In this document: positions 1 to 64,000 of the stretch, in pieces | How the letters are laid out: the number at the start of each line of letters is the position of its first letter | Position numbering within the stretch: position 1 is the stretch's first letter | NCBI RefSeq assembly: GCF_012295575.1 | Contig: NZ_CP051180.1 | Span: forward strand, 4,030,001-4,094,000 | Origin: Ferrimonas lipolytica | Lineage (GTDB): Bacteria > Pseudomonadota > Gammaproteobacteria > Enterobacterales > Shewanellaceae | Length of the DNA: 64,000 bases | Direction: 5' to 3' | Program-made: the position numbers and the translations under genes | The notes under the pieces: model-generated | The model's database searches: none | What the model was told of the DNA's origin: nothing | Seen by the model: the letters and a program-made list of their open reading frames with translations, nothing else

Positions 1-1
1 A

Positions 2-733
2 GACGCTCGTAACACTGGCCAAAAAGGAGCAACCTCAGAGTTATTGATTGAAGCTCTGAAGGCCGGTTGTAATCCTGTGCATCTGAGTTGGGTACAGCAG
101 TATCCTTTGAGTTCACCAGATGAAAAGGGTTTCGGTTTTGCTTACGCCTTCAGTTCCCGTGCGGCGTGTGTACACGGTATGTTAGTTCGCCCTGATACCA
201 GCAAACGTTTTATGAATGAACTTGGGAATAGAAAACAGCGAGCGGATGCCATTATTGCGAGTGGCCACCCTGCAATTGCTATTGCCGACAGTGTTGGATT
301 TGGAAAAGTATCCCACTCTAAAATCCCAATGGCACTAGAAAACAAATCCTTGAAAAAGTTCGATACGCTGGAGGAATTAGCCAAGGAGTATGATTTAGAT
401 GTGGCGGTACTAAAGGGTGAAATTGCTCGCTACAACGAATTAGCAAGTACTGGTAAAGACGTAGATTTCAATCGTAAAATGAGCGGTGTCAGCATTGCTA
501 AAGCGCCATTTTACGCTGCGCGTTGTTACCCTAAAGTGCATCATACTATGGGCGGGGTGCAGATTAACGTTCATGGTGAAGCCATTGGCCTTGATGGTGA
601 AGTTATCAAGGGGTTGTATGCTGCAGGAGAGATGACCGGCGGTGTACACGGGGCTGTCCGACTTGGTGCTTGCGCCATTGCCGATTGCATTGTGTTTGGG
701 ATTACCGCAGGTAAGAGTGTCTCTGCTGCGTGA
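2..733 (+). CDS. Flavocytochrome c-type FAD reductase, C-terminal part (5' end outside the window)
   Basis: The reading frame is open from base 2, so the window starts inside the gene and about 243 residues are visible. They match the C-terminal flavin domain of the flavocytochrome c / fumarate reductase / urocanate reductase family. The substrate-binding histidines lie in HHTMGG (around base 540), and the FAD-binding end reads GLYAAGEMTGGVHGA followed by an arginine. In fumarate reductases the stretch after that arginine is usually RLGGNA; here it is RLGACA. Family members reduce fumarate, urocanate or related enoates in the periplasm as anaerobic electron acceptors. The exact substrate cannot be told because the N-terminal part, including any heme domain, is missing. 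A strong terminator follows the stop codon. Confidence 0.85.
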   Translation, partial: DARNTGQKGATSELLIEALKAGCNPVHLSWVQQYPLSSPDEKGFGFAYAFSSRAACVHGMLVRPDTSKRFMNELGNRKQRADAIIASGHPAIAIADSVGFGKVSHSKIPMALENKSLKKFDTLEELAKEYDLDVAVLKGEIARYNELASTGKDVDFNRKMSGVSIAKAPFYAARCYPKVHHTMGGVQINVHGEAIGLDGEVIKGLYAAGEMTGGVHGAVRLGACAIADCIVFGITAGKSVSAA

Positions 734-765
734 ACCTGTTAAACAGAACTTAGCTGATTAATTGA

Positions 766-800
766 GTCCCCTGACTGATTCAGGGGGCATTTTTTGCGTT
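766..800 (+). terminator. Rho-independent terminator of the flavin reductase gene
   Basis: A 7-bp stem CCCCTGA/TCAGGGG (768-774 and 780-786) with a 5-base loop is followed by a T-rich tract. It lies 33 bases after the stop codon. Confidence 0.85.
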
Positions 801-873
801 TTGACACGCAGTATTACATCAGCGTTCTCCGTAAACTCGAGTACAACTAACTGACATAATTTATGGTTTTTTG

Positions 874-1671
874 ATGCAATGTCCAAAATCGACTAACGAA
901 CAGCACGCTTGCACCAAAATTCTAGATGCCGCAGAACAACTGGTGGCCGAATTTGGTATTGTTTCATTTCGTTTTGCCGAAGTTGCCCAGCGTGCCAACT
1001 GCTCTAATTACACCCTTTATAAACATTTCAAATCAAAAGAAGACTTGTTGGTTTGCCTGTTTTTAAGAAACTGTGCGACGACCTCTTTGCATGGGTTTAT
1101 TACGAGCAACCCAGATCTTACCCCCCGTCAATTGGCTGTATGCCACCCAATATTTTCCTTTGTGGCAACACAACGAAGCAAAACATTCAGAAGTTTACGG
1201 TTGGTGTCAGTGAACAGTTTGTGCTGGCAATTAGCGAGCAATGAGAAAGAGACGGCTTTAAGACGCCGAGTCGACTTGTTCTGGAATACTGCACAATTCC
1301 TATATGACAATGCCCAACGCTTTGGTGAGTTAAAACTGCCCGCAAGCGATGTGCATCAGGTTACACAGTCTATAGGCTTCTTTTTGGCTGGAATACTATC
1401 AGCTTATGGCAACAAAGCTATTGGTGCTCACCATCTCGGCGACAGCCGTGATAGATTTTTTCATTTTCTAACGATGCAACTGAATCAATTTGTTTGGGAA
1501 ACCCCCTTTGAAGTAGTTGAGTTGCAACAGGTAGAGCAACGAATTAATAAATTTTTTGATAACAAAATAAGTAATTACAAAAATTGTCCAAATTGTAATA
1601 AATGTAATGAAATAAGTGAATTTCCTTGGCAGGCATCCGTTAATATTCGGCTTCCAACCACGGCTAATTGA
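874..1671 (+). CDS. TetR-family transcriptional regulator with a C-terminal cysteine cluster
   Basis: The first 60 residues form a TetR-type helix-turn-helix, with the typical SNYTLYKHFKSKEDLL recognition segment. The remaining ~200 residues would be the ligand and dimer domain. The protein is about 265 residues, longer than the usual 190-220. Its C-terminal tail carries a cluster CPNCNKC (bases ~1585-1610), which is not a general TetR feature and could bind metal or sense redox state (inference). The start is ATG 874; a TTG lies directly before it at 871 and neither has a clear ribosome-binding site. It follows the flavin reductase gene in the same direction but is separated from it by a terminator, so it is probably transcribed alone and may control that neighbour. 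Confidence 0.8.
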   Translation: MQCPKSTNEQHACTKILDAAEQLVAEFGIVSFRFAEVAQRANCSNYTLYKHFKSKEDLLVCLFLRNCATTSLHGFITSNPDLTPRQLAVCHPIFSFVATQRSKTFRSLRLVSVNSLCWQLASNEKETALRRRVDLFWNTAQFLYDNAQRFGELKLPASDVHQVTQSIGFFLAGILSAYGNKAIGAHHLGDSRDRFFHFLTMQLNQFVWETPFEVVELQQVEQRINKFFDNKISNYKNCPNCNKCNEISEFPWQASVNIRLPTTAN

Positions 1672-2075
1672 ATCAACGGTAACTCCTATGGTAGTGAACC
1701 GTTGTTGGTTCTAGTGGATAATTACCCTGTTGATAATGAGCCTATTATTAAATCATCAAACAGAGTAATTAAGTAGTTAAATCAATTATGTCAAGTAAGT
1801 AATGCAAATAGCAGCCAGTATATAACTCAGCTTAGTTTATAGCGAAGTTTATAATTGATGGTCACTTCCTAGCGAAATCGTTGCCTGCTGCCATTACTGT
1901 AATGGCCAAGTTAGAGCGGACACATGGTGCTAAATGGCGGAATATACAATTGTATTCCACCTCAATGCGACCAGCATTCCGCACCGAGTTGGGCACGCGT
2001 CCAAACCAAACTAGCCAGCTTTCCGGTGATAACTGGTCAGTTATTAACAAATCTAAACAAAAACTTTAACTGAGA
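1672..2075. other. Intergenic region with one hairpin, no gene seen
   Basis: A 7-bp inverted repeat CAACGGT/ACCGTTG (1674-1680 and 1698-1704) directly follows the TetR stop and may be a weak terminator, though the T run after it is poor. The rest is AT-rich. Short frames on both strands around 1862-2069 mirror each other and show no coding features. The region lies between convergent transcription units. Confidence 0.5.
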
Positions 2076-2309
2076 TTACTCTCTAGGGGTGTCTGCCTCA
2101 GGGTTAGCTAGCAAGTAAACTATGAAGACTACAAACATTGAGAGATAGACCCCGATCCCGGTTATTAAAACTCTTAAAAAAACTTCATTAAAAGAGCCGT
2201 CGACGCCAGAGATCAAGGACTTTATGAGAATCACAAACATAATAACAGTCCCGGATATGCATCCGTACTTTAAAGCTCTTTTAAGCAAATGAGGTTTGGA
2301 GCCATCCAT
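2076..2309 (-). CDS. Small two-helix membrane protein, last gene of the Rhs locus
   Basis: The 77-residue product has a short charged N-terminus and two hydrophobic helices (about residues 16-33 and 45-68), separated by a polar segment. ATG 2309 is chosen over TTG 2312 because AAGGAAG lies 7 bases upstream. The start overlaps the stop of the preceding Rhs core gene, so translation is probably coupled. No family was recognised. Position directly after an Rhs C-terminal domain is where immunity genes lie in polymorphic toxin loci, so an immunity role against the preceding product is possible but is inferred from position only. Confidence 0.6.
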   Translation of the reverse strand: MDGSKPHLLKRALKYGCISGTVIMFVILIKSLISGVDGSFNEVFLRVLITGIGVYLSMFVVFIVYLLANPEADTPRE

Positions 2310-3214
2310 CAACGTTCTTCCTTTTGTAAACCTTGATCAATCGTTTTCCCAGCAAAATCACTAGCGGCATTAACACCTGCATCAAAAGCTTGGTTATCCA
2401 GAGATTTTACCGTATCTTTGACTGCAGTGGCTACTTTAGCTATTGCACTACCAACCTGCTTTCCTGGGCCAGACATAGACATAACCCCGTTGACGGTTGT
2501 GTCGCTTAAGCTTGGAGTCTCTCCATTTAGGTTTTCGTTGACAGCATAACCTGTTGCCCCTGCTACACCACCGCCTGCCGAAACTAGTGCTCCTGCCGCA
2601 ATTTTCTCACTTTGAGATGCGACTACCTTGCCTCCCACACTTAAGCTCGACTTGGCTAACGATGTTAATCCTCCCGTCACCGCACCTACTGCACCACTAA
2701 CTAAAGATTGTTTTAAATCAACGGAGCCAGTCATTACGTATTGAGCTCCAGCATCAGCGATGAAACCAATAGCAAACCCAAGCACTCCAAACTCACCATC
2801 GGGATCAACGTATTTGTACGGATTGTTATTCGCGTAGGTATAACGATTGAATCCATGCACGGGGTTGCCACGTTGGATATGGCCAAGGGCATCAACGGGA
2901 TCATTGGAGTAGAACCGACCTATGAGTGGATCATAGTACCGAGCCTGCATATAAGTTAGGCCAGTATCCTTATCGAATTCATGGCTGGTATAACCGGTGT
3001 CGTCTCCTTGGTTGTTCAGGCGCTTTCCAAACAGATCGTAATGCTCCCGCCAAAGAACATTGCCTTCTTCGTCGGTGGCGGCAACAGGTGAACCTAATGC
3101 ATCGGAGTGCATGTAGGTGACTTTAGCCGCCTGTGTAGGTAGTGCCATTAATGCGATGAATATTGCGGTACTTAGCAAAACAGCTTTTGACCACTTAAAT
3201 TGGATATTATTCAT
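2309..3214 (-). CDS. Secreted Rhs repeat-associated core (cap) protein with variable C-terminus
   Basis: The protein has about 301 residues. A signal peptide (residues 1-29, ending in PTQAA) is followed by the Rhs core: a segment like TYMHSDALGSPVAATDEEGN, the QARYYDPLIGRF motif, and NPYKYVDPDG at the end of the core. After DPDG comes a variable tail of about 150 residues, rich in Gly, Ala and Val, with no nuclease or protease motif that I recognise. The frame is open back to a TTG at 3244 that overlaps the preceding stop, but ATG 3214 has a GGTGG ribosome-binding site and starts the signal peptide cleanly. In most Rhs proteins this core is the C-terminal part of one long chain. Here it is a separate exported protein next to a long Rhs protein that lacks it. 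Confidence 0.8.
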   Translation of the reverse strand: MNNIQFKWSKAVLLSTAIFIALMALPTQAAKVTYMHSDALGSPVAATDEEGNVLWREHYDLFGKRLNNQGDDTGYTSHEFDKDTGLTYMQARYYDPLIGRFYSNDPVDALGHIQRGNPVHGFNRYTYANNNPYKYVDPDGEFGVLGFAIGFIADAGAQYVMTGSVDLKQSLVSGAVGAVTGGLTSLAKSSLSVGGKVVASQSEKIAAGALVSAGGGVAGATGYAVNENLNGETPSLSDTTVNGVMSMSGPGKQVGSAIAKVATAVKDTVKSLDNQAFDAGVNAASDFAGKTIDQGLQKEER

Positions 3215-3240
3215 TTGCTGATTCCACCGTTCCTTGATGA

Positions 3241-6200
3241 TCAAAATAAGTGTCGCCCGATTGGATTGTGCAGAACGCGTACTGAGGAATTAGAAGATTT
3301 ACTTATGGAGCCCCAATAACAAGTCATAGAGAACTCAGAATAAGGATAGTTAAATGCGGTTACCCATTGTGATCCAGAAGCCGCCACAGTGTATGTTCGA
3401 AAGTTGGAACTCAATTTGCAGTAATCCGCTCCACTGGCAGACCAAGACACTCGAGTATCATCACCAATACGACTCACCGAGGTTGGAGATACTGTAAAGG
3501 CGACAAAAGGTGTAGTTGCCGTTAACCAAGGAATACCTAGTCGATAGTTACCGCAACTGCTGTCTTTGCATGCATTTACACGGAACTTTGACTTCCCGTC
3601 AGCTAAAGTGGCTTTGTAACTAGTTCCTGAACCACTGTAAATCTGCTTCCAAGAGCCGTTTAGGTAATTTTCTAAGCGATAGCCGGTTGCTCCAGGAACG
3701 ACGCTCCAGAATATAGTTGCATTACCCGAGCTGGTTTGTTCCACATAGCTAATGGTTGATGGTGTATGAACTACGTAGGTATAACTGCTGTATTGATAAT
3801 CTGTGCATTTGTTACTATCACAGCTCCGTACCCGATAGCGGTACTTGCCGGTTTGCTTTCCTGTAATGTTATGTGATTGAGCTTTGGTATTGGTGACATC
3901 GGCCCAAGCACCATCATTAAGCTGTTGCTGTAACTGGTAATAATAAGCCCCAATTTCATCCGACCATAAAACGCTAAAATTTCCATCGGTGTCTTTTGAT
4001 GGTGAAGTTAGAGAGCTTGGTGCAGTGAGTGTTCGTGCCTTAAGAGTCGCTCCTTGATGCGCATCGCCACAAACATTATCCCTGCAGGCTCTTACTCTGA
4101 ATTGATAGTCACCATCGGCCAAGCTCGCCGTAAAACTCGTGGCGGTACCAGCGTAGATTAGAGCCCATGCACCGTTTAACTTATGCTCTAGTTTATAGCT
4201 ACTTGCGCCGTTAACTGCTTTCCAAGTAATACCCGCACTGCCGGTAGTCGTTTGCAAAGCGTATGCAATGTACGAAGGGGTATGGACAACATAAAAAGTA
4301 CTACTGAAACGATAGTCACTACAGTTGTTGTCGTGACAACTGCTTACTCGGTAGCGATAAGCGCCAGTTGCTTTGCCCGAGAGCGATTGCGAGGTTGCAG
4401 TTGTGTTCAATGAGATAGTCTCCCAACTGCCCCCATTGAGTTGCTGTTGAAGCGTGTAGTGTGACGCACCTAGCCCAGCCGCCCAGCTAACGGTAAAGCT
4501 ACCATTATTATTGAAAGATGGAACAGATATGCTCTCTGGCATTTCCAGAATAGCGGCTGAATCGTCGATTTTTGCTACTAGTTGGTCAGCTAAATAAATG
4601 TAATCGGTTGTTTTACCAGTCTCTAAATCGGTTTTAAACATCAGTTTCCCGTCTCGAGAATAGACGCTGTGGCTGCTTTCACCGCTCCGATTCGTCACTT
4701 TTACGCGTTTACCGTGACCGTCATAATAATAAAGGTTTCCATCCGCACTGAGCATCTGGTTGGCATGGTTATAACTCATCCCAAATAGTGTGTTGTTAGT
4801 AACGTTCCCCGCATCATCATGTTGATAATTAGCGATAACGCTTCCGCTTACACGATCCAGTCTATTGGTAGTGGTATTAAAATGGAGCGTTAGCCTTTCT
4901 TGACCCACATTTTTTTCGTATAGGTTGCCGATAGAGTCGTACTTTAAGGTTGCACTCCCCCATTTCCCGTTTACCTTCTTTAATCGGTGCAAACCGTCGT
5001 AATCGAATCCTGATAGACTATTCGCTGATGTCACCACGTCAGTTAAACCTATCAAGTTATCAGCTAAATCATATTCATACGTGAGGTTCACGATGTCGTC
5101 ATTATTGAAATGCTCAAGCGCCTCTGGACGGTTAGTTGCGTCAAAACGTTGGATAAACTGCACGCCATTACCATAAACGAAACTGCCTAACGAGCCTGTT
5201 GGATGATAAATCGCATCGGTGGCGTAACTGCCAGCTTGGGTCGGTTGACCAAGCTCATTAGGGGTAAAGTCGATCACTAAACCACTGGGGTAGGTTACTG
5301 ACTTAGTGTGACCTCGTGAATTGTATGCCCAGCTCAAAGGGTACTCTAGACCGCTAATTGTCAGGGATTCGACCTCAAGAAGGTTACGGCTGTTGTACTG
5401 GTAACTCCATTGAGTATCCGAGGTGGTTAGGCTAGTTAGGTTGTTGTTCTCATCATAGTGATACGCTCGAGGCTGGCTATCATCAGGGTGTTTTTCTGCT
5501 GCCAAGCGTCCAAGGTTGTCATAACTCATAGTTGCACGCCGACTTGGCAGACTAACACCGCAGATGCTGCTTGGAGATACTAGCCCGTTAGCTTTCCATG
5601 CAAGTTGTCGCTGCGCGTTATGGCCAAACTCCGTTATGCCAGTATCGGGGCGCTTGATTCGGCACAATTGAGCATATTGGTCGTAGTGACGCTCTTCGGT
5701 GAAGCCGCCTTGACTGATCTGAGTAACCTGTCCTAGAGCGTTGTAGCTTAGAGATGTGATTCCCCCTATCGGGTCTTCAATTTTTATCGGGTACTTGTGA
5801 TTAGGCGACCCATACGCTAAGTAAGTGGAGGTAGTGGTGTTACCGAGTGGATCAGTTGTCGCAGCACGGTTTCCAGCTAAAATTGTGGTATTGGTTTTAG
5901 CCTTATCTGCTGTCCTAACCACTTCAATAGCGCGTCCATGATAATCATATTCTGTGCTAGTGCCGTGTGGGGTTACGCTTGTGCGATACGGCCATGATTG
6001 GAAGGTCGGTTGGTTTTTATAATCATATTCGGTTCTAACGTAGCGACTGGTTACTCCTTCAGTTTCTTTGGTAAACACTGGGCGCAACAGTCCGTCAAGG
6101 TAATTAACTTTGATATGAGTGCCCGTGGTAATTACCTGTTTAGTGTCGCCAGCGAAAACTGGTGAAAAACCTTGTCCATCGCCGTGTGAAGTCACACGTT

Positions 6201-8616
6201 GATAATCGATAGAGGTTGGGGCCCACTGAGTGTCTGCTGGAATAATATCTGTTAACCAGCCGATTGAATTGTATCGATACTCAACTGTATTGCCGATAAA
6301 ATCGGTAACGCTTGCCGTTGTACCATCATCATTAATTTTTAGATTCGCAATGATAGTATTAGTGCTACTCCCATTAGCGTTATTGCAGCCGTTTACGGTA
6401 CCACAGGGCATAGTGATTTTGCGTGCTTTACCTCGATAATAGTTTTCGAAAATCTCGTAGCGATTTGTATCTGTATATCTAGTTTTTTTAAGGTTTCCAT
6501 CAGTGTGGTATTCGCTGTTGGTACTAATTAGTTTCCTTACCGAATAAGTATCTTTTAACTGAGTTTTGTATGGCCCGACGGCAGTGTGGTAGGTCTTTAA
6601 TGAGTATCTTTGCCAATCATTGCCGTTTGTCGATACGTCGAGGAATGTGGGCAAGTTGAGCACATGATTTAGCAAATCATGGTGAAATCCATTTTTTATA
6701 AATCGCTTGTTATTTGAAAAGGAATTGGACTCTTCAAAACGCTCTGGCTCATCGTAAACATTAAATTCATACCACTTCTTAGTATAACTATCCTGAAAGG
6801 CTCCTGCTTCGGAGAATGTATAGACAACTTGTTTAGTTATCAGTTGATTGTGTGGATTTGTTGTTCGAGCATCCTCAGCAGATAATGGGTCTTGACTGGC
6901 ACCATTAATAAATGCCTCAAGTCCATTATCACCATGGTCTGGTCCATTTATATATGTGTAATTATGACGCTCTCGTAACACCCCAAAACTGTCGAATAAT
7001 TCTTCATGTAATTTATTTCCTGCCGAAGCATAACGTCGGTCGAAATAGCTGACAGTTTCGCTGCCATCCGGTTGAATAACCTTGGTAGATTTGAGATGGG
7101 CAGTTTCGACCCCATCGAGAGCGCCGTTCAAGCGGTGGTGTTCGGTTAGTGGATCGTTCTTAAAAGCCCACTTTGAGGCTGAGTATTCGTACTGCCATTC
7201 GTAAGACGAGCCATCATTCAGGGTTAATGATTTTTTGGATAGCGAGAACAAACGAGAGAATGGTTGAATGTGATAAGTTTCAATTGCCGGGCCAGACTGG
7301 TTATAGTCTATGCGCCTTAATTTCGGCACTTCGCTTTGGTTATGGCAGTGTTCAACAACTTTAAAATTGCCAACTACACCATCAGGATGAGCCATCAAGA
7401 GATAAGGTCGGTCTATACGATCAGCTAGGCAGCGGGTACCTGGAACTCCCCAGTCAATATGGCCGTCGTTGTATATATCACCAAAGACGGTATCTTCGCT
7501 CCAGTCGCTATAGTCAAAATGCCAACTTTTGCCATCAGGACGTGTTACTGATTCAAGCAAATAAGTTTTTTCATTACCTTGATAGTTGTAGTGCCACACT
7601 TTGCCATTTGCGCGAATTTCGGCAATTCGTCCTTGTGATGACACAAATGAAATATGTCGACCGTCGCTAGTCGATATCTGTTCAATTAGACCATTCTCGC
7701 CGTAAGTGAAGCGTACCTCATTGTCGAATCGGTCAATAATCTTTGACGGCAGAAGAAAAATACTAATTTGGTCAAAGAGAAGTTTAGGGTCAATGTAACC
7801 GGTATTGGAAGGAAGGGTTACAGGAGCACAGTTTGTAGTACAGGTTTGACCGGTGCTGACTGAGGCCGCAGTATACTTTCTAAAGGATTTAATTCGTCGT
7901 TCTTTTTCGAGAAAGTAGGTTAGACCATTATTAGTGGTAATTTTGAACCCTTCATTACCGTCCTCTCCACTAAAACACTCTACTTTCCAGTTTTTGTTAT
8001 TATATCGCTGGTAAGTCGAATCACCTTTTTTAGTTGTAAGTTTTACCGAGCCCTGTTGAGGGATTGAGACGGTATCCCCATTCCAGTATGCTTTCTTTGA
8101 AACCACGTAAGGTTGAGAGCTTTGGTTGGCACCGCCTCCAATGTAAACGTTATAGTTTGGATTGGAGTTCAAAGGTAACGTACAAGCTTTGCCTCGGTTC
8201 CAATAAGCTTGATCGGCATTGCCGTTCTTATCTAGAATATATGTAGAGCGAATATGGGGAAGGCTTAAGCTCCAATTTCCAAACTCTAGTGTTTCTCGAT
8301 GCCATGAGTCTGGGTCAGACAACTTTCTGATAATACCAACTGGAATGTCAAAATTTCCCGGAATTGACAGGTCATCATGAGAAAAGGCAAGGTTCCCTGT
8401 CGATAAATCAAGGGTGTCTCCAAACAAGTCGGATGTTAATGACTTGATAGTGGGGTTAATGTTATTTTCTTCGATAAAGTTATGGCCAAAATCTTTAGTT
8501 TGTAATGGCGGTGCTATATCTCCCTCTCGATCAATGTTGGCAAACGAGCAAAATGAAATAAAAACACAACCAATACCAAAGGTTTGAACACATGTAGACA
8601 TCCAATGTCTTTTCAT
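3241..8616 (-). CDS. Large secreted Rhs/YD-repeat protein with FN3-like tail
   Basis: The protein has 1791 residues. The N-terminus (1-27) looks like a signal peptide. The typical Rhs N-terminal region follows (DLSTGNLAFSHDDLSIPG, ~70-90), and then a long run of YD repeats (about 300-1340) that in this superfamily forms a hollow shell. From about residue 1358 there are four FN3-like modules, each with a close Cys pair (CHDNNC, CRDNVC, CDSNKC, CKDSSC), then a fifth Ig-like module to the end. The chain lacks the DPxGRF/DPDG core motif, which is in the next gene 26 bases downstream. AAAGGAAG lies before ATG 8616. The locus is more AT-rich than the metabolic genes elsewhere in the window, which suggests acquisition. 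Its job could be adhesion, surface display or toxin delivery, and this cannot be settled here. Confidence 0.85.
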   Translation of the reverse strand: MKRHWMSTCVQTFGIGCVFISFCSFANIDREGDIAPPLQTKDFGHNFIEENNINPTIKSLTSDLFGDTLDLSTGNLAFSHDDLSIPGNFDIPVGIIRKLSDPDSWHRETLEFGNWSLSLPHIRSTYILDKNGNADQAYWNRGKACTLPLNSNPNYNVYIGGGANQSSQPYVVSKKAYWNGDTVSIPQQGSVKLTTKKGDSTYQRYNNKNWKVECFSGEDGNEGFKITTNNGLTYFLEKERRIKSFRKYTAASVSTGQTCTTNCAPVTLPSNTGYIDPKLLFDQISIFLLPSKIIDRFDNEVRFTYGENGLIEQISTSDGRHISFVSSQGRIAEIRANGKVWHYNYQGNEKTYLLESVTRPDGKSWHFDYSDWSEDTVFGDIYNDGHIDWGVPGTRCLADRIDRPYLLMAHPDGVVGNFKVVEHCHNQSEVPKLRRIDYNQSGPAIETYHIQPFSRLFSLSKKSLTLNDGSSYEWQYEYSASKWAFKNDPLTEHHRLNGALDGVETAHLKSTKVIQPDGSETVSYFDRRYASAGNKLHEELFDSFGVLRERHNYTYINGPDHGDNGLEAFINGASQDPLSAEDARTTNPHNQLITKQVVYTFSEAGAFQDSYTKKWYEFNVYDEPERFEESNSFSNNKRFIKNGFHHDLLNHVLNLPTFLDVSTNGNDWQRYSLKTYHTAVGPYKTQLKDTYSVRKLISTNSEYHTDGNLKKTRYTDTNRYEIFENYYRGKARKITMPCGTVNGCNNANGSSTNTIIANLKINDDGTTASVTDFIGNTVEYRYNSIGWLTDIIPADTQWAPTSIDYQRVTSHGDGQGFSPVFAGDTKQVITTGTHIKVNYLDGLLRPVFTKETEGVTSRYVRTEYDYKNQPTFQSWPYRTSVTPHGTSTEYDYHGRAIEVVRTADKAKTNTTILAGNRAATTDPLGNTTTSTYLAYGSPNHKYPIKIEDPIGGITSLSYNALGQVTQISQGGFTEERHYDQYAQLCRIKRPDTGITEFGHNAQRQLAWKANGLVSPSSICGVSLPSRRATMSYDNLGRLAAEKHPDDSQPRAYHYDENNNLTSLTTSDTQWSYQYNSRNLLEVESLTISGLEYPLSWAYNSRGHTKSVTYPSGLVIDFTPNELGQPTQAGSYATDAIYHPTGSLGSFVYGNGVQFIQRFDATNRPEALEHFNNDDIVNLTYEYDLADNLIGLTDVVTSANSLSGFDYDGLHRLKKVNGKWGSATLKYDSIGNLYEKNVGQERLTLHFNTTTNRLDRVSGSVIANYQHDDAGNVTNNTLFGMSYNHANQMLSADGNLYYYDGHGKRVKVTNRSGESSHSVYSRDGKLMFKTDLETGKTTDYIYLADQLVAKIDDSAAILEMPESISVPSFNNNGSFTVSWAAGLGASHYTLQQQLNGGSWETISLNTTATSQSLSGKATGAYRYRVSSCHDNNCSDYRFSSTFYVVHTPSYIAYALQTTTGSAGITWKAVNGASSYKLEHKLNGAWALIYAGTATSFTASLADGDYQFRVRACRDNVCGDAHQGATLKARTLTAPSSLTSPSKDTDGNFSVLWSDEIGAYYYQLQQQLNDGAWADVTNTKAQSHNITGKQTGKYRYRVRSCDSNKCTDYQYSSYTYVVHTPSTISYVEQTSSGNATIFWSVVPGATGYRLENYLNGSWKQIYSGSGTSYKATLADGKSKFRVNACKDSSCGNYRLGIPWLTATTPFVAFTVSPTSVSRIGDDTRVSWSASGADYCKLSSNFRTYTVAASGSQWVTAFNYPYSEFSMTCYWGSISKSSNSSVRVLHNPIGRHLF

Positions 8617-8693
8617 TATGAGACTTCCTTTATTGATAATTAATTTTCATCGAGTCTAAAATAGGCAATCCAATCTTTTCTTAAATGTCTGGG

Positions 8694-9062
8694 TTAGTAA
8701 TCGGGAACAACTTCAATTGGAACCGAACAGTTGGGCTTATTCAATCGATTAGATCGCTCCCTAGTGACAATCAAATACTTGGCATTGCTATTAGTTAGTG
8801 AACACCTATTCCAGCGGTTTGATTGAGATATAGAACTAACTACCTGAATGTAGATGAAGATATTTTCAAAATACATTAGTGTACAATTGCGTAAATAACG
8901 ACAGCCTAAAACCAAAGTTATGGCATAGCTAGACGGTTGTGTAGCGTAGGAGGGATGCCTTTGCCTTAGCTTCATAGTTGCTAAGTTAGTTTTACTGATG
9001 GCCGCGACGTTCTTCTCATCAGCTGAGTTGAAGAAAGTGCTTAAGGGTATAAAACCTTCCAT
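8694..9062 (-). CDS. Hypothetical protein at the head of the Rhs locus
   Basis: A 122-residue frame starting with MEGFIPLSTFF lies 77 bases upstream of the large Rhs gene and in the same direction. ATG 9062 has AAGGA 5 bases upstream; the frame stays open to a GTG at 9095. It contains a hydrophobic stretch (FIYIQVV) and several cysteines, but no family was recognised and the composition (many Ser, Asn, Arg) is not strongly protein-like. It may be a real small gene cotranscribed with the Rhs genes, or chance coding in AT-rich DNA. Confidence 0.35.
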   Translation of the reverse strand: MEGFIPLSTFFNSADEKNVAAISKTNLATMKLRQRHPSYATQPSSYAITLVLGCRYLRNCTLMYFENIFIYIQVVSSISQSNRWNRCSLTNSNAKYLIVTRERSNRLNKPNCSVPIEVVPDY

Positions 9063-9585
9063 ATGCATCCTTGTTACAGTAGACCTTGTTATCACAAGTT
9101 TTTAAATTGCGTTGTTATATTAAATACGTGATCAAGATTTAAATTGGCTCATTGGATCTAAGCTGGAGTGTTAGCAAACTGCATAAGCTTTAGGGTGAAT
9201 ACCTCACTTGGGAACATGCAACTCGGCTGGTTTTTATGATTTCTTCAACTTACAAAACTATATCGCATAGGGTGTTCATGCTTGATTTTTGTTGAATAAC
9301 ACGGCAATGAAGTATTGCTGAATTCGATAAAACGGACAGCCTATGGCTTAGAACCACTGGCTTAACTGCGAGTGGCATTAATTAGCTGGTCCACCTCGCC
9401 CTCAAACCTTCACTAGGCTTGAGGATGACTTTTTAGCGAAAGCTTATCGCGAATCATCTATGGCCATTTCAGAATTAGGAATCTATTTAGGCAAGCGCTG
9501 TTTTTAATGGTAGCGACGAAGCCATTCGGTGCAGCGACGGTAGCACTAGTTTTAGCAAATAGATTGGCTCGCATTGTTTAGGCTA
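9063..9585. other. Intergenic region with a possible decayed gene fragment
   Basis: No intact gene is visible. On the + strand, 9391-9507 is open and encodes a short peptide with a helix-turn-helix look (LAKAYRESSMAISELGIYLG). It resembles the DNA-binding end of some transposase-like proteins, but it is too short to name. The region joins the Rhs locus to the tRNA-Leu repeat and is probably a recombination scar. Confidence 0.3.
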
Positions 9586-9673
9586 TGCCGCATGGGGGCA
9601 ATGACAGTAGATACGAGGCAGGATTTACGTTCGGCCATTGCCCGCAACGGCACATAAATCGCAGACACAAAAA

Positions 9674-9697
9674 AGCCCGTAACTTTCGTTACGGGCT
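9674..9697 (-). terminator. Terminator of tRNA-Leu copy 1
   Basis: A 10-bp perfect stem AGCCCGTAAC/GTTACGGGCT with a 4-base loop is followed, on the minus strand, by a run of T. It lies directly after the tRNA 3' end. Confidence 0.85.
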
Positions 9698-9708
9698 TTT
9701 TCTAAATT

Positions 9709-9795
<87 letters not shown>

Positions 9796-9808
9796 TTTGA
9801 GGATTTGC

Positions 9809-9836
9809 ATTATAGAGCCATCGCTTCGAAGCGCAA
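9809..9836 (-). promoter_or_regulatory. Promoter of tRNA-Leu copy 1
   Basis: On the minus strand a perfect TATAAT (9809-9814) lies 16 bases after TTGCGC (9831-9836), placing the transcription start a few bases before the tRNA. Confidence 0.7.
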
Positions 9837-9859
9837 CCCCTAGCCGAGCTAACTGGATA

Positions 9860-10041
9860 GAAAAGCGACATTACCACGATGGCTGCGCAAAATAGCGACG
9901 AAATAAGGTTGGCTAGGACTGCAACAGGGCGAAGCTCCCCCTTTTGGGGCCGCCGCCACTGCGATATAACCCCTTAAGAGTACTGCAACCGGTAGAGCCG
10001 AAGGCTTGATATAAACCTCAACACTTAACTGTGACACCGCC
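9860..10041 (-). repeat. MITE-like repeat, diverged copy 1
   Basis: The right part (9997-10041) matches the conserved end of the interspersed repeat (GCCGAAGGCTTGATATAAAC, then a degenerate right end). To its left, GCGAAGCTCCCCC and GCCGCCGCCACTGCGATAT correspond to the interior of the full copies at 26775 and 34599. The left inverted-repeat end is not recognisable. It lies between the cpdB terminator and the tRNA-Leu promoter, in the orientation opposite to the copy at 26775. Confidence 0.55.
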
Positions 10042-10046
10042 AAAAA

Positions 10047-10073
10047 AACGGGGACTCATAGTAAGTCCCCGTT
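10047..10073 (-). terminator. Terminator of cpdB copy 1
   Basis: The stem AACGGGGACT/AGTCCCCGTT (10047-10056 and 10064-10073) is followed by a T run on the minus strand, just after the stop codon. Confidence 0.85.
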
Positions 10074-10093
10074 TCGGTTAAAGCATTTGCTGC

Positions 10094-12148
10094 TTATTGT
10101 AGGTCGAGGCGATAAACAGCGAAGCCAAGCTCATCTTGGCCGACTTTGGTCATTGGGCGCTGCTGGTTCTGGTTAATGAACTGCGCCGCCACATCACTGT
10201 CTTGGGTTTCGAAGCGAAGATCCAAGGTAGTGTTGCTGTTGATGGTTTTAAACGACCAGTTGTTATCAGCACGAGGGTCAACCGCTTTACCCTGCTGTGC
10301 CTTGATGTAGCTAGCCACTGCATCGCGGTTCATATCAGGAAACTCTTGGGCGATGTAATCATTACCTGTACCGGCAAAGCTGCCGCCGAAGGCGCGGTAG
10401 TTGTTGGTGATGATCACAAAGGTCTTGCTGGCTAAGGCATCACCCTGGATCTGGTTACCGTTGGTATCGGTGTAGCTCAGCTCTTGGATACGATTTCCGT
10501 CACTCACCTGTTCACATTCGGCGTTATAGCGGCTTGGTTCGGTCAGGTCCACTTGGTAGCTGACACCATCAATAACGTCGAAGTTAAAGGTACGGTGGCC
10601 GTTCCAATTGATTAACTGTTGTGGCTTGCTGCTGTTCGGATCAACCTGATTGAACTGGTTAACTGAACATTCTAACCACTGTTGTACTTCGGCACCGGTT
10701 ACCTTTAACGCCACAATGGTATTTGGGTAGAGGTACAGATCGGCGGCGCTCTTAACTGTTAACGGGCCAGCAGCGACTTGGGTGTAGTTGTCAGCATCGG
10801 CAAGGGTACTATGACGGCCACCAGCCTTAAACGGAGCAACGGCAGAGAGGATTGGCAGCTCGGCCAACTCAGGAGCGAGATGCTTCTGGGCGTATGCGAT
10901 CTGGGCGTTGGACACAACCTGCATGGTTGGGTCGTCCTGTACCAATGACAAGAAGCTGTACATGTCGGCGCTGGATTGTCCCAGTGGAGCATTAACGTAA
11001 GCGATGGTTGCTTGGTGTTCAGCCGCTACACTGGTGCGGATCTCAGCACTGCGATGGTGGTGATGCTCTACCTCTGCTACGGCAACCTTTTGGCCTTGCT
11101 CGTTCTTTTTGTAGATAGAGCGAACCTTGGCTTGGCTGTTGGTAACCTGCCATTGGCCATTAATACGGCTTAAGGTTAGATCAATTTGGCCAAGGTTATC
11201 ACCCCAACGACCCGGCATAACGGCTGGAACGCCAGCGATGGTGCCTTTGTCTAGATCCAGCTGGTGGCTTGCCGCTTTAGCCGCGAAGCGTTGGCTTGGG
11301 AATACTGAGTGGCTGTGGCCAAACAAGATGGCGTCGATGCCCGCTACTTTAGCAATGCCGTAGGTGGCGTTTTCTGCTTCTACATCCATTGGGTTGGCGC
11401 TGCTGCCCAAGCCAGAGTGTGGAATAGCGATAATGATGTCAGCACCTTTGGCTTTCATCTGCGGCACAAATTGTTGTGCGGCTTCGACGATACCCAACAC
11501 CTTAACTCGCTGTTCGCCGTTTTCAGTGGTGAGGTTCTGTTTATCCCATAACTGGATTTGCGGTGGCACAAAACCGATGTAACCGATATTTAGCTGCTGC
11601 TTATCGCCGTTGTTATCGACGATTTCGGTGGCGATGATTTGGTATGGGGTAAACAGGTTCTCGCCCTGATTTTTACCAAAGCCACAGTCGACGTTACAGA
11701 TAACGTTGGCATTGATGTATGGGAACTGCGCGCCTTTGATTGCTTGCTCCAGAAACGCCATGCCATAGTTAAATTCATGGTTGCCGATGTTACCGATGGT
11801 GTAATCCATGGTGTTCATTGCTTTGTGTGTTGGATGCACATCAAAGTTATCGTCTTTATGGGTAGCGGCAAAGTAATCACCCATTGGCGAGCCTTGGATC
11901 AGGTCGCCGTTATCGATAAGTACCGAGTTCGTCACTTCGGTACGAGCGGCTTGCAGCATTGCTGCGGTGCGAGCCAAACCGATGGTGATGTCTTGTTTGC
12001 CTTTGTAGTAATCGTAATCCATCACGTTGGCGTGAATATCGGATGTTTCCAATACTCTAAGTTGGGCAGTAACGTTAGGTTGTGGTTGGCTGCTGCAACC
12101 TGCAAGGGTTGCTGCACTGAGCACGGCGAGGGATAAGATACGTTTCAA
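10094..12148 (-). CDS. CpdB-like 2',3'-cyclic-nucleotide phosphodiesterase/3'-nucleotidase lipoprotein, copy 1
   Basis: The 684-residue enzyme has an N-terminal calcineurin-type metallophosphoesterase domain and a C-terminal 5'-nucleotidase domain. Metal-site motifs are TSDIHAN (D37, H39), NGDLIQGSP (D82), GNHEF (123-126) and LFGHSHSVFP (~275). It hydrolyses 2',3'-cyclic nucleotides and 3'-nucleotides, which are RNA breakdown products, outside the inner membrane. The leader ends in lipobox LAGC, so it is a lipoprotein, unlike the soluble periplasmic E. coli CpdB. The frame extends far upstream, but TTG 12148 is chosen because the lipoprotein signal starts there and AGGTG lies 7 bases before it. 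A near-identical paralogue lies directly upstream. Each has its own CRP-type promoter and terminator. Confidence 0.9.
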   Translation of the reverse strand: MKRILSLAVLSAATLAGCSSQPQPNVTAQLRVLETSDIHANVMDYDYYKGKQDITIGLARTAAMLQAARTEVTNSVLIDNGDLIQGSPMGDYFAATHKDDNFDVHPTHKAMNTMDYTIGNIGNHEFNYGMAFLEQAIKGAQFPYINANVICNVDCGFGKNQGENLFTPYQIIATEIVDNNGDKQQLNIGYIGFVPPQIQLWDKQNLTTENGEQRVKVLGIVEAAQQFVPQMKAKGADIIIAIPHSGLGSSANPMDVEAENATYGIAKVAGIDAILFGHSHSVFPSQRFAAKAASHQLDLDKGTIAGVPAVMPGRWGDNLGQIDLTLSRINGQWQVTNSQAKVRSIYKKNEQGQKVAVAEVEHHHHRSAEIRTSVAAEHQATIAYVNAPLGQSSADMYSFLSLVQDDPTMQVVSNAQIAYAQKHLAPELAELPILSAVAPFKAGGRHSTLADADNYTQVAAGPLTVKSAADLYLYPNTIVALKVTGAEVQQWLECSVNQFNQVDPNSSKPQQLINWNGHRTFNFDVIDGVSYQVDLTEPSRYNAECEQVSDGNRIQELSYTDTNGNQIQGDALASKTFVIITNNYRAFGGSFAGTGNDYIAQEFPDMNRDAVASYIKAQQGKAVDPRADNNWSFKTINSNTTLDLRFETQDSDVAAQFINQNQQRPMTKVGQDELGFAVYRLDLQ

Positions 12149-12204
12149 AAGGGCACCTACAAACAGTAATGACAATGAATCACGAGAATTCACAAACTCG
12201 CGCA

Positions 12205-12246
12205 AGTATAGGTTCCGCCGTGAGGAATAATGTGATCTAAATCCCA
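12205..12246 (-). promoter_or_regulatory. CRP-like site and -10 box upstream of cpdB copy 1
   Basis: TGTGA-N6-TCCCA (12231-12246) matches 9 of 10 consensus CRP half-site bases. On the minus strand TATACT lies at 12205-12210. The palindrome centre is 33.5 bases from the distal end of the -10 hexamer, which puts it near -41, the class II activator position. The same spacing occurs at the EEP lipoprotein gene, and a spacing one base longer at cpdB copy 2. Confidence 0.6.
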
Positions 12247-12329
12247 ACATGTTGGTTGTGAAAAACTTTAACTTTCGTAGTACCAGCTGATAGCAAATAT
12301 CAAAAATTATGCGGCAATGAGATACAAAA

Positions 12330-12351
12330 ACGGCTTCCCAAGGGAAGCCGT
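12330..12351 (-). terminator. Terminator of cpdB copy 2
   Basis: The stem ACGGCTTCCC/GGGAAGCCGT with a 2-base loop is followed by TTTTTG on the minus strand. It separates the two cpdB paralogues. Confidence 0.8.
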
Positions 12352-12373
12352 TTATTTGAATCTGGCGGATCAA

Positions 12374-14455
12374 TTATTCAGCGATAGGGCCAGTCATATC
12401 AATCTTGTAGATGGCAAAACCAAAGCCATCATCGTCAGACTTAACGAAGGTCATCTCACGCTGTTTGTATTCGCTAACAAAGTCGGCAGCTAGGTCGCTG
12501 TCTTGAGTTTCGAAAACTACGTTAAGCGCAGGGTTAGCGATGTTGACGAAGTCCCAGTTGGCGTCGATGCTTGGGTCAACCTTGCCATTGGCTTCGGTTT
12601 CTGCGGTGATGTAGGCCGCCAAAGCATCGCGGTTAGCGTCAGGGAATTCTTGAATCACGTAGTCAGCGCCAGTACCAGCAAACATACCGCCAAAGGCACG
12701 GTAGTTGTTGGAAGCAACAACGAACTCTTGCTCATTGAAGGCGGTGCCAGAGATCACGTCACCAGCGGCATTGGTGTAGCTTAACTCTGTGATTCGGCCA
12801 TTTTCGTTTTGTACCGCTGCACAATCAGTACCTTCAAACTTTGCTTGTTGAGTTACGTCAATTTTGTAGTTAACGCCGTCAATTACATCAAAGTTGTAAG
12901 TGGGGAAGCTCCAGTTGATCAACGGCTGTTCAGCGCTGCTGTTTGGATCAATGGTGTTGAACTGAGTGGCAGAACATTCCAGCCAATCCTTAATCTGAGC
13001 ACCGGTCGCTTTTACTGCCACTACGGTGTTCGGGTATAGGTAGAGATCCGCTGCGTTTTTGTAGCTTAAGTCGCCAGCCGGAACCATTACGTATGATGCT
13101 GCATCACCAGCAGTAGCGCGACGGCCACCAGCTTTGAACGGTGCTGATGCGGTAATGATAGGCAGATCAGCGTAGTCGCTGCTGATCTTATCCGCTACGT
13201 AAGCGATCTGGGCGTTAGATACGATTTGTACGGTTGGATCATCCTGTACCAACGTTAGGAAGCTGAACATGTCGACGTCAGAGTAGCCGATAGGGGCATT
13301 AACGTAAGCCAAGGTAGCGCTGTGGTCATCAGCAACGGTAGTGTGGATGTGGGTTACCATATCCATGTTGTCTACTACTTCGTCAGCGGCAACCTTATCG
13401 CCTTGCTCGTCCTGAACGTAAATTGGGCGAGCTTTAGATTCAGTATCTACTACTTGCCAAGTTTCACCACGAAGCTCTAGAGACAGATCGATTTGACCCA
13501 TGTTGTCACCCCAACGACCTGGCATTACGGCAGCAACGTTGTTGATGGTGCCTTTCGCAAGATCCATGTTGTGGGATTCAGCTTGGCCTTCGAAGGTTGC
13601 GCTTGGGAATACTGAATGAGAGTGACCAAACAAGATGGCATCAATACCATCAATAGTGGTTAAGGCGTAGGTTGCGTTTTCAGCGCCCATTTCTGCTGGG
13701 TTTTCAGAAGAACCAACACCAGAATGCGGGATAGCAACGATGATATCGGCGCCTTCCGCTTTCATTTGTGGCACCAGTGCCTTAGCAGACTCAAAAATAT
13801 CTTCTGCTTCCACTAAGCCTTCTAGGTTCTGCTTGTCCCACAGCAGAATTTGCGGTGGTACAAAGCCAATGAAACCAATCTTGATAGTGTGGGTGTTGCC
13901 TTCGCTATCGGTAATTACCTTGTCTTGGATCAGGTAAGGAGAGAACAGGTGCTCACCCGCTTTTTTGTCACCGAAACAGTTGTCGACAGCACACTTTACG
14001 TTGGCGCTGATGTAAGGGAATGCTGCGCCATCGATGGCGTTTTCTAAGAACTCTAAACCGTAGTTAAACTCGTGGTTACCGATGTTGCCCACGGCGTAAT
14101 CCATGGTGTTCATTGCTTTGTGGGCCGGATGCACATCAAAGTCTTTGCCTTTAAATTCAGCGGCAAAGTAGTCACCCATTGGAGAACCTTGAAGCAAGTC
14201 GCCATTATCAACAAGAATGCTGTTAATCACTTCGTCACGAGCGGCCTCAACTACTGCAGCGGTGCGAGCCAAGCCAATAGTGATGTCTTGCTTATCCTGA
14301 TAGTAATCGTGATCCATCACGTTAGCGTGGATGTCGGAGGTTTCTAGCAGGCGCAGTTTAGCGGTCGCGTCTGGTGATGAAGTTTTGTCATCATCGCTGC
14401 ATGCGGTAAGCATAAGCGCGGATAATACCATTGAAGCAATTAGGGTCTTTTTCAC
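12374..14455 (-). CDS. CpdB-like 2',3'-cyclic-nucleotide phosphodiesterase/3'-nucleotidase lipoprotein, copy 2
   Basis: The 693-residue paralogue of the next gene has the same motifs: TSDIHAN, NGDLLQGSP, GNHEFNYG, AIPHSG and LFGHSHSVFP, then the 5'-nucleotidase C-terminal domain with the NNYRAFGG nucleotide-binding stretch. The lipobox LTAC puts the acylated Cys at residue 19. GTG 14455 is preferred over the in-frame ATG 14470 because AAGG lies 7 bases before the GTG and nothing lies before the ATG. The leader then begins VKK, as in copy 1. Tandem copies with separate promoters and terminators point to duplication followed by retention, perhaps with different substrate range or dose. Confidence 0.9.
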   Translation of the reverse strand: MKKTLIASMVLSALMLTACSDDDKTSSPDATAKLRLLETSDIHANVMDHDYYQDKQDITIGLARTAAVVEAARDEVINSILVDNGDLLQGSPMGDYFAAEFKGKDFDVHPAHKAMNTMDYAVGNIGNHEFNYGLEFLENAIDGAAFPYISANVKCAVDNCFGDKKAGEHLFSPYLIQDKVITDSEGNTHTIKIGFIGFVPPQILLWDKQNLEGLVEAEDIFESAKALVPQMKAEGADIIVAIPHSGVGSSENPAEMGAENATYALTTIDGIDAILFGHSHSVFPSATFEGQAESHNMDLAKGTINNVAAVMPGRWGDNMGQIDLSLELRGETWQVVDTESKARPIYVQDEQGDKVAADEVVDNMDMVTHIHTTVADDHSATLAYVNAPIGYSDVDMFSFLTLVQDDPTVQIVSNAQIAYVADKISSDYADLPIITASAPFKAGGRRATAGDAASYVMVPAGDLSYKNAADLYLYPNTVVAVKATGAQIKDWLECSATQFNTIDPNSSAEQPLINWSFPTYNFDVIDGVNYKIDVTQQAKFEGTDCAAVQNENGRITELSYTNAAGDVISGTAFNEQEFVVASNNYRAFGGMFAGTGADYVIQEFPDANRDALAAYITAETEANGKVDPSIDANWDFVNIANPALNVVFETQDSDLAADFVSEYKQREMTFVKSDDDGFGFAIYKIDMTGPIAE

Positions 14456-14517
14456 ACCGGTACCTTTCATTATTCAGAGTCGTTAGCATTGATTCACACA
14501 GAATCACATTGAGCGTG

Positions 14518-14560
14518 AGTATAGAGATTAACCCTGTGAGGCTAAGTGATCGTGATCACG
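14518..14560 (-). promoter_or_regulatory. CRP-like site and -10 box upstream of cpdB copy 2
   Basis: AGTGA-N6-TCACG (14545-14560) is a palindrome with 8 of 10 CRP half-site bases. TATACT on the minus strand lies at 14518-14523, with the palindrome centre 34.5 bases from its distal end. This is nearly the same layout as at the other two lipoprotein genes. Confidence 0.55.
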
Positions 14561-14865
14561 CTTCTGGTTGCCGCGGAGAAGGTAAGTTCGAAGTGTGTTC
14601 GCTTACCCGTGTTGATGTCTCAATGGCTGATTTGAGCGAGAGATCAACCTGAGCACAACAGCAACTAAGCGCTTAGCCTAATACGGTAATGATTATGGTT
14701 AAGTGGCGTTGCCATGGCAGTTTTGTGTCACTGCTGCACTTAATCCTTGCCACTCGGTGTGTATTGCGACTGCGGGTAGGGTAATTTTCTCCAGCATAAC
14801 TTTTCGATAAAACAGTAACTTTACTGGTTTAGCTCGCTAAGGTTAGTTACTACTGCCTGTTCAGC
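14561..14865. other. Intergenic region, no feature recognised
   Basis: About 300 bases between the cpdB promoter and the nitroreductase remnant. No frame with coding character, tRNA or strong hairpin was seen. Confidence 0.4.
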
Positions 14866-15225
14866 ACGGCGAACTAGGCATGGAAACGATTAATAGTACA
14901 GTCATGACGTTCGCAAGTGCTAAGCGCACCTTGGGTAGCCCGTGGTTGTAATCCTCTGAGTCGAGGTTACAGCCCATGGGGATGGCTACTTCACACACAT
15001 GGCCATCTAACTCCGCTTTAATTTTTCTCCAATCAAGGCTTTACCTGCGCCTTCTATTGGGGTTGCATCAATGCCAAGACGGGCTAAGGTGTGCAGCACA
15101 TTACCTAGCGCAATATAAACCTGCGCTTCGGTCCAGTTACCGTTGTAGCCGCTTTCATCGGTGTTAGTTGCGGCGTAAGCACCCATCATGTCAGCAGACA
15201 TCTCTTGTGGCAGGTGGCCCGAGGC
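14866..15225 (-). pseudogene. Nitroreductase (NfsB-like), broken C-terminal fragment
   Basis: From about 15201 leftward the minus strand encodes MSADMMGAYAATNTDESGY, then WTEAQVYIALGNVLHTLARL and GIDATPIEG, which are hallmarks of FMN-dependent nitroreductases. Near 15020 the frame breaks. In another frame the homology continues as AELDGHVCEVAIPMGCN and EDYNHGLPKVRLA, the usual C-terminal end. The N-terminal half is missing: at about 15.21 kb the sequence changes to a cytochrome fragment on the other strand. So the gene has lost its 5' half and carries at least one frameshift. Confidence 0.65.
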
Positions 15226-15704
15226 TACCTCTCACTCAACTCACTTTGAATTGCACCCAGTGTCACAAAGACACTGTTGATAATAAAAATGGTCACGGTG
15301 GTGGCGCTTGGCCGGTGAATGAGGCCGATGGTTTCGATTTCATGCAGCCGTACTACTGCGCTACTTGTCACGGCGCTAATGGTGCCCCGCAAGGCCACAA
15401 CCGCGCTGCTCGCTGTTTCTGGTGCCACAACACTAACAACAAGGATGGGTTAGACAACCTGTGGATGGACAAACACGCCGACGCCAGCCTACCGAAGTTC
15501 ATTCCCGCGGCGAAAAATGTCTCTAATCAACTGTTACGCATTACTGCGCCAGTTAATAGAGAGAATGAACATGAACCTTACGGTGACCTTTGGGTGCCTA
15601 GCCATAACAGCGATTACACCATGAGCAAAACCTACCCGGATCCATACTCATGTGGTACCTGCCATGGGTTTGAGCATGAATTAGAGCCGAAAGTTGAGCA
15701 ATAG
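15226..15704 (+). pseudogene. Multiheme c-type cytochrome, C-terminal fragment with four heme motifs
   Basis: Four CxxCH heme-attachment motifs are present in about 150 residues: CTQCH, CATCH, CFWCH and CGTCH. The frame is open from 15168, but residues before the first motif have no signal peptide and overlap the nitroreductase remnant, so the 5' part of the gene appears lost. The fragment resembles the end of the multiheme cytochromes used for extracellular or periplasmic electron transfer in Shewanella-type bacteria. Without an export signal it cannot mature, so it is treated as a pseudogene. Confidence 0.6.
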
Positions 15705-16033
15705 AATTAGCATCTCATTTAGCGCACCTAAGAAAATCGTGTCGATTCAAGGAATACGTATCCGAGAAAATATCTGCTCTATTTGTAATTTCAATAACAC
15801 CAAAGATGTTGGCACAGTTGTTGGAAACTGCTCTTAGTCGCTTCAATGATTTAGGGGCGACCGATCCGGTTGCGAAAGGATAATAGCTAGTTGGGAAATT
15901 ATTTAGCTAAAAAACGAAAGGCGGCAAAGGAATATAATGTCGCAGTTTGCGGGGGACTTTATACTCGCCTAATGGTCGCCTCCGGGCGTTTATCGGCCTT
16001 GTAAAGTCAAGGTGCTATGTAATCAGAAACGAA
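15705..16033. other. Intergenic region, no feature recognised
   Basis: No convincing gene or RNA was seen. It separates the cytochrome fragment from the decayed tRNA-Leu half. Confidence 0.4.
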
Positions 16034-16125
16034 AAAGGCCGTACTTTCGTTACGGCCTTTATCTATATGTTGGTAATAGTGGCGGATTTGAAGCGCCACT
16101 GCTGAAGGGAGCGAATTTTGAACCC
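16034..16125 (-). pseudogene. Decayed 3' half of tRNA-Leu with its terminator
   Basis: The hairpin AAAGGCCGTA/TACGGCCTTT (16034-16043 and 16051-16060) keeps the CTTTCGT loop of the tRNA-Leu terminator. Further right, TTGGTA, GGATTTGAAGC and GAATTTTGAACCC align in order with the CCA end, T-arm and anticodon stem of the intact tRNA-Leu, read in the same orientation. The match ends at the anticodon stem, and the corresponding 5' half is found 2.5 kb away at 18607-18656. Confidence 0.5.
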
Positions 16126-16153
16126 ATAATTATTTTTCGTCTGGAATCTTACT

Positions 16154-17029
16154 TTAAAAAGTAACAGGGATAACCTCTGCAAAATTATTATCTAAAAGCT
16201 CTAAAACATCTTTGTAATCATAGCGAGGCTCCCAGCCTAATTCTTTCTGCGCTAAAGATGAGTCATATACACGATCTAGTTTCTTAGGTATTACCCATCC
16301 TCGCAAATTGAATTCAGCAATTAATTCAGGTAAGTATTTACTGATCACTTTATCCGCATCCGAGTATAATAAGCCGCAGTCCGACGCACAGAACGGAGTT
16401 TTAGCTGAAATAATGTAACGCCTGAACCCGTCAGTGTTGCTATTTATTGCACAAGCATGCGCTGAGGCGACATCGCGAGCATCAATCCCCCGATTTAATC
16501 TAAAGATGGTCATAGAGTCGGCGGGTTCTGGAAAGCAACGAGACATCTGTAATACGGTCACTGGGAGCGAGTTTTTTTCTGAAATTCGTTGCAATAACCT
16601 TTCAGCCTGAAGCTTACTTTGATGGTATATCGTTCTTGGTTGTGGAACAACCTGTTCTGTTACCCAGCCTGCTTTATCTTTCGGCGTTGAAGCATAACCA
16701 TATAGTGCGGTTGTGCTCGTATACACAAAACGGCTTATGCCCAGCTCAATCCCCATATTAATTAATTGTTCAGTCGCTCTAACGTTGATATCAATAAAAT
16801 CATCATCAGGCCGCAAGCCAACATGTGGCGCATGCAATGCAGCGGCATGTACAATGACATCTACATCCTTAAGAGATGACTTAATTAACATTGGATCCCT
16901 GATGTCACCTATATAATCAACCGTTGAACATGGCATCATATCTAAACCCACAACCTGATACTGTCGCATCAAATGAATATAGATATTGCGTCCAACTCGA
17001 CCAGCAGAACCCGTCACTAAGATTTTCAT
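16154..17029 (-). CDS. NAD(P)-dependent epimerase/dehydratase (extended SDR)
   Basis: The 291-residue protein has the Rossmann motif GSAGRVG at residues 7-13, the DIRD acidic segment at about 42-45, and the catalytic YHQSK (Y..K) near residue 135, as in UDP-sugar epimerases and related extended short-chain dehydrogenases. The C-terminal part, which sets substrate specificity, matches no particular enzyme that I recognise. It lies 33 bases downstream of a DMT-type membrane protein and is likely cotranscribed with it, both divergent from a LysR gene. The cassette sits between two halves of a decayed tRNA-Leu, which suggests acquisition. Confidence 0.8.
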   Translation of the reverse strand: MKILVTGSAGRVGRNIYIHLMRQYQVVGLDMMPCSTVDYIGDIRDPMLIKSSLKDVDVIVHAAALHAPHVGLRPDDDFIDINVRATEQLINMGIELGISRFVYTSTTALYGYASTPKDKAGWVTEQVVPQPRTIYHQSKLQAERLLQRISEKNSLPVTVLQMSRCFPEPADSMTIFRLNRGIDARDVASAHACAINSNTDGFRRYIISAKTPFCASDCGLLYSDADKVISKYLPELIAEFNLRGWVIPKKLDRVYDSSLAQKELGWEPRYDYKDVLELLDNNFAEVIPVTF

Positions 17030-17062
17030 ATATAAAGACTCTTGAGTAAAATGAATGTGTGT

Positions 17063-17500
17063 TTATTTAATAACTAGGTAAGCTCCTGTAAATAATAAAG
17101 CGATGCCAGAAACCCTGTAGATATCTAATCCACGAGGAATTGATCCAAACGCACCTAAGTAATCAATAACGACCCCAGCAAGTAGTTGACCAATTATGAT
17201 CAGTGTGATCGCTGAAACAGCGCCTAGTTTTGGCATGGTATGGCTTATAGAAAGATACAATACCAGTCCAAATGCCCCGCACCCAAGCATATACCATGGT
17301 AATTCACGCCATTGGTCTATATTTTCTCCTCGTTTAGACACGAGCAGAATAAGTGATGCGAATAACCCGCCTAGATGTACAATGAAACTACTTGCTGCGC
17401 CGCCTACACGTTGTGACATTGCACTCGCTATAGGAGCTTGAGTGCCAACTGCAATACCGCCCAATAGCCCTATAAATATTGTGACCATAATTTCCAGCAT
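17063..17500 (-). CDS. DMT-superfamily membrane protein (YdcZ/DUF606 type)
   Basis: The 145-residue protein has about five hydrophobic helices and the arrangement of the DUF606 half-size drug/metabolite transporter family (MVTIFIGLLGGIAVGTQAPI at the start, GIALLFTGAYLVIK at the end). Half-size members act as dimers or pairs. ATG 17500 is chosen because TGGAGCG lies 7 bases upstream; the frame itself is open to 17596. It is the first gene after the divergent promoter shared with the LysR regulator. The substrate is unknown. Confidence 0.75.
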   Translation of the reverse strand: MLEIMVTIFIGLLGGIAVGTQAPIASAMSQRVGGAASSFIVHLGGLFASLILLVSKRGENIDQWRELPWYMLGCGAFGLVLYLSISHTMPKLGAVSAITLIIIGQLLAGVVIDYLGAFGSIPRGLDIYRVSGIALLFTGAYLVIK

Positions 17501-17639
17501 AATAACGCTCCACTTTTTGCCAGCATAATAAATGACGTGTCTATAGGGGGAGAGTTTAGGGAAATTGACAGATGAATTAAAATGGTTTAGATTCACAACA
17601 TCTATTACGCAGGGGAATAGATCTATAAGGTTGGATTAA

Positions 17640-18572
17640 ATGTCTTTTGAAAAATTAGCAAGGCTCGATTTAAATCTACTTGTTTGCTTTCACATATTGC
17701 TAGAGCATAATAGCGTCACCAAGGCCGCTGAACATTTAAATTTAAGTCAATCAGCTATGAGTAAAAGTCTAGCCAGATTAAGGGACATTTTTGATGATCC
17801 CTTGTTGGAACGTTCAGGTTACACAATGGAACCAACCCCAAGAGCAAAACAGCTTAAGCCTATGCTCGTTAAGCTCTTATTCGATATCGAAAAACTGACC
17901 GCGCCTAATACATTCAATCCTGATAGTAGCACTCAAATATTTAGAATGGCTGTCGTAGAAAGTATTTACCCGATAGTGTTTCCTCGTTTTATCAATGAAG
18001 TGCTTTCAAAAGCCCCCCAATTAACCATTGATGCCTGTGGATGGGATTCACATACATTCGAGCAACTTGAGAAAGGGAGTCTTGATTTTGCAATCACAGG
18101 TAAGGACTTAAGCCTTGAAGATGCAGAACTGACGCTTATGCCTCCTAAGAGTATTGTTTCGACTCAACTTTACCAAGATGAGTTATGCTGCATTGTTAAT
18201 TCTGAACATCCTATATTGGCAGAAAAATGGGATTTAAAGGCTTACATGTCTTGCAGGCATATAATGACTAAAAGCTATAAAAAAGAACGATGGCTGTTAG
18301 ATATAAAACTGGCCGAAAAACAATTAAAGCGAGATGTTGCACTTTATGTCCCTGACTTTAATATTGCAGCGGAATTATGTAGCCATACAGAACTAATTCT
18401 TACCGCACCAAGCCTTTATGCAGAGCATATTAAATCTCGATTAAATTTAAAGGTTATCCCTTGCCCCTTCGAGCTCCCACGGCTTTCATATAATCTATTC
18501 TGGCACGAAAATAGGACAAATGAGCCAGCTCATCAATGGCTAAAAGAACTGATAATATCTCGTAGCCAGTAG
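17640..18572 (+). CDS. LysR-family regulator divergent from the transporter/epimerase pair
   Basis: The 310-residue protein has a winged helix-turn-helix at residues ~10-65 (LDLNLLVCFHILLEHNSVTK, then AAEHLNLSQSAMSKSLARLR) and a periplasmic-binding-protein-like effector domain. AAGG lies about 10 bases before ATG 17640. The 139-bp divergent intergenic region is where it would be expected to bind, so it probably controls the DMT protein and epimerase in response to an unknown small molecule. Confidence 0.85.
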   Translation: MSFEKLARLDLNLLVCFHILLEHNSVTKAAEHLNLSQSAMSKSLARLRDIFDDPLLERSGYTMEPTPRAKQLKPMLVKLLFDIEKLTAPNTFNPDSSTQIFRMAVVESIYPIVFPRFINEVLSKAPQLTIDACGWDSHTFEQLEKGSLDFAITGKDLSLEDAELTLMPPKSIVSTQLYQDELCCIVNSEHPILAEKWDLKAYMSCRHIMTKSYKKERWLLDIKLAEKQLKRDVALYVPDFNIAAELCSHTELILTAPSLYAEHIKSRLNLKVIPCPFELPRLSYNLFWHENRTNEPAHQWLKELIISRSQ

Positions 18573-18606
18573 ACAAAACATAAATCGATAATTCCTCTTA
18601 TCAGGA

Positions 18607-18656
18607 GAGGGTTTTGAATCCACTGTGCCTACTAATTCCCCCTCGGCATTGAGGAG
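18607..18656 (-). pseudogene. Decayed 5' half of tRNA-Leu
   Basis: GGTTTTGAATCCACTGTGCC, then TACTAATTCC and CCCTCGGCATTGAGGA, align with the anticodon stem, D-arm and 5' acceptor strand of the intact tRNA-Leu and its leader, with a few substitutions and one deletion. Together with the 3' half at 16034-16125 it accounts for one whole tRNA-Leu copy, split around the epimerase/DMT/LysR cassette. The sequence shared by both halves is the anticodon-stem stretch TTTTGAA-CC. Confidence 0.6.
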
Positions 18657-18925
18657 ACTTGTCTAGCCCTATTGCTGTTTCTTTGCGATGAAAAGATTTG
18701 ACCTGCCACAATCTACTGGGCGTTTTCGTTGGGCGGCACCGTGTCCTCAGCGTTCAGTATGGGCTAGCGTTTGCAACAAGACTAATAATGCGCCTGTCCG
18801 TCGTCTCAAGGGGTGAGCCACAGCATCTGCGGTGCCAATTACTTTGAATTGGCAATGGATTACTAATGGTTTTGGTTGGTATTTGGCGATGTAGCGTTGT
18901 TCTACAACAATCGCAGACACAAAAA

Positions 18926-18949
18926 AGCCCGTAACTTTCGTTACGGGCT
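18926..18949 (-). terminator. Terminator belonging to the pseudo-tRNA-Leu
   Basis: It has the same stem AGCCCGTAAC/GTTACGGGCT and loop as the terminators at 9674 and 21464. The flank shared with those copies starts at about 18908. Confidence 0.75.
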
Positions 18950-18960
18950 TTCTCTAAATT

Positions 18961-19061
18961 TGGTACCGAGAGAGGGACTTGAACCCTCAAGGTGTCACCA
19001 CCGGTGGATTTTGAATCCATGGATGTCGCGTCTGGGCTCTCAGGCTGAATTGCCACCTCGG
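18961..19061 (-). pseudogene. Pseudo-tRNA-Leu (CAA) with disrupted D-arm
   Basis: From the CCA end through the T-arm, variable arm and anticodon (18961-19019) the sequence is identical to the intact tRNA-Leu. Beyond that the D-arm is interrupted: GATGTCG is inserted before GCGTCT and GGGCTCTCAGGCTG before AATT, and the 5' end reads CCTCGGG on the plus strand instead of CCTCGGC. It cannot fold as a tRNA. The perfect 3' half with a broken 5' half is what tRNA-targeting integration events leave behind. Confidence 0.75.
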
Positions 19062-19215
19062 GAATTGTGCAGCACATGACAAGGTTCATAGCTTCCATCC
19101 TAGGTTTACAGCGTACCGATTTCATTTGCACTTATTAACACTTCTACCTTAAAGTTAAAAAATAGTACAGTGGCGGACTCAAAAGGGTCTCCTTCATCGA
19201 GAAAGTAGCCAACTA

Positions 19216-19704
19216 ATGAGTGAACCACATCTTAGGTACCTGAAGGAACAATTGAGTAAGATAGCCGATGAGCATGGCTTTGAACTAGAACTTACCAATA
19301 AACATCTTAGAATAAATTATAGCCCTCATTATGCAACTGCTATCGTTGTATCTTTTGACCTAGGGGTCGGTTACCGGCTTGAAAAGCATCGTTCTAAAGG
19401 ACTGACCAACGATTACTCTGGAAAACGAATCGATTACGACTGGTTGCATGGCTATATCCTTGCTAACAGCCATAAAGAAGACGTAATTCGAGCGAAAGCG
19501 GAAGATGAATCAAATAGAATGCAAGAAAAACTTATGAAACAAAAAGAACAAAATCAAAGATTAAAAAGGCTGGCTCAAGACGAAAGACGGGGACTGGTAA
19601 CCGATAGTGCAGCAATCAACAATTCATATGACGGAACTAATATCCTAGAAGTTGACCATAGGTTGGGTATTAATATAGTGCATAAGGGCTCTAAGGGTAA
19701 ATAA
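19216..19704 (+). CDS. Hypothetical protein with central coiled coil
   Basis: The 162-residue protein was not assigned to a family. Residues 1-85 look globular, with alternating hydrophobic residues (ATAIVVSFDLGVGY). Residues 90-130 are very rich in Lys, Glu and Gln and probably form a coiled coil. The end (LEVDHRLGINIVHKG) is again globular. No clear ribosome-binding site precedes ATG 19216. It lies in the island between the pseudo-tRNA and the second intact tRNA-Leu, so it is probably a mobile-element passenger gene. Confidence 0.55.
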   Translation: MSEPHLRYLKEQLSKIADEHGFELELTNKHLRINYSPHYATAIVVSFDLGVGYRLEKHRSKGLTNDYSGKRIDYDWLHGYILANSHKEDVIRAKAEDESNRMQEKLMKQKEQNQRLKRLAQDERRGLVTDSAAINNSYDGTNILEVDHRLGINIVHKGSKGK

Positions 19705-19899
19705 ATTAATCAATCACCGGCCATTTTAACCAAGGTAGCATTTTAGCAAGCTGGTCAGATGTTTGGTTGATGCTTATACATATGCACATTGAAGTTGATT
19801 TATGTTTCCTTTTTTGAAACATTTACAATTACAGTTTTTTAGAATTTTATCTTTGTCCAAATTGTCTTCATATAAAACATGAAAAAAACAACTTGAGCG

Positions 19900-20109
19900 T
19901 CAGTCGATTGCTGGCGTGGTTTGTTCGGATTTAAAATGTTTACGAACGTCAATGATATGGAGGGCGTAAGCGTACTCAATTACCTTAATGCATAAATCTA
20001 AGTCACTCATGGTGATTTGGTGAGGATGAAGAGATTCGTAAACTTCATCTACAGGATTCAGTGCTGGTATATATTTTTTCAAAAAAAGTATTTTCTCAGT
20101 ATATATCAT
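19900..20109 (-). CDS. Small hypothetical protein
   Basis: The 69-residue product begins MIYTEKILFLKKYIPALNP and is helical and moderately charged, with HPHQITMSDLDLCIKVIEYA in the middle. ATG 20109 is chosen because GAGG lies 6 bases upstream; the frame is open further, to 20190. No family was recognised. It lies in the tRNA-Leu island. Confidence 0.45.
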   Translation of the reverse strand: MIYTEKILFLKKYIPALNPVDEVYESLHPHQITMSDLDLCIKVIEYAYALHIIDVRKHFKSEQTTPAID

Positions 20110-20498
20110 TCGACACCTCATGTTTGTAGCCACCCAAAAGTTATTAAAACTTCTTTTTTCAATAGTATTCAGAACTACCAACCTTATCATGGGCGAGACG
20201 ATCTAATATTTAACTATAATAACTGGTTGAGGTTGTATACTCAGTGTTCTACTAAACGATAATTCCACATTTTGGTTCTTTACGACACAGTTCTACAGCA
20301 CGGTAAATCTCAATCCCAGTACATAGCAATGGACATTGCGGGATTTGCCGGTGCGATAAGGTGCGTGATACCGGTCATGTGACCATCGTGAAGACGGCAG
20401 AGAATGACAGCAATCGCGCCGCTACATTGCTAATAACCGAGTCTGATATTGATAGCCCGATTCGGGGGGTGAATTGGGCTGGGGCTATAGAAGTAAGA
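20110..20498. other. Intergenic region of the island, no gene recognised
   Basis: A frame on the + strand from 20361 runs into the antisense of the next gene and shows no recognisable motif. No repeat end or tRNA was seen. Confidence 0.35.
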
Positions 20499-21089
20499 TT
20501 ACGAAACGGTCGTCTTTGGTGGATTGTTGAGGTTGTACTGTTCGAGCATGGCTACCGCCTCCTCAACCTCGTCAGAATGGAAGACTTGGGTCAGATCCAC
20601 CGTTGGGTACTGCCGAGCAAACCAAGATAATACAGGTAGCATACGCTGCGTTATTGGTAGCTGTGATTCCAACAGTTTTCGACTCTTGGAGTTAGCTAAA
20701 TCCTGCTTGGAAATTCCCGCAATACCACCATCTTCTAAAGTCGCGACCAGTTTAGGGTAATAGCCCCTTGGTGCGCGTTTCGGAGCCGGTGGTAACCCCC
20801 AACCGCCTTGAGTGATAGCGCGTAGCATTTGAACCTTGAAGATCCCCTCTGAACCGTTGGCATCGCCTAGGTATTTCACCCCAGTGCCTTTTAGGTATCG
20901 ACGAACCTTATAAAAGTCCATCCACGCTTCCCAATCTTCCATCGTCTTTAGGCAGTGGTTTACACGCCATTCATCGAAGATGGCACGGGTTGATAGACCT
21001 TCTTCAACGGTCTTCCATGGTTCGCTGTCGAAAGAAAGGTGTTCCATTACCTCACCTGTACCAGGGTGGCGAACCTCGACCATTTCCAC
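20499..21089 (-). CDS. Hypothetical protein of the tRNA-Leu island
   Basis: The 196-residue frame starts with GTG 21089 (ATG 21083 is the alternative) and neither has a good ribosome-binding site. An in-frame stop lies just upstream. The sequence is protein-like, with conserved-looking segments (RAIFDEWRVNHCLKTMEDW, ALPITQ-type helix near the end, HSDEVEEAVAMLEQY) and many Trp and Arg residues. The family was not recognised. A role in replication or regulation of a mobile element is possible from location only. Confidence 0.5.
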   Translation of the reverse strand: MEMVEVRHPGTGEVMEHLSFDSEPWKTVEEGLSTRAIFDEWRVNHCLKTMEDWEAWMDFYKVRRYLKGTGVKYLGDANGSEGIFKVQMLRAITQGGWGLPPAPKRAPRGYYPKLVATLEDGGIAGISKQDLANSKSRKLLESQLPITQRMLPVLSWFARQYPTVDLTQVFHSDEVEEAVAMLEQYNLNNPPKTTVS

Positions 21090-21463
21090 AGAGTTTAAAA
21101 AGATGCTTCACCGAGCGAGAACTGCTCAACGGAAGTACTCCGAGCACTGTGAACGTTATATCGATTATTGTCGAAGTACTGGAGTGCCACCCCCACCGAA
21201 GGACTTGTTCGAGCTTTAAGCTTGTTTGCTTAGATGGACAAGGTCAGTACCGGAACAGGACAGTAGCTCAGAGCCGAAAGATGTTGGATCTTGTTGGATA
21301 GCCATGGATCCAGTCACGCACAGGATCGGTACGGGCAAAACCGGATATGGACAGGGTAAAGCTATCAGGGGGGAGTGCCGCACAGGGGCAATGTCAGCAG
21401 ATACGAGGCAGGATTTGCGTTCGGCCATAGCCCGCAACGGCACATAAATCGCAGACACAAAAA

Positions 21464-21487
21464 AGCCCGTAACTTTCGTTACGGGCT
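21464..21487 (-). terminator. Terminator of tRNA-Leu copy 2
   Basis: The stem AGCCCGTAAC/GTTACGGGCT is followed by T residues on the minus strand, as at copy 1. Confidence 0.85.
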
Positions 21488-21498
21488 TTCTCTAAATT

Positions 21499-21585
<87 letters not shown>

Positions 21586-21597
21586 ATTTCGACGGCA

Positions 21598-21625
21598 ATT
21601 ATATACACCCCAGCGGAAGGGGCAA
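21598..21625 (-). promoter_or_regulatory. Promoter of tRNA-Leu copy 2
   Basis: On the minus strand TATAAT (21598-21603) lies 16 bases after TTGCCC (21620-21625). Confidence 0.7.
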
Positions 21626-21716
21626 GCGTTTATGGTTTGTTTGCGCACAAAACCATCATCTTTGCTCAGAAAGCTCTGTTACACTGCTTTTTTCGCTGTA
21701 AATAGAGGGATTTTAG

Positions 21717-22223
21717 ATGTCGTTGGCAAACGCGCCTAGAGCAACGATGATGCGCCGCTTAGCCGCATGGGCTTATGATTTTCTGGTCGGCTTAGCCGTT
21801 TATATGTTGGCGGGGTCGCTACTGTTTGGCTTATTTACTGCATTAGTTAAGGGCGGACTTATCCCAACCGATGGCATGGAACATGTAAGCGATATCATGA
21901 TTTCCAACCCCCTTTACAGTGGCATTAATGAATTGTTCAAGCTGTTGGCGGTAGCCTATCTGTTTGTGTGGAGCTGGACTCGTAGTGGCCAGACCATAGG
22001 TATGCGTGCTTGGCGGATCCGAGCTCAATGCACCGATGGCAATCTGATGAGTAAAGGTCAAGCGTGGCGCCGTGCTGCTTACGCCTTTGGTGGCTTCGCT
22101 AACTTCTCTTTGTTGTGGGACAGTACGCTAAGCGCGCTGCATGATCGGCTGTCATCGACTGAGGTAGTACAACTTACCTTAGAGCAGAATCGTGAGTTGT
22201 TGGCGCAAAGCAAACTCCGTTAA
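21717..22223 (+). CDS. RDD-family membrane protein
   Basis: The 168-residue protein has the RDD signature spread over its helices: RRLAAWAYDFLVG at the N-terminus, two further hydrophobic segments (about 22-45 and 75-90), QTIGMRAWRIR in the middle and LHDRLSSTEVV near the end. RDD proteins are small inner-membrane proteins; some take part in transport or sodium/proton exchange, but most are uncharacterised. It is the first backbone gene after the accessory region. Confidence 0.85.
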   Translation: MSLANAPRATMMRRLAAWAYDFLVGLAVYMLAGSLLFGLFTALVKGGLIPTDGMEHVSDIMISNPLYSGINELFKLLAVAYLFVWSWTRSGQTIGMRAWRIRAQCTDGNLMSKGQAWRRAAYAFGGFANFSLLWDSTLSALHDRLSSTEVVQLTLEQNRELLAQSKLR

Positions 22224-22242
22224 AGCGGTCGCTTTAAACAAA

Positions 22243-22266
22243 AATGGCTTCCCTAGGGAAGCCATT
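22243..22266. terminator. Bidirectional terminator between RDD and EEP genes
   Basis: The perfect 11-bp stem AATGGCTTCCC/GGGAAGCCATT with a 2-base loop has A and T tracts on both sides and serves the convergent genes. Confidence 0.8.
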
Positions 22267-22294
22267 TCTCGTTATAGAGTAAGCATCGAAGCGA

Positions 22295-23728
22295 TTACAG
22301 CTCTAGCTTAATCCATACCATGCGGTGATCAGAGGAAACGTTCTTGCCAACGCCTGGGTTCCAAGTATCTAGACGAGTAAGTCGGTCATCGTTCATCAGG
22401 ATACGACCATCTTCGAAGGTAGCAGGCCAGAATACGCCGGAATCAACCACGTTAAGAGTGGCTGATGGGATCACGTGATCTAAACGCAAGCCAGAAGTAG
22501 AAGTGGCCATCTCTGGTGCAGGAACGTCGCTCTCACGGCATTCGCTGTTAGCAATACACTCAGGTCCACCGAAAGATTTTGGTGCGTAGACACCGAAGGT
22601 TGCTAGCTGGTTTACTTTATCGTGAGTCATCAAACCGTTGATAGAGGTTAGGTCACCGTCGCCCGCTAAAGGATCGGCGTTTAAGTCACCCAGTACAACA
22701 AAGTGCTCACCCTCTGCCAAGCCACCAGTTACACCAGCGTCATCGTAAATGTAATCTGCGCCGTCGATGTAATCTACCCAGAAATCGATCTCTGCGCGGT
22801 TACGTGACTTGTTGTAGGTTGCTTCAGCTACATCGAAAATTGGTGGCGTTGGGTGAGACATCAACAGGTGAATAGCTTCTGACTCGCCATTTTCAGTTGG
22901 GATCAGGATGGTCGCATCAACGTGGTTTTTAGAAGACAAACGCATCTCTTCCCACGCTTCATCGGTGTACCAGTTTTCTGCTGGGGTGGTGCCTTCTGGC
23001 AATACGCTACAGTATGAATCGGTATCGTTAACATCGTTCAAGGCGCAATCGATAGCTACGTTGGTCTCGCCCGGCATGTCTTTCCACTTGAAGCTTTGGA
23101 AGGTACGAGTGTTTTCAGAATCGATTGGGTACTGGGATAGCAAAGCAAAAGCGTATTGACCGTGGAAGAAGCCGAAGCCCCAAGCGTCATTTGCATCAGT
23201 AGTTGAACCGTTGTTGTCCAGGTCCAAACCGCTGTTTAGGCCAGTGTTAGTTGAGTAGCTGTCGGCATAAGGGAACTGGATAGGCTCGAGTGATTCACCT
23301 TCGAACTCTTGTGGTACCCCTAAGTAGTTGAGGCGGAAACCTTGCAGTGCTACTTGGTCTTCACCAACACCGTCGTTATTAAACTCTTTTAATAACACAG
23401 CAGCAGGACGGCTTTTCTGGATGATGGTTGCAATATTGCGGATTTGAATCACTTTTTCCGCTTTCTTGAGCTCAGCATCATCGCTGATAGAGGCGTTTTC
23501 CCATTGGGCAATCAAGTCATCTTGCTCACTTTGAGTCATGCTCATTACTTCACTTAGTTCAGCAAAGTCTGAGTGATCGAAAGAGATGTTGAAGGCGGCA
23601 ATAGATACTTCAGTAGGAGCTACCGGCGTTGGTTCTACAGGATAGATATTAGTAGTGTCATCATCATTACAACCGACGAGAACGGTAGTGGCGATGGCTG
23701 CAGCAAGTAACGTTTTGGTAAAGCGCAT
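22295..23728 (-). CDS. Secreted endonuclease/exonuclease/phosphatase-family lipoprotein
   Basis: The 477-residue protein has a lipoprotein signal (LVGC, Cys 20) followed by an Asp-rich linker and an EEP-fold domain: NISFDH near the start, KEF at the metal-binding Glu position (LLKEFNNDG), GDLNADP (catalytic Asp and Asn) and SSDHRMVWIKL at the end. EEP enzymes of this surface type hydrolyse nucleic acids or phosphoester lipids. An insertion of about 100 residues (region 140-260) with CALNDVNDTDSYC and a later Cys pair may form disulfides. The promoter layout matches that of the two cpdB genes, which fits a joint role in scavenging phosphate or nucleosides from extracellular nucleic acid. Confidence 0.8.
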   Translation of the reverse strand: MRFTKTLLAAAIATTVLVGCNDDDTTNIYPVEPTPVAPTEVSIAAFNISFDHSDFAELSEVMSMTQSEQDDLIAQWENASISDDAELKKAEKVIQIRNIATIIQKSRPAAVLLKEFNNDGVGEDQVALQGFRLNYLGVPQEFEGESLEPIQFPYADSYSTNTGLNSGLDLDNNGSTTDANDAWGFGFFHGQYAFALLSQYPIDSENTRTFQSFKWKDMPGETNVAIDCALNDVNDTDSYCSVLPEGTTPAENWYTDEAWEEMRLSSKNHVDATILIPTENGESEAIHLLMSHPTPPIFDVAEATYNKSRNRAEIDFWVDYIDGADYIYDDAGVTGGLAEGEHFVVLGDLNADPLAGDGDLTSINGLMTHDKVNQLATFGVYAPKSFGGPECIANSECRESDVPAPEMATSTSGLRLDHVIPSATLNVVDSGVFWPATFEDGRILMNDDRLTRLDTWNPGVGKNVSSDHRMVWIKLEL

Positions 23729-23821
23729 GGGGAACCTCTAGAGCATCCAGATTAGAAAATGGCACTGATGGCCGAAGTGTCACTATTTGTGAGTTCATTG
23801 GGCGGCTCACAATTCGGCGCA

Positions 23822-23863
23822 AGTATAGAGTTTCGCTGGGGCTTGGCTATGATCTGGTTCACA
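23822..23863 (-). promoter_or_regulatory. CRP-like site and -10 box upstream of the EEP lipoprotein gene
   Basis: TATGA-N6-TCACA (23848-23863) has 9 of 10 CRP half-site bases. TATACT on the minus strand lies at 23822-23827. The palindrome centre is 33.5 bases from the distal end of the -10, exactly as at cpdB copy 1. CGCAAGTATAG is shared base for base with the cpdB copy 1 promoter. The site is also 265 bases upstream of the divergent AhpD-like gene. Confidence 0.6.
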
Positions 23864-24128
23864 AAAAATGGCGAATCAATGTTCTGAATTGGTACGCGGC
23901 AGGGGCTAATTTGTGAACCGCATCGATTTATGTGAGATTATTACCTTAATTTAGATTTATAAATCAGTAGGTTAAATGTGTTCTTGTGGGTAGCCATGGC
24001 AACGCCTTTAGCGTAACCGTTTACTTATATTTTTTTATTCCTAACGTTGGCTGTTCTATAGCAATACGTTGTTCTCACCATAAGTAGCCTGCTAGTTTCA
24101 ATGTTCATTTATTAAACAGGGACTAGAT

Positions 24129-24719
24129 ATGCCTTTATTAACTCCTCTTGCTGCCGATACAACTCCTGAGCTTGCCAATGATTTTGCACTGTTCGAGCGG
24201 ATACTAGGGTTTGTCCCCAACAGTTTGCTGACCATGCAGCGGGTACCAGCAATGGTGACCGGCTTTGGGGCACTCACAAAGGCGGTAATGGATCCCAATG
24301 GCGATGTTGATCCAGGCTTTAAGCGAATACTGGCACACTTTTGTAGCCGTGCTGCGGGGTGCCAATATTGTGAAGCACACTCGTTAATTGCTGCAGAGTT
24401 ACATGATGTTTCCCATCAAAAGGTGTTGGCGGTTTGGGAATACCAAACCAGTCCGCTTTACACTGATGCGGAGCGCGTTGCACTGGACTTTGCTCTAGCT
24501 GCTGGAAGCGTACCTAATGCAGTTGATGAACCATTGATGGAACGGATGCGGCAGTACTGGAGTGAGGTGCAGATCGTTGAGATCCTTGGTGCGATTTCAC
24601 TCTACGGCTTCTTGAATCGCTGGAACGACTCAATGGCCACGCAAATCGAGCAACCGGCGTTAGCAATGGGACAAGAGGTGTTGTCACCTGGTGGCTGGAA
24701 CGGCGGAAAACACCGGTAA
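24129..24719 (+). CDS. Carboxymuconolactone decarboxylase/AhpD-like protein
   Basis: The 196-residue, all-helical protein has the AhpD-type motif CQYCEAH (CxxCxxxH) near residue 77, preceded by RILAHFCSRAAG. In AhpD the two Cys residues and the His form a peroxidase-linked thiol centre. Many relatives of this size are annotated as peroxidase-related and have no defined substrate. It stands alone between the divergent EEP gene and the GGDEF gene. Confidence 0.8.
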   Translation: MPLLTPLAADTTPELANDFALFERILGFVPNSLLTMQRVPAMVTGFGALTKAVMDPNGDVDPGFKRILAHFCSRAAGCQYCEAHSLIAAELHDVSHQKVLAVWEYQTSPLYTDAERVALDFALAAGSVPNAVDEPLMERMRQYWSEVQIVEILGAISLYGFLNRWNDSMATQIEQPALAMGQEVLSPGGWNGGKHR

Positions 24720-24826
24720 TCGCAGCGATAGCTCTGCTGACTTAAGTTGGGCTATAAAGCAGTATAAATAACGTAAACACTTAGTATTTATCGGGTAAAA
24801 TGAATTCCTCATGGAAGGGAGTGGTA

Positions 24827-26734
24827 ATGATGGGATTCAAAATCATTAAGATGGTGATAAGTGGATTTGTCAGTGCTGTATTGGCGCTACCAGTTAGTGC
24901 GGCGCCAACAGCAACGGAAGCCGAGTTGCTGCAACATATCGAGCTGATGATTGATGATGGATCCCTCAACCCTCAAGAGCTTATGCCTGAATTAAAGTCA
25001 TTTCAGGCGTTCGCCCAAGAGCGGCTCTGGTCAACGGTAGCCATCACCACCTCGGCCAGTCTGCTATTCCTCTATGCCCATAGTGGCGACTTTGAAGCCG
25101 CCGAGCAGGAGTTACACACCTTTGAACAGTTTAATGCCGCTGATATTGATAACCAAAGCCTAAGCTCTGCATTGGGTGCGCAGGCGTATATAGCCGCGTC
25201 GCGTAAAGAGTATGGGCGCTTTTCGAAACTCAAGGCGCAGACGCTGGCGCTGGTCGAGCAGTTAGCGCTTGCCGGTGATATCGAGCTGCAGGGGTGGACC
25301 CTACTGGAGCTAGGCAACAACACATTATGGCTTGGAGATTCTCAGGGCGCACTGGAGCCTATTATGGCGGCTATTCGTATATTTCGAGCTACGGATGATT
25401 TGGACAGCCTCAGTAATGCCCAAAATACCTTGGCCAACATTCACCGGGAAATGGGTAATTACCAACGTGCTATCGATATCTACCTTGAGTTGTTAGCGGA
25501 TACTGAGTTGCCTGTCAGCGATTTCAATCGCTCGATCATGCTCTACAACGTGGGCAAAACCTACATCTTATCTGAGCAATATGAGGCTGCGCGGGAGTAC
25601 ATTGATAAGGCCCGAGCATTAAGCATTGAGAGCAATGATCTGGTTGGAGTAGCTTACGCAGACTTGTTGCTCAGTGAGCATTATCTCCAACTTAAACAGT
25701 TTGAACAGGTGCTACAACAGTTAGCTTTGGTTGAAGAGGTGTTTACGGCCGATCGCAGTCCAGAGCAATACCTCACCATTCTCAACCACAAAGTAGAAGC
25801 GATGATCGGCCTTGCCAACCTGGAGGCTGCAGAGCAGCTGTTAGCACAGCTGGAGCGGGCATTAATAAACAAAGGTGATGCTGATTTGCTCAAGTATCAG
25901 CTGCTCCATTATCAGTTGGCCGTGGCCAAACAAGACCCGGAAACGGCGATGGAAGCCTATAAGGTTTATGCGGATCTTAAAATTGAGAAAGCTGAGCAGG
26001 CACGGGAGAGCTCGATGCAACAGCGTCTCGCCGAATTTGGCATTGAACAGGCCAATGCTGAAAACAGGTTGCTTGAGCAGGCAAATCAGCTCAAACAAGC
26101 CAAGCTAGATAAAGCCGAAAACGAAGTAACGGTGCTGTATCTGTTAGGATTGGCCTCCATCATCTTTTGCGGTTCGATTATTTTGTTTTGGTCGCGTGAG
26201 CGCGCCAGCCGGCACAAAATCCAACAAGTGGCGTTGCAAGACTTCCTCACCGGGTCGCCCAACCGCCGTGCAGTGATGGAGTATGGTAGTAAGACACTCA
26301 GTATATGCGTACGAGAGCAGCAGCCTTTCTCGTTAGCTATTATCGATTTGGATTACTTTAAATCGGTTAATGATGAATATGGCCATGATGTTGGCGATAA
26401 GGTACTGCAGGCATTTGCTCAGCTGTGCAAACACGAACTGCGTAATGAGGATCAGTTTGGTCGCTTTGGTGGCGAAGAGTGGTTATTGGTGTTTCCAGCC
26501 ACCAGCGAAGACCAACTAGAGGCTGTCTTTAGCCGATTACGGCAGCAGTTCAGCGCCGTTGATATCGATGGGGTTAGCGCTGATAAGGAGTTCACTTTCA
26601 GTATGGGTTCAGCGCAGTTGCGTCAAGGCCACGGCGATCTCGATACTTTAATTAAAGTTGCCGACAGAAACTTATACCGAGCGAAGAGTCAAGGACGCAA
26701 CCGACTGGTTACGTCGCTACCCGTTGATAGGTAA
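24827..26734 (+). CDS. TPR-containing membrane diguanylate cyclase
   Basis: The 635-residue sensor has a signal peptide or anchor (1-25), a periplasmic alpha-helical region with several TPR units (about 130-380, e.g. GNYQRAIDIYLELL), a coiled coil, one membrane helix (~432-455) and a cytoplasmic GGDEF domain (~465-630). The active-site loop is GGEEW at about residue 547, with Trp where Phe is usual. RNED five residues before it fits the product-binding inhibitory site RxxD. It should make cyclic di-GMP in response to a periplasmic signal or partner bound by the TPRs. ATG 24827 is chosen because AAGGGA lies 6 bases upstream; an earlier in-frame ATG at 24800 lacks one. Confidence 0.85.
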   Translation: MMGFKIIKMVISGFVSAVLALPVSAAPTATEAELLQHIELMIDDGSLNPQELMPELKSFQAFAQERLWSTVAITTSASLLFLYAHSGDFEAAEQELHTFEQFNAADIDNQSLSSALGAQAYIAASRKEYGRFSKLKAQTLALVEQLALAGDIELQGWTLLELGNNTLWLGDSQGALEPIMAAIRIFRATDDLDSLSNAQNTLANIHREMGNYQRAIDIYLELLADTELPVSDFNRSIMLYNVGKTYILSEQYEAAREYIDKARALSIESNDLVGVAYADLLLSEHYLQLKQFEQVLQQLALVEEVFTADRSPEQYLTILNHKVEAMIGLANLEAAEQLLAQLERALINKGDADLLKYQLLHYQLAVAKQDPETAMEAYKVYADLKIEKAEQARESSMQQRLAEFGIEQANAENRLLEQANQLKQAKLDKAENEVTVLYLLGLASIIFCGSIILFWSRERASRHKIQQVALQDFLTGSPNRRAVMEYGSKTLSICVREQQPFSLAIIDLDYFKSVNDEYGHDVGDKVLQAFAQLCKHELRNEDQFGRFGGEEWLLVFPATSEDQLEAVFSRLRQQFSAVDIDGVSADKEFTFSMGSAQLRQGHGDLDTLIKVADRNLYRAKSQGRNRLVTSLPVDR

Positions 26735-26745
26735 CAACAAACACA

Positions 26746-26772
26746 AACGGCACCAGTAAGGTGCCGTTTTTT
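26746..26772 (+). terminator. Terminator of the GGDEF gene
   Basis: The stem AACGGCACC/GGTGCCGTT (26746-26754 and 26760-26768) with a 5-base loop is followed by T7. The MITE-like repeat starts a few bases later. Confidence 0.85.
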
Positions 26773-26774
26773 TA

Positions 26775-27064
26775 GGCTGTGTCGTAGTTAGCTGTTGAAG
26801 TTTATCTTAAGCCTTCGGCTGCACCGATTTCGGTGCTTTTAGGGGGCGATGTCGCGGTGGCGACGGCACATTCTTGTATGCATTAGGGGAGCTTCGCCCC
26901 CTTTGGAATTCCCCTTGCCTTAGGTCGCCGTCCAAAACGCTTGGCTGAACTGCTCCAATGCGGCAGAAGATCAATAGCGGTAGTGCTTTACCCTTGGTAT
27001 CGCGACTCGCCTAGCCAGTGCTTTAACAGCCTTGGAAAGAACAACACTTAATTGGTACACAGCC
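26775..27064 (+). repeat. MITE-like repeat, full copy 2 (290 bp, reference orientation)
   Basis: The ends are inverted: GGCTGTGT at the left and ACACAGCC at the right. Conserved interior blocks are GTCGTAGTTAGCTGTTGAAG, TTATCTTAAGCCTTCGGCT, GGGGAGCTTCGCCCC, TGCCTTAGGTCG, CTCCAATGCGGCAGAAG and CTTTAACAGCCTTGG. The same order occurs at 34599 (inverted) and 62885. There is no transposase frame inside. It lies between the convergent GGDEF and lptG genes and may serve as the 3' end of the lptG transcript. Confidence 0.85.
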
Positions 27065-27083
27065 TTTTTTATGAATCAATATA

Positions 27084-28151
27084 TTAGCGCCGCCGCAATA
27101 GCAATAGCGCAGCCAGCGCAAAGAGCATGCTGGGTAGCATCGCCCCCAAGAAGGTCGGCAATCCGAGCACCATACTCATTGGACCGAAGATCTCGTTGCT
27201 AAGGTAGAAGCTAAAGCCGGTGATGACCCCGAGTAAAATCCGAGCGCCCATGGTAACGGTCCGCAGTGGCCCAAAGATAAACGACAAACCAAGCATCATC
27301 ATCACCGCAACCGTCACAGGTTGAGCTACTTTGCGCCACAGGGCTAGCCAGTAACGGGTAGGATCTTGACGGTTTGCATCTAAATAATCCAAGTAATCGA
27401 CTAGGCCAGAGATCGATAATGACTCCGGCTTTACCGTCACAACCTGTAATTTTTCTGGAGTTAGGTTGGATTGCCAGTAGCTGGTGAGCTCATGGCTGGT
27501 ATCGATTTTATCGTCGTTAAAGTGGGTGCGGGTAACGTCACTTAGCTGCCAGGAGTTGCCTTCAAATTGCGCTATTTCAGCATGGGTAACGTGGCGAAGG
27601 GTGTTGTCTTCATCAAAGCGATAGAGGGTAATGCCGGACAGATGATCAGCGTTGATAACCTCTCTAATATTAACAAAACCGTCGCCGTCTTTGGCCCAGG
27701 TGCCACTGCTACTGGAGCGGATTAAACTGCCACCAGAGCGCTTTTGTGCGGCATATTCCCGTGCGGTTTTCTCCGCAACTGGGGCAACGTATTCACCGAT
27801 TAGCATCACACACAACATCAACGGCAGCGCTGTTTTTAGCACCGACATGGCAATGTTCATCCGTGATAATCCTGCCGCTTGCATCACTACCAATTCTGAG
27901 CTTTGGGCCAGCATGCCCATGCCGATAAGTGCCCCGAGCATGGCGGCAATCGGGAAAAAGGTTTCGATATCCCGCGGGATAAGAAATAGCACGTACACCA
28001 CCACGTCCCAGGTGGTGAAGTCGCCTTTACCGGCCCAGCGCAGCTTATCAACGAATTTAATCAGGCCGGACAAGCCCGTTAGCACCAGCAAACATACGGT
28101 AGAACTGCCGATGATGGTGCGAGCGATGTATTGATCTAAGATCTTAATCAT
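27084..28151 (-). CDS. lptG: LPS export permease LptG
   Basis: The 355-residue protein has the YjgP/YjgQ permease layout: membrane helices at about 15-35, 60-85 and 100-120, a periplasmic beta-jellyroll (about 135-265), and three C-terminal helices (about 275-350). With LptF and the ATPase LptB it extracts lipopolysaccharide from the inner membrane and passes it to the LptC/A bridge. It overlaps lptF by 4 bases (ATGA), the usual operon order. A MITE-like repeat follows its stop codon. Confidence 0.95.
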   Translation of the reverse strand: MIKILDQYIARTIIGSSTVCLLVLTGLSGLIKFVDKLRWAGKGDFTTWDVVVYVLFLIPRDIETFFPIAAMLGALIGMGMLAQSSELVVMQAAGLSRMNIAMSVLKTALPLMLCVMLIGEYVAPVAEKTAREYAAQKRSGGSLIRSSSSGTWAKDGDGFVNIREVINADHLSGITLYRFDEDNTLRHVTHAEIAQFEGNSWQLSDVTRTHFNDDKIDTSHELTSYWQSNLTPEKLQVVTVKPESLSISGLVDYLDYLDANRQDPTRYWLALWRKVAQPVTVAVMMMLGLSFIFGPLRTVTMGARILLGVITGFSFYLSNEIFGPMSMVLGLPTFLGAMLPSMLFALAALLLLRRR

Positions 28152-29284
28152 GCGGCTTTCTCCGCTGACTTGCGAAAGCGAAACTTAGACAGGAACTTAC
28201 GCCCTGACGGTCTGCCTTTGCCAACGAGGATGATGCCAATCAAAAACGCAGTAGCGTGGATCCACCAAAGCCCCATCTGAATCGGCACTGAGCCGTTTTC
28301 TAGTGCCTTGCGACCCGCCATCATCAAGCCGAAATAACCAAGGAAAATCAGAATCGCAGGGATCATTTTAGCGTACTTACCTTGACGTACATTAACCCGC
28401 GACATCGGCACCGCAATCAATACCAGCAACGGCAATGAGAATGGAATGGCAATGCGCCAGTGCAGCTCCGCCATCGCATCAATGCTGCCATCGTCCAGCA
28501 GTTGTTGCACTGTCAAGGCACTCATCTTGCGGCGTTGGGCTTCTGCCTGTTGCTCGCGGATCTCCATTTCGTATTCGCTGAACTTAATCTGGCTGTACTC
28601 GAGCTGATTGATCACCCCGTTGATGCGAGTGCCATCGTCGAGGACAAGGCGACGGGAGCCGTTCTGCTCTTCCAGAATTGAACCACCGTCAGCCATTACG
28701 ATTGAAGTACTGGCGTCTTCAGTGGTGAAAACTTCACCTTCTACCGCTTTGGGCAGCTGGGCTACAAATACCTTCGATAATTTACCTTTTTCTATATCCT
28801 CAACATACACCACTGCTTGGCCGTTGCCGGTTTTCTGGAAGCGACCTTGGACGATCGAGGAGAGCCCGGCATCGGCCTTAGCTTCTTCAAGTACCTGATA
28901 CTCAACCTCCTTGGCCCAAGGGGCGAGGTAGAGCGTGGAGTAGGCCGATATCCCGGCCATAAGCACTGCCAGCATCAAGGTGACGCGGGTGACGTACCAT
29001 TCAGATACGCCAACCGCATGCAGTACCGTCATCTCACTGTCGGCATACATGCGCCCGTGGGCCGTCATCACTCCAAGAAAGAGTGATAATGGCAAAATAA
29101 GGGTTAAGAGCTCTGGAAGGTTCAATGCCAGAATGGTTGCAACAAGTTGGCCGGGAAACTGGCCATCAGCGGCATCGGCTAAGATCCGGACAAACTGTTG
29201 GCTCACGAAGATGGTGAGCAACACTGCCAGAACCGCCATTTGCGACTTTAGTGCTTCTTTGAGCAGATACTTAAGTAATATCAA
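28148..29284 (-). CDS. lptF: LPS export permease LptF
   Basis: The 378-residue partner of LptG has the same topology: helices near 15-35, 55-75 and 100-120, a periplasmic jellyroll (about 130-265), three more helices, and a basic C-terminal tail. The start appears to be TTG 29284, because the frame is closed by TAA five codons upstream and family members begin with a short segment like ILLKYLLKE. No strong ribosome-binding site is visible, so expression may be kept low. It is divergent from pepA, as in many gammaproteobacteria. Confidence 0.93.
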   Translation of the reverse strand: MILLKYLLKEALKSQMAVLAVLLTIFVSQQFVRILADAADGQFPGQLVATILALNLPELLTLILPLSLFLGVMTAHGRMYADSEMTVLHAVGVSEWYVTRVTLMLAVLMAGISAYSTLYLAPWAKEVEYQVLEEAKADAGLSSIVQGRFQKTGNGQAVVYVEDIEKGKLSKVFVAQLPKAVEGEVFTTEDASTSIVMADGGSILEEQNGSRRLVLDDGTRINGVINQLEYSQIKFSEYEMEIREQQAEAQRRKMSALTVQQLLDDGSIDAMAELHWRIAIPFSLPLLVLIAVPMSRVNVRQGKYAKMIPAILIFLGYFGLMMAGRKALENGSVPIQMGLWWIHATAFLIGIILVGKGRPSGRKFLSKFRFRKSAEKAA

Positions 29285-29515
29285 CGCTGTGTCCGCTTAG
29301 TAAACTGGTAATTTCTCTGGTAACGGGCCGTGTTTTAAGTAGACTGTTTGTTTTAATACCTTTTCAACAGTCGTTACGGGCTGTTATCGTAAGGTTAAGT
29401 GCAAAAAGTGTTTATAACAAATGCGAACCTACTATTGGGTTCGTCGCCACTTGGCCAGCAAAAGACGTATTATCTAACAATATTAACGTCATGTCTTTAA
29501 GAACAGGGAGATGCC

Positions 29516-31024
29516 ATGGAGTTCAGTGTAAAAAGCGGCAGTCCAGAAAAGCAGCGTAGCGCATGTATTGTAGTTGGCGTATTTGAACCACGTCGACTCT
29601 CTGCGGTAGGTGAGCAGCTGGATAAGATCAGTGAAGGCTACATCAGCAACTTACTACGTCGCGGCGATCTAGAAGGAAAGCCAGGGCAGATGCTGTTATT
29701 GCATCAAGTACCGAATGTGTTGTCTGAGCGCGTTCTATTGGTAGGTTGCGGCAAAGAGCGTGAGCTCGATGAGCGTCAATACAAGCAGATCATCAGCAAA
29801 ACCATCAACACCTTGAACGACACCGGTTCAATGGAAGCAGTGTGCTTCTTGACCGAACTGCACGTTAAGGGTCGCGATAGCTACTGGAAGGTTCGTCAAG
29901 CTGTAGAGGCAACCAACACCTGCCTGTACACCTTCGATGCGATGAAGTCGAAGAAAGATGAAACCCGTCGTCCGCTGCGCAAGATGGTGTTTAATGTACC
30001 AACTCGCCGCGAGCTAGCGATTGGTGAAAAGGCGATCGCTCACGGTATGGCCGTTTCTAATGGCAACAAACTGTGCCGCGACGTTGCCAACATGCCGCCA
30101 AACGTATGCAACCCAGCTTACTTGGCTAGCCAAGCGAAACAGATAGCTGAGAAATTCGACAAGCTGCAGGTTCGTACCGTTGGTGAAGAGCAGATGGCAG
30201 AGCTAGGCATGAACGCCTACCTTGCTGTTGGCCGTGGTTCTGTTAATGAATCGGTCATGACGGTAATGACCTACAACGGTGCCAGTGACCCTGAACGCAA
30301 GCCGATTGTCTTGGTTGGTAAAGGTTTGACCTTCGATTCCGGCGGTATCAGCTTGAAGCCAGGCGAAGGCATGGACGAGATGAAGTACGACATGGGTGGC
30401 GCCGCAGGCGTTATCGGTGCCATGCGGGCACTGTGTGAACTCGACTTAGACATCAATGTTGTGGCCATCTTGGCCGGTTGCGAGAACATGCCAAGCAGCA
30501 ACGCTTACCGTCCTGGTGACATTCTTACTACTATGTCTGGCCAAACCGTCGAAGTGCTGAATACCGATGCGGAAGGTCGTTTAGTCCTGTGTGATGCCCT
30601 GACTTATGTTGAACAGTTCGACCCAGAAGTGGTTATCGACACCGCTACCTTAACCGGTGCCTGTGTGGTTGCCCTGGGCAAACACGCCACTGGTATGTTG
30701 TCGAATCAAAACAGCTTGGCACACGATCTGGTTGCTGCCGGTGAGTCCTCAGGCGATCGTTGCTGGCGCTTGCCATTATGGGATGATTACGCTGATCAGC
30801 TCGACAGCCCATTTGCTGACATGACCAACCTCGGTGGTAAAGGTGCAGGTACCATTACTGCAGCTCTGTTCCTATCAAAGTTTACTAAGAAATACTCTTG
30901 GGCACACCTTGATGTAGCAGGCACAGCATGGAACAGCGGTGCAAATAAAGGCTCTACCGGTCGTCCGGTGCCAATCCTAACTCAGTACTTGTTAGGTCGT
31001 GCTGGCGAAGCCGATAGCGAATAA
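29516..31024 (+). CDS. pepA: Leucyl aminopeptidase PepA (M17)
   Basis: The 502-residue cytosolic zinc/manganese aminopeptidase has the signature NTDAEGRL and the metal and catalytic block [24 protein letters not shown]. It removes N-terminal residues from peptides. In E. coli PepA also binds DNA in carAB control and in ColE1 cer recombination. AGGGAG lies a few bases before ATG 29516. It is divergent from lptFG and followed by a terminator, then holC and valS. Confidence 0.95.
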
Positions 31025-31050
31025 CTCTCATAGGGTTTATTCATTAAACA

Positions 31051-31077
31051 AAGGAGCTCATAATGAGCTCCTTTTTT
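31051..31077 (+). terminator. Terminator of pepA
   Basis: The 10-bp stem AAGGAGCTCA/TGAGCTCCTT with a 3-base loop is followed by T6. Confidence 0.9.
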
Positions 31078-31215
31078 GTGGTTGGCTGTCGTGAACGGTT
31101 CGATTACGCTCGCGGTGAAGCAACCCTACGTTGGTATCAGATAATAAATACTCGTAGTTCCGGTTAGGTGTTTTGTGCCGTAACTCGACAACCCTTACTA
31201 CCGCTTGAGGAACCA

Positions 31216-31659
31216 ATGCCCAAAGCTCTCTTTTATGTGATGACAGCCGCTAATGATGCGGAGCAGTTGGCGTGTGAATTGGCCGCTCGTAGCTACAGCA
31301 AAGGCCAAGGAATGGTGATCTATTGCGCTGATCGCAGCCAAGCGGAACGGGTTGATGAGTTGCTGTGGCAATTCGACGCCGAGCGATTCATTCCCCACAA
31401 TTTAGCCGGTGAGGGCCCACAAGCGGGCGCACCGGTAGTGATTCATTGGCAAGATAGCGATCACAATCGGTTAGAAAATCGACCGCAGTTGCTAAACCTT
31501 GCCCCCGAACTGCCCAATTTTGCGGTACAATTCGGACAAATTATCGATTTTGTTCCGGCTGATGATCAGGCTAAGGCGCAGGCGCGAAGAAGATTTGCCG
31601 CCGCACGCCAAATGGGACTCGCTACGAGTACCCATGATTTAGCCAGTCAGCCGTTTTAG
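31216..31659 (+). CDS. holC: DNA polymerase III chi subunit HolC
   Basis: The 147-residue protein has the features of chi: the beta-strand start KALFYVM, a mid-section ending in CADRSQAERVDELLWQF, FIPHNL, and NRPQLLNLAPELP. Chi pairs with psi and binds SSB in the clamp-loader complex. ATG 31216 is chosen because TGAGGA lies 5 bases upstream; the frame opens further but without a ribosome site. It is followed 22 bases later by valS, the standard gammaproteobacterial order. Confidence 0.92.
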   Translation: MPKALFYVMTAANDAEQLACELAARSYSKGQGMVIYCADRSQAERVDELLWQFDAERFIPHNLAGEGPQAGAPVVIHWQDSDHNRLENRPQLLNLAPELPNFAVQFGQIIDFVPADDQAKAQARRRFAAARQMGLATSTHDLASQPF

Positions 31660-31681
31660 TTTCTACGAGATATAAGATCCC

Positions 31682-34543
31682 ATGGATAAGACGTACAACC
31701 CGCAGTCTATCGAGCAGCGCCACTACCAGCGCTGGGAAAACGCCGGCTACTTTAAGCCACACGGCGACACCAGCAAAGATGCGTACAGCATCATGATCCC
31801 GCCGCCAAACGTAACTGGCAGCTTGCACATGGGTCACGCCTTCCAAGATACCATCATGGATACCATGATCCGCTACCAGCGGATGCAGGGTAAAAACACT
31901 CTGTGGCAGGTTGGTACCGATCACGCCGGTATTGCTACCCAGATGGTGGTTGAGCGTAAACTTTCTGCCCAGAACATCACTCGCCAAGATCTTGGCCGTG
32001 AAACCTTTATCGACAAGGTGTGGGAATGGAAAGAAGAGTCAGGTGGCACCATCACTCAGCAGCTGCGCCGTTTGGGTGCTTCGGTGGATTGGGAGCGCGA
32101 GCGCTTTACCATGGATCCGGGCATGTCTGCCGCCACTCAGGAAGTGTTTGTTAGCCTCTATAATGACGACCTTATCTACCGTGGTAAGCGCCTGGTTAAC
32201 TGGGATCCAAAGCTACACACCGCCATCTCTGATCTGGAAGTAGAAAACAAAGATAAGAAAGGCTTTATGTGGCACTTCCGCTACCCATTAGCGGATGGTG
32301 TTACAACTGCTGACGGCAAAGATTACATCGTGGTTGCGACTACTCGTCCAGAAACCATGCTGGGCGATACAGGCGTTGCGGTAAATGCTGAAGATCCACG
32401 TTACCAAGATCTGATCGGCAAAGAGCTGATCCTGCCAATCGTGGGTCGTCGTATCCCTATCGTTGCCGATGAGCATGCAGATATGACCAAGGGCACCGGT
32501 TGTGTGAAGATCACTCCAGCTCACGACTTCAACGATTACGAAGTTGGTAAGCGTCATGCGCTGCCGATGATCAACGTGTTGACCTTCAATGCCGACATTC
32601 GTGATGAAGCCGAAGTACTGGACACCAACGGTGAAGTGTCTGACGTTTACTCTGCTGAACTGCCAGTTAAATACCACGGCATGGAGCGCTTTGCTGCTCG
32701 TCGTGCTGTGGTTGCCGAGTTTGAACAACTGGGTCTGCTGGAAGAGATCAAAGATCACGAGCTAACCGTACCTTACGGTGACCGTGGCGGCGTGGTTATC
32801 GAACCAATGCTGACCGATCAATGGTACGTACGTGTCGCACCATTGGCCAAGCCAGCGGTTGAAGCGGTTGAGAATGGCGACATCAAGTTTGTGCCGCAGC
32901 AATACGAGAACATGTATTTCGCGTGGATGCGCGACGTTCAAGACTGGTGTATCTCTCGTCAGCTGTGGTGGGGTCACCGTATCCCAGCATGGTACGACGA
33001 AGCCGGTAAGGTTTACGTTGGTAACAGCGAAGCAGAGGTGCGCGCCAAGCACAGCTTGGGCGAAGACGTTACGCTGGAGCAAGATAACGACGTACTGGAT
33101 ACTTGGTTTTCCTCAGCATTGTGGACCTTCGGCACCCTAGGTTGGCCAGAGAAGACACCAGAGCTGGAAACCTTCCACCCAACCGATGTGTTGGTAACCG
33201 GTTTTGATATCATCTTCTTCTGGGTTGCCCGCATGATCATGATGACCATGCACTTCAACAAAGACAAAGAAGGCAAAGCACAGGTACCGTTTAAGACCGT
33301 TTACGTAACCGGTTTGATCCGTGATGAACAGGGCGACAAGATGTCTAAGTCCAAGGGCAACGTGCTTGACCCGCTGGATATGATCGACGGCATCGATCTG
33401 GAATCACTGGTAACCAAGCGTACCGGCAACATGATGCAACCACAGCTGGCGGCTAAGATTGAGAAGTCTACCCGTAAGCAGTTCCCTGACGGCATCGTAC
33501 CGCACGGTACCGATGCACTGCGTTTCACCCTTGCTGCTATGGCCTCTACCGGCCGTGACATCAACTGGGACATGAACCGTCTGGAAGGGTACCGTAACTT
33601 TACCAACAAACTTTGGAACGCCAGCCGTTACGTGCTGATGAACACCGAAGAGCAGGATTGTGGTAAAGAAGGCGGTGAGCTGGAGCTGAGCCTTGCAGAT
33701 CGCTGGATCTTGGCACAGTACAACGACACCGTTAAGTCATTGCGCGAAGCGATGGACAGCTACCGTTTCGACATCGCAGCTAACATCGCTTATGAGTTCA
33801 CTTGGAACCAGTTCTGTGACTGGTACCTAGAGCTTACCAAGCCAGTACTGCAAGGTGGCAATGAAGCACAGCAGCGTGGTACCCGCCATACCTTGTTGAC
33901 TGTACTGGAAGGCATTCTGCGCCTGATGCACCCATTGATGCCATACATCACTGAAGAGATCTGGCTGACAGTCGCACCGATGATCCGCACTGATGTTGCT
34001 GCAGCTGCTAGCGATACCATCATGTTGCAACAGTACCCAGAGTTTACCGAGTCTTTGGTTGATGAAGTCTCTAAGACTGAGCTGGAATGGGTTAAAGAGT
34101 TCATTACCGCGGTTCGTAATATCCGTGGCGAGTTGAACGTTGCTCCTTCTAAGCCATTAAACGTGTTGCTGAAGAACGCTAAAGCCGATGAGTTGGCGCG
34201 TATCGAAGCTAACCGCTTGATGTTAACCAAGCTGGCTAATCTTGAGTCCATCAGCGTACTGGAAGGTGACGCGCCGATGTCGACCACGCAGTTGATTGGT
34301 GAACTTGAGCTGTTGATTCCGATGGCGGGTCTGATTGACGTTGCCGCTGAAGTCGCTCGTATCGACAAACAGATTGGCAAGCTGGCGCAAGAAGCTGAGC
34401 GTGTTGAGAAGAAACTGGGTAACCAAGGATTCTTAGCTAAGGCGCCGGAAGCGGTTGTTGTTAAAGAGCAAGCAAAGTTGGATGAAGCCAAGCGCGACAT
34501 CGCTAAGCTGGAAGAACAGAAAGAGCAGTTGAAAGCGCTGTAA
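31682..34543 (+). CDS. valS: Valyl-tRNA synthetase
   Basis: The 953-residue class I synthetase has the HIGH-type motif HMGH in [15 protein letters not shown] (about residues 41-55), an editing domain (about 190-340), KMSKS at 553-557, an anticodon-binding domain, and a C-terminal coiled coil (~885-953) typical of ValRS. It charges tRNA-Val and edits Thr. It is probably cotranscribed with holC and ends at a strong terminator. Confidence 0.97.
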
Positions 34544-34567
34544 GCGTTATCATCTCTTGTTGAAAAG

Positions 34568-34597
34568 CGCCACCGCAATTGCGGTGGCGTTTTTTTT
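34568..34597 (+). terminator. Terminator of valS
   Basis: The stem CGCCACCGC/GCGGTGGCG with an AATT loop is followed by T8. Confidence 0.92.
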
Positions 34598-34598
34598 G

Positions 34599-34916
34599 GG
34601 CTGAATACCAATTAAGTGTTGTTCTTTCCAAGGCTGTTAAAGCACCGGCTAGGCGATTCGCGATACCAAGGGTAAAGCACTACCGCTATTGATCTTCTGC
34701 CGCATTGGAGCAGTTCAGCGAAGCGTTTTGGACTGCGACCTAAGGCAAGGGGAATTCCAAAGGAGGCGAAGCGCCCCCCTAATGCATACAAGAATTGCAT
34801 ACAAGAATTGCATACAAGAATGTGCCGTCGCCACCGCAACATAGTCCTCTAAAAGCACCGAAATCGGTCAAGCCGAAGGCTTAAGATAAACTTCAACAGC
34901 TAACTACGACACAGCC
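34599..34916 (-). repeat. MITE-like repeat, full copy 3 (318 bp, inverted)
   Basis: In reverse orientation it carries all conserved blocks of the copy at 26775, with ends GGCTGAATACCAATTAAG (left) and CTAACTACGACACAGCC (right). It contains three tandem units of GCATACAAGAATT (34784-34822), where the 26775 copy has one, which explains most of the length difference. It lies directly after the valS terminator. Confidence 0.85.
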
Positions 34917-35123
34917 ATCAATTAGCCGTGTATGCATTGAGCCAAGCGGATTTTCCAAGTTATCAAGAGCTGCCAGCAGACGCAGTGTGCTAATCTGAGC
35001 GGCCGTACGCAGCAGGCGCGACCAGTAATTTTATAAGCTAGCTTACTCCTTGTTTTAGTTTGCTTTTTGTACATATTTTTGTTGTGCTAGTGGCTTCATA
35101 TTGCCACAACACAGGGATTCTTG

Positions 35124-35806
35124 ATGGTCGATCACACTGCCATATCTGACAGCAATACCAGCGAAAATAGCGAACCGCAACAACCTACGAATCCCCCATA
35201 CCGCACTTTCCCGCGTCAGCCGTGGCTGGCAATGATGTTAGAGCCTCGAATTACCCTTAGAGCTATTTTGGCGAGCGAGAATCCACGTCGTGGTTTCTGG
35301 TTGCTGCTGAGTTTGATTGCTATCTCGTCAATTATTGGCAACGCCGCCAATGGTGATATGGCGGGATTGTCTGGTCCAGAGTTGTTTGGAGCGATGTTTG
35401 GGGTGCTGCTGCTGATTCCATTGTTGTATGTTCTGATGTACCTATCGGCTTGGGTGCTGCGGTTGGTTGGGCGCTGGTTGGGTGGGGACGGCGAGCTTAC
35501 CAATATCGTCACTGGCATGGTCTGGTCCCAAGTTCCAACCGTGTTTACCTTGCTGCTCTGTTTGGGATGGAGCTACTGCATAATCCAGACGCCATTACCG
35601 AGGCTGGTATGATGAAAGGCATTGCAGTTGTTGGCATCGGTTTAATGCAGATGATGTTTGCTTGCTGGGGCTTAGTACTTGGGGTGGCATCGACGGCAGT
35701 AACCCTGAATATCAGCCCAGCTCGGTCGCTGGCGACTCAATTGATCGCCTTTCTGCTCATTCTTATCCCCTTTATTATTATCGGGCTGGCGGCTGGTCAA
35801 TGGTAA
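35124..35806 (+). pseudogene. YIP1-family membrane protein, interrupted by a frameshift
   Basis: The first frame (35124-35612) encodes PWLAMMLEPRITLRAIL, typical of the start of YIP1-domain proteins, and three helices. Homology then continues in the -1 frame from 35567 to 35806 (MELLHNPDAITEAGMMKG, then three more helices). The join is at T TTG GGA (35561-35567). Losing one G from GGGG would explain it, and so would a -1 ribosomal slip on that heptamer, which is in the right phase. Joined, the protein would have about 228 residues and six helices. Without the join the first frame ends after an unrelated tail of about 16 residues. AGGGA lies 6 bases before ATG 35124. Confidence 0.7.
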
Positions 35807-35911
35807 AACCGGCGGTACTTCAGAGTTACTGAGCAAGGACTGATGCAATTCAGCTAATAAAACTGAATATCGTTACTACTATTAGGGAGATACCCGAAAT
35901 GGAGAGCTCCT

Positions 35912-36301
35912 ATGAAATGCTATGCATCGCTGATTGCCGCGCTGTTGATATCTGGCTGTAGTAACACCATGACACCTGCCGAAGAGTTTCACAGTAATGC
36001 CTTACACAGTCAGGTAATGCTGGCTTGCGAAGATAAAAAGGAGGACGAGGCCTGCAGCTTTGGTATGGATCAGAATAACCAAACCGAAGGAGTCTGCATT
36101 AGTTATCGTCGTACCCAAATGGTTTGTCATGCCAATAACATCGGCACGCTTAGTGAGGCACCGGCACTGCAACAGGCTTGCAGCGAAAAGACACTGGGAG
36201 ATAGCTGTGAAATAGCAAAGTCTACTGGTAACAAAGCCCCGGGAACCTGTTTGGTTAATCGCGACGGTAATTTAATGTGTGCTGACGACAAACACCGGTA
36301 A
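35912..36301 (+). CDS. Small lipoprotein with a duplicated four-Cys module
   Basis: The 129-residue precursor has lipobox ISGC (Cys 16). The mature part consists of two similar units: ACEDKKEDEACSFG with GVCISYRRTQMVC, and ACSEKTLGDSCEIA with GTCLVNRDGNLMC. Each has four Cys at matching positions, probably forming two disulfides. No family name was recognised. The leader and Cys pattern place it on the periplasmic or outer face of the envelope. It ends at a terminator shared with hemL. Confidence 0.7.
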   Translation: MKCYASLIAALLISGCSNTMTPAEEFHSNALHSQVMLACEDKKEDEACSFGMDQNNQTEGVCISYRRTQMVCHANNIGTLSEAPALQQACSEKTLGDSCEIAKSTGNKAPGTCLVNRDGNLMCADDKHR

Positions 36302-36320
36302 CCGGCAATGAGATACAAAA

Positions 36321-36345
36321 ACGGCGCTCAATGAGCGCCGTTTTT
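36321..36345. terminator. Bidirectional terminator between the lipoprotein gene and hemL
   Basis: The stem ACGGCGCTC/GAGCGCCGT with a 3-base loop has A and T tracts on both sides. It is preceded by a 23-base sequence (36303-36325, overlapping the stem) also found at 12312-12334. Confidence 0.85.
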
Positions 36346-36361
36346 AATGCCAGTGAATCGC

Positions 36362-37651
36362 TTACATTGTAGCGATTTTAGCCAGTACGCGATCCGCAGC
36401 AGCGATGGTTGCATCGATGTCTTCGTCGCTATGTGCCAGCGACAAGAAGCCTGCTTCAAATGCCGATGGCGCAAGGTTAATGCCTTCTTCCAACATGCCG
36501 TGGAAGAACGCTTTGAAGTGATCCATGTTACAAGCAGAAACTTGCTCGAAGTTGGTTACCTGAGCTTCGGTGGTAAAGAAGAAGCCGAACATGCCGCCAA
36601 CGGTGTTGGTGGTCATCGGTACGCCATTCTTGTCGGCCATCGCTTTAAAACCGTTGATCAGCTTCTCGGTTTTAGCAGTAAGAGCGTCGTACACACCTTC
36701 TTGCTGCAGCAGGTTCAGCTGTGCTTTACCGGCAGCCATCGCCACAGGGTTACCAGACAGAGTCCCCGCTTGATATACAGGACCATTTGGAGCCAAGTGT
36801 TCCATAACGTCGCGGCGACCGCCGAAGGCACCAACAGGCATGCCACCACCGATAACTTTACCTAAACATACTAGGTCTGGGTTCACGCCGTAGTAACCGT
36901 GTGCGCCAGTCAAAGATACGCGGAAACCGGTCATCACTTCATCGATTACCAACAGGGCACCGTGCTCGTCACACAATGCACGCAGGCCTTCAAGGAAGCC
37001 TGGTACTGGTGGGATGCAGTTCATGTTGCCAGCAACTGGCTCTAGGATAATGGCGGCAATCTCGCCCTTGTTTGACTCAAACAGCTCTTTAACAGAGTCC
37101 AGTTTGTTGTAGTCAGCGGTTAGGGTGTGCTTAGCAAAATCCGCAGGAACACCTGGTGAGGTTGGCTCACCGAAGGTCAGCATGCCAGAACCGGCTTTTA
37201 CCAATAGGCAGTCAGCGTGGCCGTGGTAGCAGCCTTCAAATTTGATGAACTTGTCACGACCAGTGAAACCACGTGCCAAACGCAGTGCCGACATGGTTGC
37301 TTCAGTACCAGAGTTAACCATACGAACCTGATCAACACATGGCAGGATATCGGCAACCAGATCAGCCATTTCAACTTCAGATGCGGTAGGAGCACCGAAA
37401 GACAGGCCTTTGTCCACTGCCGCTAGAACTGCTTTGCGGATCTCAGGGTGGTTATGACCGAGAATCATCGGTCCCCAAGAACCTACGTAGTCGATGTATT
37501 TTTTACCATCAACGTCAAACAGGTAAGCGCCGTCAGCACTGTCGATGAATACTGGAGTACCGCCCACACCTTTAAAGGCACGAACTGGTGAGTTTACGCC
37601 ACCAGGGATGGTCTGCTGGGCTTGTTCAAACAGGGTTTCGGAACGGTTCAT
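36362..37651 (-). CDS. hemL: Glutamate-1-semialdehyde 2,1-aminomutase
   Basis: The 429-residue PLP enzyme converts glutamate-1-semialdehyde to 5-aminolevulinate for heme synthesis. The PLP lysine is K265 in [16 protein letters not shown], the cofactor-binding Asp lies in [11 protein letters not shown], and [16 protein letters not shown] is the family signature. AAGGAG lies 6 bases before ATG. It is transcribed alone or with the upstream ClC gene, 242 bases away. Confidence 0.97.
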
Positions 37652-37893
37652 GGTTCTCCTTGCCTTCCAAAAGTGACTGGCGGGGCTCGCCGCGGCCAGT
37701 GGCTGATGAGATTAAGCCGCTGTTAAGCGGCGTTAATAAGTATACGGTAGCGTGACAATAGTCCGCTTGCCATCACCAACATAGTGGTGACAGTAAAATT
37801 TGGTATTTCAATGCGTCAGCAGGGTGTCATTTTGTGACTATCTGGTGCAAGCGCAACGATCACAGCTTGTTGATCTGATATCAACAAATGGTG

Positions 37894-39564
37894 CTAATCA
37901 TGGCTGTTTCGGGCAAAACTGTGCAACATCGACCAGCTGATCAAGCCAATAGGGCAGCTGTGATCGCCATGATAGACATAAACCATACCGCGTCGTTTGG
38001 GCGACAACAGCTGGTAAACCTCAGCTAAGGTGGCGTGATCAGGAACCCCGTCGATGTCACTACGGTCGATGGGGCAGTTATCGGCATCGGTAAAGTCTGA
38101 GTGGAGATTGATTAAGGTTTGCCCTTGCTTCGTAGCCATCAACAGGTGGCTATTTGGTGCAGATTTAAGTAACTCCAACTGCTCCGACTCAGGTGTGTCA
38201 GGCCGTACCGCGACCAAATCGGTATGCATTAGTGCCAGTACGCCCGTTTTCGCTAGGGCGTTTTCTACTGGACGAACTCGGTATCCGAGCCCCATTACAT
38301 CCAATTGCCGTAAAAATATTTGCTTAGCACCAAGGCCAAGGTGAGCCAGCAGTAGAGCAGGAACAGTGATCAACAGGAACGGCAAAATCACCGTAGCGTT
38401 ATTGGTTAACTCAACCAGAGCGACGAGCCCCGCCAAAGGCGCATTTAGGCATACCGCCATCATGGCAGTCATGCCAAGCGCACTGTAGATCCCAAGGTAT
38501 TCGGTGATGCTGGGTAACAGTGGTGAAAACAGCAAGCAAAGGGTGCCGCCGAGCAGGGCGCCGATGCCATACATGGGGCCAATTATTCCGCCGGGAATAC
38601 CAAGGCCGATCGCGGCAATAGACAACGCCATCTTTGCAACCAATAGGGTTGCCAGTAACAGTACGCTACTGTCGGCTACGTGAGACAGAGCGACTACATG
38701 GTGCTCGCCGCCCATAGCTTCTGGGATAGCAAAGCCGATGATGGCGGTGATCAATCCCGCCGCCATTAAGCGGATTAACAGCGGGTAGCCAGAGCTGACC
38801 TCGTTGGTACGCAATAATAGACGGCTAAAGAGTGCAGCAACCACCCCTAAGATCAGCCCAAACAACACTAAAGTGGGGTAATACTCTAGTGGCATTTGTG
38901 GCAGTTCGAGGCTGCTATATAAATGAACGTCGCCAAACACTAATCTGCTGCCTAATGAGGCGGTCATTGCGGCGATGGTTATCGGCAAGAAATAGTGCAG
39001 TTTGTATTCGCGGAGAACCACCTCAAGCACAAACAACACCCCTGCCAAGGGGGTATTGAAAATCGCCGAGATCCCAGCAGCAACGCCGCAAGATGAGAGA
39101 ATGCGAGTAGTATTGTCAGGCAAAGACCAGCGCTTGGTTATCATGGTGGCGGCACTCGCACCGATGTGAACCGCCGGACCTTCACGCCCAACCGAAAAGC
39201 CAGTGATTAATGCCAAAACGGCGGTTACGAATTGATTAAAGCCTGACCCCAGAGGAATACGACCATAATGTTTGTGGATTCGGTGGATAACGAAGGCGAT
39301 ACCGGTACGACGATAGTGGCGGTGACTGACATAGATCATGGCTGCAATCGCAGCGGCGCCAGAAATTGGCAAAGCCACTCGCATCCATTGCGGCAGCTGG
39401 GTAAAATCCTCAGCGCCCAGCCACATTAGATCCTGCAATTTTAGGACTGAAAGCTGAAAAATGATAATAAGTCCGCTGGCAATGACGCCGACCAACAGCC
39501 CGAGCAAACAGAGTTGCACACTAAGGCGAGCAGAAGAGAGGCGGTATTTATAATCAGCAATCAT
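37894..39564 (-). CDS. ClC-family chloride channel/antiporter with C-terminal CBS region
   Basis: The 556-residue protein has the ClC membrane domain (about 20-420) and a C-terminal part of about 115 residues that fits a CBS pair (TDLVAVRPDTPESEQLELLK, then DHATLAEVYQLLSPK). The gating glutamate is present in GREGPAVHIG. The first anion-filter loop reads GSGFN rather than the common GSGIP. NTPLAGVLFVLE and GGIIGPMYGIGA are conserved. It exchanges or conducts chloride across the inner membrane, in acid or osmotic balance. A hairpin TTGTTGAT/ATCAACAA (37867-37887) follows the stop codon. Confidence 0.9.
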   Translation of the reverse strand: MIADYKYRLSSARLSVQLCLLGLLVGVIASGLIIIFQLSVLKLQDLMWLGAEDFTQLPQWMRVALPISGAAAIAAMIYVSHRHYRRTGIAFVIHRIHKHYGRIPLGSGFNQFVTAVLALITGFSVGREGPAVHIGASAATMITKRWSLPDNTTRILSSCGVAAGISAIFNTPLAGVLFVLEVVLREYKLHYFLPITIAAMTASLGSRLVFGDVHLYSSLELPQMPLEYYPTLVLFGLILGVVAALFSRLLLRTNEVSSGYPLLIRLMAAGLITAIIGFAIPEAMGGEHHVVALSHVADSSVLLLATLLVAKMALSIAAIGLGIPGGIIGPMYGIGALLGGTLCLLFSPLLPSITEYLGIYSALGMTAMMAVCLNAPLAGLVALVELTNNATVILPFLLITVPALLLAHLGLGAKQIFLRQLDVMGLGYRVRPVENALAKTGVLALMHTDLVAVRPDTPESEQLELLKSAPNSHLLMATKQGQTLINLHSDFTDADNCPIDRSDIDGVPDHATLAEVYQLLSPKRRGMVYVYHGDHSCPIGLISWSMLHSFARNSHD

Positions 39565-39621
39565 GTCTTTTCGTAGGCAAGCTGTATTAGTCCAAGTTTA
39601 TCATAGAGATGTCATTAACTG

Positions 39622-40344
39622 ATGAAGCATATTTGGAAACAACTTTATCCCAACGCATGGATACAATTGGCGTTGCTTCTGTGCGCTGTTGTAATTGGCT
39701 GCGTTGTTATGGTGCCAGAGCTGGTGCAGCAACAAAGTAAAATTGAGCAGCTGTTAGATGAAAAACAACGATTAACTGTGGCTAATGCCGTCTTGGAGCG
39801 ACAGCAGAACACTACTGCATTAGAGCTGAAACTTGAGCAGCAAAGCCAACAAGAAACCACGGCAGCACTGACACAGCAGCGCTTAAAAATGGACGAGTTG
39901 GAAAAAGAGTTAGCGTTTTACCGCAGTATTATGGCTCCGGAAACCATAGTCGACGGGGTGGTGATCCATGACTTTGTGCTCGATGAAACCACCGAAATTC
40001 GCCGTTTTCGGTTTCAATTGGTGCTAACTCAGCAAAAGGTGCGTAAACGCTACGCCAAAGGCTTTGTCGAAATCAGCGTCGACGGCAGCCAAGAGGGTAA
40101 ACCTATGACCTTAGATCTGATTGAATTGAGCGAGCTGGAGCCTAAGCCTCGGTTTTCGTTTCGCTACTTTCAGCAGTTTGAGGGAGAGTTTGTGTTGCCA
40201 CCAAGCTTTGTGCCTGAGCGCATTCGCGTCAACGTAACTGGCACCAGTCGTAAGGCCAAAAACGAAAACACCTACCCATTTGCGGATCTGGTCAGCATCA
40301 GTAGCCTGCTCAATTTGCAAGGGGAAACCCAGTTCGCAGAATAA
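39622..40344 (+). CDS. DUF6776-like single-pass membrane protein with coiled coil
   Basis: The 240-residue protein has a short cytoplasmic N-terminus, one membrane helix (about 15-33), a coiled coil rich in Gln, Glu and Leu (about 35-98), and a periplasmic beta domain to the end (RRFRFQLVLTQQKVRKRYAK, then RFSFRYFQQFEGEF). Proteins of this form are often found just upstream of erpA in Shewanella-like genomes; the function is not known. It is divergent from the ClC gene, 57 bases away. Confidence 0.7.
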   Translation: MKHIWKQLYPNAWIQLALLLCAVVIGCVVMVPELVQQQSKIEQLLDEKQRLTVANAVLERQQNTTALELKLEQQSQQETTAALTQQRLKMDELEKELAFYRSIMAPETIVDGVVIHDFVLDETTEIRRFRFQLVLTQQKVRKRYAKGFVEISVDGSQEGKPMTLDLIELSELEPKPRFSFRYFQQFEGEFVLPPSFVPERIRVNVTGTSRKAKNENTYPFADLVSISSLLNLQGETQFAE

Positions 40345-40442
40345 TGGTGTAATCTGGCTAATTACAAAATGTGCTTGGTATGATACTTGAACGGATTACT
40401 CAGGTATTAGATAATCGCTGAGTCTAAAATTGAGAGGTATAC

Positions 40443-40793
40443 ATGACTGCAGTCGCTGAACAAGCTCTGCCGATCGAATTCTCCGATGCCGCAGCGGCAA
40501 AGGTGAAAACCCTGTTGGCAGAAGAAGAAAACCCAGAATTGAAATTGCGTGTTTACGTAACTGGCGGCGGTTGTTCCGGTTTCCAGTACGGCTTTACCTT
40601 TGATGAGAAGGCCAATGACGGCGACATGACTGTGGTTAAAGAGGGTGTAACCTTGCTGGTAGACCCGATGAGTCTGCAATACTTAGTCGGTGGTATTGTT
40701 GATTACACTGAAGGGCTGGAAGGCAGCCGTTTCTTTGTTAACAACCCCAATGCAACCACTACCTGTGGCTGTGGCGCATCGTTCTCAGTCTAA
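40443..40793 (+). CDS. erpA: Iron-sulfur cluster insertion protein ErpA
   Basis: The 116-residue A-type carrier has the three cluster-ligand cysteines: C44 in [11 protein letters not shown], and C108 and C110 in CGCGASFSV. ErpA delivers [4Fe-4S] clusters to targets such as IspG/IspH and respiratory enzymes. It has its own terminator. Confidence 0.95.
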
Positions 40794-40826
40794 ATGGATT
40801 GAATCGAGCGTGCTCAAAGCTCACTA

Positions 40827-40852
40827 AAAGCCGCCTTACGGCGGTTTTTTTG
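40827..40852 (+). terminator. Terminator of erpA
   Basis: The stem CCGCC/GGCGG, extended by A-T pairs, is followed by T7. Confidence 0.85.
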
Positions 40853-40949
40853 TGTCCACAGTTCAATAGTCACAGCAAAGAATAAGTCGTCATTTATTCT
40901 CTTCACTTCTTTCGCTCTGCCCTCTCTCCAATGCTTAGCCTCTACTTTT

Positions 40950-41239
40950 AACTGTGGTTAAAAAGGGAAGGACTACCAGCCCAACTGCAGCAATCGTGCG
41001 GTGGGGACTTTCACTCAGTACTGCTTGGCGTTCATGCCAGGTTGCCTGTGTTGAAGCGAACGCTGTTTGAGATTGGGGTGGAGTTTCCTGCCTATCAAGC
41101 CTCTAAAGAGATAGTTAGTCAACTGGGTGGGATCCCGGCAACGCCTATTATGTTGAAAGCTGGAAACGACGGTCGTTTCCGTCGTCACTTCCGTGGTTTT
41201 ACCGATGCGGATAGCTTGCAACCGCTACTGTGTAGTTAG
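40950..41239 (+). pseudogene. Thioredoxin-like gene fragment
   Basis: The open frame ending at 41239 encodes LKRTLFEIGVEFPAYQASKE and then GGIPATPIMLKAGNDGRF, HFRGFTDADSL. The IPATP stretch with the following strand and the RGF turn look like the cis-proline half of a thioredoxin fold. The only candidate starts are TTG codons without a ribosome site, and no CxxC active site is found in frame; Cys-containing pieces occur in a neighbouring frame near 41030. A good terminator follows, so this was once a gene. It is probably a remnant. Confidence 0.4.
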
Positions 41240-41274
41240 CTGCTAGTTGGCCAAGACGACAACCCAAAGAGATT

Positions 41275-41302
41275 AACGCCGCTGAGTTTCAGCGGCGTTT
41301 TT
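41275..41302 (+). terminator. Terminator after the thioredoxin-like fragment
   Basis: The 11-bp stem AACGCCGCTGA/TCAGCGGCGTT with a 3-base loop is followed by T5. Confidence 0.85.
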
Positions 41303-41474
41303 GGTGGTTTCGATTAAATATCAATCTTAACTGCAGCCTGCGGGGGGTGGCGTTATCTGTATTGCCGCGACTGTAATCTGCGCAAGTTGTCACATATTTA
41401 AGCTGAAAGCGTACGCCGATCACATTATCATCTCGGGCATAACTAGAAAATGACGTTCCCAAGGAGTGGTTGTA

Positions 41475-42542
41475 ATGTCCCGAAACCCGATTGTGGTTGC
41501 CATGCTGATCAGTGTGGCATTGGTATTGTGGTTGGCCTCTGGCGTAGTGTGGCCAAGCGAGGATGAATCCGCTGATAAGGCAACCATTGCCGCGGTAAAA
41601 GAGCCGGTTGAGGTAATGGCAAAGTTGATGCAAGCGCAGCCAATCCAGCGCGAGGTCAACCTGTATGGACGCACCGCTCCGGATCGCATGGCGACGCTTA
41701 GAGCAGAGGTACGTGGACGCATTACTGCCATCTTGGCTGAGCGCGGTAGTGCCGTCGTAGCTGGGCAACCGTTAGTTAAACTGCACCAACGGGATTTACC
41801 GCAGCAACTGGCCCGTGCACAAACTACCTTGCAACAGCAAACTCTCGACTTCAATGGGGCGCAAAAGCTCGCCAAGCAAGGCTTGCAAGGCGAGTTACAA
41901 CTGGCACAAGCCAAAGCTGGGTTAGCCAGCGCCGAAGCGGAAGTGGCGCGGTTACAATTAGAGATCGACCATACCATCATCCGTGCGCCGTTTACTGGAG
42001 TGCTTAACGAGCGATACGTTGAGATAGGCGATTACTTAGGCGTGAGTGATCCAGTGGCAATGGTGGCGGATCTGGATCCCTTGGTAGTCAATGCTGAGGT
42101 GACTGAGGTTGATGTAGTGGCGCTAAGTACTGGCCAACAAGCGACGGCCAACTTTATTGGCGACGCCAGTTCCAGTGGTACCTTGCGTTATATTTCATCA
42201 ATGTCGAGCGAAGGTACTAACACCTTCCGTATTGAAGTCGCGTTACCCAACCCAAATGGCAAACTGCGGGCAGGTAAAAGCGCCGAGCTGGTTTTGCCGC
42301 TGGAACAGCGCAACGCCATCTACATCACTCCGGCGTTGTTGGCGTTGGATGAGCAGGGTCATCTTGGGGTAAAGGCGGTCGAACAGGGCCACGTTAAGTT
42401 CTATCCCATCGAGATGGTCAAAGCCGACGGCGATGGTGTCTGGACCGGCGGTGTGCCCGACGAGATTACCGTTATCACTGTTGGTCAGGCGTTTGTGCGC
42501 GATGGCGATCCAGTTCAGGTGTCGCTGGAGTCGCAACCATGA
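41475..42542 (+). CDS. RND efflux periplasmic adaptor (membrane fusion protein)
   Basis: The 355-residue protein has an N-terminal membrane anchor (about 5-28), a split lipoyl/barrel-sandwich domain (AEVRGRITAILAERGSAVVA and IIRAPFTGVLNERYVEIGDY), a helical hairpin rich in Gln and Ala between the halves, and a beta-barrel region. It links the pump to an outer-membrane channel. ATG 41475 is chosen because AAGGAG lies 9 bases before it; the GTG at 41466 directly abuts that site. It overlaps the pump gene by 4 bases. No outer-membrane channel gene is next to it. Confidence 0.9.
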   Translation: MSRNPIVVAMLISVALVLWLASGVVWPSEDESADKATIAAVKEPVEVMAKLMQAQPIQREVNLYGRTAPDRMATLRAEVRGRITAILAERGSAVVAGQPLVKLHQRDLPQQLARAQTTLQQQTLDFNGAQKLAKQGLQGELQLAQAKAGLASAEAEVARLQLEIDHTIIRAPFTGVLNERYVEIGDYLGVSDPVAMVADLDPLVVNAEVTEVDVVALSTGQQATANFIGDASSSGTLRYISSMSSEGTNTFRIEVALPNPNGKLRAGKSAELVLPLEQRNAIYITPALLALDEQGHLGVKAVEQGHVKFYPIEMVKADGDGVWTGGVPDEITVITVGQAFVRDGDPVQVSLESQP

Positions 42543-45500
42543 GTGCGATTATTCAAGCGCTGTTGAGTCGCAGCCGCAGTGTGTTGATGGTCTTCATGCT
42601 GCTGTTGATCTCCGGCACCGTTACCTACCTCAACATTCCCAAAGAATCTGAACCCGACATTACCATTCCGGTGATCTACGTTTCCATTAGTCACGATGGG
42701 ATCTCACCGGAAGACGCCGAGCGCATGTTGATCCGGCCGATGGAGCAGGAGTTACGCAGCATCGAGGGAATCGATGAGTTGCGTTCCACCGCATCGGAAG
42801 GGCACGCCAGTATCGTGATGGAGTTCGATGCTGGTTTTGATCCTCGGGTGGCGCTAGCCAGTGTTCGCGACAAAGTCACCTTAGCGCGGGCTAAGTTGCC
42901 AGCGGATACCGAAGAGCCAACCGTTAATGAAGTAACCATGGCCGGAGAGAATCCGGTAATAACGGTAACCCTGTCTGGGCCGTTATCGGAACGATCATTG
43001 GTGCAGATCGCCCGTCGCTTGCAAGATGCGTTTGAAGCCTTACCGCAGGTGTTGGAAGTTGAGATCGGCGGCGATCGCGATGAACTGCTGGAGATCATTG
43101 TTGATCCGCTGCTACTGGAGAGCTATCAGCTGTCGGTTGGCGACATCGTTACCTTGGTTGCCCGCTCTAACCGGTTGGTACCGGCGGGCACCATGGACAC
43201 CGGCGAAGGCCGCTTTGCGGTGAAGTTACCGTCGGTATTTGAAAGCATTAAAGATGTGCTCGATCTGCCAGTGAAGGTACAGGGCGATCAAGTGGTTACC
43301 ATTGGCGATCTGGCTACGGTTCGTCGTGGCTTTAAGGATCCGCAATCTTACGCCCGCTTGAATCAACAACCGGCATTGTCGCTTGAAGTAAAGAAGCGTC
43401 CGGGTAAGAACATTATCGAAACGGTGCAGTTGGTGCGTGGCATTGTTGAGCAGAGCCAACCACAGTGGCCTAACGGTTTAGAGGTAACCTTTACCGGCGA
43501 TCGCAGCGAAGAGATCGAAGAGATGTTGTTGGATCTGCAAAATAACGTCTTGTCGGCGATCATCTTGGTTACCATCGTGGTGGTGGCGGCACTGGGACTG
43601 CGCAGTGCCGGTTTAGTCGGGGTTGCGATCCCCGGTTCATTTCTCACAGGGATCCTGTTGCTTGGAAGCATGGGGCTTACCGTCAATATGGTGGTGCTAT
43701 TTGCGTTGATTATGGCGGTCGGCATGTTGGTGGATGGTGCGATCGTAGTGACCGAATTTGCCGATCGACGCATGACCGAGGGCGCCGATAAACGCACCGC
43801 TTATAGCGAAGCAGCACAGCGGATGGCGTGGCCGATCATCGCCTCAACCGCAACCACCTTAGCCGCCTTTGCTCCGCTGCTGTTCTGGCCGGGGATCATG
43901 GGCGAGTTTATGAAATATATGCCACTCACCTTGATAGCGACCCTTAGTGCGTCACTGTTGATGGCATTGATCTTTGTGCCGACGCTTGGCTCTTTGTTTG
44001 GTAAACCTTTGCCATTAAGCGCTAAAACTAGGGCGGCGATGGCACAAGCACAAAGCGGTGATTTAACCAAGTTGCCGGGTTTTAGCGGCCATTATGTGCG
44101 CCAGTTGCAGCGAGCCATTGTGCACCCTTGGAAGGTCTTAATGCTGATGTTGGCAGTGGTGGTGGTGATCATCACCGCTTATGTGGTTAACAATGCGGGC
44201 ACTGAGTTCTTCCCTGAAGTAGAGCCTGATGGACTTAATCTTTATGTCCGTGGCTATGGCGATCTGTCGATCACTGAGAAAGACGAGCTGATGAAAAAGG
44301 TGGAGCAGCGGATCGGTGATATGGAGGAGTTAGAAACGCTTTACAGTCGCAGTGGTGGCACCGATCAAATCGGCTATGCGCGTTTGAATCTGATCGATTG
44401 GCAACAGCGAGTCAGTGCGGACGATGTCGTGGCTAAGGTACGCCAGCGCTTGGACGATCTAAAAGGGATCGAGCTGGAGGTACGCCGTGATCAAAATGGT
44501 CCGTCTGGCGGCAAACCGTTCCAGTTGCAGCTCTCGTCTAAGTTGCCTGTGGCTCTTAATGATGCGATCGATAAGATCCGCTCAGAGCTCGACGCCGATC
44601 CGAATTTCATTAACGTTACCGATAACGGCACCAAGCCAGGGATCGAGTGGCAGCTGCTGGTTGATCGAACCAAGGCGGCTCGGTTCGGTGCTGATGCAAC
44701 CCTAGTTGGTAGTACCGTTCAGTTGGTAACTTCAGGCTTAAAGCTGGGGGAGTATCGGCCGGACGATGCCGATGATGAGCTGGATATCCGTGCTCGCTTC
44801 CCTGCCGATAAACGCCATATTCTGCGATTGGATCAGCTGCGGATAAACACCAGCTATGGCCAGGTTCCGGTAGGCAACTTTATGGAGCGCCAACCTGCAC
44901 CGAAGGTGGATAGTATTCGCCGGGTTGATGGCCGTCGAGTGATGACCATAGAAGCCGATCTGGCTCCCGGTGTCCAGTTAGCGCAGGTGCTACCGGCACT
45001 GCAAGCGAAACTGCCGGATCTTAACTTGGATCCTTCAGTGCAGTTCAGTTTCCGTGGTGAGAAAGAGGATCAGCAAGAATCGCAAACCTTCTTGGTGAAC
45101 GCCTTTTTGATCGCGTTGTGCGTTATGGCGATCATCTTGGTCACTCAGTTTAATTCGATCTTCCAAGCGTTTTTGATTCTCACCGCAGTGATGCTGTCGA
45201 TCGCAGGGGTACTGCTTGGGTTAATGGTGACTAACCAGCCATTTGGTATTGTCATGTGTGGCCTTGGGGTAATTGCATTGGCAGGGATCGTCGTAAACAA
45301 CAACATCGTTTTGATCGATACCTATAACGTATTGCTCAAGCAGGGCATGACGCCAGCCGAAGCGATCGTCCGGACTGGAGCGCAGCGACTGCGGCCGGTG
45401 ATGTTGACCACCATCACCACAATTCTTGGGTTAATGCCGATGGTGTTGCAGGTTAATATCGATCTCTTCAACCGCGCGATAACCGTGGGAGCACCATCAA

Positions 45501-45643
45501 CTCAATGGTGGTCGCAACTGGCCACAACCGTTGCTGGCGGGCTAGCTTTTGCCACCTTCTTAACGTTGTTATTGACGCCAAGTTTATTGGCTCTGCGGGC
45601 GGGAAAGGGTTTGCATCAACGACCAACCCTTACCACTACTTAG
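42539..45643 (+). CDS. RND-family multidrug efflux permease
   Basis: The 1034-residue pump has the twelve-helix, two-porter-loop layout of AcrB-type HAE1 transporters (helix 1 about 12-30, periplasmic loops about 35-330 and 560-860). The proton-relay positions differ from AcrB: helix 4 reads LVDGAIVV (D399, G400) where AcrB has two Asp, and helix 10 reads VVNNNIVLIDTY where AcrB has a Lys. This pattern marks a divergent subfamily. It exports drugs, detergents or metabolites using the proton gradient. The substrate is unknown. Confidence 0.9.
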   Translation: MSAIIQALLSRSRSVLMVFMLLLISGTVTYLNIPKESEPDITIPVIYVSISHDGISPEDAERMLIRPMEQELRSIEGIDELRSTASEGHASIVMEFDAGFDPRVALASVRDKVTLARAKLPADTEEPTVNEVTMAGENPVITVTLSGPLSERSLVQIARRLQDAFEALPQVLEVEIGGDRDELLEIIVDPLLLESYQLSVGDIVTLVARSNRLVPAGTMDTGEGRFAVKLPSVFESIKDVLDLPVKVQGDQVVTIGDLATVRRGFKDPQSYARLNQQPALSLEVKKRPGKNIIETVQLVRGIVEQSQPQWPNGLEVTFTGDRSEEIEEMLLDLQNNVLSAIILVTIVVVAALGLRSAGLVGVAIPGSFLTGILLLGSMGLTVNMVVLFALIMAVGMLVDGAIVVTEFADRRMTEGADKRTAYSEAAQRMAWPIIASTATTLAAFAPLLFWPGIMGEFMKYMPLTLIATLSASLLMALIFVPTLGSLFGKPLPLSAKTRAAMAQAQSGDLTKLPGFSGHYVRQLQRAIVHPWKVLMLMLAVVVVIITAYVVNNAGTEFFPEVEPDGLNLYVRGYGDLSITEKDELMKKVEQRIGDMEELETLYSRSGGTDQIGYARLNLIDWQQRVSADDVVAKVRQRLDDLKGIELEVRRDQNGPSGGKPFQLQLSSKLPVALNDAIDKIRSELDADPNFINVTDNGTKPGIEWQLLVDRTKAARFGADATLVGSTVQLVTSGLKLGEYRPDDADDELDIRARFPADKRHILRLDQLRINTSYGQVPVGNFMERQPAPKVDSIRRVDGRRVMTIEADLAPGVQLAQVLPALQAKLPDLNLDPSVQFSFRGEKEDQQESQTFLVNAFLIALCVMAIILVTQFNSIFQAFLILTAVMLSIAGVLLGLMVTNQPFGIVMCGLGVIALAGIVVNNNIVLIDTYNVLLKQGMTPAEAIVRTGAQRLRPVMLTTITTILGLMPMVLQVNIDLFNRAITVGAPSTQWWSQLATTVAGGLAFATFLTLLLTPSLLALRAGKGLHQRPTLTTT

Positions 45644-45660
45644 ATTATTTACAGCAGTGG

Positions 45661-45700
45661 CAACAGCCTAAAACTGTCATCGAACCTTGATAGGCTGTTG
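45661..45700. other. Long-loop hairpin between the efflux pump and chrA genes
   Basis: A perfect 10-bp inverted repeat CAACAGCCTA/TAGGCTGTTG encloses a 20-base loop. No T run follows, so it could be an operator, an mRNA structure in the chrA leader, or a weak terminator of the pump operon. Confidence 0.45.
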
Positions 45701-45725
45701 CCTCTATTGCATGGGGTAACAATCG

Positions 45726-46880
45726 ATGCCAATGAGCAATCCGTTGCAGATCTTTTATCAGTTCCTCAAGCTAGGCTTACTCTCTTTTGGTGGCCCAGCG
45801 GCGCACTTGGGCTATTTTCAGCGACACTTTGTCTCTGAACTGCGCTGGGTAAAGCAGGGACAATACAGTCAACTGGTGGCACTTAGTCAGTTGTTGCCCG
45901 GCCCAGGCAGCAGCCAAGTTGGGTTTGCTATTGGTTACTTAAGGGGGGGCTTAGCTGGCGGTATCGCCGCCTTTGTGGGTTTTACCCTGCCGTCATTCAT
46001 TATCATGCTCAGCTTGGCGTTGGGCTATGGCCAATGGCAGTCGTGGCCAATGGCTGACTCGATAATCAGCGGCTTAAAGCTGGTGGCATTGGTGGTGGTT
46101 GCTGACGCAGTCTGGCAGATGAGTAAGCAGTTTTGTCGTGATAGTGCCATGTGGTTACTTGCGGCACTGGCCGCAGCAGTGATGTTAGTGGTGCCCGATG
46201 TTGGTGCTCAAATGGCAGTATTGCTCGCCGCGGCGTGTTGGGGCTGGTGGTCTGGCCGCAATCAGGCGGATGAATTAGTCACCTCACCGTTGTCATTGAA
46301 CTGGCCGGCATTAGCAACGTTGTTGGCGTTGACGCTGTATATTCTCTGGCCAAGTGAAACGGCGCTGGGGCTGTTGATGGCTGATTTTTATCAAGCTGGC
46401 GCCTTGGTGTTCGGTGGCGGCCATGTGGTGCTGCCACTGTTACAACAATTTGCTGGCGATAGCCTTAGCAGTAGTGAATTTCTTAGTGGCTATGCTGCGG
46501 CTCAAGCGGTACCGGGGCCGATGTTTACCGTGGCCACTTACTTAGGTGCCATGAGTTTGCCCGATGATGCTGTGATGGCGGCTGGCGCGACGACCATCGC
46601 TATCTTCCTGCCAGGGTTGTTGTTGATGTGGCTGTGCATCAACAGTTGGCAAGCGTTGGCACAGCGGCCGCAGGTAGCAGCGATTGTTGCCGCACTTAAC
46701 GCTGCCGTTGTTGGCCTGTTATTTAGCGCGCTGTATCAGCCGGTGTTTACTAGTGCCGTTGGTCAGCCAAGGGATGTTGCTATCGCCTTGGTCGCAATGG
46801 TGTTATTGCGTCAATTCCGTTGGCCGTTGCTAGCGGTTATCACTTTGGTGTTAGGGATATTCCTGCTGCTGGCGCTGTAA
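45726..46880 (+). CDS. chrA: Chromate transporter ChrA (long, two-domain form)
   Basis: The 384-residue protein is the full-length CHR form, two homologous halves of about six helices each. The first half has GLLSFGGPAAHLGYF, LSQLLPGPGSSQVGF and GGLAGGIAAFVGFTLPSF. The second repeats the pattern with ALVFGGGHVVLPLL and GYAAAQAVPGPMFTVATYLG. ChrA exports chromate across the inner membrane and confers resistance. An ATG two codons downstream (45732) is an alternative start. It is followed directly by a repeat fragment and the convergent selD terminator. Confidence 0.9.
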   Translation: MPMSNPLQIFYQFLKLGLLSFGGPAAHLGYFQRHFVSELRWVKQGQYSQLVALSQLLPGPGSSQVGFAIGYLRGGLAGGIAAFVGFTLPSFIIMLSLALGYGQWQSWPMADSIISGLKLVALVVVADAVWQMSKQFCRDSAMWLLAALAAAVMLVVPDVGAQMAVLLAAACWGWWSGRNQADELVTSPLSLNWPALATLLALTLYILWPSETALGLLMADFYQAGALVFGGGHVVLPLLQQFAGDSLSSSEFLSGYAAAQAVPGPMFTVATYLGAMSLPDDAVMAAGATTIAIFLPGLLLMWLCINSWQALAQRPQVAAIVAALNAAVVGLLFSALYQPVFTSAVGQPRDVAIALVAMVLLRQFRWPLLAVITLVLGIFLLLAL

Positions 46881-46933
46881 TCGGCAGAGCCGAAGGCTTG
46901 ATATAAACTTCAACACTTAACTACGACACAGCC
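46881..46933 (-). repeat. MITE-like repeat, truncated copy 4 (right end only)
   Basis: AGAGCCGAAGGCTTGATATA, then AACTTCAACACTTAACTACG and ACACAGCC match the conserved end of the full copies, in the orientation of the 34599 copy. The rest of the element is absent. It begins at the chrA stop codon. Confidence 0.7.
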
Positions 46934-46966
46934 AAAAAAAACGCCACCAGCATGAGCCGATGGCGG
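46934..46966 (-). terminator. Terminator of the hyp-ECF-selD operon
   Basis: On the minus strand CGCCATCGGC/GCTGGTGGCG forms a 10-bp stem with two G-U pairs and a TCAT loop, followed by T8. Confidence 0.75.
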
Positions 46967-46985
46967 TTTTTTAGTGTGCGGTCAA

Positions 46986-48017
46986 TCAGCTTAAGCTGAC
47001 GCGTGTTTCACCGCTGCGCTTAGCTAAGGTGCCGATAGGTTGAATGGCAATACCTGCCGCCGCTAAGGTTTGCTCTACTTCCGCTTTAGCGTCGTCAGCC
47101 ACCGCAACCAATAGGCCACCTGAGGTTTGAGGATCGCAGAGAATGGTGCGCTGCTGATCGGTTAGCTGTGGCAGTTTGTGGCCGTAGCTATCGAAATTAC
47201 GTCCGCTACCTCCAGGGATACAACCTTGCTCTAGGTAGTTGCTTACCTGTGGAAGCAAAGGTAACGACTCAAAGTTAATGGCCGCCTGTAAGCCGGCGCC
47301 ATCACACACTTCAATTAGGTGACCAGCTAAGCCGAAACCGGTGACATCGGTAATGGCATGAACACCACTAATTTTGGCCAATTCAATGCCAATTTTGTTG
47401 AGCTGACACATCGCTTCAACCGCAATTTCGCTGTGCTCTGGCTGCAGTTTCTTCTGTTTCTGCGCGGTAGTTAAAATGCCGATGCCCAGAGGCTTAGTTA
47501 GGTACAGGGTATCGCCCGCTTTGGCTTGGTCGTTACGTTTCAATTGCTCCAGAGGCACCGAACCGGTTACCGCTAGGCCAAAGATCGGTTCTGGACTATC
47601 GATGGAGTGGCCACCGGCCAAGATGATGCCCGCATCACGACAGGCAGCACGGCCACCTTCAATCACTTGCTGGCCCACTTCCGGTGGCAGCTTGGCAATT
47701 GGCCAACCAAAGATCGCAATCGCCATCATCGGCTTGCCACCCATGGCGTACACGTCACTGATGGCGTTGGTGGCGGCAATGCGGCCAAAGGTAAAGGGAT
47801 CATCGACGATTGGCATAAAGAAGTCGGTGGTGCTGATGATCCCGGTATGATCGTCCAGCGCATAGACGGCGGCGTCATCACGGCTAGCGTTACCCACAAT
47901 CAGACGCTTATCGTCCAGTTCCGGCAGGCTAGATTGCAACATGGTGTCGAGCACCTTAGGAGAGATCTTGCAGCCGCAGCCAGCGCCGTGACTGTATTCC
48001 GTTAGTTTAATAGTCAT
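46986..48017 (-). CDS. selD: Selenide, water dikinase (selenophosphate synthase)
   Basis: The 343-residue enzyme makes selenophosphate from selenide and ATP, the selenium donor for selenocysteine and 2-selenouridine. The catalytic pair is C14 and K17 in [10 protein letters not shown], equivalent to Cys17 and Lys20 of E. coli SelD. The ATP-binding Asp residues lie in DDAAVY and [12 protein letters not shown], and the Gly-rich segment is [11 protein letters not shown]. It is the cysteine form, not a selenoprotein. No selA or selB is in this window. It is the last gene of the leftward operon, 20 bases after the DsrE-like gene. Confidence 0.95.
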
Positions 48018-48037
48018 CTGATATCCAAAATTCCGCT

Positions 48038-48397
48038 TTAAATGTGAATCACTTTATCGCTGTCTAGGGTCCACTGGGTTAACTCAACTAGGGTAGCTAC
48101 CTCAACTCCGTCGATACAACGCTCAGGGGTTATGCCCCGTGCTTCAACACAGGTTTTACACATATGGATGCTTACCCCTTGGGCCAGCAAAATCTCCAAC
48201 ATCTGGCCAATGTGCACACTGAAATCTGGGGTCTTTTGCTGCGACAGCGCCGCGGTGACCGCATCAGACATCAGAAACAATCGTTGTGTTACCGGTGTGG
48301 TGCTATGTTCTTCCATCGCGATGGCCATGCGCAGCGCATTGTAGAGCTTCTCGCTGCCATAAGGACCATCGTGCGCAACTAAAAGAATGGAGGTCAT
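48038..48397 (-). CDS. DsrE-like sulfur/selenium-relay protein
   Basis: The 119-residue protein has the DsrE/DsrF fold pattern: [20 protein letters not shown] at the N-terminus, LFLMSDAV, and [16 protein letters not shown], whose CxxC (residues ~79-82) sits where family members carry the active cysteine. DsrE-type proteins carry persulfide sulfur between partners, and related ones co-occur with selD (YedF of selenium metabolism). Placement 20 bases before selD suggests handling of reduced selenium or sulfur for SelD, which is an inference. Confidence 0.75.
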
Positions 48398-48440
48398 GTG
48401 CTACCTATCTGGTTAAAAAGAACCGAGTGCATTGGCACTA

Positions 48441-49214
48441 TCAGTCCTTGTGGTTATTAGTTCTATCAAGCCCAAGCTGATGCCGCAATGACCATAATGA
48501 TGGTGACGGAAGTTCAGTGCAGGCTTGTAGTGCAGGATGTGACAGAGTCTGCACTGGCGTGCCATCGGCAGTAATTTTTCCCTGCTGCAGATGCAATACT
48601 CGGTCGCAATTTCGAGCTACAAACTCTAAGTCATGGCTGATGTTGATTATCGTGGTGCCACGCTGTCGTTGCTCGGCCAGGAACTGTTCTAGCAAGGCTA
48701 GATTATGACGATCAAAGTCGCGGCTTGGTTCGTCCAACAACAGTATTGCTGGCTGTGCCACCGCGATACTGGCAAGAGTCACCATACGGCGCTTACCTGC
48801 ATCAAGATCGAGTGGGTGGCATTGTGCATACTGAGTTAGCTCAAGCTGCGCTAGGATGTCGCTGCGATGGCGCTCTATCTTACTTTGAGGCCAACCTAGC
48901 TGCTTCATTACCAAGTTAACTTCGTTATCTACTCGGCTGTGCAACAGTTGGTTTTCTGGCTCTTGAAACAGTATGCCAATTAAGCCGCAGCGCTGTTGCG
49001 CGGGGATCTTATCAATAGCTTGCTGCTGCCATAAAACGTGGCCACGCCGAGGCTGGAGTAACCCAGCTATCAGTTTAATTAGGGTTGACTTACCGGCACC
49101 GTTATCACCGACTAAGCCGACATGTTGACCCGGTTTGATGGTTAACTTCGGCAGGTGCAAACAGTCGTTCTCGCAGTCTGGCCAACTGAATCGTAGCGGC
49201 TCAAGTTGTAGCAT
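48441..49214 (-). CDS. ECF transporter ATPase with altered signature motif (second ATPase)
   Basis: The 257-residue ABC ATPase has Walker A GDNGAGKST, Q-loop ILFQEPENQLL (the FQxPxxQ form typical of ECF ATPases), Walker B ILLLDEP with the catalytic Glu, D-loop RDFD, and switch His in ISHDLE. The signature motif, normally LSGGQ, reads LDAGK (LDLDAGKRRMVTLAS). The last residue of the T-unit motif partner groove is conserved. It overlaps the first ATPase gene by 14 bases. With that protein, the T and the S unit it would drive uptake of a small molecule across the inner membrane. Confidence 0.85.
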   Translation of the reverse strand: MLQLEPLRFSWPDCENDCLHLPKLTIKPGQHVGLVGDNGAGKSTLIKLIAGLLQPRRGHVLWQQQAIDKIPAQQRCGLIGILFQEPENQLLHSRVDNEVNLVMKQLGWPQSKIERHRSDILAQLELTQYAQCHPLDLDAGKRRMVTLASIAVAQPAILLLDEPSRDFDRHNLALLEQFLAEQRQRGTTIINISHDLEFVARNCDRVLHLQQGKITADGTPVQTLSHPALQACTELPSPSLWSLRHQLGLDRTNNHKD

Positions 49215-50028
49215 CTGGATGCTCCTTAAACCATTGCAGCAGCTGTCGGTCGGTTAGTGGAAGCCCTTTGCTGTCGCTCGATTCGTCTGTGGCGATGTTG
49301 GCTGCCAATGCTTGCCAAGCATCGCTGCACAGCAGCTGTTGCAACATCAGTGGCAGTTGTGATTGTGGCGAACCATAACCTGCGACCGTGCCGCCGTTGA
49401 GCACCAAGGCCTGATCAATCCACTCTACACTTGGTTGCAACGTGGTCTCGGCCAGCACAACCGTCAGTTGATGTTGCTGACTGTACTGCTTCAACTGCTG
49501 TAACAACTGCTGGTGGGCGAGGGGGGTTAATCGAGAAAAGGCCTGATCTAGGATCAGCAAGTCCGGTTGCATCGCTAGGGCACAGGCTAAACCTACCCGC
49601 TGTGCTTCGCCGCCGGAAAGTGTGGCTGGATGACGTGCAGCCAGATGACTACTGCCGGTTAGCTGCAACATCGTTTCAATCCGTTGCTCAACCTCAGTAA
49701 CACTTAGGTTGAGATTGTCCGGGCCGAAGCCAATCTCATCGGCTACGGTGTAAACGCAACCAGACCACTGCGGGCTGGCTTGCACCAGTTGTACCTTCAA
49801 TGGTGGGGTTTGCGGTGCCAACAGATCTTCATCGTGCCAATGCAGTTGGCCGTAACTGGACATTGGTGTCAGTTGTGGGACCCAGCCAGCCAGTGCTTGG
49901 CTTAATAGCGATTTGCCGGAGCCGTTGCCACCGGCGAGCAGCAGCCACTGTCCGGTAGCAAGGTGCAGATCGACTGGGCCGATATTAACCGCGCCAACCA
50001 GTTGCAGTTGCTGTGCGATTAACGCCAT
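49201..50028 (-). CDS. ECF transporter ATPase lacking the catalytic Glu and switch His (first ATPase)
   Basis: The 275-residue ABC ATPase has Walker A GGNGSGKS and a normal signature LSGGEAQRV. Walker B reads LLILDQAF, with Gln in place of the catalytic Glu, and the switch segment reads VVLAETT, with Glu where His is expected. Its own nucleotide site is therefore predicted to bind but not hydrolyse ATP, while it provides a normal signature motif to the other ATPase. ATG 50028 has AGGAG 7 bases upstream; the frame opens further, to 50076, inside the T gene. It overlaps ecfT by 10 bases and the second ATPase gene by 14. Confidence 0.85.
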   Translation of the reverse strand: MALIAQQLQLVGAVNIGPVDLHLATGQWLLLAGGNGSGKSLLSQALAGWVPQLTPMSSYGQLHWHDEDLLAPQTPPLKVQLVQASPQWSGCVYTVADEIGFGPDNLNLSVTEVEQRIETMLQLTGSSHLAARHPATLSGGEAQRVGLACALAMQPDLLILDQAFSRLTPLAHQQLLQQLKQYSQQHQLTVVLAETTLQPSVEWIDQALVLNGGTVAGYGSPQSQLPLMLQQLLCSDAWQALAANIATDESSDSKGLPLTDRQLLQWFKEHPDATT

Positions 50029-50723
50029 AACAGTGCTCCTAGTAGTTGCAGTAGCATCACCACCGCAATGCCCCAACGGAGTTGTTGTTGCCAGATTGGA
50101 TCTAAGGGGGCGTTACGGCGAGTGCGCTGGGCTTGATGGCGAAAGCCACGCATCTCCAGCATTGCACCTTGCTGTCCTACCCCTTGTAGCAGGCTATTGA
50201 GCAGCGGCATAAGTAACGCCGGCGCCGCCTTGCTACGTTGCCATAGTGTACCGTCCAACGGCACACCACGGGCAAGCTGAGCTTGGCGGATCTGTGCTAT
50301 CTGGCGCTTGATCGGATCGAGCAACAGTAGTGGTCCAGCAAGAAGGTAGCTCAAGGATAGCGGTAACCGGCTGGCAAACAGTGCGGCGATTAGTCGTGGC
50401 AATGGGCAGTAGCTAAACCACAGCTGTGCCACCACTAAACTGGTGGCGATCCGCAGCCATAAAGTGGTGGCAGGCCACGGCCAGTGCCAGCTCTCAATAG
50501 TGCCGAAGCAATAGGCTAGGATCTGACTGTGGATCAACCACAAACCTAGCGCCAGCGGCAGCAGCAGTTGCAGCAACCAGCTTAGGCGTTGACGTCCGTC
50601 AGGGTTGCCAAATAGTGCCAGCATTGGCAATGCCAATGCCAACAGCGACGCCGGGCCAAGCGGCAGCATAAAGGCGCTGACGCTGTACCAAAGCCATAGA
50701 ATAAAGCCGGTAAATGGGTGCAA
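50019..50723 (-). CDS. ECF transporter transmembrane (T) component
   Basis: The 234-residue protein has about five hydrophobic helices (near 10-40, 45-65, 80-110, 120-140, 210-232) and the two cytoplasmic coupling motifs of EcfT: an xARG box (QAQLARGVPLDG, residue ~150) and a second box (AMLEMRGFRHQ, ~190) that insert into the grooves of the two ATPases. It links ATP hydrolysis to toppling of the S component. It starts one base after the S-gene stop codon and overlaps the next gene. Confidence 0.85.
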   Translation of the reverse strand: MHPFTGFILWLWYSVSAFMLPLGPASLLALALPMLALFGNPDGRQRLSWLLQLLLPLALGLWLIHSQILAYCFGTIESWHWPWPATTLWLRIATSLVVAQLWFSYCPLPRLIAALFASRLPLSLSYLLAGPLLLLDPIKRQIAQIRQAQLARGVPLDGTLWQRSKAAPALLMPLLNSLLQGVGQQGAMLEMRGFRHQAQRTRRNAPLDPIWQQQLRWGIAVVMLLQLLGALLWR

Positions 50724-50724
50724 C

Positions 50725-51309
50725 TTAGCTCACCGCAGCTGCATCATCGAATTGATTCCGGCTGCGCTGTGGTAAGCGGCGCACTAGCTGCCAAGCAATC
50801 AAACAAGCAATGATCTTATCCGCTAAATTGGCGCCAATAACGGTCAGGGCAACTGATTGCAGCAAACCGTCGCCAACGGCGGTGAAGTAGGCGACGATAA
50901 AGTCGGCCCCACTACCGGTTGCACCACCAAACAGGTAAGCACGAATTGGCGCCGCCACTAGGGTCAGTGCTAAGGCAATTAACACACCACTGAGCAGTAC
51001 CTTAGGGAACGACTTAAAGCCGCCGCGTTGGGCGCATAAACCCGCAACTAAGCCAATAACGCCAGCAACCGGCGCGAAGGCGGCTGCAACTGGGCCACTG
51101 ATCAAACCCCAAATGAGGTTGGTAGTTAAGCCCGTGCACAGTGCAGCCCAAGGTCCAGCAAGCAGCGCCACGATGATGGAACCGATGGAGTCCATAAACA
51201 ACGGTAGCTTTAGCATTGAGTTGAGTTCACCGCCACTCATGTTGATGGCTATGCCCACAACCATCAGGCTTAGGGTGCGGTTGTTAAAACGGTATTTAGA
51301 TGGAGTCAC
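50725..51309 (-). CDS. ECF transporter substrate-binding (S) component
   Basis: The 194-residue membrane protein has about six helices and looks like an S unit: KLPLFMDSIGSIIVALLAGP, WAALCTGLTTNLIWGL, AAAFAPVAGVIGLVAG, and a conserved-looking ADFIVAYFTAVGDG. It lacks the N-terminal His-rich start of the nickel and cobalt units NikM/CbiM, so metal uptake of that type is not supported. The start is GTG 51309, with AAGGG 7 bases before it, 2 bases after the stop of the PPC gene, which suggests coupled translation. The substrate is unknown. Location between hydrogenase maturation and selenium genes is the only clue. Confidence 0.8.
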   Translation of the reverse strand: MTPSKYRFNNRTLSLMVVGIAINMSGGELNSMLKLPLFMDSIGSIIVALLAGPWAALCTGLTTNLIWGLISGPVAAAFAPVAGVIGLVAGLCAQRGGFKSFPKVLLSGVLIALALTLVAAPIRAYLFGGATGSGADFIVAYFTAVGDGLLQSVALTVIGANLADKIIACLIAWQLVRRLPQRSRNQFDDAAAVS

Positions 51310-51311
51310 TA

Positions 51312-51767
51312 TCAAACCCTTGAATCGGTATTTAGTTTGGAGGTGGAAAGCTCTGGATACCCAGAGAGATGGCAATGGCGTCGTTCAAACTTGAGCGCCG
51401 GTAGGATCCCAATCACCAACTCTAAGGTGGTACGTACGACGCAACCGGACAGTACGTGGCCGCCAACCATCTGCCCTTGGGCGTTACTCAGGCTAATGTG
51501 CAGGTGGCTGCAATCGGCATCGAGGGTGCCACTGAGGGCATGGACCTCAAACGGTTCCGTCAACACACAACCCTCAGGCTGAGCTGCGAAGCGCAGATTG
51601 GCAACACTAAGGCTGCCGACGGCAGAGGCGATAAATGCGGCGCCAACCTGTTGTTGTTGCAGCCAAGCATCGAGTTGCTGCAATAGCTCCTGACCAGGCA
51701 ACAACCGCAATACTGCATATTGCACATCACTGGTTAGTGTTTGGTTCGGATTGAGTGGGGTGCTCAT
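51312..51767 (-). CDS. PPC/DUF296-domain protein
   Basis: The 151-residue protein consists of one PPC (DUF296) domain: AVLRLLPGQELLQQLDAW, AAFIASAVGSLSVANLRF, then GGHVLSGCVVRTTLELVIG. The GGH histidine and neighbouring residues are those that bind metal in bacterial family members of known structure. Plant relatives bind DNA through a fused AT-hook; the bacterial single-domain form has no settled role. Here it is tied to the S component by a 2-base gap and lies after hypE, so it may bind the transported ligand or act as a regulator (inference). Confidence 0.75.
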   Translation of the reverse strand: MSTPLNPNQTLTSDVQYAVLRLLPGQELLQQLDAWLQQQQVGAAFIASAVGSLSVANLRFAAQPEGCVLTEPFEVHALSGTLDADCSHLHISLSNAQGQMVGGHVLSGCVVRTTLELVIGILPALKFERRHCHLSGYPELSTSKLNTDSRV

Positions 51768-51934
51768 AGTGATGCTCCGCTGTCCGGCTAAAAGAGCGGG
51801 GTACCATACAGGAATTGGGTGACGATTAGCGTCGACGAGTGCACATTTGCATGATTTTTGTGCGCAATAATGGCCTGTTTGAGGGAGATTGCCCCAGCTA
51901 GCTGCAACTGGGGCGAGTGTTATTCTGTTTGCCG

Positions 51935-52939
51935 TTAGCAGATCCGTGGCAGCAGTTCGCCTTTCGGCAGCTCCATATAACGCTTAGATCCCCACGGGCT
52001 GGTCTGCACTACTTTACCGGCGTACTCGTTGCACACCTTGCCGATCACGGTAGCGGTTGACTGGAACTGCTGCAGGATGGCCACTGCTTGTTCGGCCTGT
52101 TCCGCAGCAACCGCTACAACGAAGGTGCCTTCGTTAGCCAGTTCTGCGGGTTCGAAGCCAAACAATTCGCACAAACCTTGTACCGCAGGATCAATCGGCA
52201 GCGCTTGTTCCGCTACCTCAATGCCCAGCTCGCGTGCCTCAGCCCACTCATTTAATACCGCGGCTAGGCCGCCACGAGTAGCGTCGCGCATCGCTTTGGT
52301 GTCGATGCCTGCATCCAATAGAGCCTTTACTGCTGGCCATAGCGTATCGCAATCTGACTGCAGCTCGGTGTCGAGTTCAAGCCCTTCGCGGCTTGCTAAG
52401 ATACAGGCGCCGTGAGCACCGATATCACGGGAAACGATGATAGCATCGCCAGCCTCGAGCCGTTTCCATGATGGTGCCGCTATGCACGTACCTACACCCG
52501 AGGTGTTGATGAATAAGCCATCGGCAGCGCCCTTTGGCACAACTTTGGTGTCGCCGCAGACGATCTTAGCGCCAGACTTGGCCAGCTCTGCCGCCATCGA
52601 TTGCACTAGGCTTTCCAGTTCAGCAAACTCCAAGCCCTCTTCGATGATGAAACCACAGGAGAGGTACTGCGGAATCGCGCCAGCCATGGCCAGATCGTTA
52701 ACGGTGCCAGCAATGGCAATCTTGCCTAAGTCGCCGCCATTAAAGTGACGGGGTGATACCGTAAAACTGTCGGTAGTAAAGGCTACCGGACCATCAAACT
52801 GCAACCGTGCTGCGTCTTCGTCGCGGACTAAGATATCGTTTTCAAAGTGCTTGAAGAACACCTTACGGATGAGGTTGTTCATCTCCACGCCGCCACCGCC
52901 GTGGCTAAGTTCGACGCGGCGTTTCTTTAATTCGTTCAT
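51935..52939 (-). CDS. hypE: Hydrogenase maturation carbamoyl dehydratase HypE
   Basis: The 334-residue protein has the HypE features: ELSHGGGGVEMNNLI at the N-terminus, the ATP-binding segments TTDSFTVSP and GDLGKIAIAGTVNDLAMAGA, and the C-terminal PRIC, whose cysteine carries the thiocarboxamide that is dehydrated to thiocyanate. It supplies cyanide ligands for the NiFe hydrogenase iron. ATG 52939 overlaps the hypD stop by 4 bases. HypE and SelD share the same fold and are easily confused; this one has the C-terminal Cys and lacks the CxCK start. Confidence 0.95.
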   Translation of the reverse strand: MNELKKRRVELSHGGGGVEMNNLIRKVFFKHFENDILVRDEDAARLQFDGPVAFTTDSFTVSPRHFNGGDLGKIAIAGTVNDLAMAGAIPQYLSCGFIIEEGLEFAELESLVQSMAAELAKSGAKIVCGDTKVVPKGAADGLFINTSGVGTCIAAPSWKRLEAGDAIIVSRDIGAHGACILASREGLELDTELQSDCDTLWPAVKALLDAGIDTKAMRDATRGGLAAVLNEWAEARELGIEVAEQALPIDPAVQGLCELFGFEPAELANEGTFVVAVAAEQAEQAVAILQQFQSTATVIGKVCNEYAGKVVQTSPWGSKRYMELPKGELLPRIC

Positions 52940-54069
52940 AGGCTGACTCCAGCGTATTTGTAGTGCGCGTGACAAGCGCCTTCGGAGCTAACCATACAGC
53001 TGCCCATTGGGGTTTGTGGGGTGCAACCGCGGCCGAACACCTTGCACTGTTGCGGCGTTTTAATGCCTTTAAGGATCTCACCGCACATGCAGGCTTTGTG
53101 ATCGTCAACCGGATCTGTAGGCAGGATCTGGGCGTATTTAAGTTCGGCGTTGCGATGGTTGAACTGCGGTTTCAGCCGTAATGCGGAGGCGGGGATGTCA
53201 CCTAAACCACGCCAACGGAAGGCGTCTGCTAATTCGAAGTAATCAGCTACTAACTGCTGCGCTTTGAGATTACCGTCGTGACTCACCGAGCGCCGGTATT
53301 GGATCTCAAGTTTGGCTTCGCCTGCAATCGCTTGCTGTACTAGCATCAACACTCCTTCGAGGATATCGACTGGCTCAAAACCAGTAACAACCAGGGGAGT
53401 TTGGTAGTTGTCGACGGCGGCTTGATAGATCTTGGCACCAGTAATAACCGAAACGTGGGATGGGCCGATAAAGGCGTTAATCGTGGCTTCACCGCCAGCC
53501 ATCACCGCATCGATTGCTGGCGGAACCAACACATGGTTGACGTGTAATAGCAGATTATCTAACTCCATCGCTTCTGCTTGTTGCACTAGCACCGCACTCA
53601 TTGGAGTAGTGGTTTCAAAACCGATGGCAAAGAATACTACGGTTTTGTCTGGATTCTGTTGTGCCAGTACTAGCGCATCGAGGGGATCATATAGGGCGCG
53701 AATGTCTGCGCCTTGGGCTCGTAGCTTGGCCAAACTGGTGTCTGAGCCGGGAACGCGGATCATATCGCCTAAGGTGGCGAGGATAACATCTGGCTGTTGG
53801 GCGAGGGCGATCGCTTGATCGATGCGCTCTTTCGGCATGATACATACTGGGCAACCCGGGCCATGAACAAAGTCGATGTTATCTGGCAGCAATTGGTGCA
53901 AGCCAAATTTCATAATGGAGTGGGTGTGGCCGCCGCACACCTCCATGATACGCAGTGGCTCAGGCAGTTGTGGTGCTATCTGGGCGATCTTAGCCAACAA
54001 CATCTTGATGGTGTCGGGATCGCGAAAACCGTTGTATAGCTGCTCTAGGGTGATGCCATTAGCAGCCAT
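52936..54069 (-). CDS. hypD: Hydrogenase maturation protein HypD
   Basis: The 377-residue iron-sulfur protein has all family cysteine motifs: EVCGGHTHSIMKFG (about 44-57), HGPGCPVCIMP (about 69-79), GFETTTP, and a C-terminal cluster region with CMCGEILKG, CKVFGRGCTP and GSCMVSSEGACHA. With HypC it is the scaffold on which Fe(CN)2CO is built for NiFe hydrogenases. It overlaps hypC by 11 bases. No hydrogenase structural gene nor hypA, hypB or hypF is in this window. Confidence 0.96.
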   Translation of the reverse strand: MAANGITLEQLYNGFRDPDTIKMLLAKIAQIAPQLPEPLRIMEVCGGHTHSIMKFGLHQLLPDNIDFVHGPGCPVCIMPKERIDQAIALAQQPDVILATLGDMIRVPGSDTSLAKLRAQGADIRALYDPLDALVLAQQNPDKTVVFFAIGFETTTPMSAVLVQQAEAMELDNLLLHVNHVLVPPAIDAVMAGGEATINAFIGPSHVSVITGAKIYQAAVDNYQTPLVVTGFEPVDILEGVLMLVQQAIAGEAKLEIQYRRSVSHDGNLKAQQLVADYFELADAFRWRGLGDIPASALRLKPQFNHRNAELKYAQILPTDPVDDHKACMCGEILKGIKTPQQCKVFGRGCTPQTPMGSCMVSSEGACHAHYKYAGVSL

Positions 54070-54292
54070 TAGCCAGCTCCATCTGCTTCAGTAAAGCTAA
54101 GTTCTCGATAGCGGTTTTATGGTCAATTTTGTTCATCGCAAACCCAACATGCAATAGCACGTAGTCGCCGATTTCAAGCGGCTCAGCAATCAAGTGGGTG
54201 CTGACTTTGCGTTTGACCCCCATGGTATCGACAGTGACGCTGTCTTCGTTGGGATGAAGCTCAGTTACCTGAGAGGGGATGGAGAGGCACAT
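54059..54292 (-). CDS. hypC: Hydrogenase maturation chaperone HypC
   Basis: The 77-residue protein begins MCLSIPSQV, with the conserved N-terminal Cys2 that binds iron with HypD, and has the beta-barrel segment GDYVLLHVGFAMNKID. The upstream frame is open to 54481, but ATG 54292 has AAAGGAA 8 bases before it and the required MC start. It is the first gene of the leftward operon that continues through hypD, hypE, the ECF transporter and selD. Confidence 0.95.
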   Translation of the reverse strand: MCLSIPSQVTELHPNEDSVTVDTMGVKRKVSTHLIAEPLEIGDYVLLHVGFAMNKIDHKTAIENLALLKQMELANGC

Positions 54293-54760
54293 GATGACGG
54301 TTCCTTTAGTCAACGCTCTCGGCAACGATAATAACAGCGCGTTATTTGGTGCCGAGAAAGCGGGTCGCCTGAGTACTGAATCGTAACAATCTGCGACAGC
54401 CGTTAGCGCAACTAAGGCTGTCGTGAGGACGACTAATTCAATTGGTGTTGTTGTGGTAGCAAAATCAAAATTATCCAGCAACCACCCAAGCTAGGATTTG
54501 CCAACTGAGCCACTTTTTAGGCCGAAGTAGCCATTATTTACTTACAAAATGGACATCTAGAGGTGGGTTTTACAGTCGCTACAGAGGGGGTTTTGCGTAA
54601 TGCATACACCATCGGTATGGTGATTGGTTGTGTACTGGAGGTACACACTTTGTTACTAAGCTATTGCAGTCTAAGCGAGGTAATTCAGTAAGCTAGACCG
54701 ATTCAATGTCGGTGGCGCATGCACTGCGCTGTAGCTAAATCAATCCCAAGGAGCAACAGG
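54293..54760. other. Divergent promoter region between hypC and the M3 peptidase
   Basis: No gene is seen; the open frame that runs into hypC has no ribosome site or recognisable motif. It should hold the hyp operon promoter and the peptidase promoter. The clearest site is the palindrome at 54629-54647. Confidence 0.5.
54629..54647. promoter_or_regulatory. Palindrome upstream of the M3 peptidase gene
   Basis: A perfect inverted repeat TGTGTAC-N5-GTACACA lies 114 bases before the peptidase start. Its size and symmetry fit a dimeric regulator site; the protein is unknown. Confidence 0.45.
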
Positions 54761-56944
54761 ATGTTTACCAAGCCTCTGATTGCCGTCAGCGTAGTGCTGG
54801 CGTTGAGTGCCTGTTCCGGTCTGGACGACCACGCCATAGAAAAGAGTACGATGACAGAGTCCATTATTAACGTTGATGTTGCCGAAGTTGCAGCGTTACC
54901 CGAAGCCAATGCGTTAAAGCACCCAAGTGTATTGCCTTACCAGTTGCCGCCGTTTGATAAGATTAACGATGCGGATGTGGAAGCGGCCATTATGGCGGGC
55001 ATGGTGGAGATGCTGGCGCAGGTCAATGCCATCGCAAACAACCCCGCACCAGCGACCTTCGACAACACATTGGTGCCACTAGAGCAAAGCGGAGCTTTGT
55101 ATCAGCGTGGGTTATCCATTTTGTTCAACCTTGGTAGCTCTAATGGCACCCCAGAGCGGTTGGCGCTCATGGCTAAGATCAGCCCGTTGGTTAGTCAGCA
55201 GCAAGACAACATCTACTTAAACGCCAAACTGTACCAACGCTTCACTGAGGTAAAGGCAAGTCGTGATAGTGCCAACCTGAATCCAGAGCAAAAGCGTCTA
55301 ATTGATGTCTACCAGCAACAGTTTGATCAAGCCGGTGCCAGCTTAACGCAAGCACAGCAAACCGAAGTCCGTAAGCTGAATACCCGTTTATCGGAACTGA
55401 CCACTGAGTTTGGTCAGAATGTATTGCAAGCCAGCCAAGCCGATGCGGTCTTGGTGGAGGATGCGGCTGAGCTGAGTGGCCTTAGTGAGGTGGAGATCGG
55501 CAGCGCTAAAATGGCCGCCGAGAAAGCCGGGTACAGTGACGGTTATCTACTGACCTTGGTTAACACCACTCGCCAGTCTTACCTGACTAATCTGCACAGC
55601 CGTGAACTGCGCCAACAGGTGTGGCAAGCGTCTGCCAACCGTGCCAATCATGGCAAGTTTGATAATACCCCAGTGGCGCTAGAGATCGCTAAGTTACGTG
55701 CCCAGAAAGCGGCTCTGTTTGGTTATGCAACGTGGGCGGATTATCAGCTTAAAACCCAGATGGCACAAAGCTCTGATACGGTATTTGATCTATTAGGATC
55801 GATGGTGCCGAAGGTGGTGATCAACGCTGATACCGAAGCGAAGCAGATCAAAGCGTTGATGGCGCAGCAGGGGATTAAGCACGAGCTGCAACCTTGGGAC
55901 TGGTTCTACTATGGTGAACAAGTTCGGCAGCAGAAATACCAGCTGGATCCGGCTGAGGTGGCACAATACCTGCCGTTTGACCGAGTACTGCACGACGGCG
56001 TTTTCTACGCCATGGAGCGCCAGTTTGGTATCACCTTTAAGGCTCGCCCGGATCTACCGACTTACCATGAAGATGTTGATGCCTACGAGATCTTCGATGC
56101 TGATGGCTCATCCATGGGCTTGTTCCTTGCCGACTACTTTGCCCGTGAAGGTAAGCGCGGTGGTGCTTGGATGAACGCCTTTGTTACCCAGTCGCATCTG
56201 CTCGGTACTAAGCCGGTTATCTTCAACGTGATGAACATCCCCAAGGCGGCGGAAGGTCAACCGCAGCTGGTATCGTTTGATGAAGCCACTACCATGTTCC
56301 ATGAGTTTGGACATGGCGTGCATGGGCTGTTTTCTGATGTGACCTACCCAAGCCTAGCGGGAACCTCGGTATCCCGTGACTTTGTTGAGTTTCCATCAAC
56401 CTTCCAAGAGGATTGGGCATCCCATCCTGATGTAATCAGCAATTACGCCAAGCACTACCAAACCGGTGAGCCGATCCCAGCTGATTTGCTGCAAAAAGTA
56501 TTGGCTGCGGGTAAGTTTAACCAAGGTTTTGATACCCTTGAGTATCTCTCTTCAGCTTTGCTGGATATGGAGTGGCACAGTGTCAGTGGTGATGTTGCAA
56601 TCAGTGATATTGAAGCCTTTGAAAAGGAAGCATTAGCTAAGCACGGTATTAACGTAGCGGCGATTCCACCACGTTATAAGTCTAGCTATTTCAGCCACAT
56701 TTTTGCTGGTGGCTACAGTGCGGGTTACTACGCCTACATGTGGAGTGAGATCCTTGCCGCTGATGCCTTTGCCTACATCCGTGAGCACGGCGGCTTAAGC
56801 CGAGAGCAGGGGGAAAAGTTCCGCAAGGAGATTCTATCGATGGGTAACAGTCAGGATCTGATGGAAACCTATAAAGGCTTCCGTGGCAGTGAGCCGACAA
56901 CAGAAGCGCTGTTGATCCGCCGTGGCATCAACCTAAGCAAGTAA
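54761..56944 (+). CDS. M3-family metallopeptidase lipoprotein (Dcp-like)
   Basis: The 727-residue zinc peptidase has the active-site helix FHEFGHGVHG (HExxH) near residue 516 and the downstream Glu in the segment EFPSTFQEDWA, as in dipeptidyl carboxypeptidase and oligopeptidase A. The leader ends in LSAC, so it is a lipoprotein, unlike cytosolic E. coli Dcp and OpdA. It probably trims peptides in the periplasm or at the outer membrane. ATG 54761 is chosen because AAGGAG lies 7 bases upstream and the lipoprotein signal starts there. A MITE-like repeat begins just after its stop codon. Confidence 0.92.
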   Translation: MFTKPLIAVSVVLALSACSGLDDHAIEKSTMTESIINVDVAEVAALPEANALKHPSVLPYQLPPFDKINDADVEAAIMAGMVEMLAQVNAIANNPAPATFDNTLVPLEQSGALYQRGLSILFNLGSSNGTPERLALMAKISPLVSQQQDNIYLNAKLYQRFTEVKASRDSANLNPEQKRLIDVYQQQFDQAGASLTQAQQTEVRKLNTRLSELTTEFGQNVLQASQADAVLVEDAAELSGLSEVEIGSAKMAAEKAGYSDGYLLTLVNTTRQSYLTNLHSRELRQQVWQASANRANHGKFDNTPVALEIAKLRAQKAALFGYATWADYQLKTQMAQSSDTVFDLLGSMVPKVVINADTEAKQIKALMAQQGIKHELQPWDWFYYGEQVRQQKYQLDPAEVAQYLPFDRVLHDGVFYAMERQFGITFKARPDLPTYHEDVDAYEIFDADGSSMGLFLADYFAREGKRGGAWMNAFVTQSHLLGTKPVIFNVMNIPKAAEGQPQLVSFDEATTMFHEFGHGVHGLFSDVTYPSLAGTSVSRDFVEFPSTFQEDWASHPDVISNYAKHYQTGEPIPADLLQKVLAAGKFNQGFDTLEYLSSALLDMEWHSVSGDVAISDIEAFEKEALAKHGINVAAIPPRYKSSYFSHIFAGGYSAGYYAYMWSEILAADAFAYIREHGGLSREQGEKFRKEILSMGNSQDLMETYKGFRGSEPTTEALLIRRGINLSK

Positions 56945-56945
56945 T

Positions 56946-57050
56946 GGCTGTGTAGCAATTAACTGTTGTTCTTTCTAATACAGTTAAAGCACCGGAATCG
57001 GTGAAGCCGAAGGCTTAAGATAAACTTCAACAGCTAACTACGACAGAGCC
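56946..57050 (-). repeat. MITE-like repeat, internally deleted copy 5 (105 bp)
   Basis: The left end GGCTGTGTAGCAATTAACTG, then AGTTAAAGCACCGGAATCGG, and the right end CTAACTACGACAGAGCC match both ends of the full element in the orientation of the 34599 copy, with about 200 interior bases missing. Keeping both ends and losing the middle is typical of MITE derivatives. Confidence 0.8.
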
Positions 57051-57076
57051 CAAGTAATCTGCTTTCCGCCATGCTA

Positions 57077-57104
57077 AAGCCAACACCTAGGTGTTGGCTT
57101 TTTT
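57077..57104. terminator. Bidirectional terminator between the M3 peptidase and LysR genes
   Basis: The perfect 11-bp stem AAGCCAACACC/GGTGTTGGCTT with a 2-base loop is followed by T6. Confidence 0.85.
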
Positions 57105-57129
57105 GTTGTTACTGGAAACGTGCCGGTTG

Positions 57130-58053
57130 CTATAGCGAGACGTCAGTAGCCTGCGCGGTCTCTACTGCAAAAACCTGATTAAGCTGGCCAATAAGCCACT
57201 GTAAGGCCGGATCGTTCTCCCGGCTTTGATGCCAGTAGAGGTGAATGCTGATGTGACTGGTAGTGAATGGTAGCGGCCAGATCTGCATATCATCGCAGTT
57301 GTGTGCCAGCGCAATGCTACTGGGTAAGGTAACCAATAACTCCGACTGGGCTGCTAATGCCAAAGCCGATTGGTAGCTTTGGCATCGCACCGCCACTTGA
57401 CGGCTCAAGCCCCGCTTATCCAGCGCGTATTCTTCCAATACTCGGCCAGATGGCCGACTAGAAACCTCGATGTGTTTGGCCTGTTGGTACTGCTTTAGGT
57501 TGAGCTGTTCTAACTGGTCATTGCTGGCCACCACCAGTTGATCATCCATTAGTGGGTGATGGGCAATGCCGCTTGGGGTCAGTGCCTGAATATCGATGAT
57601 TAGATCCAACTGCCGATGTACCAGTAAGCGCTCCATCTGATCACGGCTAAAGCGACGGCTGGTGAGGCGGCAGTGGGGTGCATGCTGTTGCAATACATCG
57701 CATACCTGCGGCAATAACAGTGATTCTAGCGCCTCGGATATCCCTAGCTGAAAGTGCTGCTCCGCCGATACCGGTTCAAACTTGCCCCAACTTTGTAGTA
57801 GCTGTCGTAATTGCGCCAAGGTAGCCAACAACTGCGGTGCCATCCGCTGGCAGCTTGGGGTTGGCACCATCTGCTGACCTCGGCGCTCAAACAGTGGCTC
57901 GCCCATGCGCTCTCGTAGTCGCTTTAAGGCGTGGCTTACCGCCGAAGGGGTAACGTGTAACACCTCGCCAGCGCGACTAATACTCTGCTCGGTGTAGATC
58001 GCTTCAAACACTTTCAACAAATTAAAATCGAGCTGTTCCGGTAACCGATCCAT
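57130..58053 (-). CDS. LysR-family regulator divergent from the acyl-CoA dehydrogenase operon
   Basis: The 307-residue protein has a winged helix-turn-helix at about 8-65 (LDFNLLKVFEAIYTEQSIS, HVTPSAVSHALKRLRERM) and a substrate-binding domain. ATG 58053 is preferred; a GTG four codons upstream (58065) is possible, and neither has a strong ribosome site. The 100-bp intergenic region to the acyl-CoA dehydrogenase gene would hold its binding site, so it probably regulates that operon. Confidence 0.88.
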   Translation of the reverse strand: MDRLPEQLDFNLLKVFEAIYTEQSISRAGEVLHVTPSAVSHALKRLRERMGEPLFERRGQQMVPTPSCQRMAPQLLATLAQLRQLLQSWGKFEPVSAEQHFQLGISEALESLLLPQVCDVLQQHAPHCRLTSRRFSRDQMERLLVHRQLDLIIDIQALTPSGIAHHPLMDDQLVVASNDQLEQLNLKQYQQAKHIEVSSRPSGRVLEEYALDKRGLSRQVAVRCQSYQSALALAAQSELLVTLPSSIALAHNCDDMQIWPLPFTTSHISIHLYWHQSRENDPALQWLIGQLNQVFAVETAQATDVSL

Positions 58054-58153
58054 GGTGAATTTCACTCATTTTGTTGTTTGAATTGTTTTCGTTTCATTCA
58101 CAAAGGTAATTGTCTTAGGGTGGTCTGTAAAGTGTTAACAAGGTGATAACTAC

Positions 58154-59374
58154 ATGGATTTTACTCACAGCGCCAAAAGCCTCGAACTGCAGCAACGGAT
58201 GCAGCAGTTTATTGCTGACAACCTCGACCCGTTCGAGCAGGAATACTTTCAGCTGAACGAACAGTTAAACCCCGACACTAACTGGCGCAACTGGCAGGTG
58301 GTTCCCGAGACCGAAGCCCTTAAGGCCAAAGCCAAAGCTGCAGGGTTGTGGAATCTATTTCTACCTGATGCCGAGTTAGGAGCTGGTTTATCGGTATTGG
58401 AGTACGCGCCATTGGCGGAGCTAACCGGTCGGTCGTTGCTCTATCCAGAGGTGTTTAACTGTAATGCGCCGGACACCGGCAATATGGAAGTGCTGTATCA
58501 CTTTGGTAACGAGCAACAAAAAGCTAAGTGGTTAACGCCACTGCTGGCCGGTGAGATCCGCTCGGTGTTCTTTATGACCGAGCCCGGCGTCGCCTCGTCC
58601 GATGCCACTAATATGGCGGCCACCATCACCGAAGATGGTGACGATCTTATCCTTAACGGTCGCAAGTGGTGGAGCTCTGGGGTTGGCCATCCAAACTGTA
58701 AGGTTGGGGTGTTTATGGGGCTGTCGAATCCAGACAACCCTAAGCATCAGCAGCACTCGATGGTGTTGGTGGAGCTGGATACGCCGGGGATCACCATTGA
58801 ACGAATGCTAACCGCCGCCGGTGAAAGCGATGCGCCTTATGGCCATGGCGAAGTGAATTTCGACAATGTGCGGGTGCCGAAGACCAATCTGATTCAAAAA
58901 CTCGGCGATGGTTTTGCCATCGCACAAGGGCGTTTAGGGCCAGGCCGAATCCATCACTGCATGCGCTGCATTGGCGCGGCGGAGCGAGTACTGGAAATGG
59001 GGATCAAGCGGGCTATGAGCCGCAGTGCATTTGGCCGACCAATCATCGAACTTGGTGGCAATCGAGAACGCATTGCTGACGCACGTTTAGCTATTGATCA
59101 AGCTCGTTTACTGACTTACTTCGCCGCGTGGAAGGTCGATAACGTCGGGGTCAAGCAGGCGATGACAGAGATCTCGGCCATCAAGGTGGCTGCGCCAAAC
59201 ATGCTGCAAGATATTGTCGATATGGTGATGCAGTTGCACGGTGGGGCCGGTATGGGACCAGATTTTGGCCTAATGCGTTTTTACGCGCAGGCCCGCAGTT
59301 TGCGTTTGGCCGACGGCCCTGATGAAGTACACAAAGGCATGTTGTCCCGCCTTGAACTTCGAAAATACAAGTAA
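58154..59374 (+). CDS. Acyl-CoA dehydrogenase (ACAD10/11-like)
   Basis: The 406-residue flavoprotein is of the longer ACAD type. Visible features are FFMTEPGVASSDATN (flavin and substrate site), a helical C-terminal domain with GRLGPGRIHHCMRCIGAAER, RSAFGRPI, and the flavin-binding QLHGGAGMGPD. The GRIHHCMR region and its partners match the dehydrogenase part of ACAD10/11 rather than the short-chain fatty acid enzymes. It begins a five-gene operon with an SDR, an APH-type kinase, a phosphatase and a second SDR. In ACAD10/11 the dehydrogenase and kinase are fused and act on 4-hydroxyacyl-CoA. Confidence 0.88.
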   Translation: MDFTHSAKSLELQQRMQQFIADNLDPFEQEYFQLNEQLNPDTNWRNWQVVPETEALKAKAKAAGLWNLFLPDAELGAGLSVLEYAPLAELTGRSLLYPEVFNCNAPDTGNMEVLYHFGNEQQKAKWLTPLLAGEIRSVFFMTEPGVASSDATNMAATITEDGDDLILNGRKWWSSGVGHPNCKVGVFMGLSNPDNPKHQQHSMVLVELDTPGITIERMLTAAGESDAPYGHGEVNFDNVRVPKTNLIQKLGDGFAIAQGRLGPGRIHHCMRCIGAAERVLEMGIKRAMSRSAFGRPIIELGGNRERIADARLAIDQARLLTYFAAWKVDNVGVKQAMTEISAIKVAAPNMLQDIVDMVMQLHGGAGMGPDFGLMRFYAQARSLRLADGPDEVHKGMLSRLELRKYK

Positions 59375-59438
59375 CGCCAGCAACAGTCAGCATTCAATCG
59401 AATAGCGGTTTATCGGTGTGATTGAAAATTTTCAAGTA

Positions 59439-59466
59439 ATTGCCTATTGAGTGAAAAATAGGCAAT
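59439..59466. other. Hairpin in the gap between the acyl-CoA dehydrogenase and SDR genes
   Basis: A near-perfect 10-bp inverted repeat ATTGCCTATT/AATAGGCAAT encloses 8 bases and has no T run. In an otherwise tightly packed operon it may stabilise or process the mRNA, or weakly attenuate downstream genes. Confidence 0.45.
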
Positions 59467-59496
59467 GTGGATTTTAGTTAAATTAGGGACAACGAC

Positions 59497-60309
59497 ATGA
59501 GCAAGCGGATTGTTATTACTGGGGCAGCGTCTGGACTGGGGCTGGCATTGGCACTTAATTACGCCAAGCAGGGTTGTAAAATCGCGGTAGCTGATCGCCA
59601 AGATGGTGCGGATGCGGTGCGACAGATAGAAGCCGCTGGCGGTGAAGCCTTCTTCCAGCAATGCGATGTCACCGACGACACATCTATGAACGCATTGGCC
59701 ACTGCCGTTGAACAACGCTGGGGTGGTGTTGATGTGCTGGTTGCCAATGCCGGTGTTGCGACCGGCGGCGCCATCGAAGATGAATCGATGGAAGACTGGA
59801 ATTGGGTTACCCAGATTAACGTATTAGGGGTGGTGCGTACCTGCAAGGTGTTCTTGCCGCTGCTGCGTCAGGGCAGTCAGATCCTCTGTACCGCATCCGC
59901 TGCAGGCTTGGTGGGGATGCCACGTATGGGCAGCTACTGTGCCGGTAAGTCTGCGGTAGTTTCCTTCGCTGAATCGATGGCGATAGAGCTGGCACCAAGA
60001 GGCATTCACGTGTCCTGGGCCTGTCCGGAGTTCTTTAAAACCAACCTCGATAAAAGCATCCGCTCTAACGATCCTGAAATGAAAGAGTTTGTTACCAAGC
60101 TACTGAACAAATCTGGCTTTAGTGCCGAAGAGATCGCTGCCACCTTAATCACCAGTATGGACCGCGGTGAGCATCAAATTGTGACTCATAAGTCGACCCG
60201 TCAGGTGGTTATGTTGCAACGGATTCTTGGTAAGCAGCGGTACATCAAGATGATGATCAAAAAGATGGCCAAATTTGGCGTTTTAAAATCGAAGAAGCAG
60301 GCCGCATGA
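59497..60309 (+). CDS. Short-chain dehydrogenase/reductase (first of two)
   Basis: The 270-residue classical SDR has cofactor motif GAASGLGLA (7-15), NAGVATGG, catalytic Ser in TASAAG and YCAGK (about 149-153). The C-terminal extension is basic, ending in KSKKQAA, and may be membrane-associated. It overlaps the kinase gene by 4 bases. Together with the operon partners it probably oxidises or reduces a hydroxyacyl intermediate. Confidence 0.85.
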   Translation: MSKRIVITGAASGLGLALALNYAKQGCKIAVADRQDGADAVRQIEAAGGEAFFQQCDVTDDTSMNALATAVEQRWGGVDVLVANAGVATGGAIEDESMEDWNWVTQINVLGVVRTCKVFLPLLRQGSQILCTASAAGLVGMPRMGSYCAGKSAVVSFAESMAIELAPRGIHVSWACPEFFKTNLDKSIRSNDPEMKEFVTKLLNKSGFSAEEIAATLITSMDRGEHQIVTHKSTRQVVMLQRILGKQRYIKMMIKKMAKFGVLKSKKQAA

Positions 60310-61382
60310 GTGATCTCAACCCCGGTGGTCATGTTCGCTCAGGTGAAGAGCTGCCGTTAGAACAACTGTTGCCATGGCTTGCTGCCAATTGCCCGCAACT
60401 GCAAGGCAAACCCAATATTACCCAATACAGCGGTGGCGCTTCTAACTGGACCTACTGCCTCGATTTTGGTGATACCGAGGTTATCTTGCGCCGCGCCCCT
60501 GCTGGTAAAAAAGCCAAGGGTGCTCATGATATGGCGCGGGAGCACAATATTCAGCAGGCGCTGCAGCCGCATTTTCCACTGGTTCCCAATATGCTGGCGC
60601 TGTGCCAAGACGAAGAGATTATGGGCAGCGACTTTTACCTGATGGAGAAGGTCGACGGCTTTATTCCTCGGCGCAACCTGCCGCGTTCACTCAATCTCAA
60701 TAGCAGCCAAACCAATGCCTTGTGTAAGAGCGCTATCGATACCCTTATCCAATTACATCAGGTTGATATTAACGCCACAGGCTTGGCCAGCATCGGTAAG
60801 GGCGAGGGCTACATTGAACGGCAGATTTTAGGCTGGAATAAGCGCTACCGGAACGCCAAAACTTGGAACGTTGGTAGCGGCATTAGCATCATGAATTGGC
60901 TTGAAGCCAACATGCCCAAGACCGAGCGACAGGCACTTATTCACAACGACTACCGCTTGGATAACTTGGTACTGGATCCACAGCAACCAGACCAAGTGTT
61001 GGCGGTATTGGACTGGGAGATGGCCACTATTGGCGACCCGTTGATGGATTTAGGTAACAGCCTCGCCTACTGGGTGCAAGCGGACGATGACCCAGTGATG
61101 CGCGGCAATCGTCGTCAACCAACCAGTGCCCCAGGCATGCTGACTCGAGCTCAGGTGATTGACTATTACTGCCAACAAGCGCAGATCGATTGCGATGATT
61201 TTACCTTCTATGAGGTCTATGGCTTGTTCCGCCTAACCGGGATTGTGCAACAGCTCTACCATCGCTATCACACCAAACAAACACGCAATCCGGCCTTTAA
61301 AAACATGTGGTTGTTCTCTAACTATTTGCTGTGGCGCTGCCAGCGACTGATCAAGGCCAGTGGCCGTAGGAGCGCTGCATGA
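60306..61382 (+). CDS. APH-family phosphotransferase (ACAD10/11 kinase-domain homologue)
   Basis: The 358-residue kinase-like protein has the aminoglycoside-phosphotransferase fold: a Gly-rich start (GGASNWTYCLDF), the ATP-lysine region VILRRAPAGKKAKG, catalytic loop LIHNDYRLDNLVLD (HxDxxxxN), and metal site LDWEMATIGDPLMDLG. Homologues fused to acyl-CoA dehydrogenases in animals, and stand-alone ones in levulinate catabolism, phosphorylate the hydroxyl of 4-hydroxyacyl-CoA. Its place next to an ACAD gene fits this role. Antibiotic resistance is unlikely. It overlaps both neighbours by 4 bases. Confidence 0.87.
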   Translation: MSDLNPGGHVRSGEELPLEQLLPWLAANCPQLQGKPNITQYSGGASNWTYCLDFGDTEVILRRAPAGKKAKGAHDMAREHNIQQALQPHFPLVPNMLALCQDEEIMGSDFYLMEKVDGFIPRRNLPRSLNLNSSQTNALCKSAIDTLIQLHQVDINATGLASIGKGEGYIERQILGWNKRYRNAKTWNVGSGISIMNWLEANMPKTERQALIHNDYRLDNLVLDPQQPDQVLAVLDWEMATIGDPLMDLGNSLAYWVQADDDPVMRGNRRQPTSAPGMLTRAQVIDYYCQQAQIDCDDFTFYEVYGLFRLTGIVQQLYHRYHTKQTRNPAFKNMWLFSNYLLWRCQRLIKASGRRSAA

Positions 61383-62068
61383 GTGTGATTACGTTGATCC
61401 GCCATGGTCAGGCTTCATTTGGCCAAGCTCACTACGATCGGCTTTCTGATTTGGGGCAACGTCAAGCCAGTTTGCTTGGGCCAGATCTCGTTGAGCGAGG
61501 CTTGATACCGGTGCGTGTCTTTGCTGGCTCGATGGAGCGGCAGCAACATACGGCTCAACTGGCACTGGCTGCTGCTGGGCTTGAACTTGAGGTAGAGACC
61601 GACCCCGGCTGGAATGAGTTTGATCACGAACAGGTGTTGCAAGCGTTTCGTCCTGAATTTTCCAGCAACACAGCTATCAAGGCGTTTGCCGCGCAACAAC
61701 AGAACCCGCAACGATTCCTGATGGAGCAAACCTACCAAGCCTTTTCTCGCTGGCAGTCGGGTCAACACGATCATGACTATCACGAGCCGTGGCAGCAGTT
61801 TAGTGTACGTGTCGGCGCCGCGTTAGCGCGTGCAGAGCAGTTGGCTCGGGATAAACAACGAGTGTGGGTGGTGAGCTCTGGCGGTGCCATTAGTGTCGTA
61901 GCGCAACAGCTAATGGGTTTTGATAACGCCCAAGCGTTGAAACTCAATTGGCATCTAGTGAATGCCGGTGTTAGCAAGATTTTGGCGAGCAAGGATGGTT
62001 TGCGATTGTCGAGTTTGAATGATCACGCCCTGTTCGATAAAGACAATGAATTAGTGACTTATCGGTGA
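61379..62068 (+). CDS. Histidine phosphatase-family protein (phosphoglycerate mutase-like)
   Basis: The 229-residue protein has the catalytic LIRHGQASFG (RHG, His 9) at the N-terminus, then AGSMERQQHTAQLA and a second His region with VVSSGGAISVVAQQ, where the usual SHG is SGG, so the second catalytic His is shifted or absent. Such enzymes remove phosphate from sugars, nucleotides or acyl phosphates. It overlaps the kinase gene by 4 bases, so a kinase and a phosphatase are coupled in the operon. Confidence 0.82.
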   Translation: MSVITLIRHGQASFGQAHYDRLSDLGQRQASLLGPDLVERGLIPVRVFAGSMERQQHTAQLALAAAGLELEVETDPGWNEFDHEQVLQAFRPEFSSNTAIKAFAAQQQNPQRFLMEQTYQAFSRWQSGQHDHDYHEPWQQFSVRVGAALARAEQLARDKQRVWVVSSGGAISVVAQQLMGFDNAQALKLNWHLVNAGVSKILASKDGLRLSSLNDHALFDKDNELVTYR

Positions 62069-62073
62069 ACATC

Positions 62074-62826
62074 ATGGAAAGAAAGAACATCTTAATTACC
62101 GGAGCCTCCTCTGGTTTAGGGCTAGAGATGGCCAAGCAGTTTGCGGCGAAGGGACGAAACTTAGCATTATGTGCTCGACGAGTTGAACGGCTAGAGGCGG
62201 TTAAGGCGCAGCTCGAGCAGAATTACCCCGATATCAAGGTGGTGATCAAGTCGTTGGATGTGAATGACCACGATCAAGTGTTTGAGGTGTTTCGCGCCTT
62301 TAATGCCGAGTTTGAAGGTGGTTTGGATCGCGTCATTGTTAATGCCGGGATGGGCAAGGGCGCCTCGTTGGGAACAGGCTATTTCAAGGCCAATAAAGAG
62401 ACCGCCATTACCAACTTTGTCTCAGCCATTGCTCAATGCGAAGCCGCATTGGAGATATTCCGAGCCAAAGACGATGGTCATCTGGTCAACATCTCATCGA
62501 TGAGTGCGGTACGTGGTTTCCGACGTGCCCTAACCGTCTATGCAGCTTCAAAAGCGGCGTTGTCCAATCTGACCGAAGGGATCCGGGTGGATCTACTAGG
62601 TACCAACATCAAAGCCAGCTGCATCCATCCAGGGTTTATTCGTAGCGAGATCAACGAGAAGGTTGAAAAAGTACCGTTTATGGTTGATACCGATGTTGGC
62701 GTAGCCGCGATGATCCGTGCCATTGAAGCGGAAAAGACTAACGCCTTTGTACCATCGTGGCCATGGGCTTACATGCGCCACTTGATGAAGTGGGCACCGA
62801 TTAAATACCTCCGTGCGATGAGCTGA
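62074..62826 (+). CDS. Short-chain dehydrogenase/reductase (second of two)
   Basis: The 250-residue SDR has GASSGLGLEMA (cofactor), NAGMGKGA, catalytic Ser in NISSMSA and YAASK. ATG 62074 has GGTGA 5 bases upstream; a GTG at 62065 that overlaps the previous stop codon is the alternative. It is the last gene of the operon, followed by a terminator and then a MITE-like repeat. Confidence 0.87.
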   Translation: MERKNILITGASSGLGLEMAKQFAAKGRNLALCARRVERLEAVKAQLEQNYPDIKVVIKSLDVNDHDQVFEVFRAFNAEFEGGLDRVIVNAGMGKGASLGTGYFKANKETAITNFVSAIAQCEAALEIFRAKDDGHLVNISSMSAVRGFRRALTVYAASKAALSNLTEGIRVDLLGTNIKASCIHPGFIRSEINEKVEKVPFMVDTDVGVAAMIRAIEAEKTNAFVPSWPWAYMRHLMKWAPIKYLRAMS

Positions 62827-62860
62827 ACAGGGCGGAATATTGGTTAGATTTAGACACTGA

Positions 62861-62882
62861 AGGCGCGTTAAGCGCCTTTTTT
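62861..62882 (+). terminator. Terminator of the acyl-CoA dehydrogenase operon
   Basis: The stem AGGCGC/GCGCCT with a 5-base loop is followed by T6. Confidence 0.85.
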
Positions 62883-62884
62883 GT

Positions 62885-63189
62885 GGTTGTGTCGTAGTTA
62901 GCTGTTGAAGCTTATCTTAAGCCTTCGGCTTCACCGATTTTGGTACTTTTAGGGGACAATGTCGGGTTGGCGACGGCATATTCTTGTATGCAATTCTTGT
63001 ATGCATTAGCGGGGAGCTTCGCCCCCTTTGCAATCCCCCCTTGCCTTAGGTCGCAGTCCAAGACGCTTCGCTGCACTGCTCCAATGCGGCAGAAGGTAAC
63101 GGCAGTAGTGCTTTACCCTTTGTATCAAAACTCACCTAGCCGGTGCTTTAACAGCATTGGCAAGAACAACACTTAATTGGTACACAGCC
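62885..63189 (+). repeat. MITE-like repeat, full copy 6 (305 bp)
   Basis: All blocks of the copy at 26775 are present in the same orientation and order, from GGTTGTGTCGTAGTTAGCTG to ACTTAATTGGTACACAGCC. It carries two tandem units of ATTCTTGTATGCA (62980-63005). The element lies directly after the operon terminator. Confidence 0.85.
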
Positions 63190-63450
63190 TTTTTATTGCG
63201 TGCTTTTTACTCGTGTCGTGGTTGTGGCAGCGATTATGTGCAGCAGCGAATGCACTATCTTCAACATAATGAATACTATCCATTATTGCTGCAGGAACAT
63301 GCTGATATACTGATTAAAATTTAAAAGCCTCAATGTTTGAGTCGATAGGTAATTGCGCTTATTTGGCGAAAACGTTGTTGTCGGCGCGCCAACCGCATAC
63401 GCTGGCTTATAGTGCTGTCGGGCAAGCTCATCGTGGCTAGGGGACGTTTG

Positions 63451-64000
63451 ATGTTAGGGATAAATATGACCAAGGTGATGCAATGGCTGTGGTTGCCGCT
63501 GTGCGTATTCGCAGCAACCGTGAATGCGGCTGAACAACCGCCACAGCCAGAACGGTTAAAAGTTGGGGTGGCACTGTCCGGTGGTGGTGCCAAAGGCGCC
63601 GCTCACGTGGGTATTTTGCGGGTATTGGAGCAAAACAATATCCCTGTGGATTACATCGCCGGTACCTCAATGGGCGCCTATGTTGCTGGCCTTTATGCGT
63701 TGGGCTACAGCCCTGACGAGATTGAAACCACCTTAAGTACCCTTGACTTCACCGCCGGTTACTCCGACAAAATCCCTCGTAAAGCATTGAACTTTCGCGA
63801 CCGTAGCCACGTTGATGAATATCCAATTGAGATGAAGGTTGGCTTCGAAGACACCAAACTTAAGTTTGCCAAAGGCGCATTGGATGGACAGAGCATGTCA
63901 TCGCTGCTGCGTCGTTCTATCGGTTCTGTGTCTCACATCGACGACTTTGACCAACTGCCGGTGCCGCTGCGAACCGTCGCTACCGATCTTAGTGACCGCT
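63451..64000 (+). CDS. Patatin-like phospholipase (RssA type), N-terminal part
   Basis: The gene runs off the window; about 183 residues are visible. A signal peptide (ending near VNAAEQ) is followed by the patatin fold: oxyanion loop SGGGAKG and nucleophile elbow GTSMG (serine). The catalytic Asp would lie beyond the edge. Such enzymes are envelope lipases; some relatives carry a C-terminal outer-membrane barrel. Two in-frame starts, ATG 63451 (AGGGGA 6 bases before) and ATG 63466 (AGGGA before), are both plausible. Confidence 0.85.
   Translation, partial: MLGINMTKVMQWLWLPLCVFAATVNAAEQPPQPERLKVGVALSGGGAKGAAHVGILRVLEQNNIPVDYIAGTSMGAYVAGLYALGYSPDEIETTLSTLDFTAGYSDKIPRKALNFRDRSHVDEYPIEMKVGFEDTKLKFAKGALDGQSMSSLLRRSIGSVSHIDDFDQLPVPLRTVATDLSDR

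Follow-up and report, generated by a model that had tools for sequence, protein, structure and literature searches.

We propose that seven of the ten genes in a leftward cluster of Ferrimonas lipolytica form a unit, PPC-S-T-A1-A2-YchN-selD, that may encode an importer of a small sulfur or selenium compound, tied in some lineages to SelD, and that the neighboring hypCDE genes are incidental to it; we put the chances of this explanation, the best that we have, at about even. The cluster occupies positions 46934-54292 of the window (the whole 64-kb stretch of DNA that was analyzed). The initial annotation had described ten leftward genes, one large gap after hypE and a terminator at the end, and ORF coordinates together with family profiles bear this out: every gene is on the minus strand, in the order given, and the single large gap is the 167 bases between hypE and the PPC gene (51934-51768). 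The features, in the direction of reading, are as follows.

54059-54292, minus: hypC (TIGR00074, 75.5 bits, cut-off 48)
52936-54069, minus: hypD (TIGR00075, 503.7 bits)
51935-52939, minus: hypE (TIGR02124, 418.8 bits), its ATG overlapping the hypD stop
51768-51934, minus: hypE-PPC intergenic gap of 167 bases, with a GC-rich hairpin at about 51914-51891 that has no T tail
51312-51767, minus: PPC (PCC/DUF296) domain gene, first of the conserved cassette (PF03479, 93.1 bits)
50725-51309, minus, GTG start at 51309: putative ECF S component (substrate binding), CD3073-like (NF045596, 131 bits, cut-off 180; AlphaFold model)
50019-50723, minus: putative ECF T component (transmembrane coupling; PF02361 CbiQ, 21.5 bits, cut-off 25; annotation of the E. 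coli counterpart)
49201-50028, minus: ECF ATPase A1 (PF00005, 73.3 bits; signature LSGGE, Walker B ending LILDQ)
48441-49214, minus: ECF ATPase A2 (PF00005, 94.9 bits; Walker B LLLDE, degenerate signature LDAGK)
48038-48397, minus: DsrE-family gene of YchN type, with a CxxC motif (C80, C83; PF02635, 74 bits; PDB 1jx7)
46986-48017, minus: selD, selenide water dikinase (NF002098, 573 bits; TIGR00476, 452.8 bits)
46942-46965, minus: terminator-like hairpin with a T8 tail after selD (pattern scan)

HypC, HypD, HypE and SelD all exceed their NCBIfam cut-offs in the profile search, and the PPC match, the DsrE match and both ABC_tran matches exceed those of Pfam. The hairpin after selD is weak as a terminator on its own, because 11 such patterns were found in the window and 8.8 were expected in shuffles. 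The 167-base gap forms a 10-pair hairpin in both the minimum-energy and the centroid fold, which is not unusual for its composition, given a whole-gap z-score of -0.33.

Family and fold support reading S, T, A1 and A2 as an ECF importer whose T-A-A module is dedicated to it. The S unit (analyzed as 190 codons from 51297) has NF045596 (CD3073) as its sole NCBIfam match and scores 23.2 bits against Pfam ECF_trnsprt, under the cut-off of 30.7; by these profile scores it is related to the CD3073 equivalog but not a member of it. Its AlphaFold model (pLDDT 82.5) finds ECF S components as its best fold matches in the PDB (probability 1.00, TM about 0.6, best E value 6e-3), with PanT, ThiT, FolT and RibU the closest structures. 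We reject metal import by a CbiM/NikM ECF system because neither the family nor the fold of the S unit is of metal type: no NikM/CbiM family was among the matches and vitamin-type folds scored best, in agreement with the earlier remark that this S unit does not resemble that type. The T component falls short of the CbiQ cut-off, and the E. coli gene in the same place is annotated as ECF component T. Both ATPases have Walker motifs in translation, with one degenerate signature (A2) and one changed Walker B (A1).

The PPC protein matches the solved structures 2hx0 and 2nmu (profile, about 5e-61). The DsrE-like protein matches YchN by profile (E 1.1e-40) and by fold (E 6.9e-12, 53% identity) and is, on these comparisons, a YchN ortholog and not YedF. 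It is a lone DsrE domain with no match to the YedF model TIGR03527 (TusA plus DsrE domains, cut-off 110), and it scores 25.6, 24.6 and 21.5 bits against the TusD, TusB and TusC models (cut-offs 89.25, 49.2 and 94.15), which rules out YedF and TusD as its identity. C80 and C83 are invariant in 11 aligned Ferrimonas YchN-type copies; YchN is present in 11 of 14 Ferrimonas genomes, nine of these 11 having no S unit. Because the protein is YchN and not YedF, a selenium-carrier role is one that we infer. SelD makes selenophosphate, and the copy in the window has Cys at what we take to be the site at which some SelD proteins have Sec.

Ferrimonas senticii has the same seven genes in the same order, PPC-S-T-A1-A2-DsrE-selD; its proteins are 57-82% identical, and adjoining genes overlap or are separated by short gaps. 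The seven-gene block is therefore more than a chance arrangement. No hyp gene lies upstream of it there; the F. senticii hypCDE genes (77%, 81% and 83% identity for hypC, hypD and hypE, respectively) are on a separate contig, beside other hyp genes. For this reason hypCDE is not part of the conserved block, and is probably a local add-on, an incidental neighbor that is adjacent to the block but functionally outside it. The initial annotation had asked after conservation of the whole hypE-PPC-ECF-DsrE-selD adjacency, of which the part from PPC to selD is kept and the hyp part is not. Its proposed link to hydrogenase maturation does not survive, because the ECF-PPC part occurs without hyp in F. 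senticii and at related loci elsewhere: among 80 such loci hypD gave no match, hypE gave none above 150 bits, and the only hyp match was to hypC (51 bits), in Oryzibacter (L083), some 7 kb ahead of the cassette. That same match, and the closeness of hypE, which shares the strand and ends 167 bases ahead of the PPC gene, are what speak for an importer that brings in a hydrogenase cofactor precursor and works with HypCDE. We hold this to be very improbable, and reject a hydrogenase cofactor importer because of the gene order in F. senticii and because the window's own genome has its hydrogenase and hypF/hypB elsewhere (at 1.23 Mb, about 1.28 Mb from the cluster); the hyp-free loci weigh against it too, as do the Ferrimonas genomes, 12 of 14 lacking the S unit yet all 14 having hydrogenase matches.

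By family matches and gene order, PPC-S-T-A-A is a widespread ECF cassette. Our survey covers the 80 related loci (56 from Enterobacterales or Aeromonas and 24 others, counted by hand from listings), and a PPC match is present in 79; PPC also lies near four nucleoside-type S loci and is therefore no marker of selenium. In E. coli the five genes PPC, S, T, A and A lie between epd and a kinase gene/fumE, in a record that gives them no gene names, and the S unit is 57-58% identical to that of the window; of 5426 complete E. coli genomes, 3291 have at least 80% of the 5.5-kb stretch that carries the cassette. A search of viral contigs gave no relatives. Rfam scans of 23 of the 80 loci, as a clue to substrate, gave no riboswitch match directly before the cassette. 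Two matches lie farther off: one to guanidine-II in Kaistia (L080), on the strand of PPC and some 1.2 kb ahead of it, and one to cobalamin at L063, on the strand opposite the DsrE gene and about 3 kb ahead of that gene.

The link to selenium through ECF, DsrE and selD, also suggested from the window at the outset, holds in part: linkages occur in Desulfobulbia, in Herpetosiphon, Chloroflexota and Betaproteobacteria MAGs and in Enterococcus, and at most copies no selenium gene was seen nearby. The fetched stretch contains selD, yedF, a gene for a YedF-type DsrE protein, selB or tRNA-Sec at 10 of the 24 loci outside Enterobacterales and Aeromonas (L028, L035, L042, L059, L063, L077, L078, L082, L091 and L092, with L077 counted for a selD 8 kb off and L082 on tRNA-Sec only), and protein searches found a selenium gene near the cassette at 0 of the 56 Enterobacterales and Aeromonas loci. 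Two Desulfobulbia loci (L091 and L182) have the order PPC-S-T-A-A-small ORF-selD-yedF, with SelD passing TIGR00476 and YedF passing TIGR03527, and at L091 tRNA-Sec follows 86 bases after yedF; no selenium feature was detected close by at three of the seven Desulfobulbia loci with a PPC-type S unit (L060, L086 and L183). SelB scores 313 bits (cut-off 242) at L063, selB lies near the cassette in a Herpetosiphon MAG, and YedF-type DsrE proteins are found beside PPC-ECF loci in Chloroflexota and Betaproteobacteria MAGs. A profile built from four YedF C-terminal halves only, run on 13,769 six-frame fragments from 117 loci, matched beyond its four sources at loci of six genomes (one represented twice, as L035 and L139), always on the plus strand and just upstream of PPC; two of these matches, tested against TIGR03527, scored 100 and 107 bits (cut-off 110). 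On the S tree of 50 rows, the selenium label of seven rows needs at least four changes.

As a control we used 18 nucleoside-type S loci (L141-L158), where protein searches found a selenium gene at none and tRNA-Sec was sought at five; against the 10 of 24 loci above this gives a Fisher p of 0.0013, with related loci treated as independent and counts made by hand. An adjacency test gave p of 1e-4, but its counts were entered by hand (6 of 46 adjacent slots, 1 elsewhere) and its ORF list includes spurious ORFs; we therefore take it as a rough guide and not as evidence. Co-occurrence of S and selD does not discriminate. SelD is over its cut-off in 34 of 39 genomes tested (33 of 37 without G141 and G245, whose S loci show no PPC), selD is present in 24 of 26 S holders and 163 of 199 genomes overall in the class of genome G216 (p = 0.11), and the genus of the Paracoccus genome G239 has S in 4 of 13 genomes and selD in 12 of 13, with an S match in only 2 of 337 genomes of the class of G239; the comparison is uninformative where selD is common.

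The cassette might instead import an ordinary nucleoside, pentose or vitamin, its place before selD reflecting chance or general growth needs. Such a substrate would suit the lack of selenium-gene matches at the Enterobacterales and Aeromonas loci, the four cassette genomes of 37 with SelD under the cut-off (Kaistia, Oryzibacter, a Hyphomicrobiales MAG and a beta MAG), and the neighbors of kin S units: matches to nucleoside hydrolase and ribokinase lie beside related S units at 5 of the 18 nucleoside-type loci and in G141, and two haloarchaeal plasmids carry related S units with annotated nucleoside hydrolases. It fits poorly with the selenium linkage seen in Ferrimonas, Betaproteobacteria MAGs, Desulfobulbia, Chloroflexota and Enterococcus, and a nucleoside hydrolase search (one query) of the stretches fetched for the 80 cassette loci found no match; we consider it possible but somewhat doubtful.

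The neighbors of kin S units (nucleoside hydrolases and a TudS-like desulfidase) hint at a thio- or seleno-nucleoside substrate. This would be a narrower form of our best explanation, in which the imported compound is a nucleoside or nucleobase with a thio or seleno modification, released for example when tRNA is broken down, and its selenium or sulfur is stripped by a TudS-like or other enzyme and used by SelD. In Enterococcus and Cetobacterium the CD3073 S unit is paired with a putative desulfidase related to TudS, CD3072, and in Enterococcus raffinosus and E. gilvus the pair closes a sel gene series (selD-yedF-DUF3343-selB-class V aminotransferase-selA-CD3072, with the CD3073 S unit at the end); in Acetoanaerobium a related S unit is preceded by a match of TudS type that is weak (20.7 bits, against a cut-off of 34.7). 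TudS acts on thiouracil and 4-thio-UMP, according to PMC10611767. We nevertheless think this narrower form unlikely: one query with CD3072 gave no hit among the PPC-type loci that it covered, the S tree separates CD3073 proper from the PPC type, and the presence of selenium in the substrate is a guess.

In the broader form of the best explanation, the ECF importer would drive ATP-dependent uptake of a small organic sulfur- or selenium-containing compound, and the PPC protein would be a cytosolic partner that binds or senses the incoming substrate. Selenium freed from the compound might be passed on as selenide or perselenide, with the CxxC of YchN as a possible carrier, and SelD would convert the delivered selenium to selenophosphate. 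The five-gene PPC-ECF set would be a wider module, adjoining selenium genes in several lineages and alone in others.

According to a May 2026 review, prokaryotes have no known transporter that is specific for selenium and of high affinity, and the PPC-ECF importer, as predicted here from genes and their neighbors, is a testable candidate for a dedicated uptake system of this kind. It is possible, though unlikely, that it is the first such system to be dedicated to organic selenium; the substrate would then probably be a nucleoside-like Se/S carrier shared or scavenged by bacteria, with SelD and DsrE/YedF-type proteins as downstream acceptors. Our searches of the open-licence literature, where sources were seen in part, found no published description of the PPC-S-T-A-A cassette or of the function of the E. 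coli locus, no name for the PPC protein of that locus among the papers listed, and no paper tying selD or selenium metabolism to an ECF transporter of this kind. If the organic-selenium reading is true, the unnamed genes would give many E. coli strains an accessory system for scavenging selenium/sulfur; if the substrate is just a nucleoside or vitamin, that would explain a five-gene importer that is common in E. coli and for which we found no assigned function. Because PPC-ECF is a defined gene set in marine bacteria and in so many E. coli genomes, deletion, binding and uptake tests are simple.

Among known loci, the E. coli genes between epd and the kinase gene/fumE have the same five genes in the same order as the window, but no selenium gene adjoins them in the stretch shown, whereas the window has selD. 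CD3073 and CD3072 (NF045596 and NF045597) are likened to the cassette by the one NCBIfam match of the S unit and by the place of CD3073 at the end of the Enterococcus sel series; the window S unit differs in scoring under 180 bits, in having PPC in place of CD3072 and in lying on a separate branch. YedE and YedF have been proposed for selenium transport and trafficking on the basis of linkage to SelD (Lin et al. 2015, PMC5322559). The likeness here is that PPC-ECF loci in Desulfobulbia, Chloroflexota and Betaproteobacteria MAGs have YedF, or a DsrE half of YedF type, next to them; YedE, however, is a single membrane protein, whereas PPC-ECF is an ECF system, and Ferrimonas has YchN in the place of YedF. 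With the FolT, ThiT, RibU and PanT class of ECF importers the window shares the S fold, a putative T protein and two ABC ATPases; it departs from that class in that its S unit is under the cut-offs of the families it matches and in that dedicated T-A-A genes stand in series with a PPC protein.

The ten genes of the cluster (hypC-hypD-hypE-PPC-S-T-A1-A2-DsrE-like-selD) are two parts rather than one unit. All ten lie on the minus strand, at the place and with the spacing that the initial annotation had assigned to them, as we confirmed by re-reading the sequence, and the terminator proposed after selD is present as a terminator-like hairpin; the genome of Ferrimonas lipolytica that carries them is complete (4,133,133 bases). 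Family searches matched the three hyp products to HypC, HypD and HypE, the PPC protein to the PPC/PCC domain, S to ECF S units, both A proteins to ABC ATPases, the DsrE-like protein to the DsrE family and the last product to SelD; the match of T, to the CbiQ type, is weak. Both family and fold support the assignment of S-T-A1-A2 as an ECF importer. The motifs of its two ATPases look asymmetric, and one ATP site of the pair may therefore be inactive:

49201-50028, minus strand: A1, with signature LSGGE, yet Walker B LILDQ
48441-49214, minus strand: A2, with Walker B LLLDE, yet a degenerate signature LDAGK

The earlier proposal joined hypCDE functionally with the ECF, DsrE-like and selD genes, and this joining is not borne out. 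In F. senticii the order PPC-S-T-A1-A2-DsrE-selD is found without hyp genes, downstream of a gene whose protein start resembles, by eye, that of the M3 peptidase (PF01432) of the window, whereas hypC, hypD and hypE (77, 81 and 83% identical to the window copies) are on a separate contig, adjoining ORFs that read by eye as hypA, hypB, hypF and a hydrogenase maturation protease. The gene order from PPC to selD is thus conserved in two Ferrimonas species but the adjacency to hypE is not; hypCDE is placed differently in the two, and the neighbourhood of hyp and ECF genes is not conserved. In the genome of the window, a strong match to a hydrogenase large subunit at 1.2315 Mb is followed by HypF and HypB (both over cut-off), with a hypC-like match and no match to hypD or hypE in the stretch examined around it; hypCDE of the window, at 4.08 Mb, is about 1.28 Mb from this locus if the chromosome is circular. 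A Blast search of HypC, HypD and HypE against all loci examined, including the 80 described below, gave a single match, to hypC in an Oryzibacter locus (L083), where it precedes the PPC-ECF genes by about 7 kb. Positions 1-2424 of L083 contain this match and, apparently, the last part of the small subunit of a NiFe hydrogenase, in a genome with SelD below cut-off.

We scanned 84,980 species genomes for the S unit; of 90 loci confirmed, the best 80 were used. A PPC match is present in 79 of these best 80, and where the gene order was mapped, S, T, A and A usually come after PPC (some genes being masked by ORF overlap). Going by the titles of their records, the loci belong to Enterobacterales, Aeromonas, Wohlfahrtiimonas, Ferrimonas, Betaproteobacteria MAGs, Paracoccus, Hyphomicrobiales, Desulfobulbia, a Desulfovibrionaceae MAG, a Spirochaetaceae MAG and Chloroflexota. 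In E. coli NZ_AP021933.1 (L094, 6542-9618), PPC-S-T-A-A carries no gene names and has epd on one side and, on the other, a kinase gene and then fumE; of 5426 complete E. coli genomes, 3291 have at least 80% of a 5.5-kb stretch that includes the cassette. A guanidine-II riboswitch match precedes PPC by about 1.2 kb, on the same strand, in a Kaistia locus (L080, 8225-8269). PPC-type S units form one set on the S tree (92/93, not among the strongest branches). The S unit is found in 2 of 14 genomes of the window's genus. On the tree, the copies from Ferrimonas have the S unit of a betaproteobacterial MAG, L028, as their sister (100/98), a placement that fits transfer.

The selenium link stood in part: selD follows the cassette in both Ferrimonas species, and a selenium feature was found in the stretch examined at 10 of the 80 loci (Rfam covered 23 of the 80, so that tRNA-Sec may have been overlooked elsewhere). 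All ten belong to the 24 loci that come from neither Enterobacterales nor Aeromonas, and protein searches found none in the 56 loci from these two taxa. The features are as follows:

L092 (F. senticii): selD
L091 (Desulfopila MAG): selD and yedF after A2, with tRNA-Sec 86 bases past yedF
L082 (Desulfobulbaceae MAG): tRNA-Sec 1.7 kb after A2
L077 (Desulfobulbaceae MAG): selD about 8 kb off
L063 (Herpetosiphon MAG): selB
L028 and L042 (Betaproteobacteria MAGs): lone YedF-type DsrE protein directly upstream of PPC
L035, L059, L063 and L078 (Chloroflexota): lone YedF-type DsrE protein directly upstream of PPC

The YedF-type proteins of L035 and L042, the two loci checked, score 100 and 107 bits against the YedF model TIGR03527 (cut-off 110). 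A further genome (locus L182) has the same order as L091, PPC-S-T-A-A-small ORF-selD-yedF. The small ORF between the ATPase and selD (L091, 13047-13274; L182, 13463-13663) encodes 66-75 amino acids including cysteine and has no Pfam match, nor, for the L091 copy, an NCBIfam match. In the class of L091's genome, taken as Desulfobulbia, an S match was found in 8 of 257 genomes and is of the PPC type in seven; of these seven, two have selD-yedF in line, one has tRNA-Sec nearby and one has selD 8 kb off, and no selenium feature was found nearby in the remaining three. Genes for double-cubane-cluster-type reductases lie near the cassette at three Desulfobulbia loci (L091, 8268; L060, 3305; L082, 1001 and 8268); that of L091 is over the NF040772 cut-off, and the others are named by similarity to it.

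As controls we used 18 loci with nucleoside-type S units (L141-L158) from the class of genome G216, taken as Anaerolineae since it includes the genome of L079; protein searches found a selenium gene at none of them. The selenium-linked share is higher for the PPC type than for the nucleoside type with p 0.0013, but the loci are related, and among the 18 controls tRNA-Sec was sought in only 5. Five controls (L142-L145 and L154) have matches to nucleoside hydrolase and ribokinase and are likely to be nucleoside importers with an S unit of the same family; four of the five also have a PPC match, so PPC alone is no selenium marker. Of 39 genomes tested for SelD, 34 score over cut-off. Two of the 39 do not count as cassette genomes (G141, with a distant S, and G245, with no PPC found); of the other 37, 33 score over cut-off and four below it: a beta MAG (L042), Kaistia, Oryzibacter and a Hyphomicrobiales MAG. 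Co-occurrence of S and selD is weak evidence, since selD is widespread in these groups: in the class of G216 it is present in 24 of 26 S holders versus 163 of 199 genomes overall (p 0.11), and in the genus of G239 in 12 of 13 genomes, where S is in 4 of 13.

The DsrE-like protein of the window is 53% identical to E. coli YchN (1jx7). Both cysteines of its CxxC motif are invariant in 11 Ferrimonas YchN-type sequences, and CxxC is at the matching place in both YedF sequences aligned. Nine Ferrimonas genomes without the S unit have a YchN-like gene; 10-kb stretches around it were examined in eight of them, and none shows selD. At L185-L192, from other Ferrimonas, this gene is beside genes of SelO-like length; the only such neighbour checked, at L187, is homologous to YdiU/SelO (489 bits, NF000658, cut-off 431). 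We infer that the YchN-like protein is a selenium or sulfur carrier. As a family, ECF importers take up vitamins or cofactors of small size with high affinity, and SelD converts selenide to selenophosphate; in the proposed scheme the imported substrate would carry sulfur or selenium, PPC would bind or sense it, and YchN would pass selenium on.

PMC5322559 treats YedE and YedF, on the ground of their linkage to SelD, as proposed selenium transport and trafficking proteins. Three later papers, PMC9312934, PMC13188914 and PMC11097638, know of no dedicated or high-affinity selenium transporter, and the first two of these do not mention ECF. The open-licence literature yielded no paper joining ECF with CD3073, PPC, epd/tktA or selenium metabolism, which does not itself prove novelty. 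The genes around related S units encode nucleoside hydrolase, PfkB kinase and a TudS-like desulfidase, a hint that the substrate may be nucleoside-like. The haloarchaeal plasmids L097 and L098 have the order nucleoside hydrolase-USP-S-T-long ATPase-nucleoside hydrolase, and these genes likely serve nucleoside uptake. In Acetoanaerobium (L101, 149-2431), ORFs judged by eye to encode methylthioribose kinase and methylthioribose-1-phosphate isomerase precede, by about 4.5 kb, a related S unit and a gene like CD3072 (NF045597, a TudS-related putative desulfidase). Cetobacterium pairs CD3072 with the related S family CD3073 (NF045596), with its own T and ATPases, and on megaplasmids of Enterococcus raffinosus and E. 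gilvus a CD3073 S unit comes last in a same-strand series of sel genes, selD-yedF-DUF3343-selB-class V aminotransferase-selA-CD3072.
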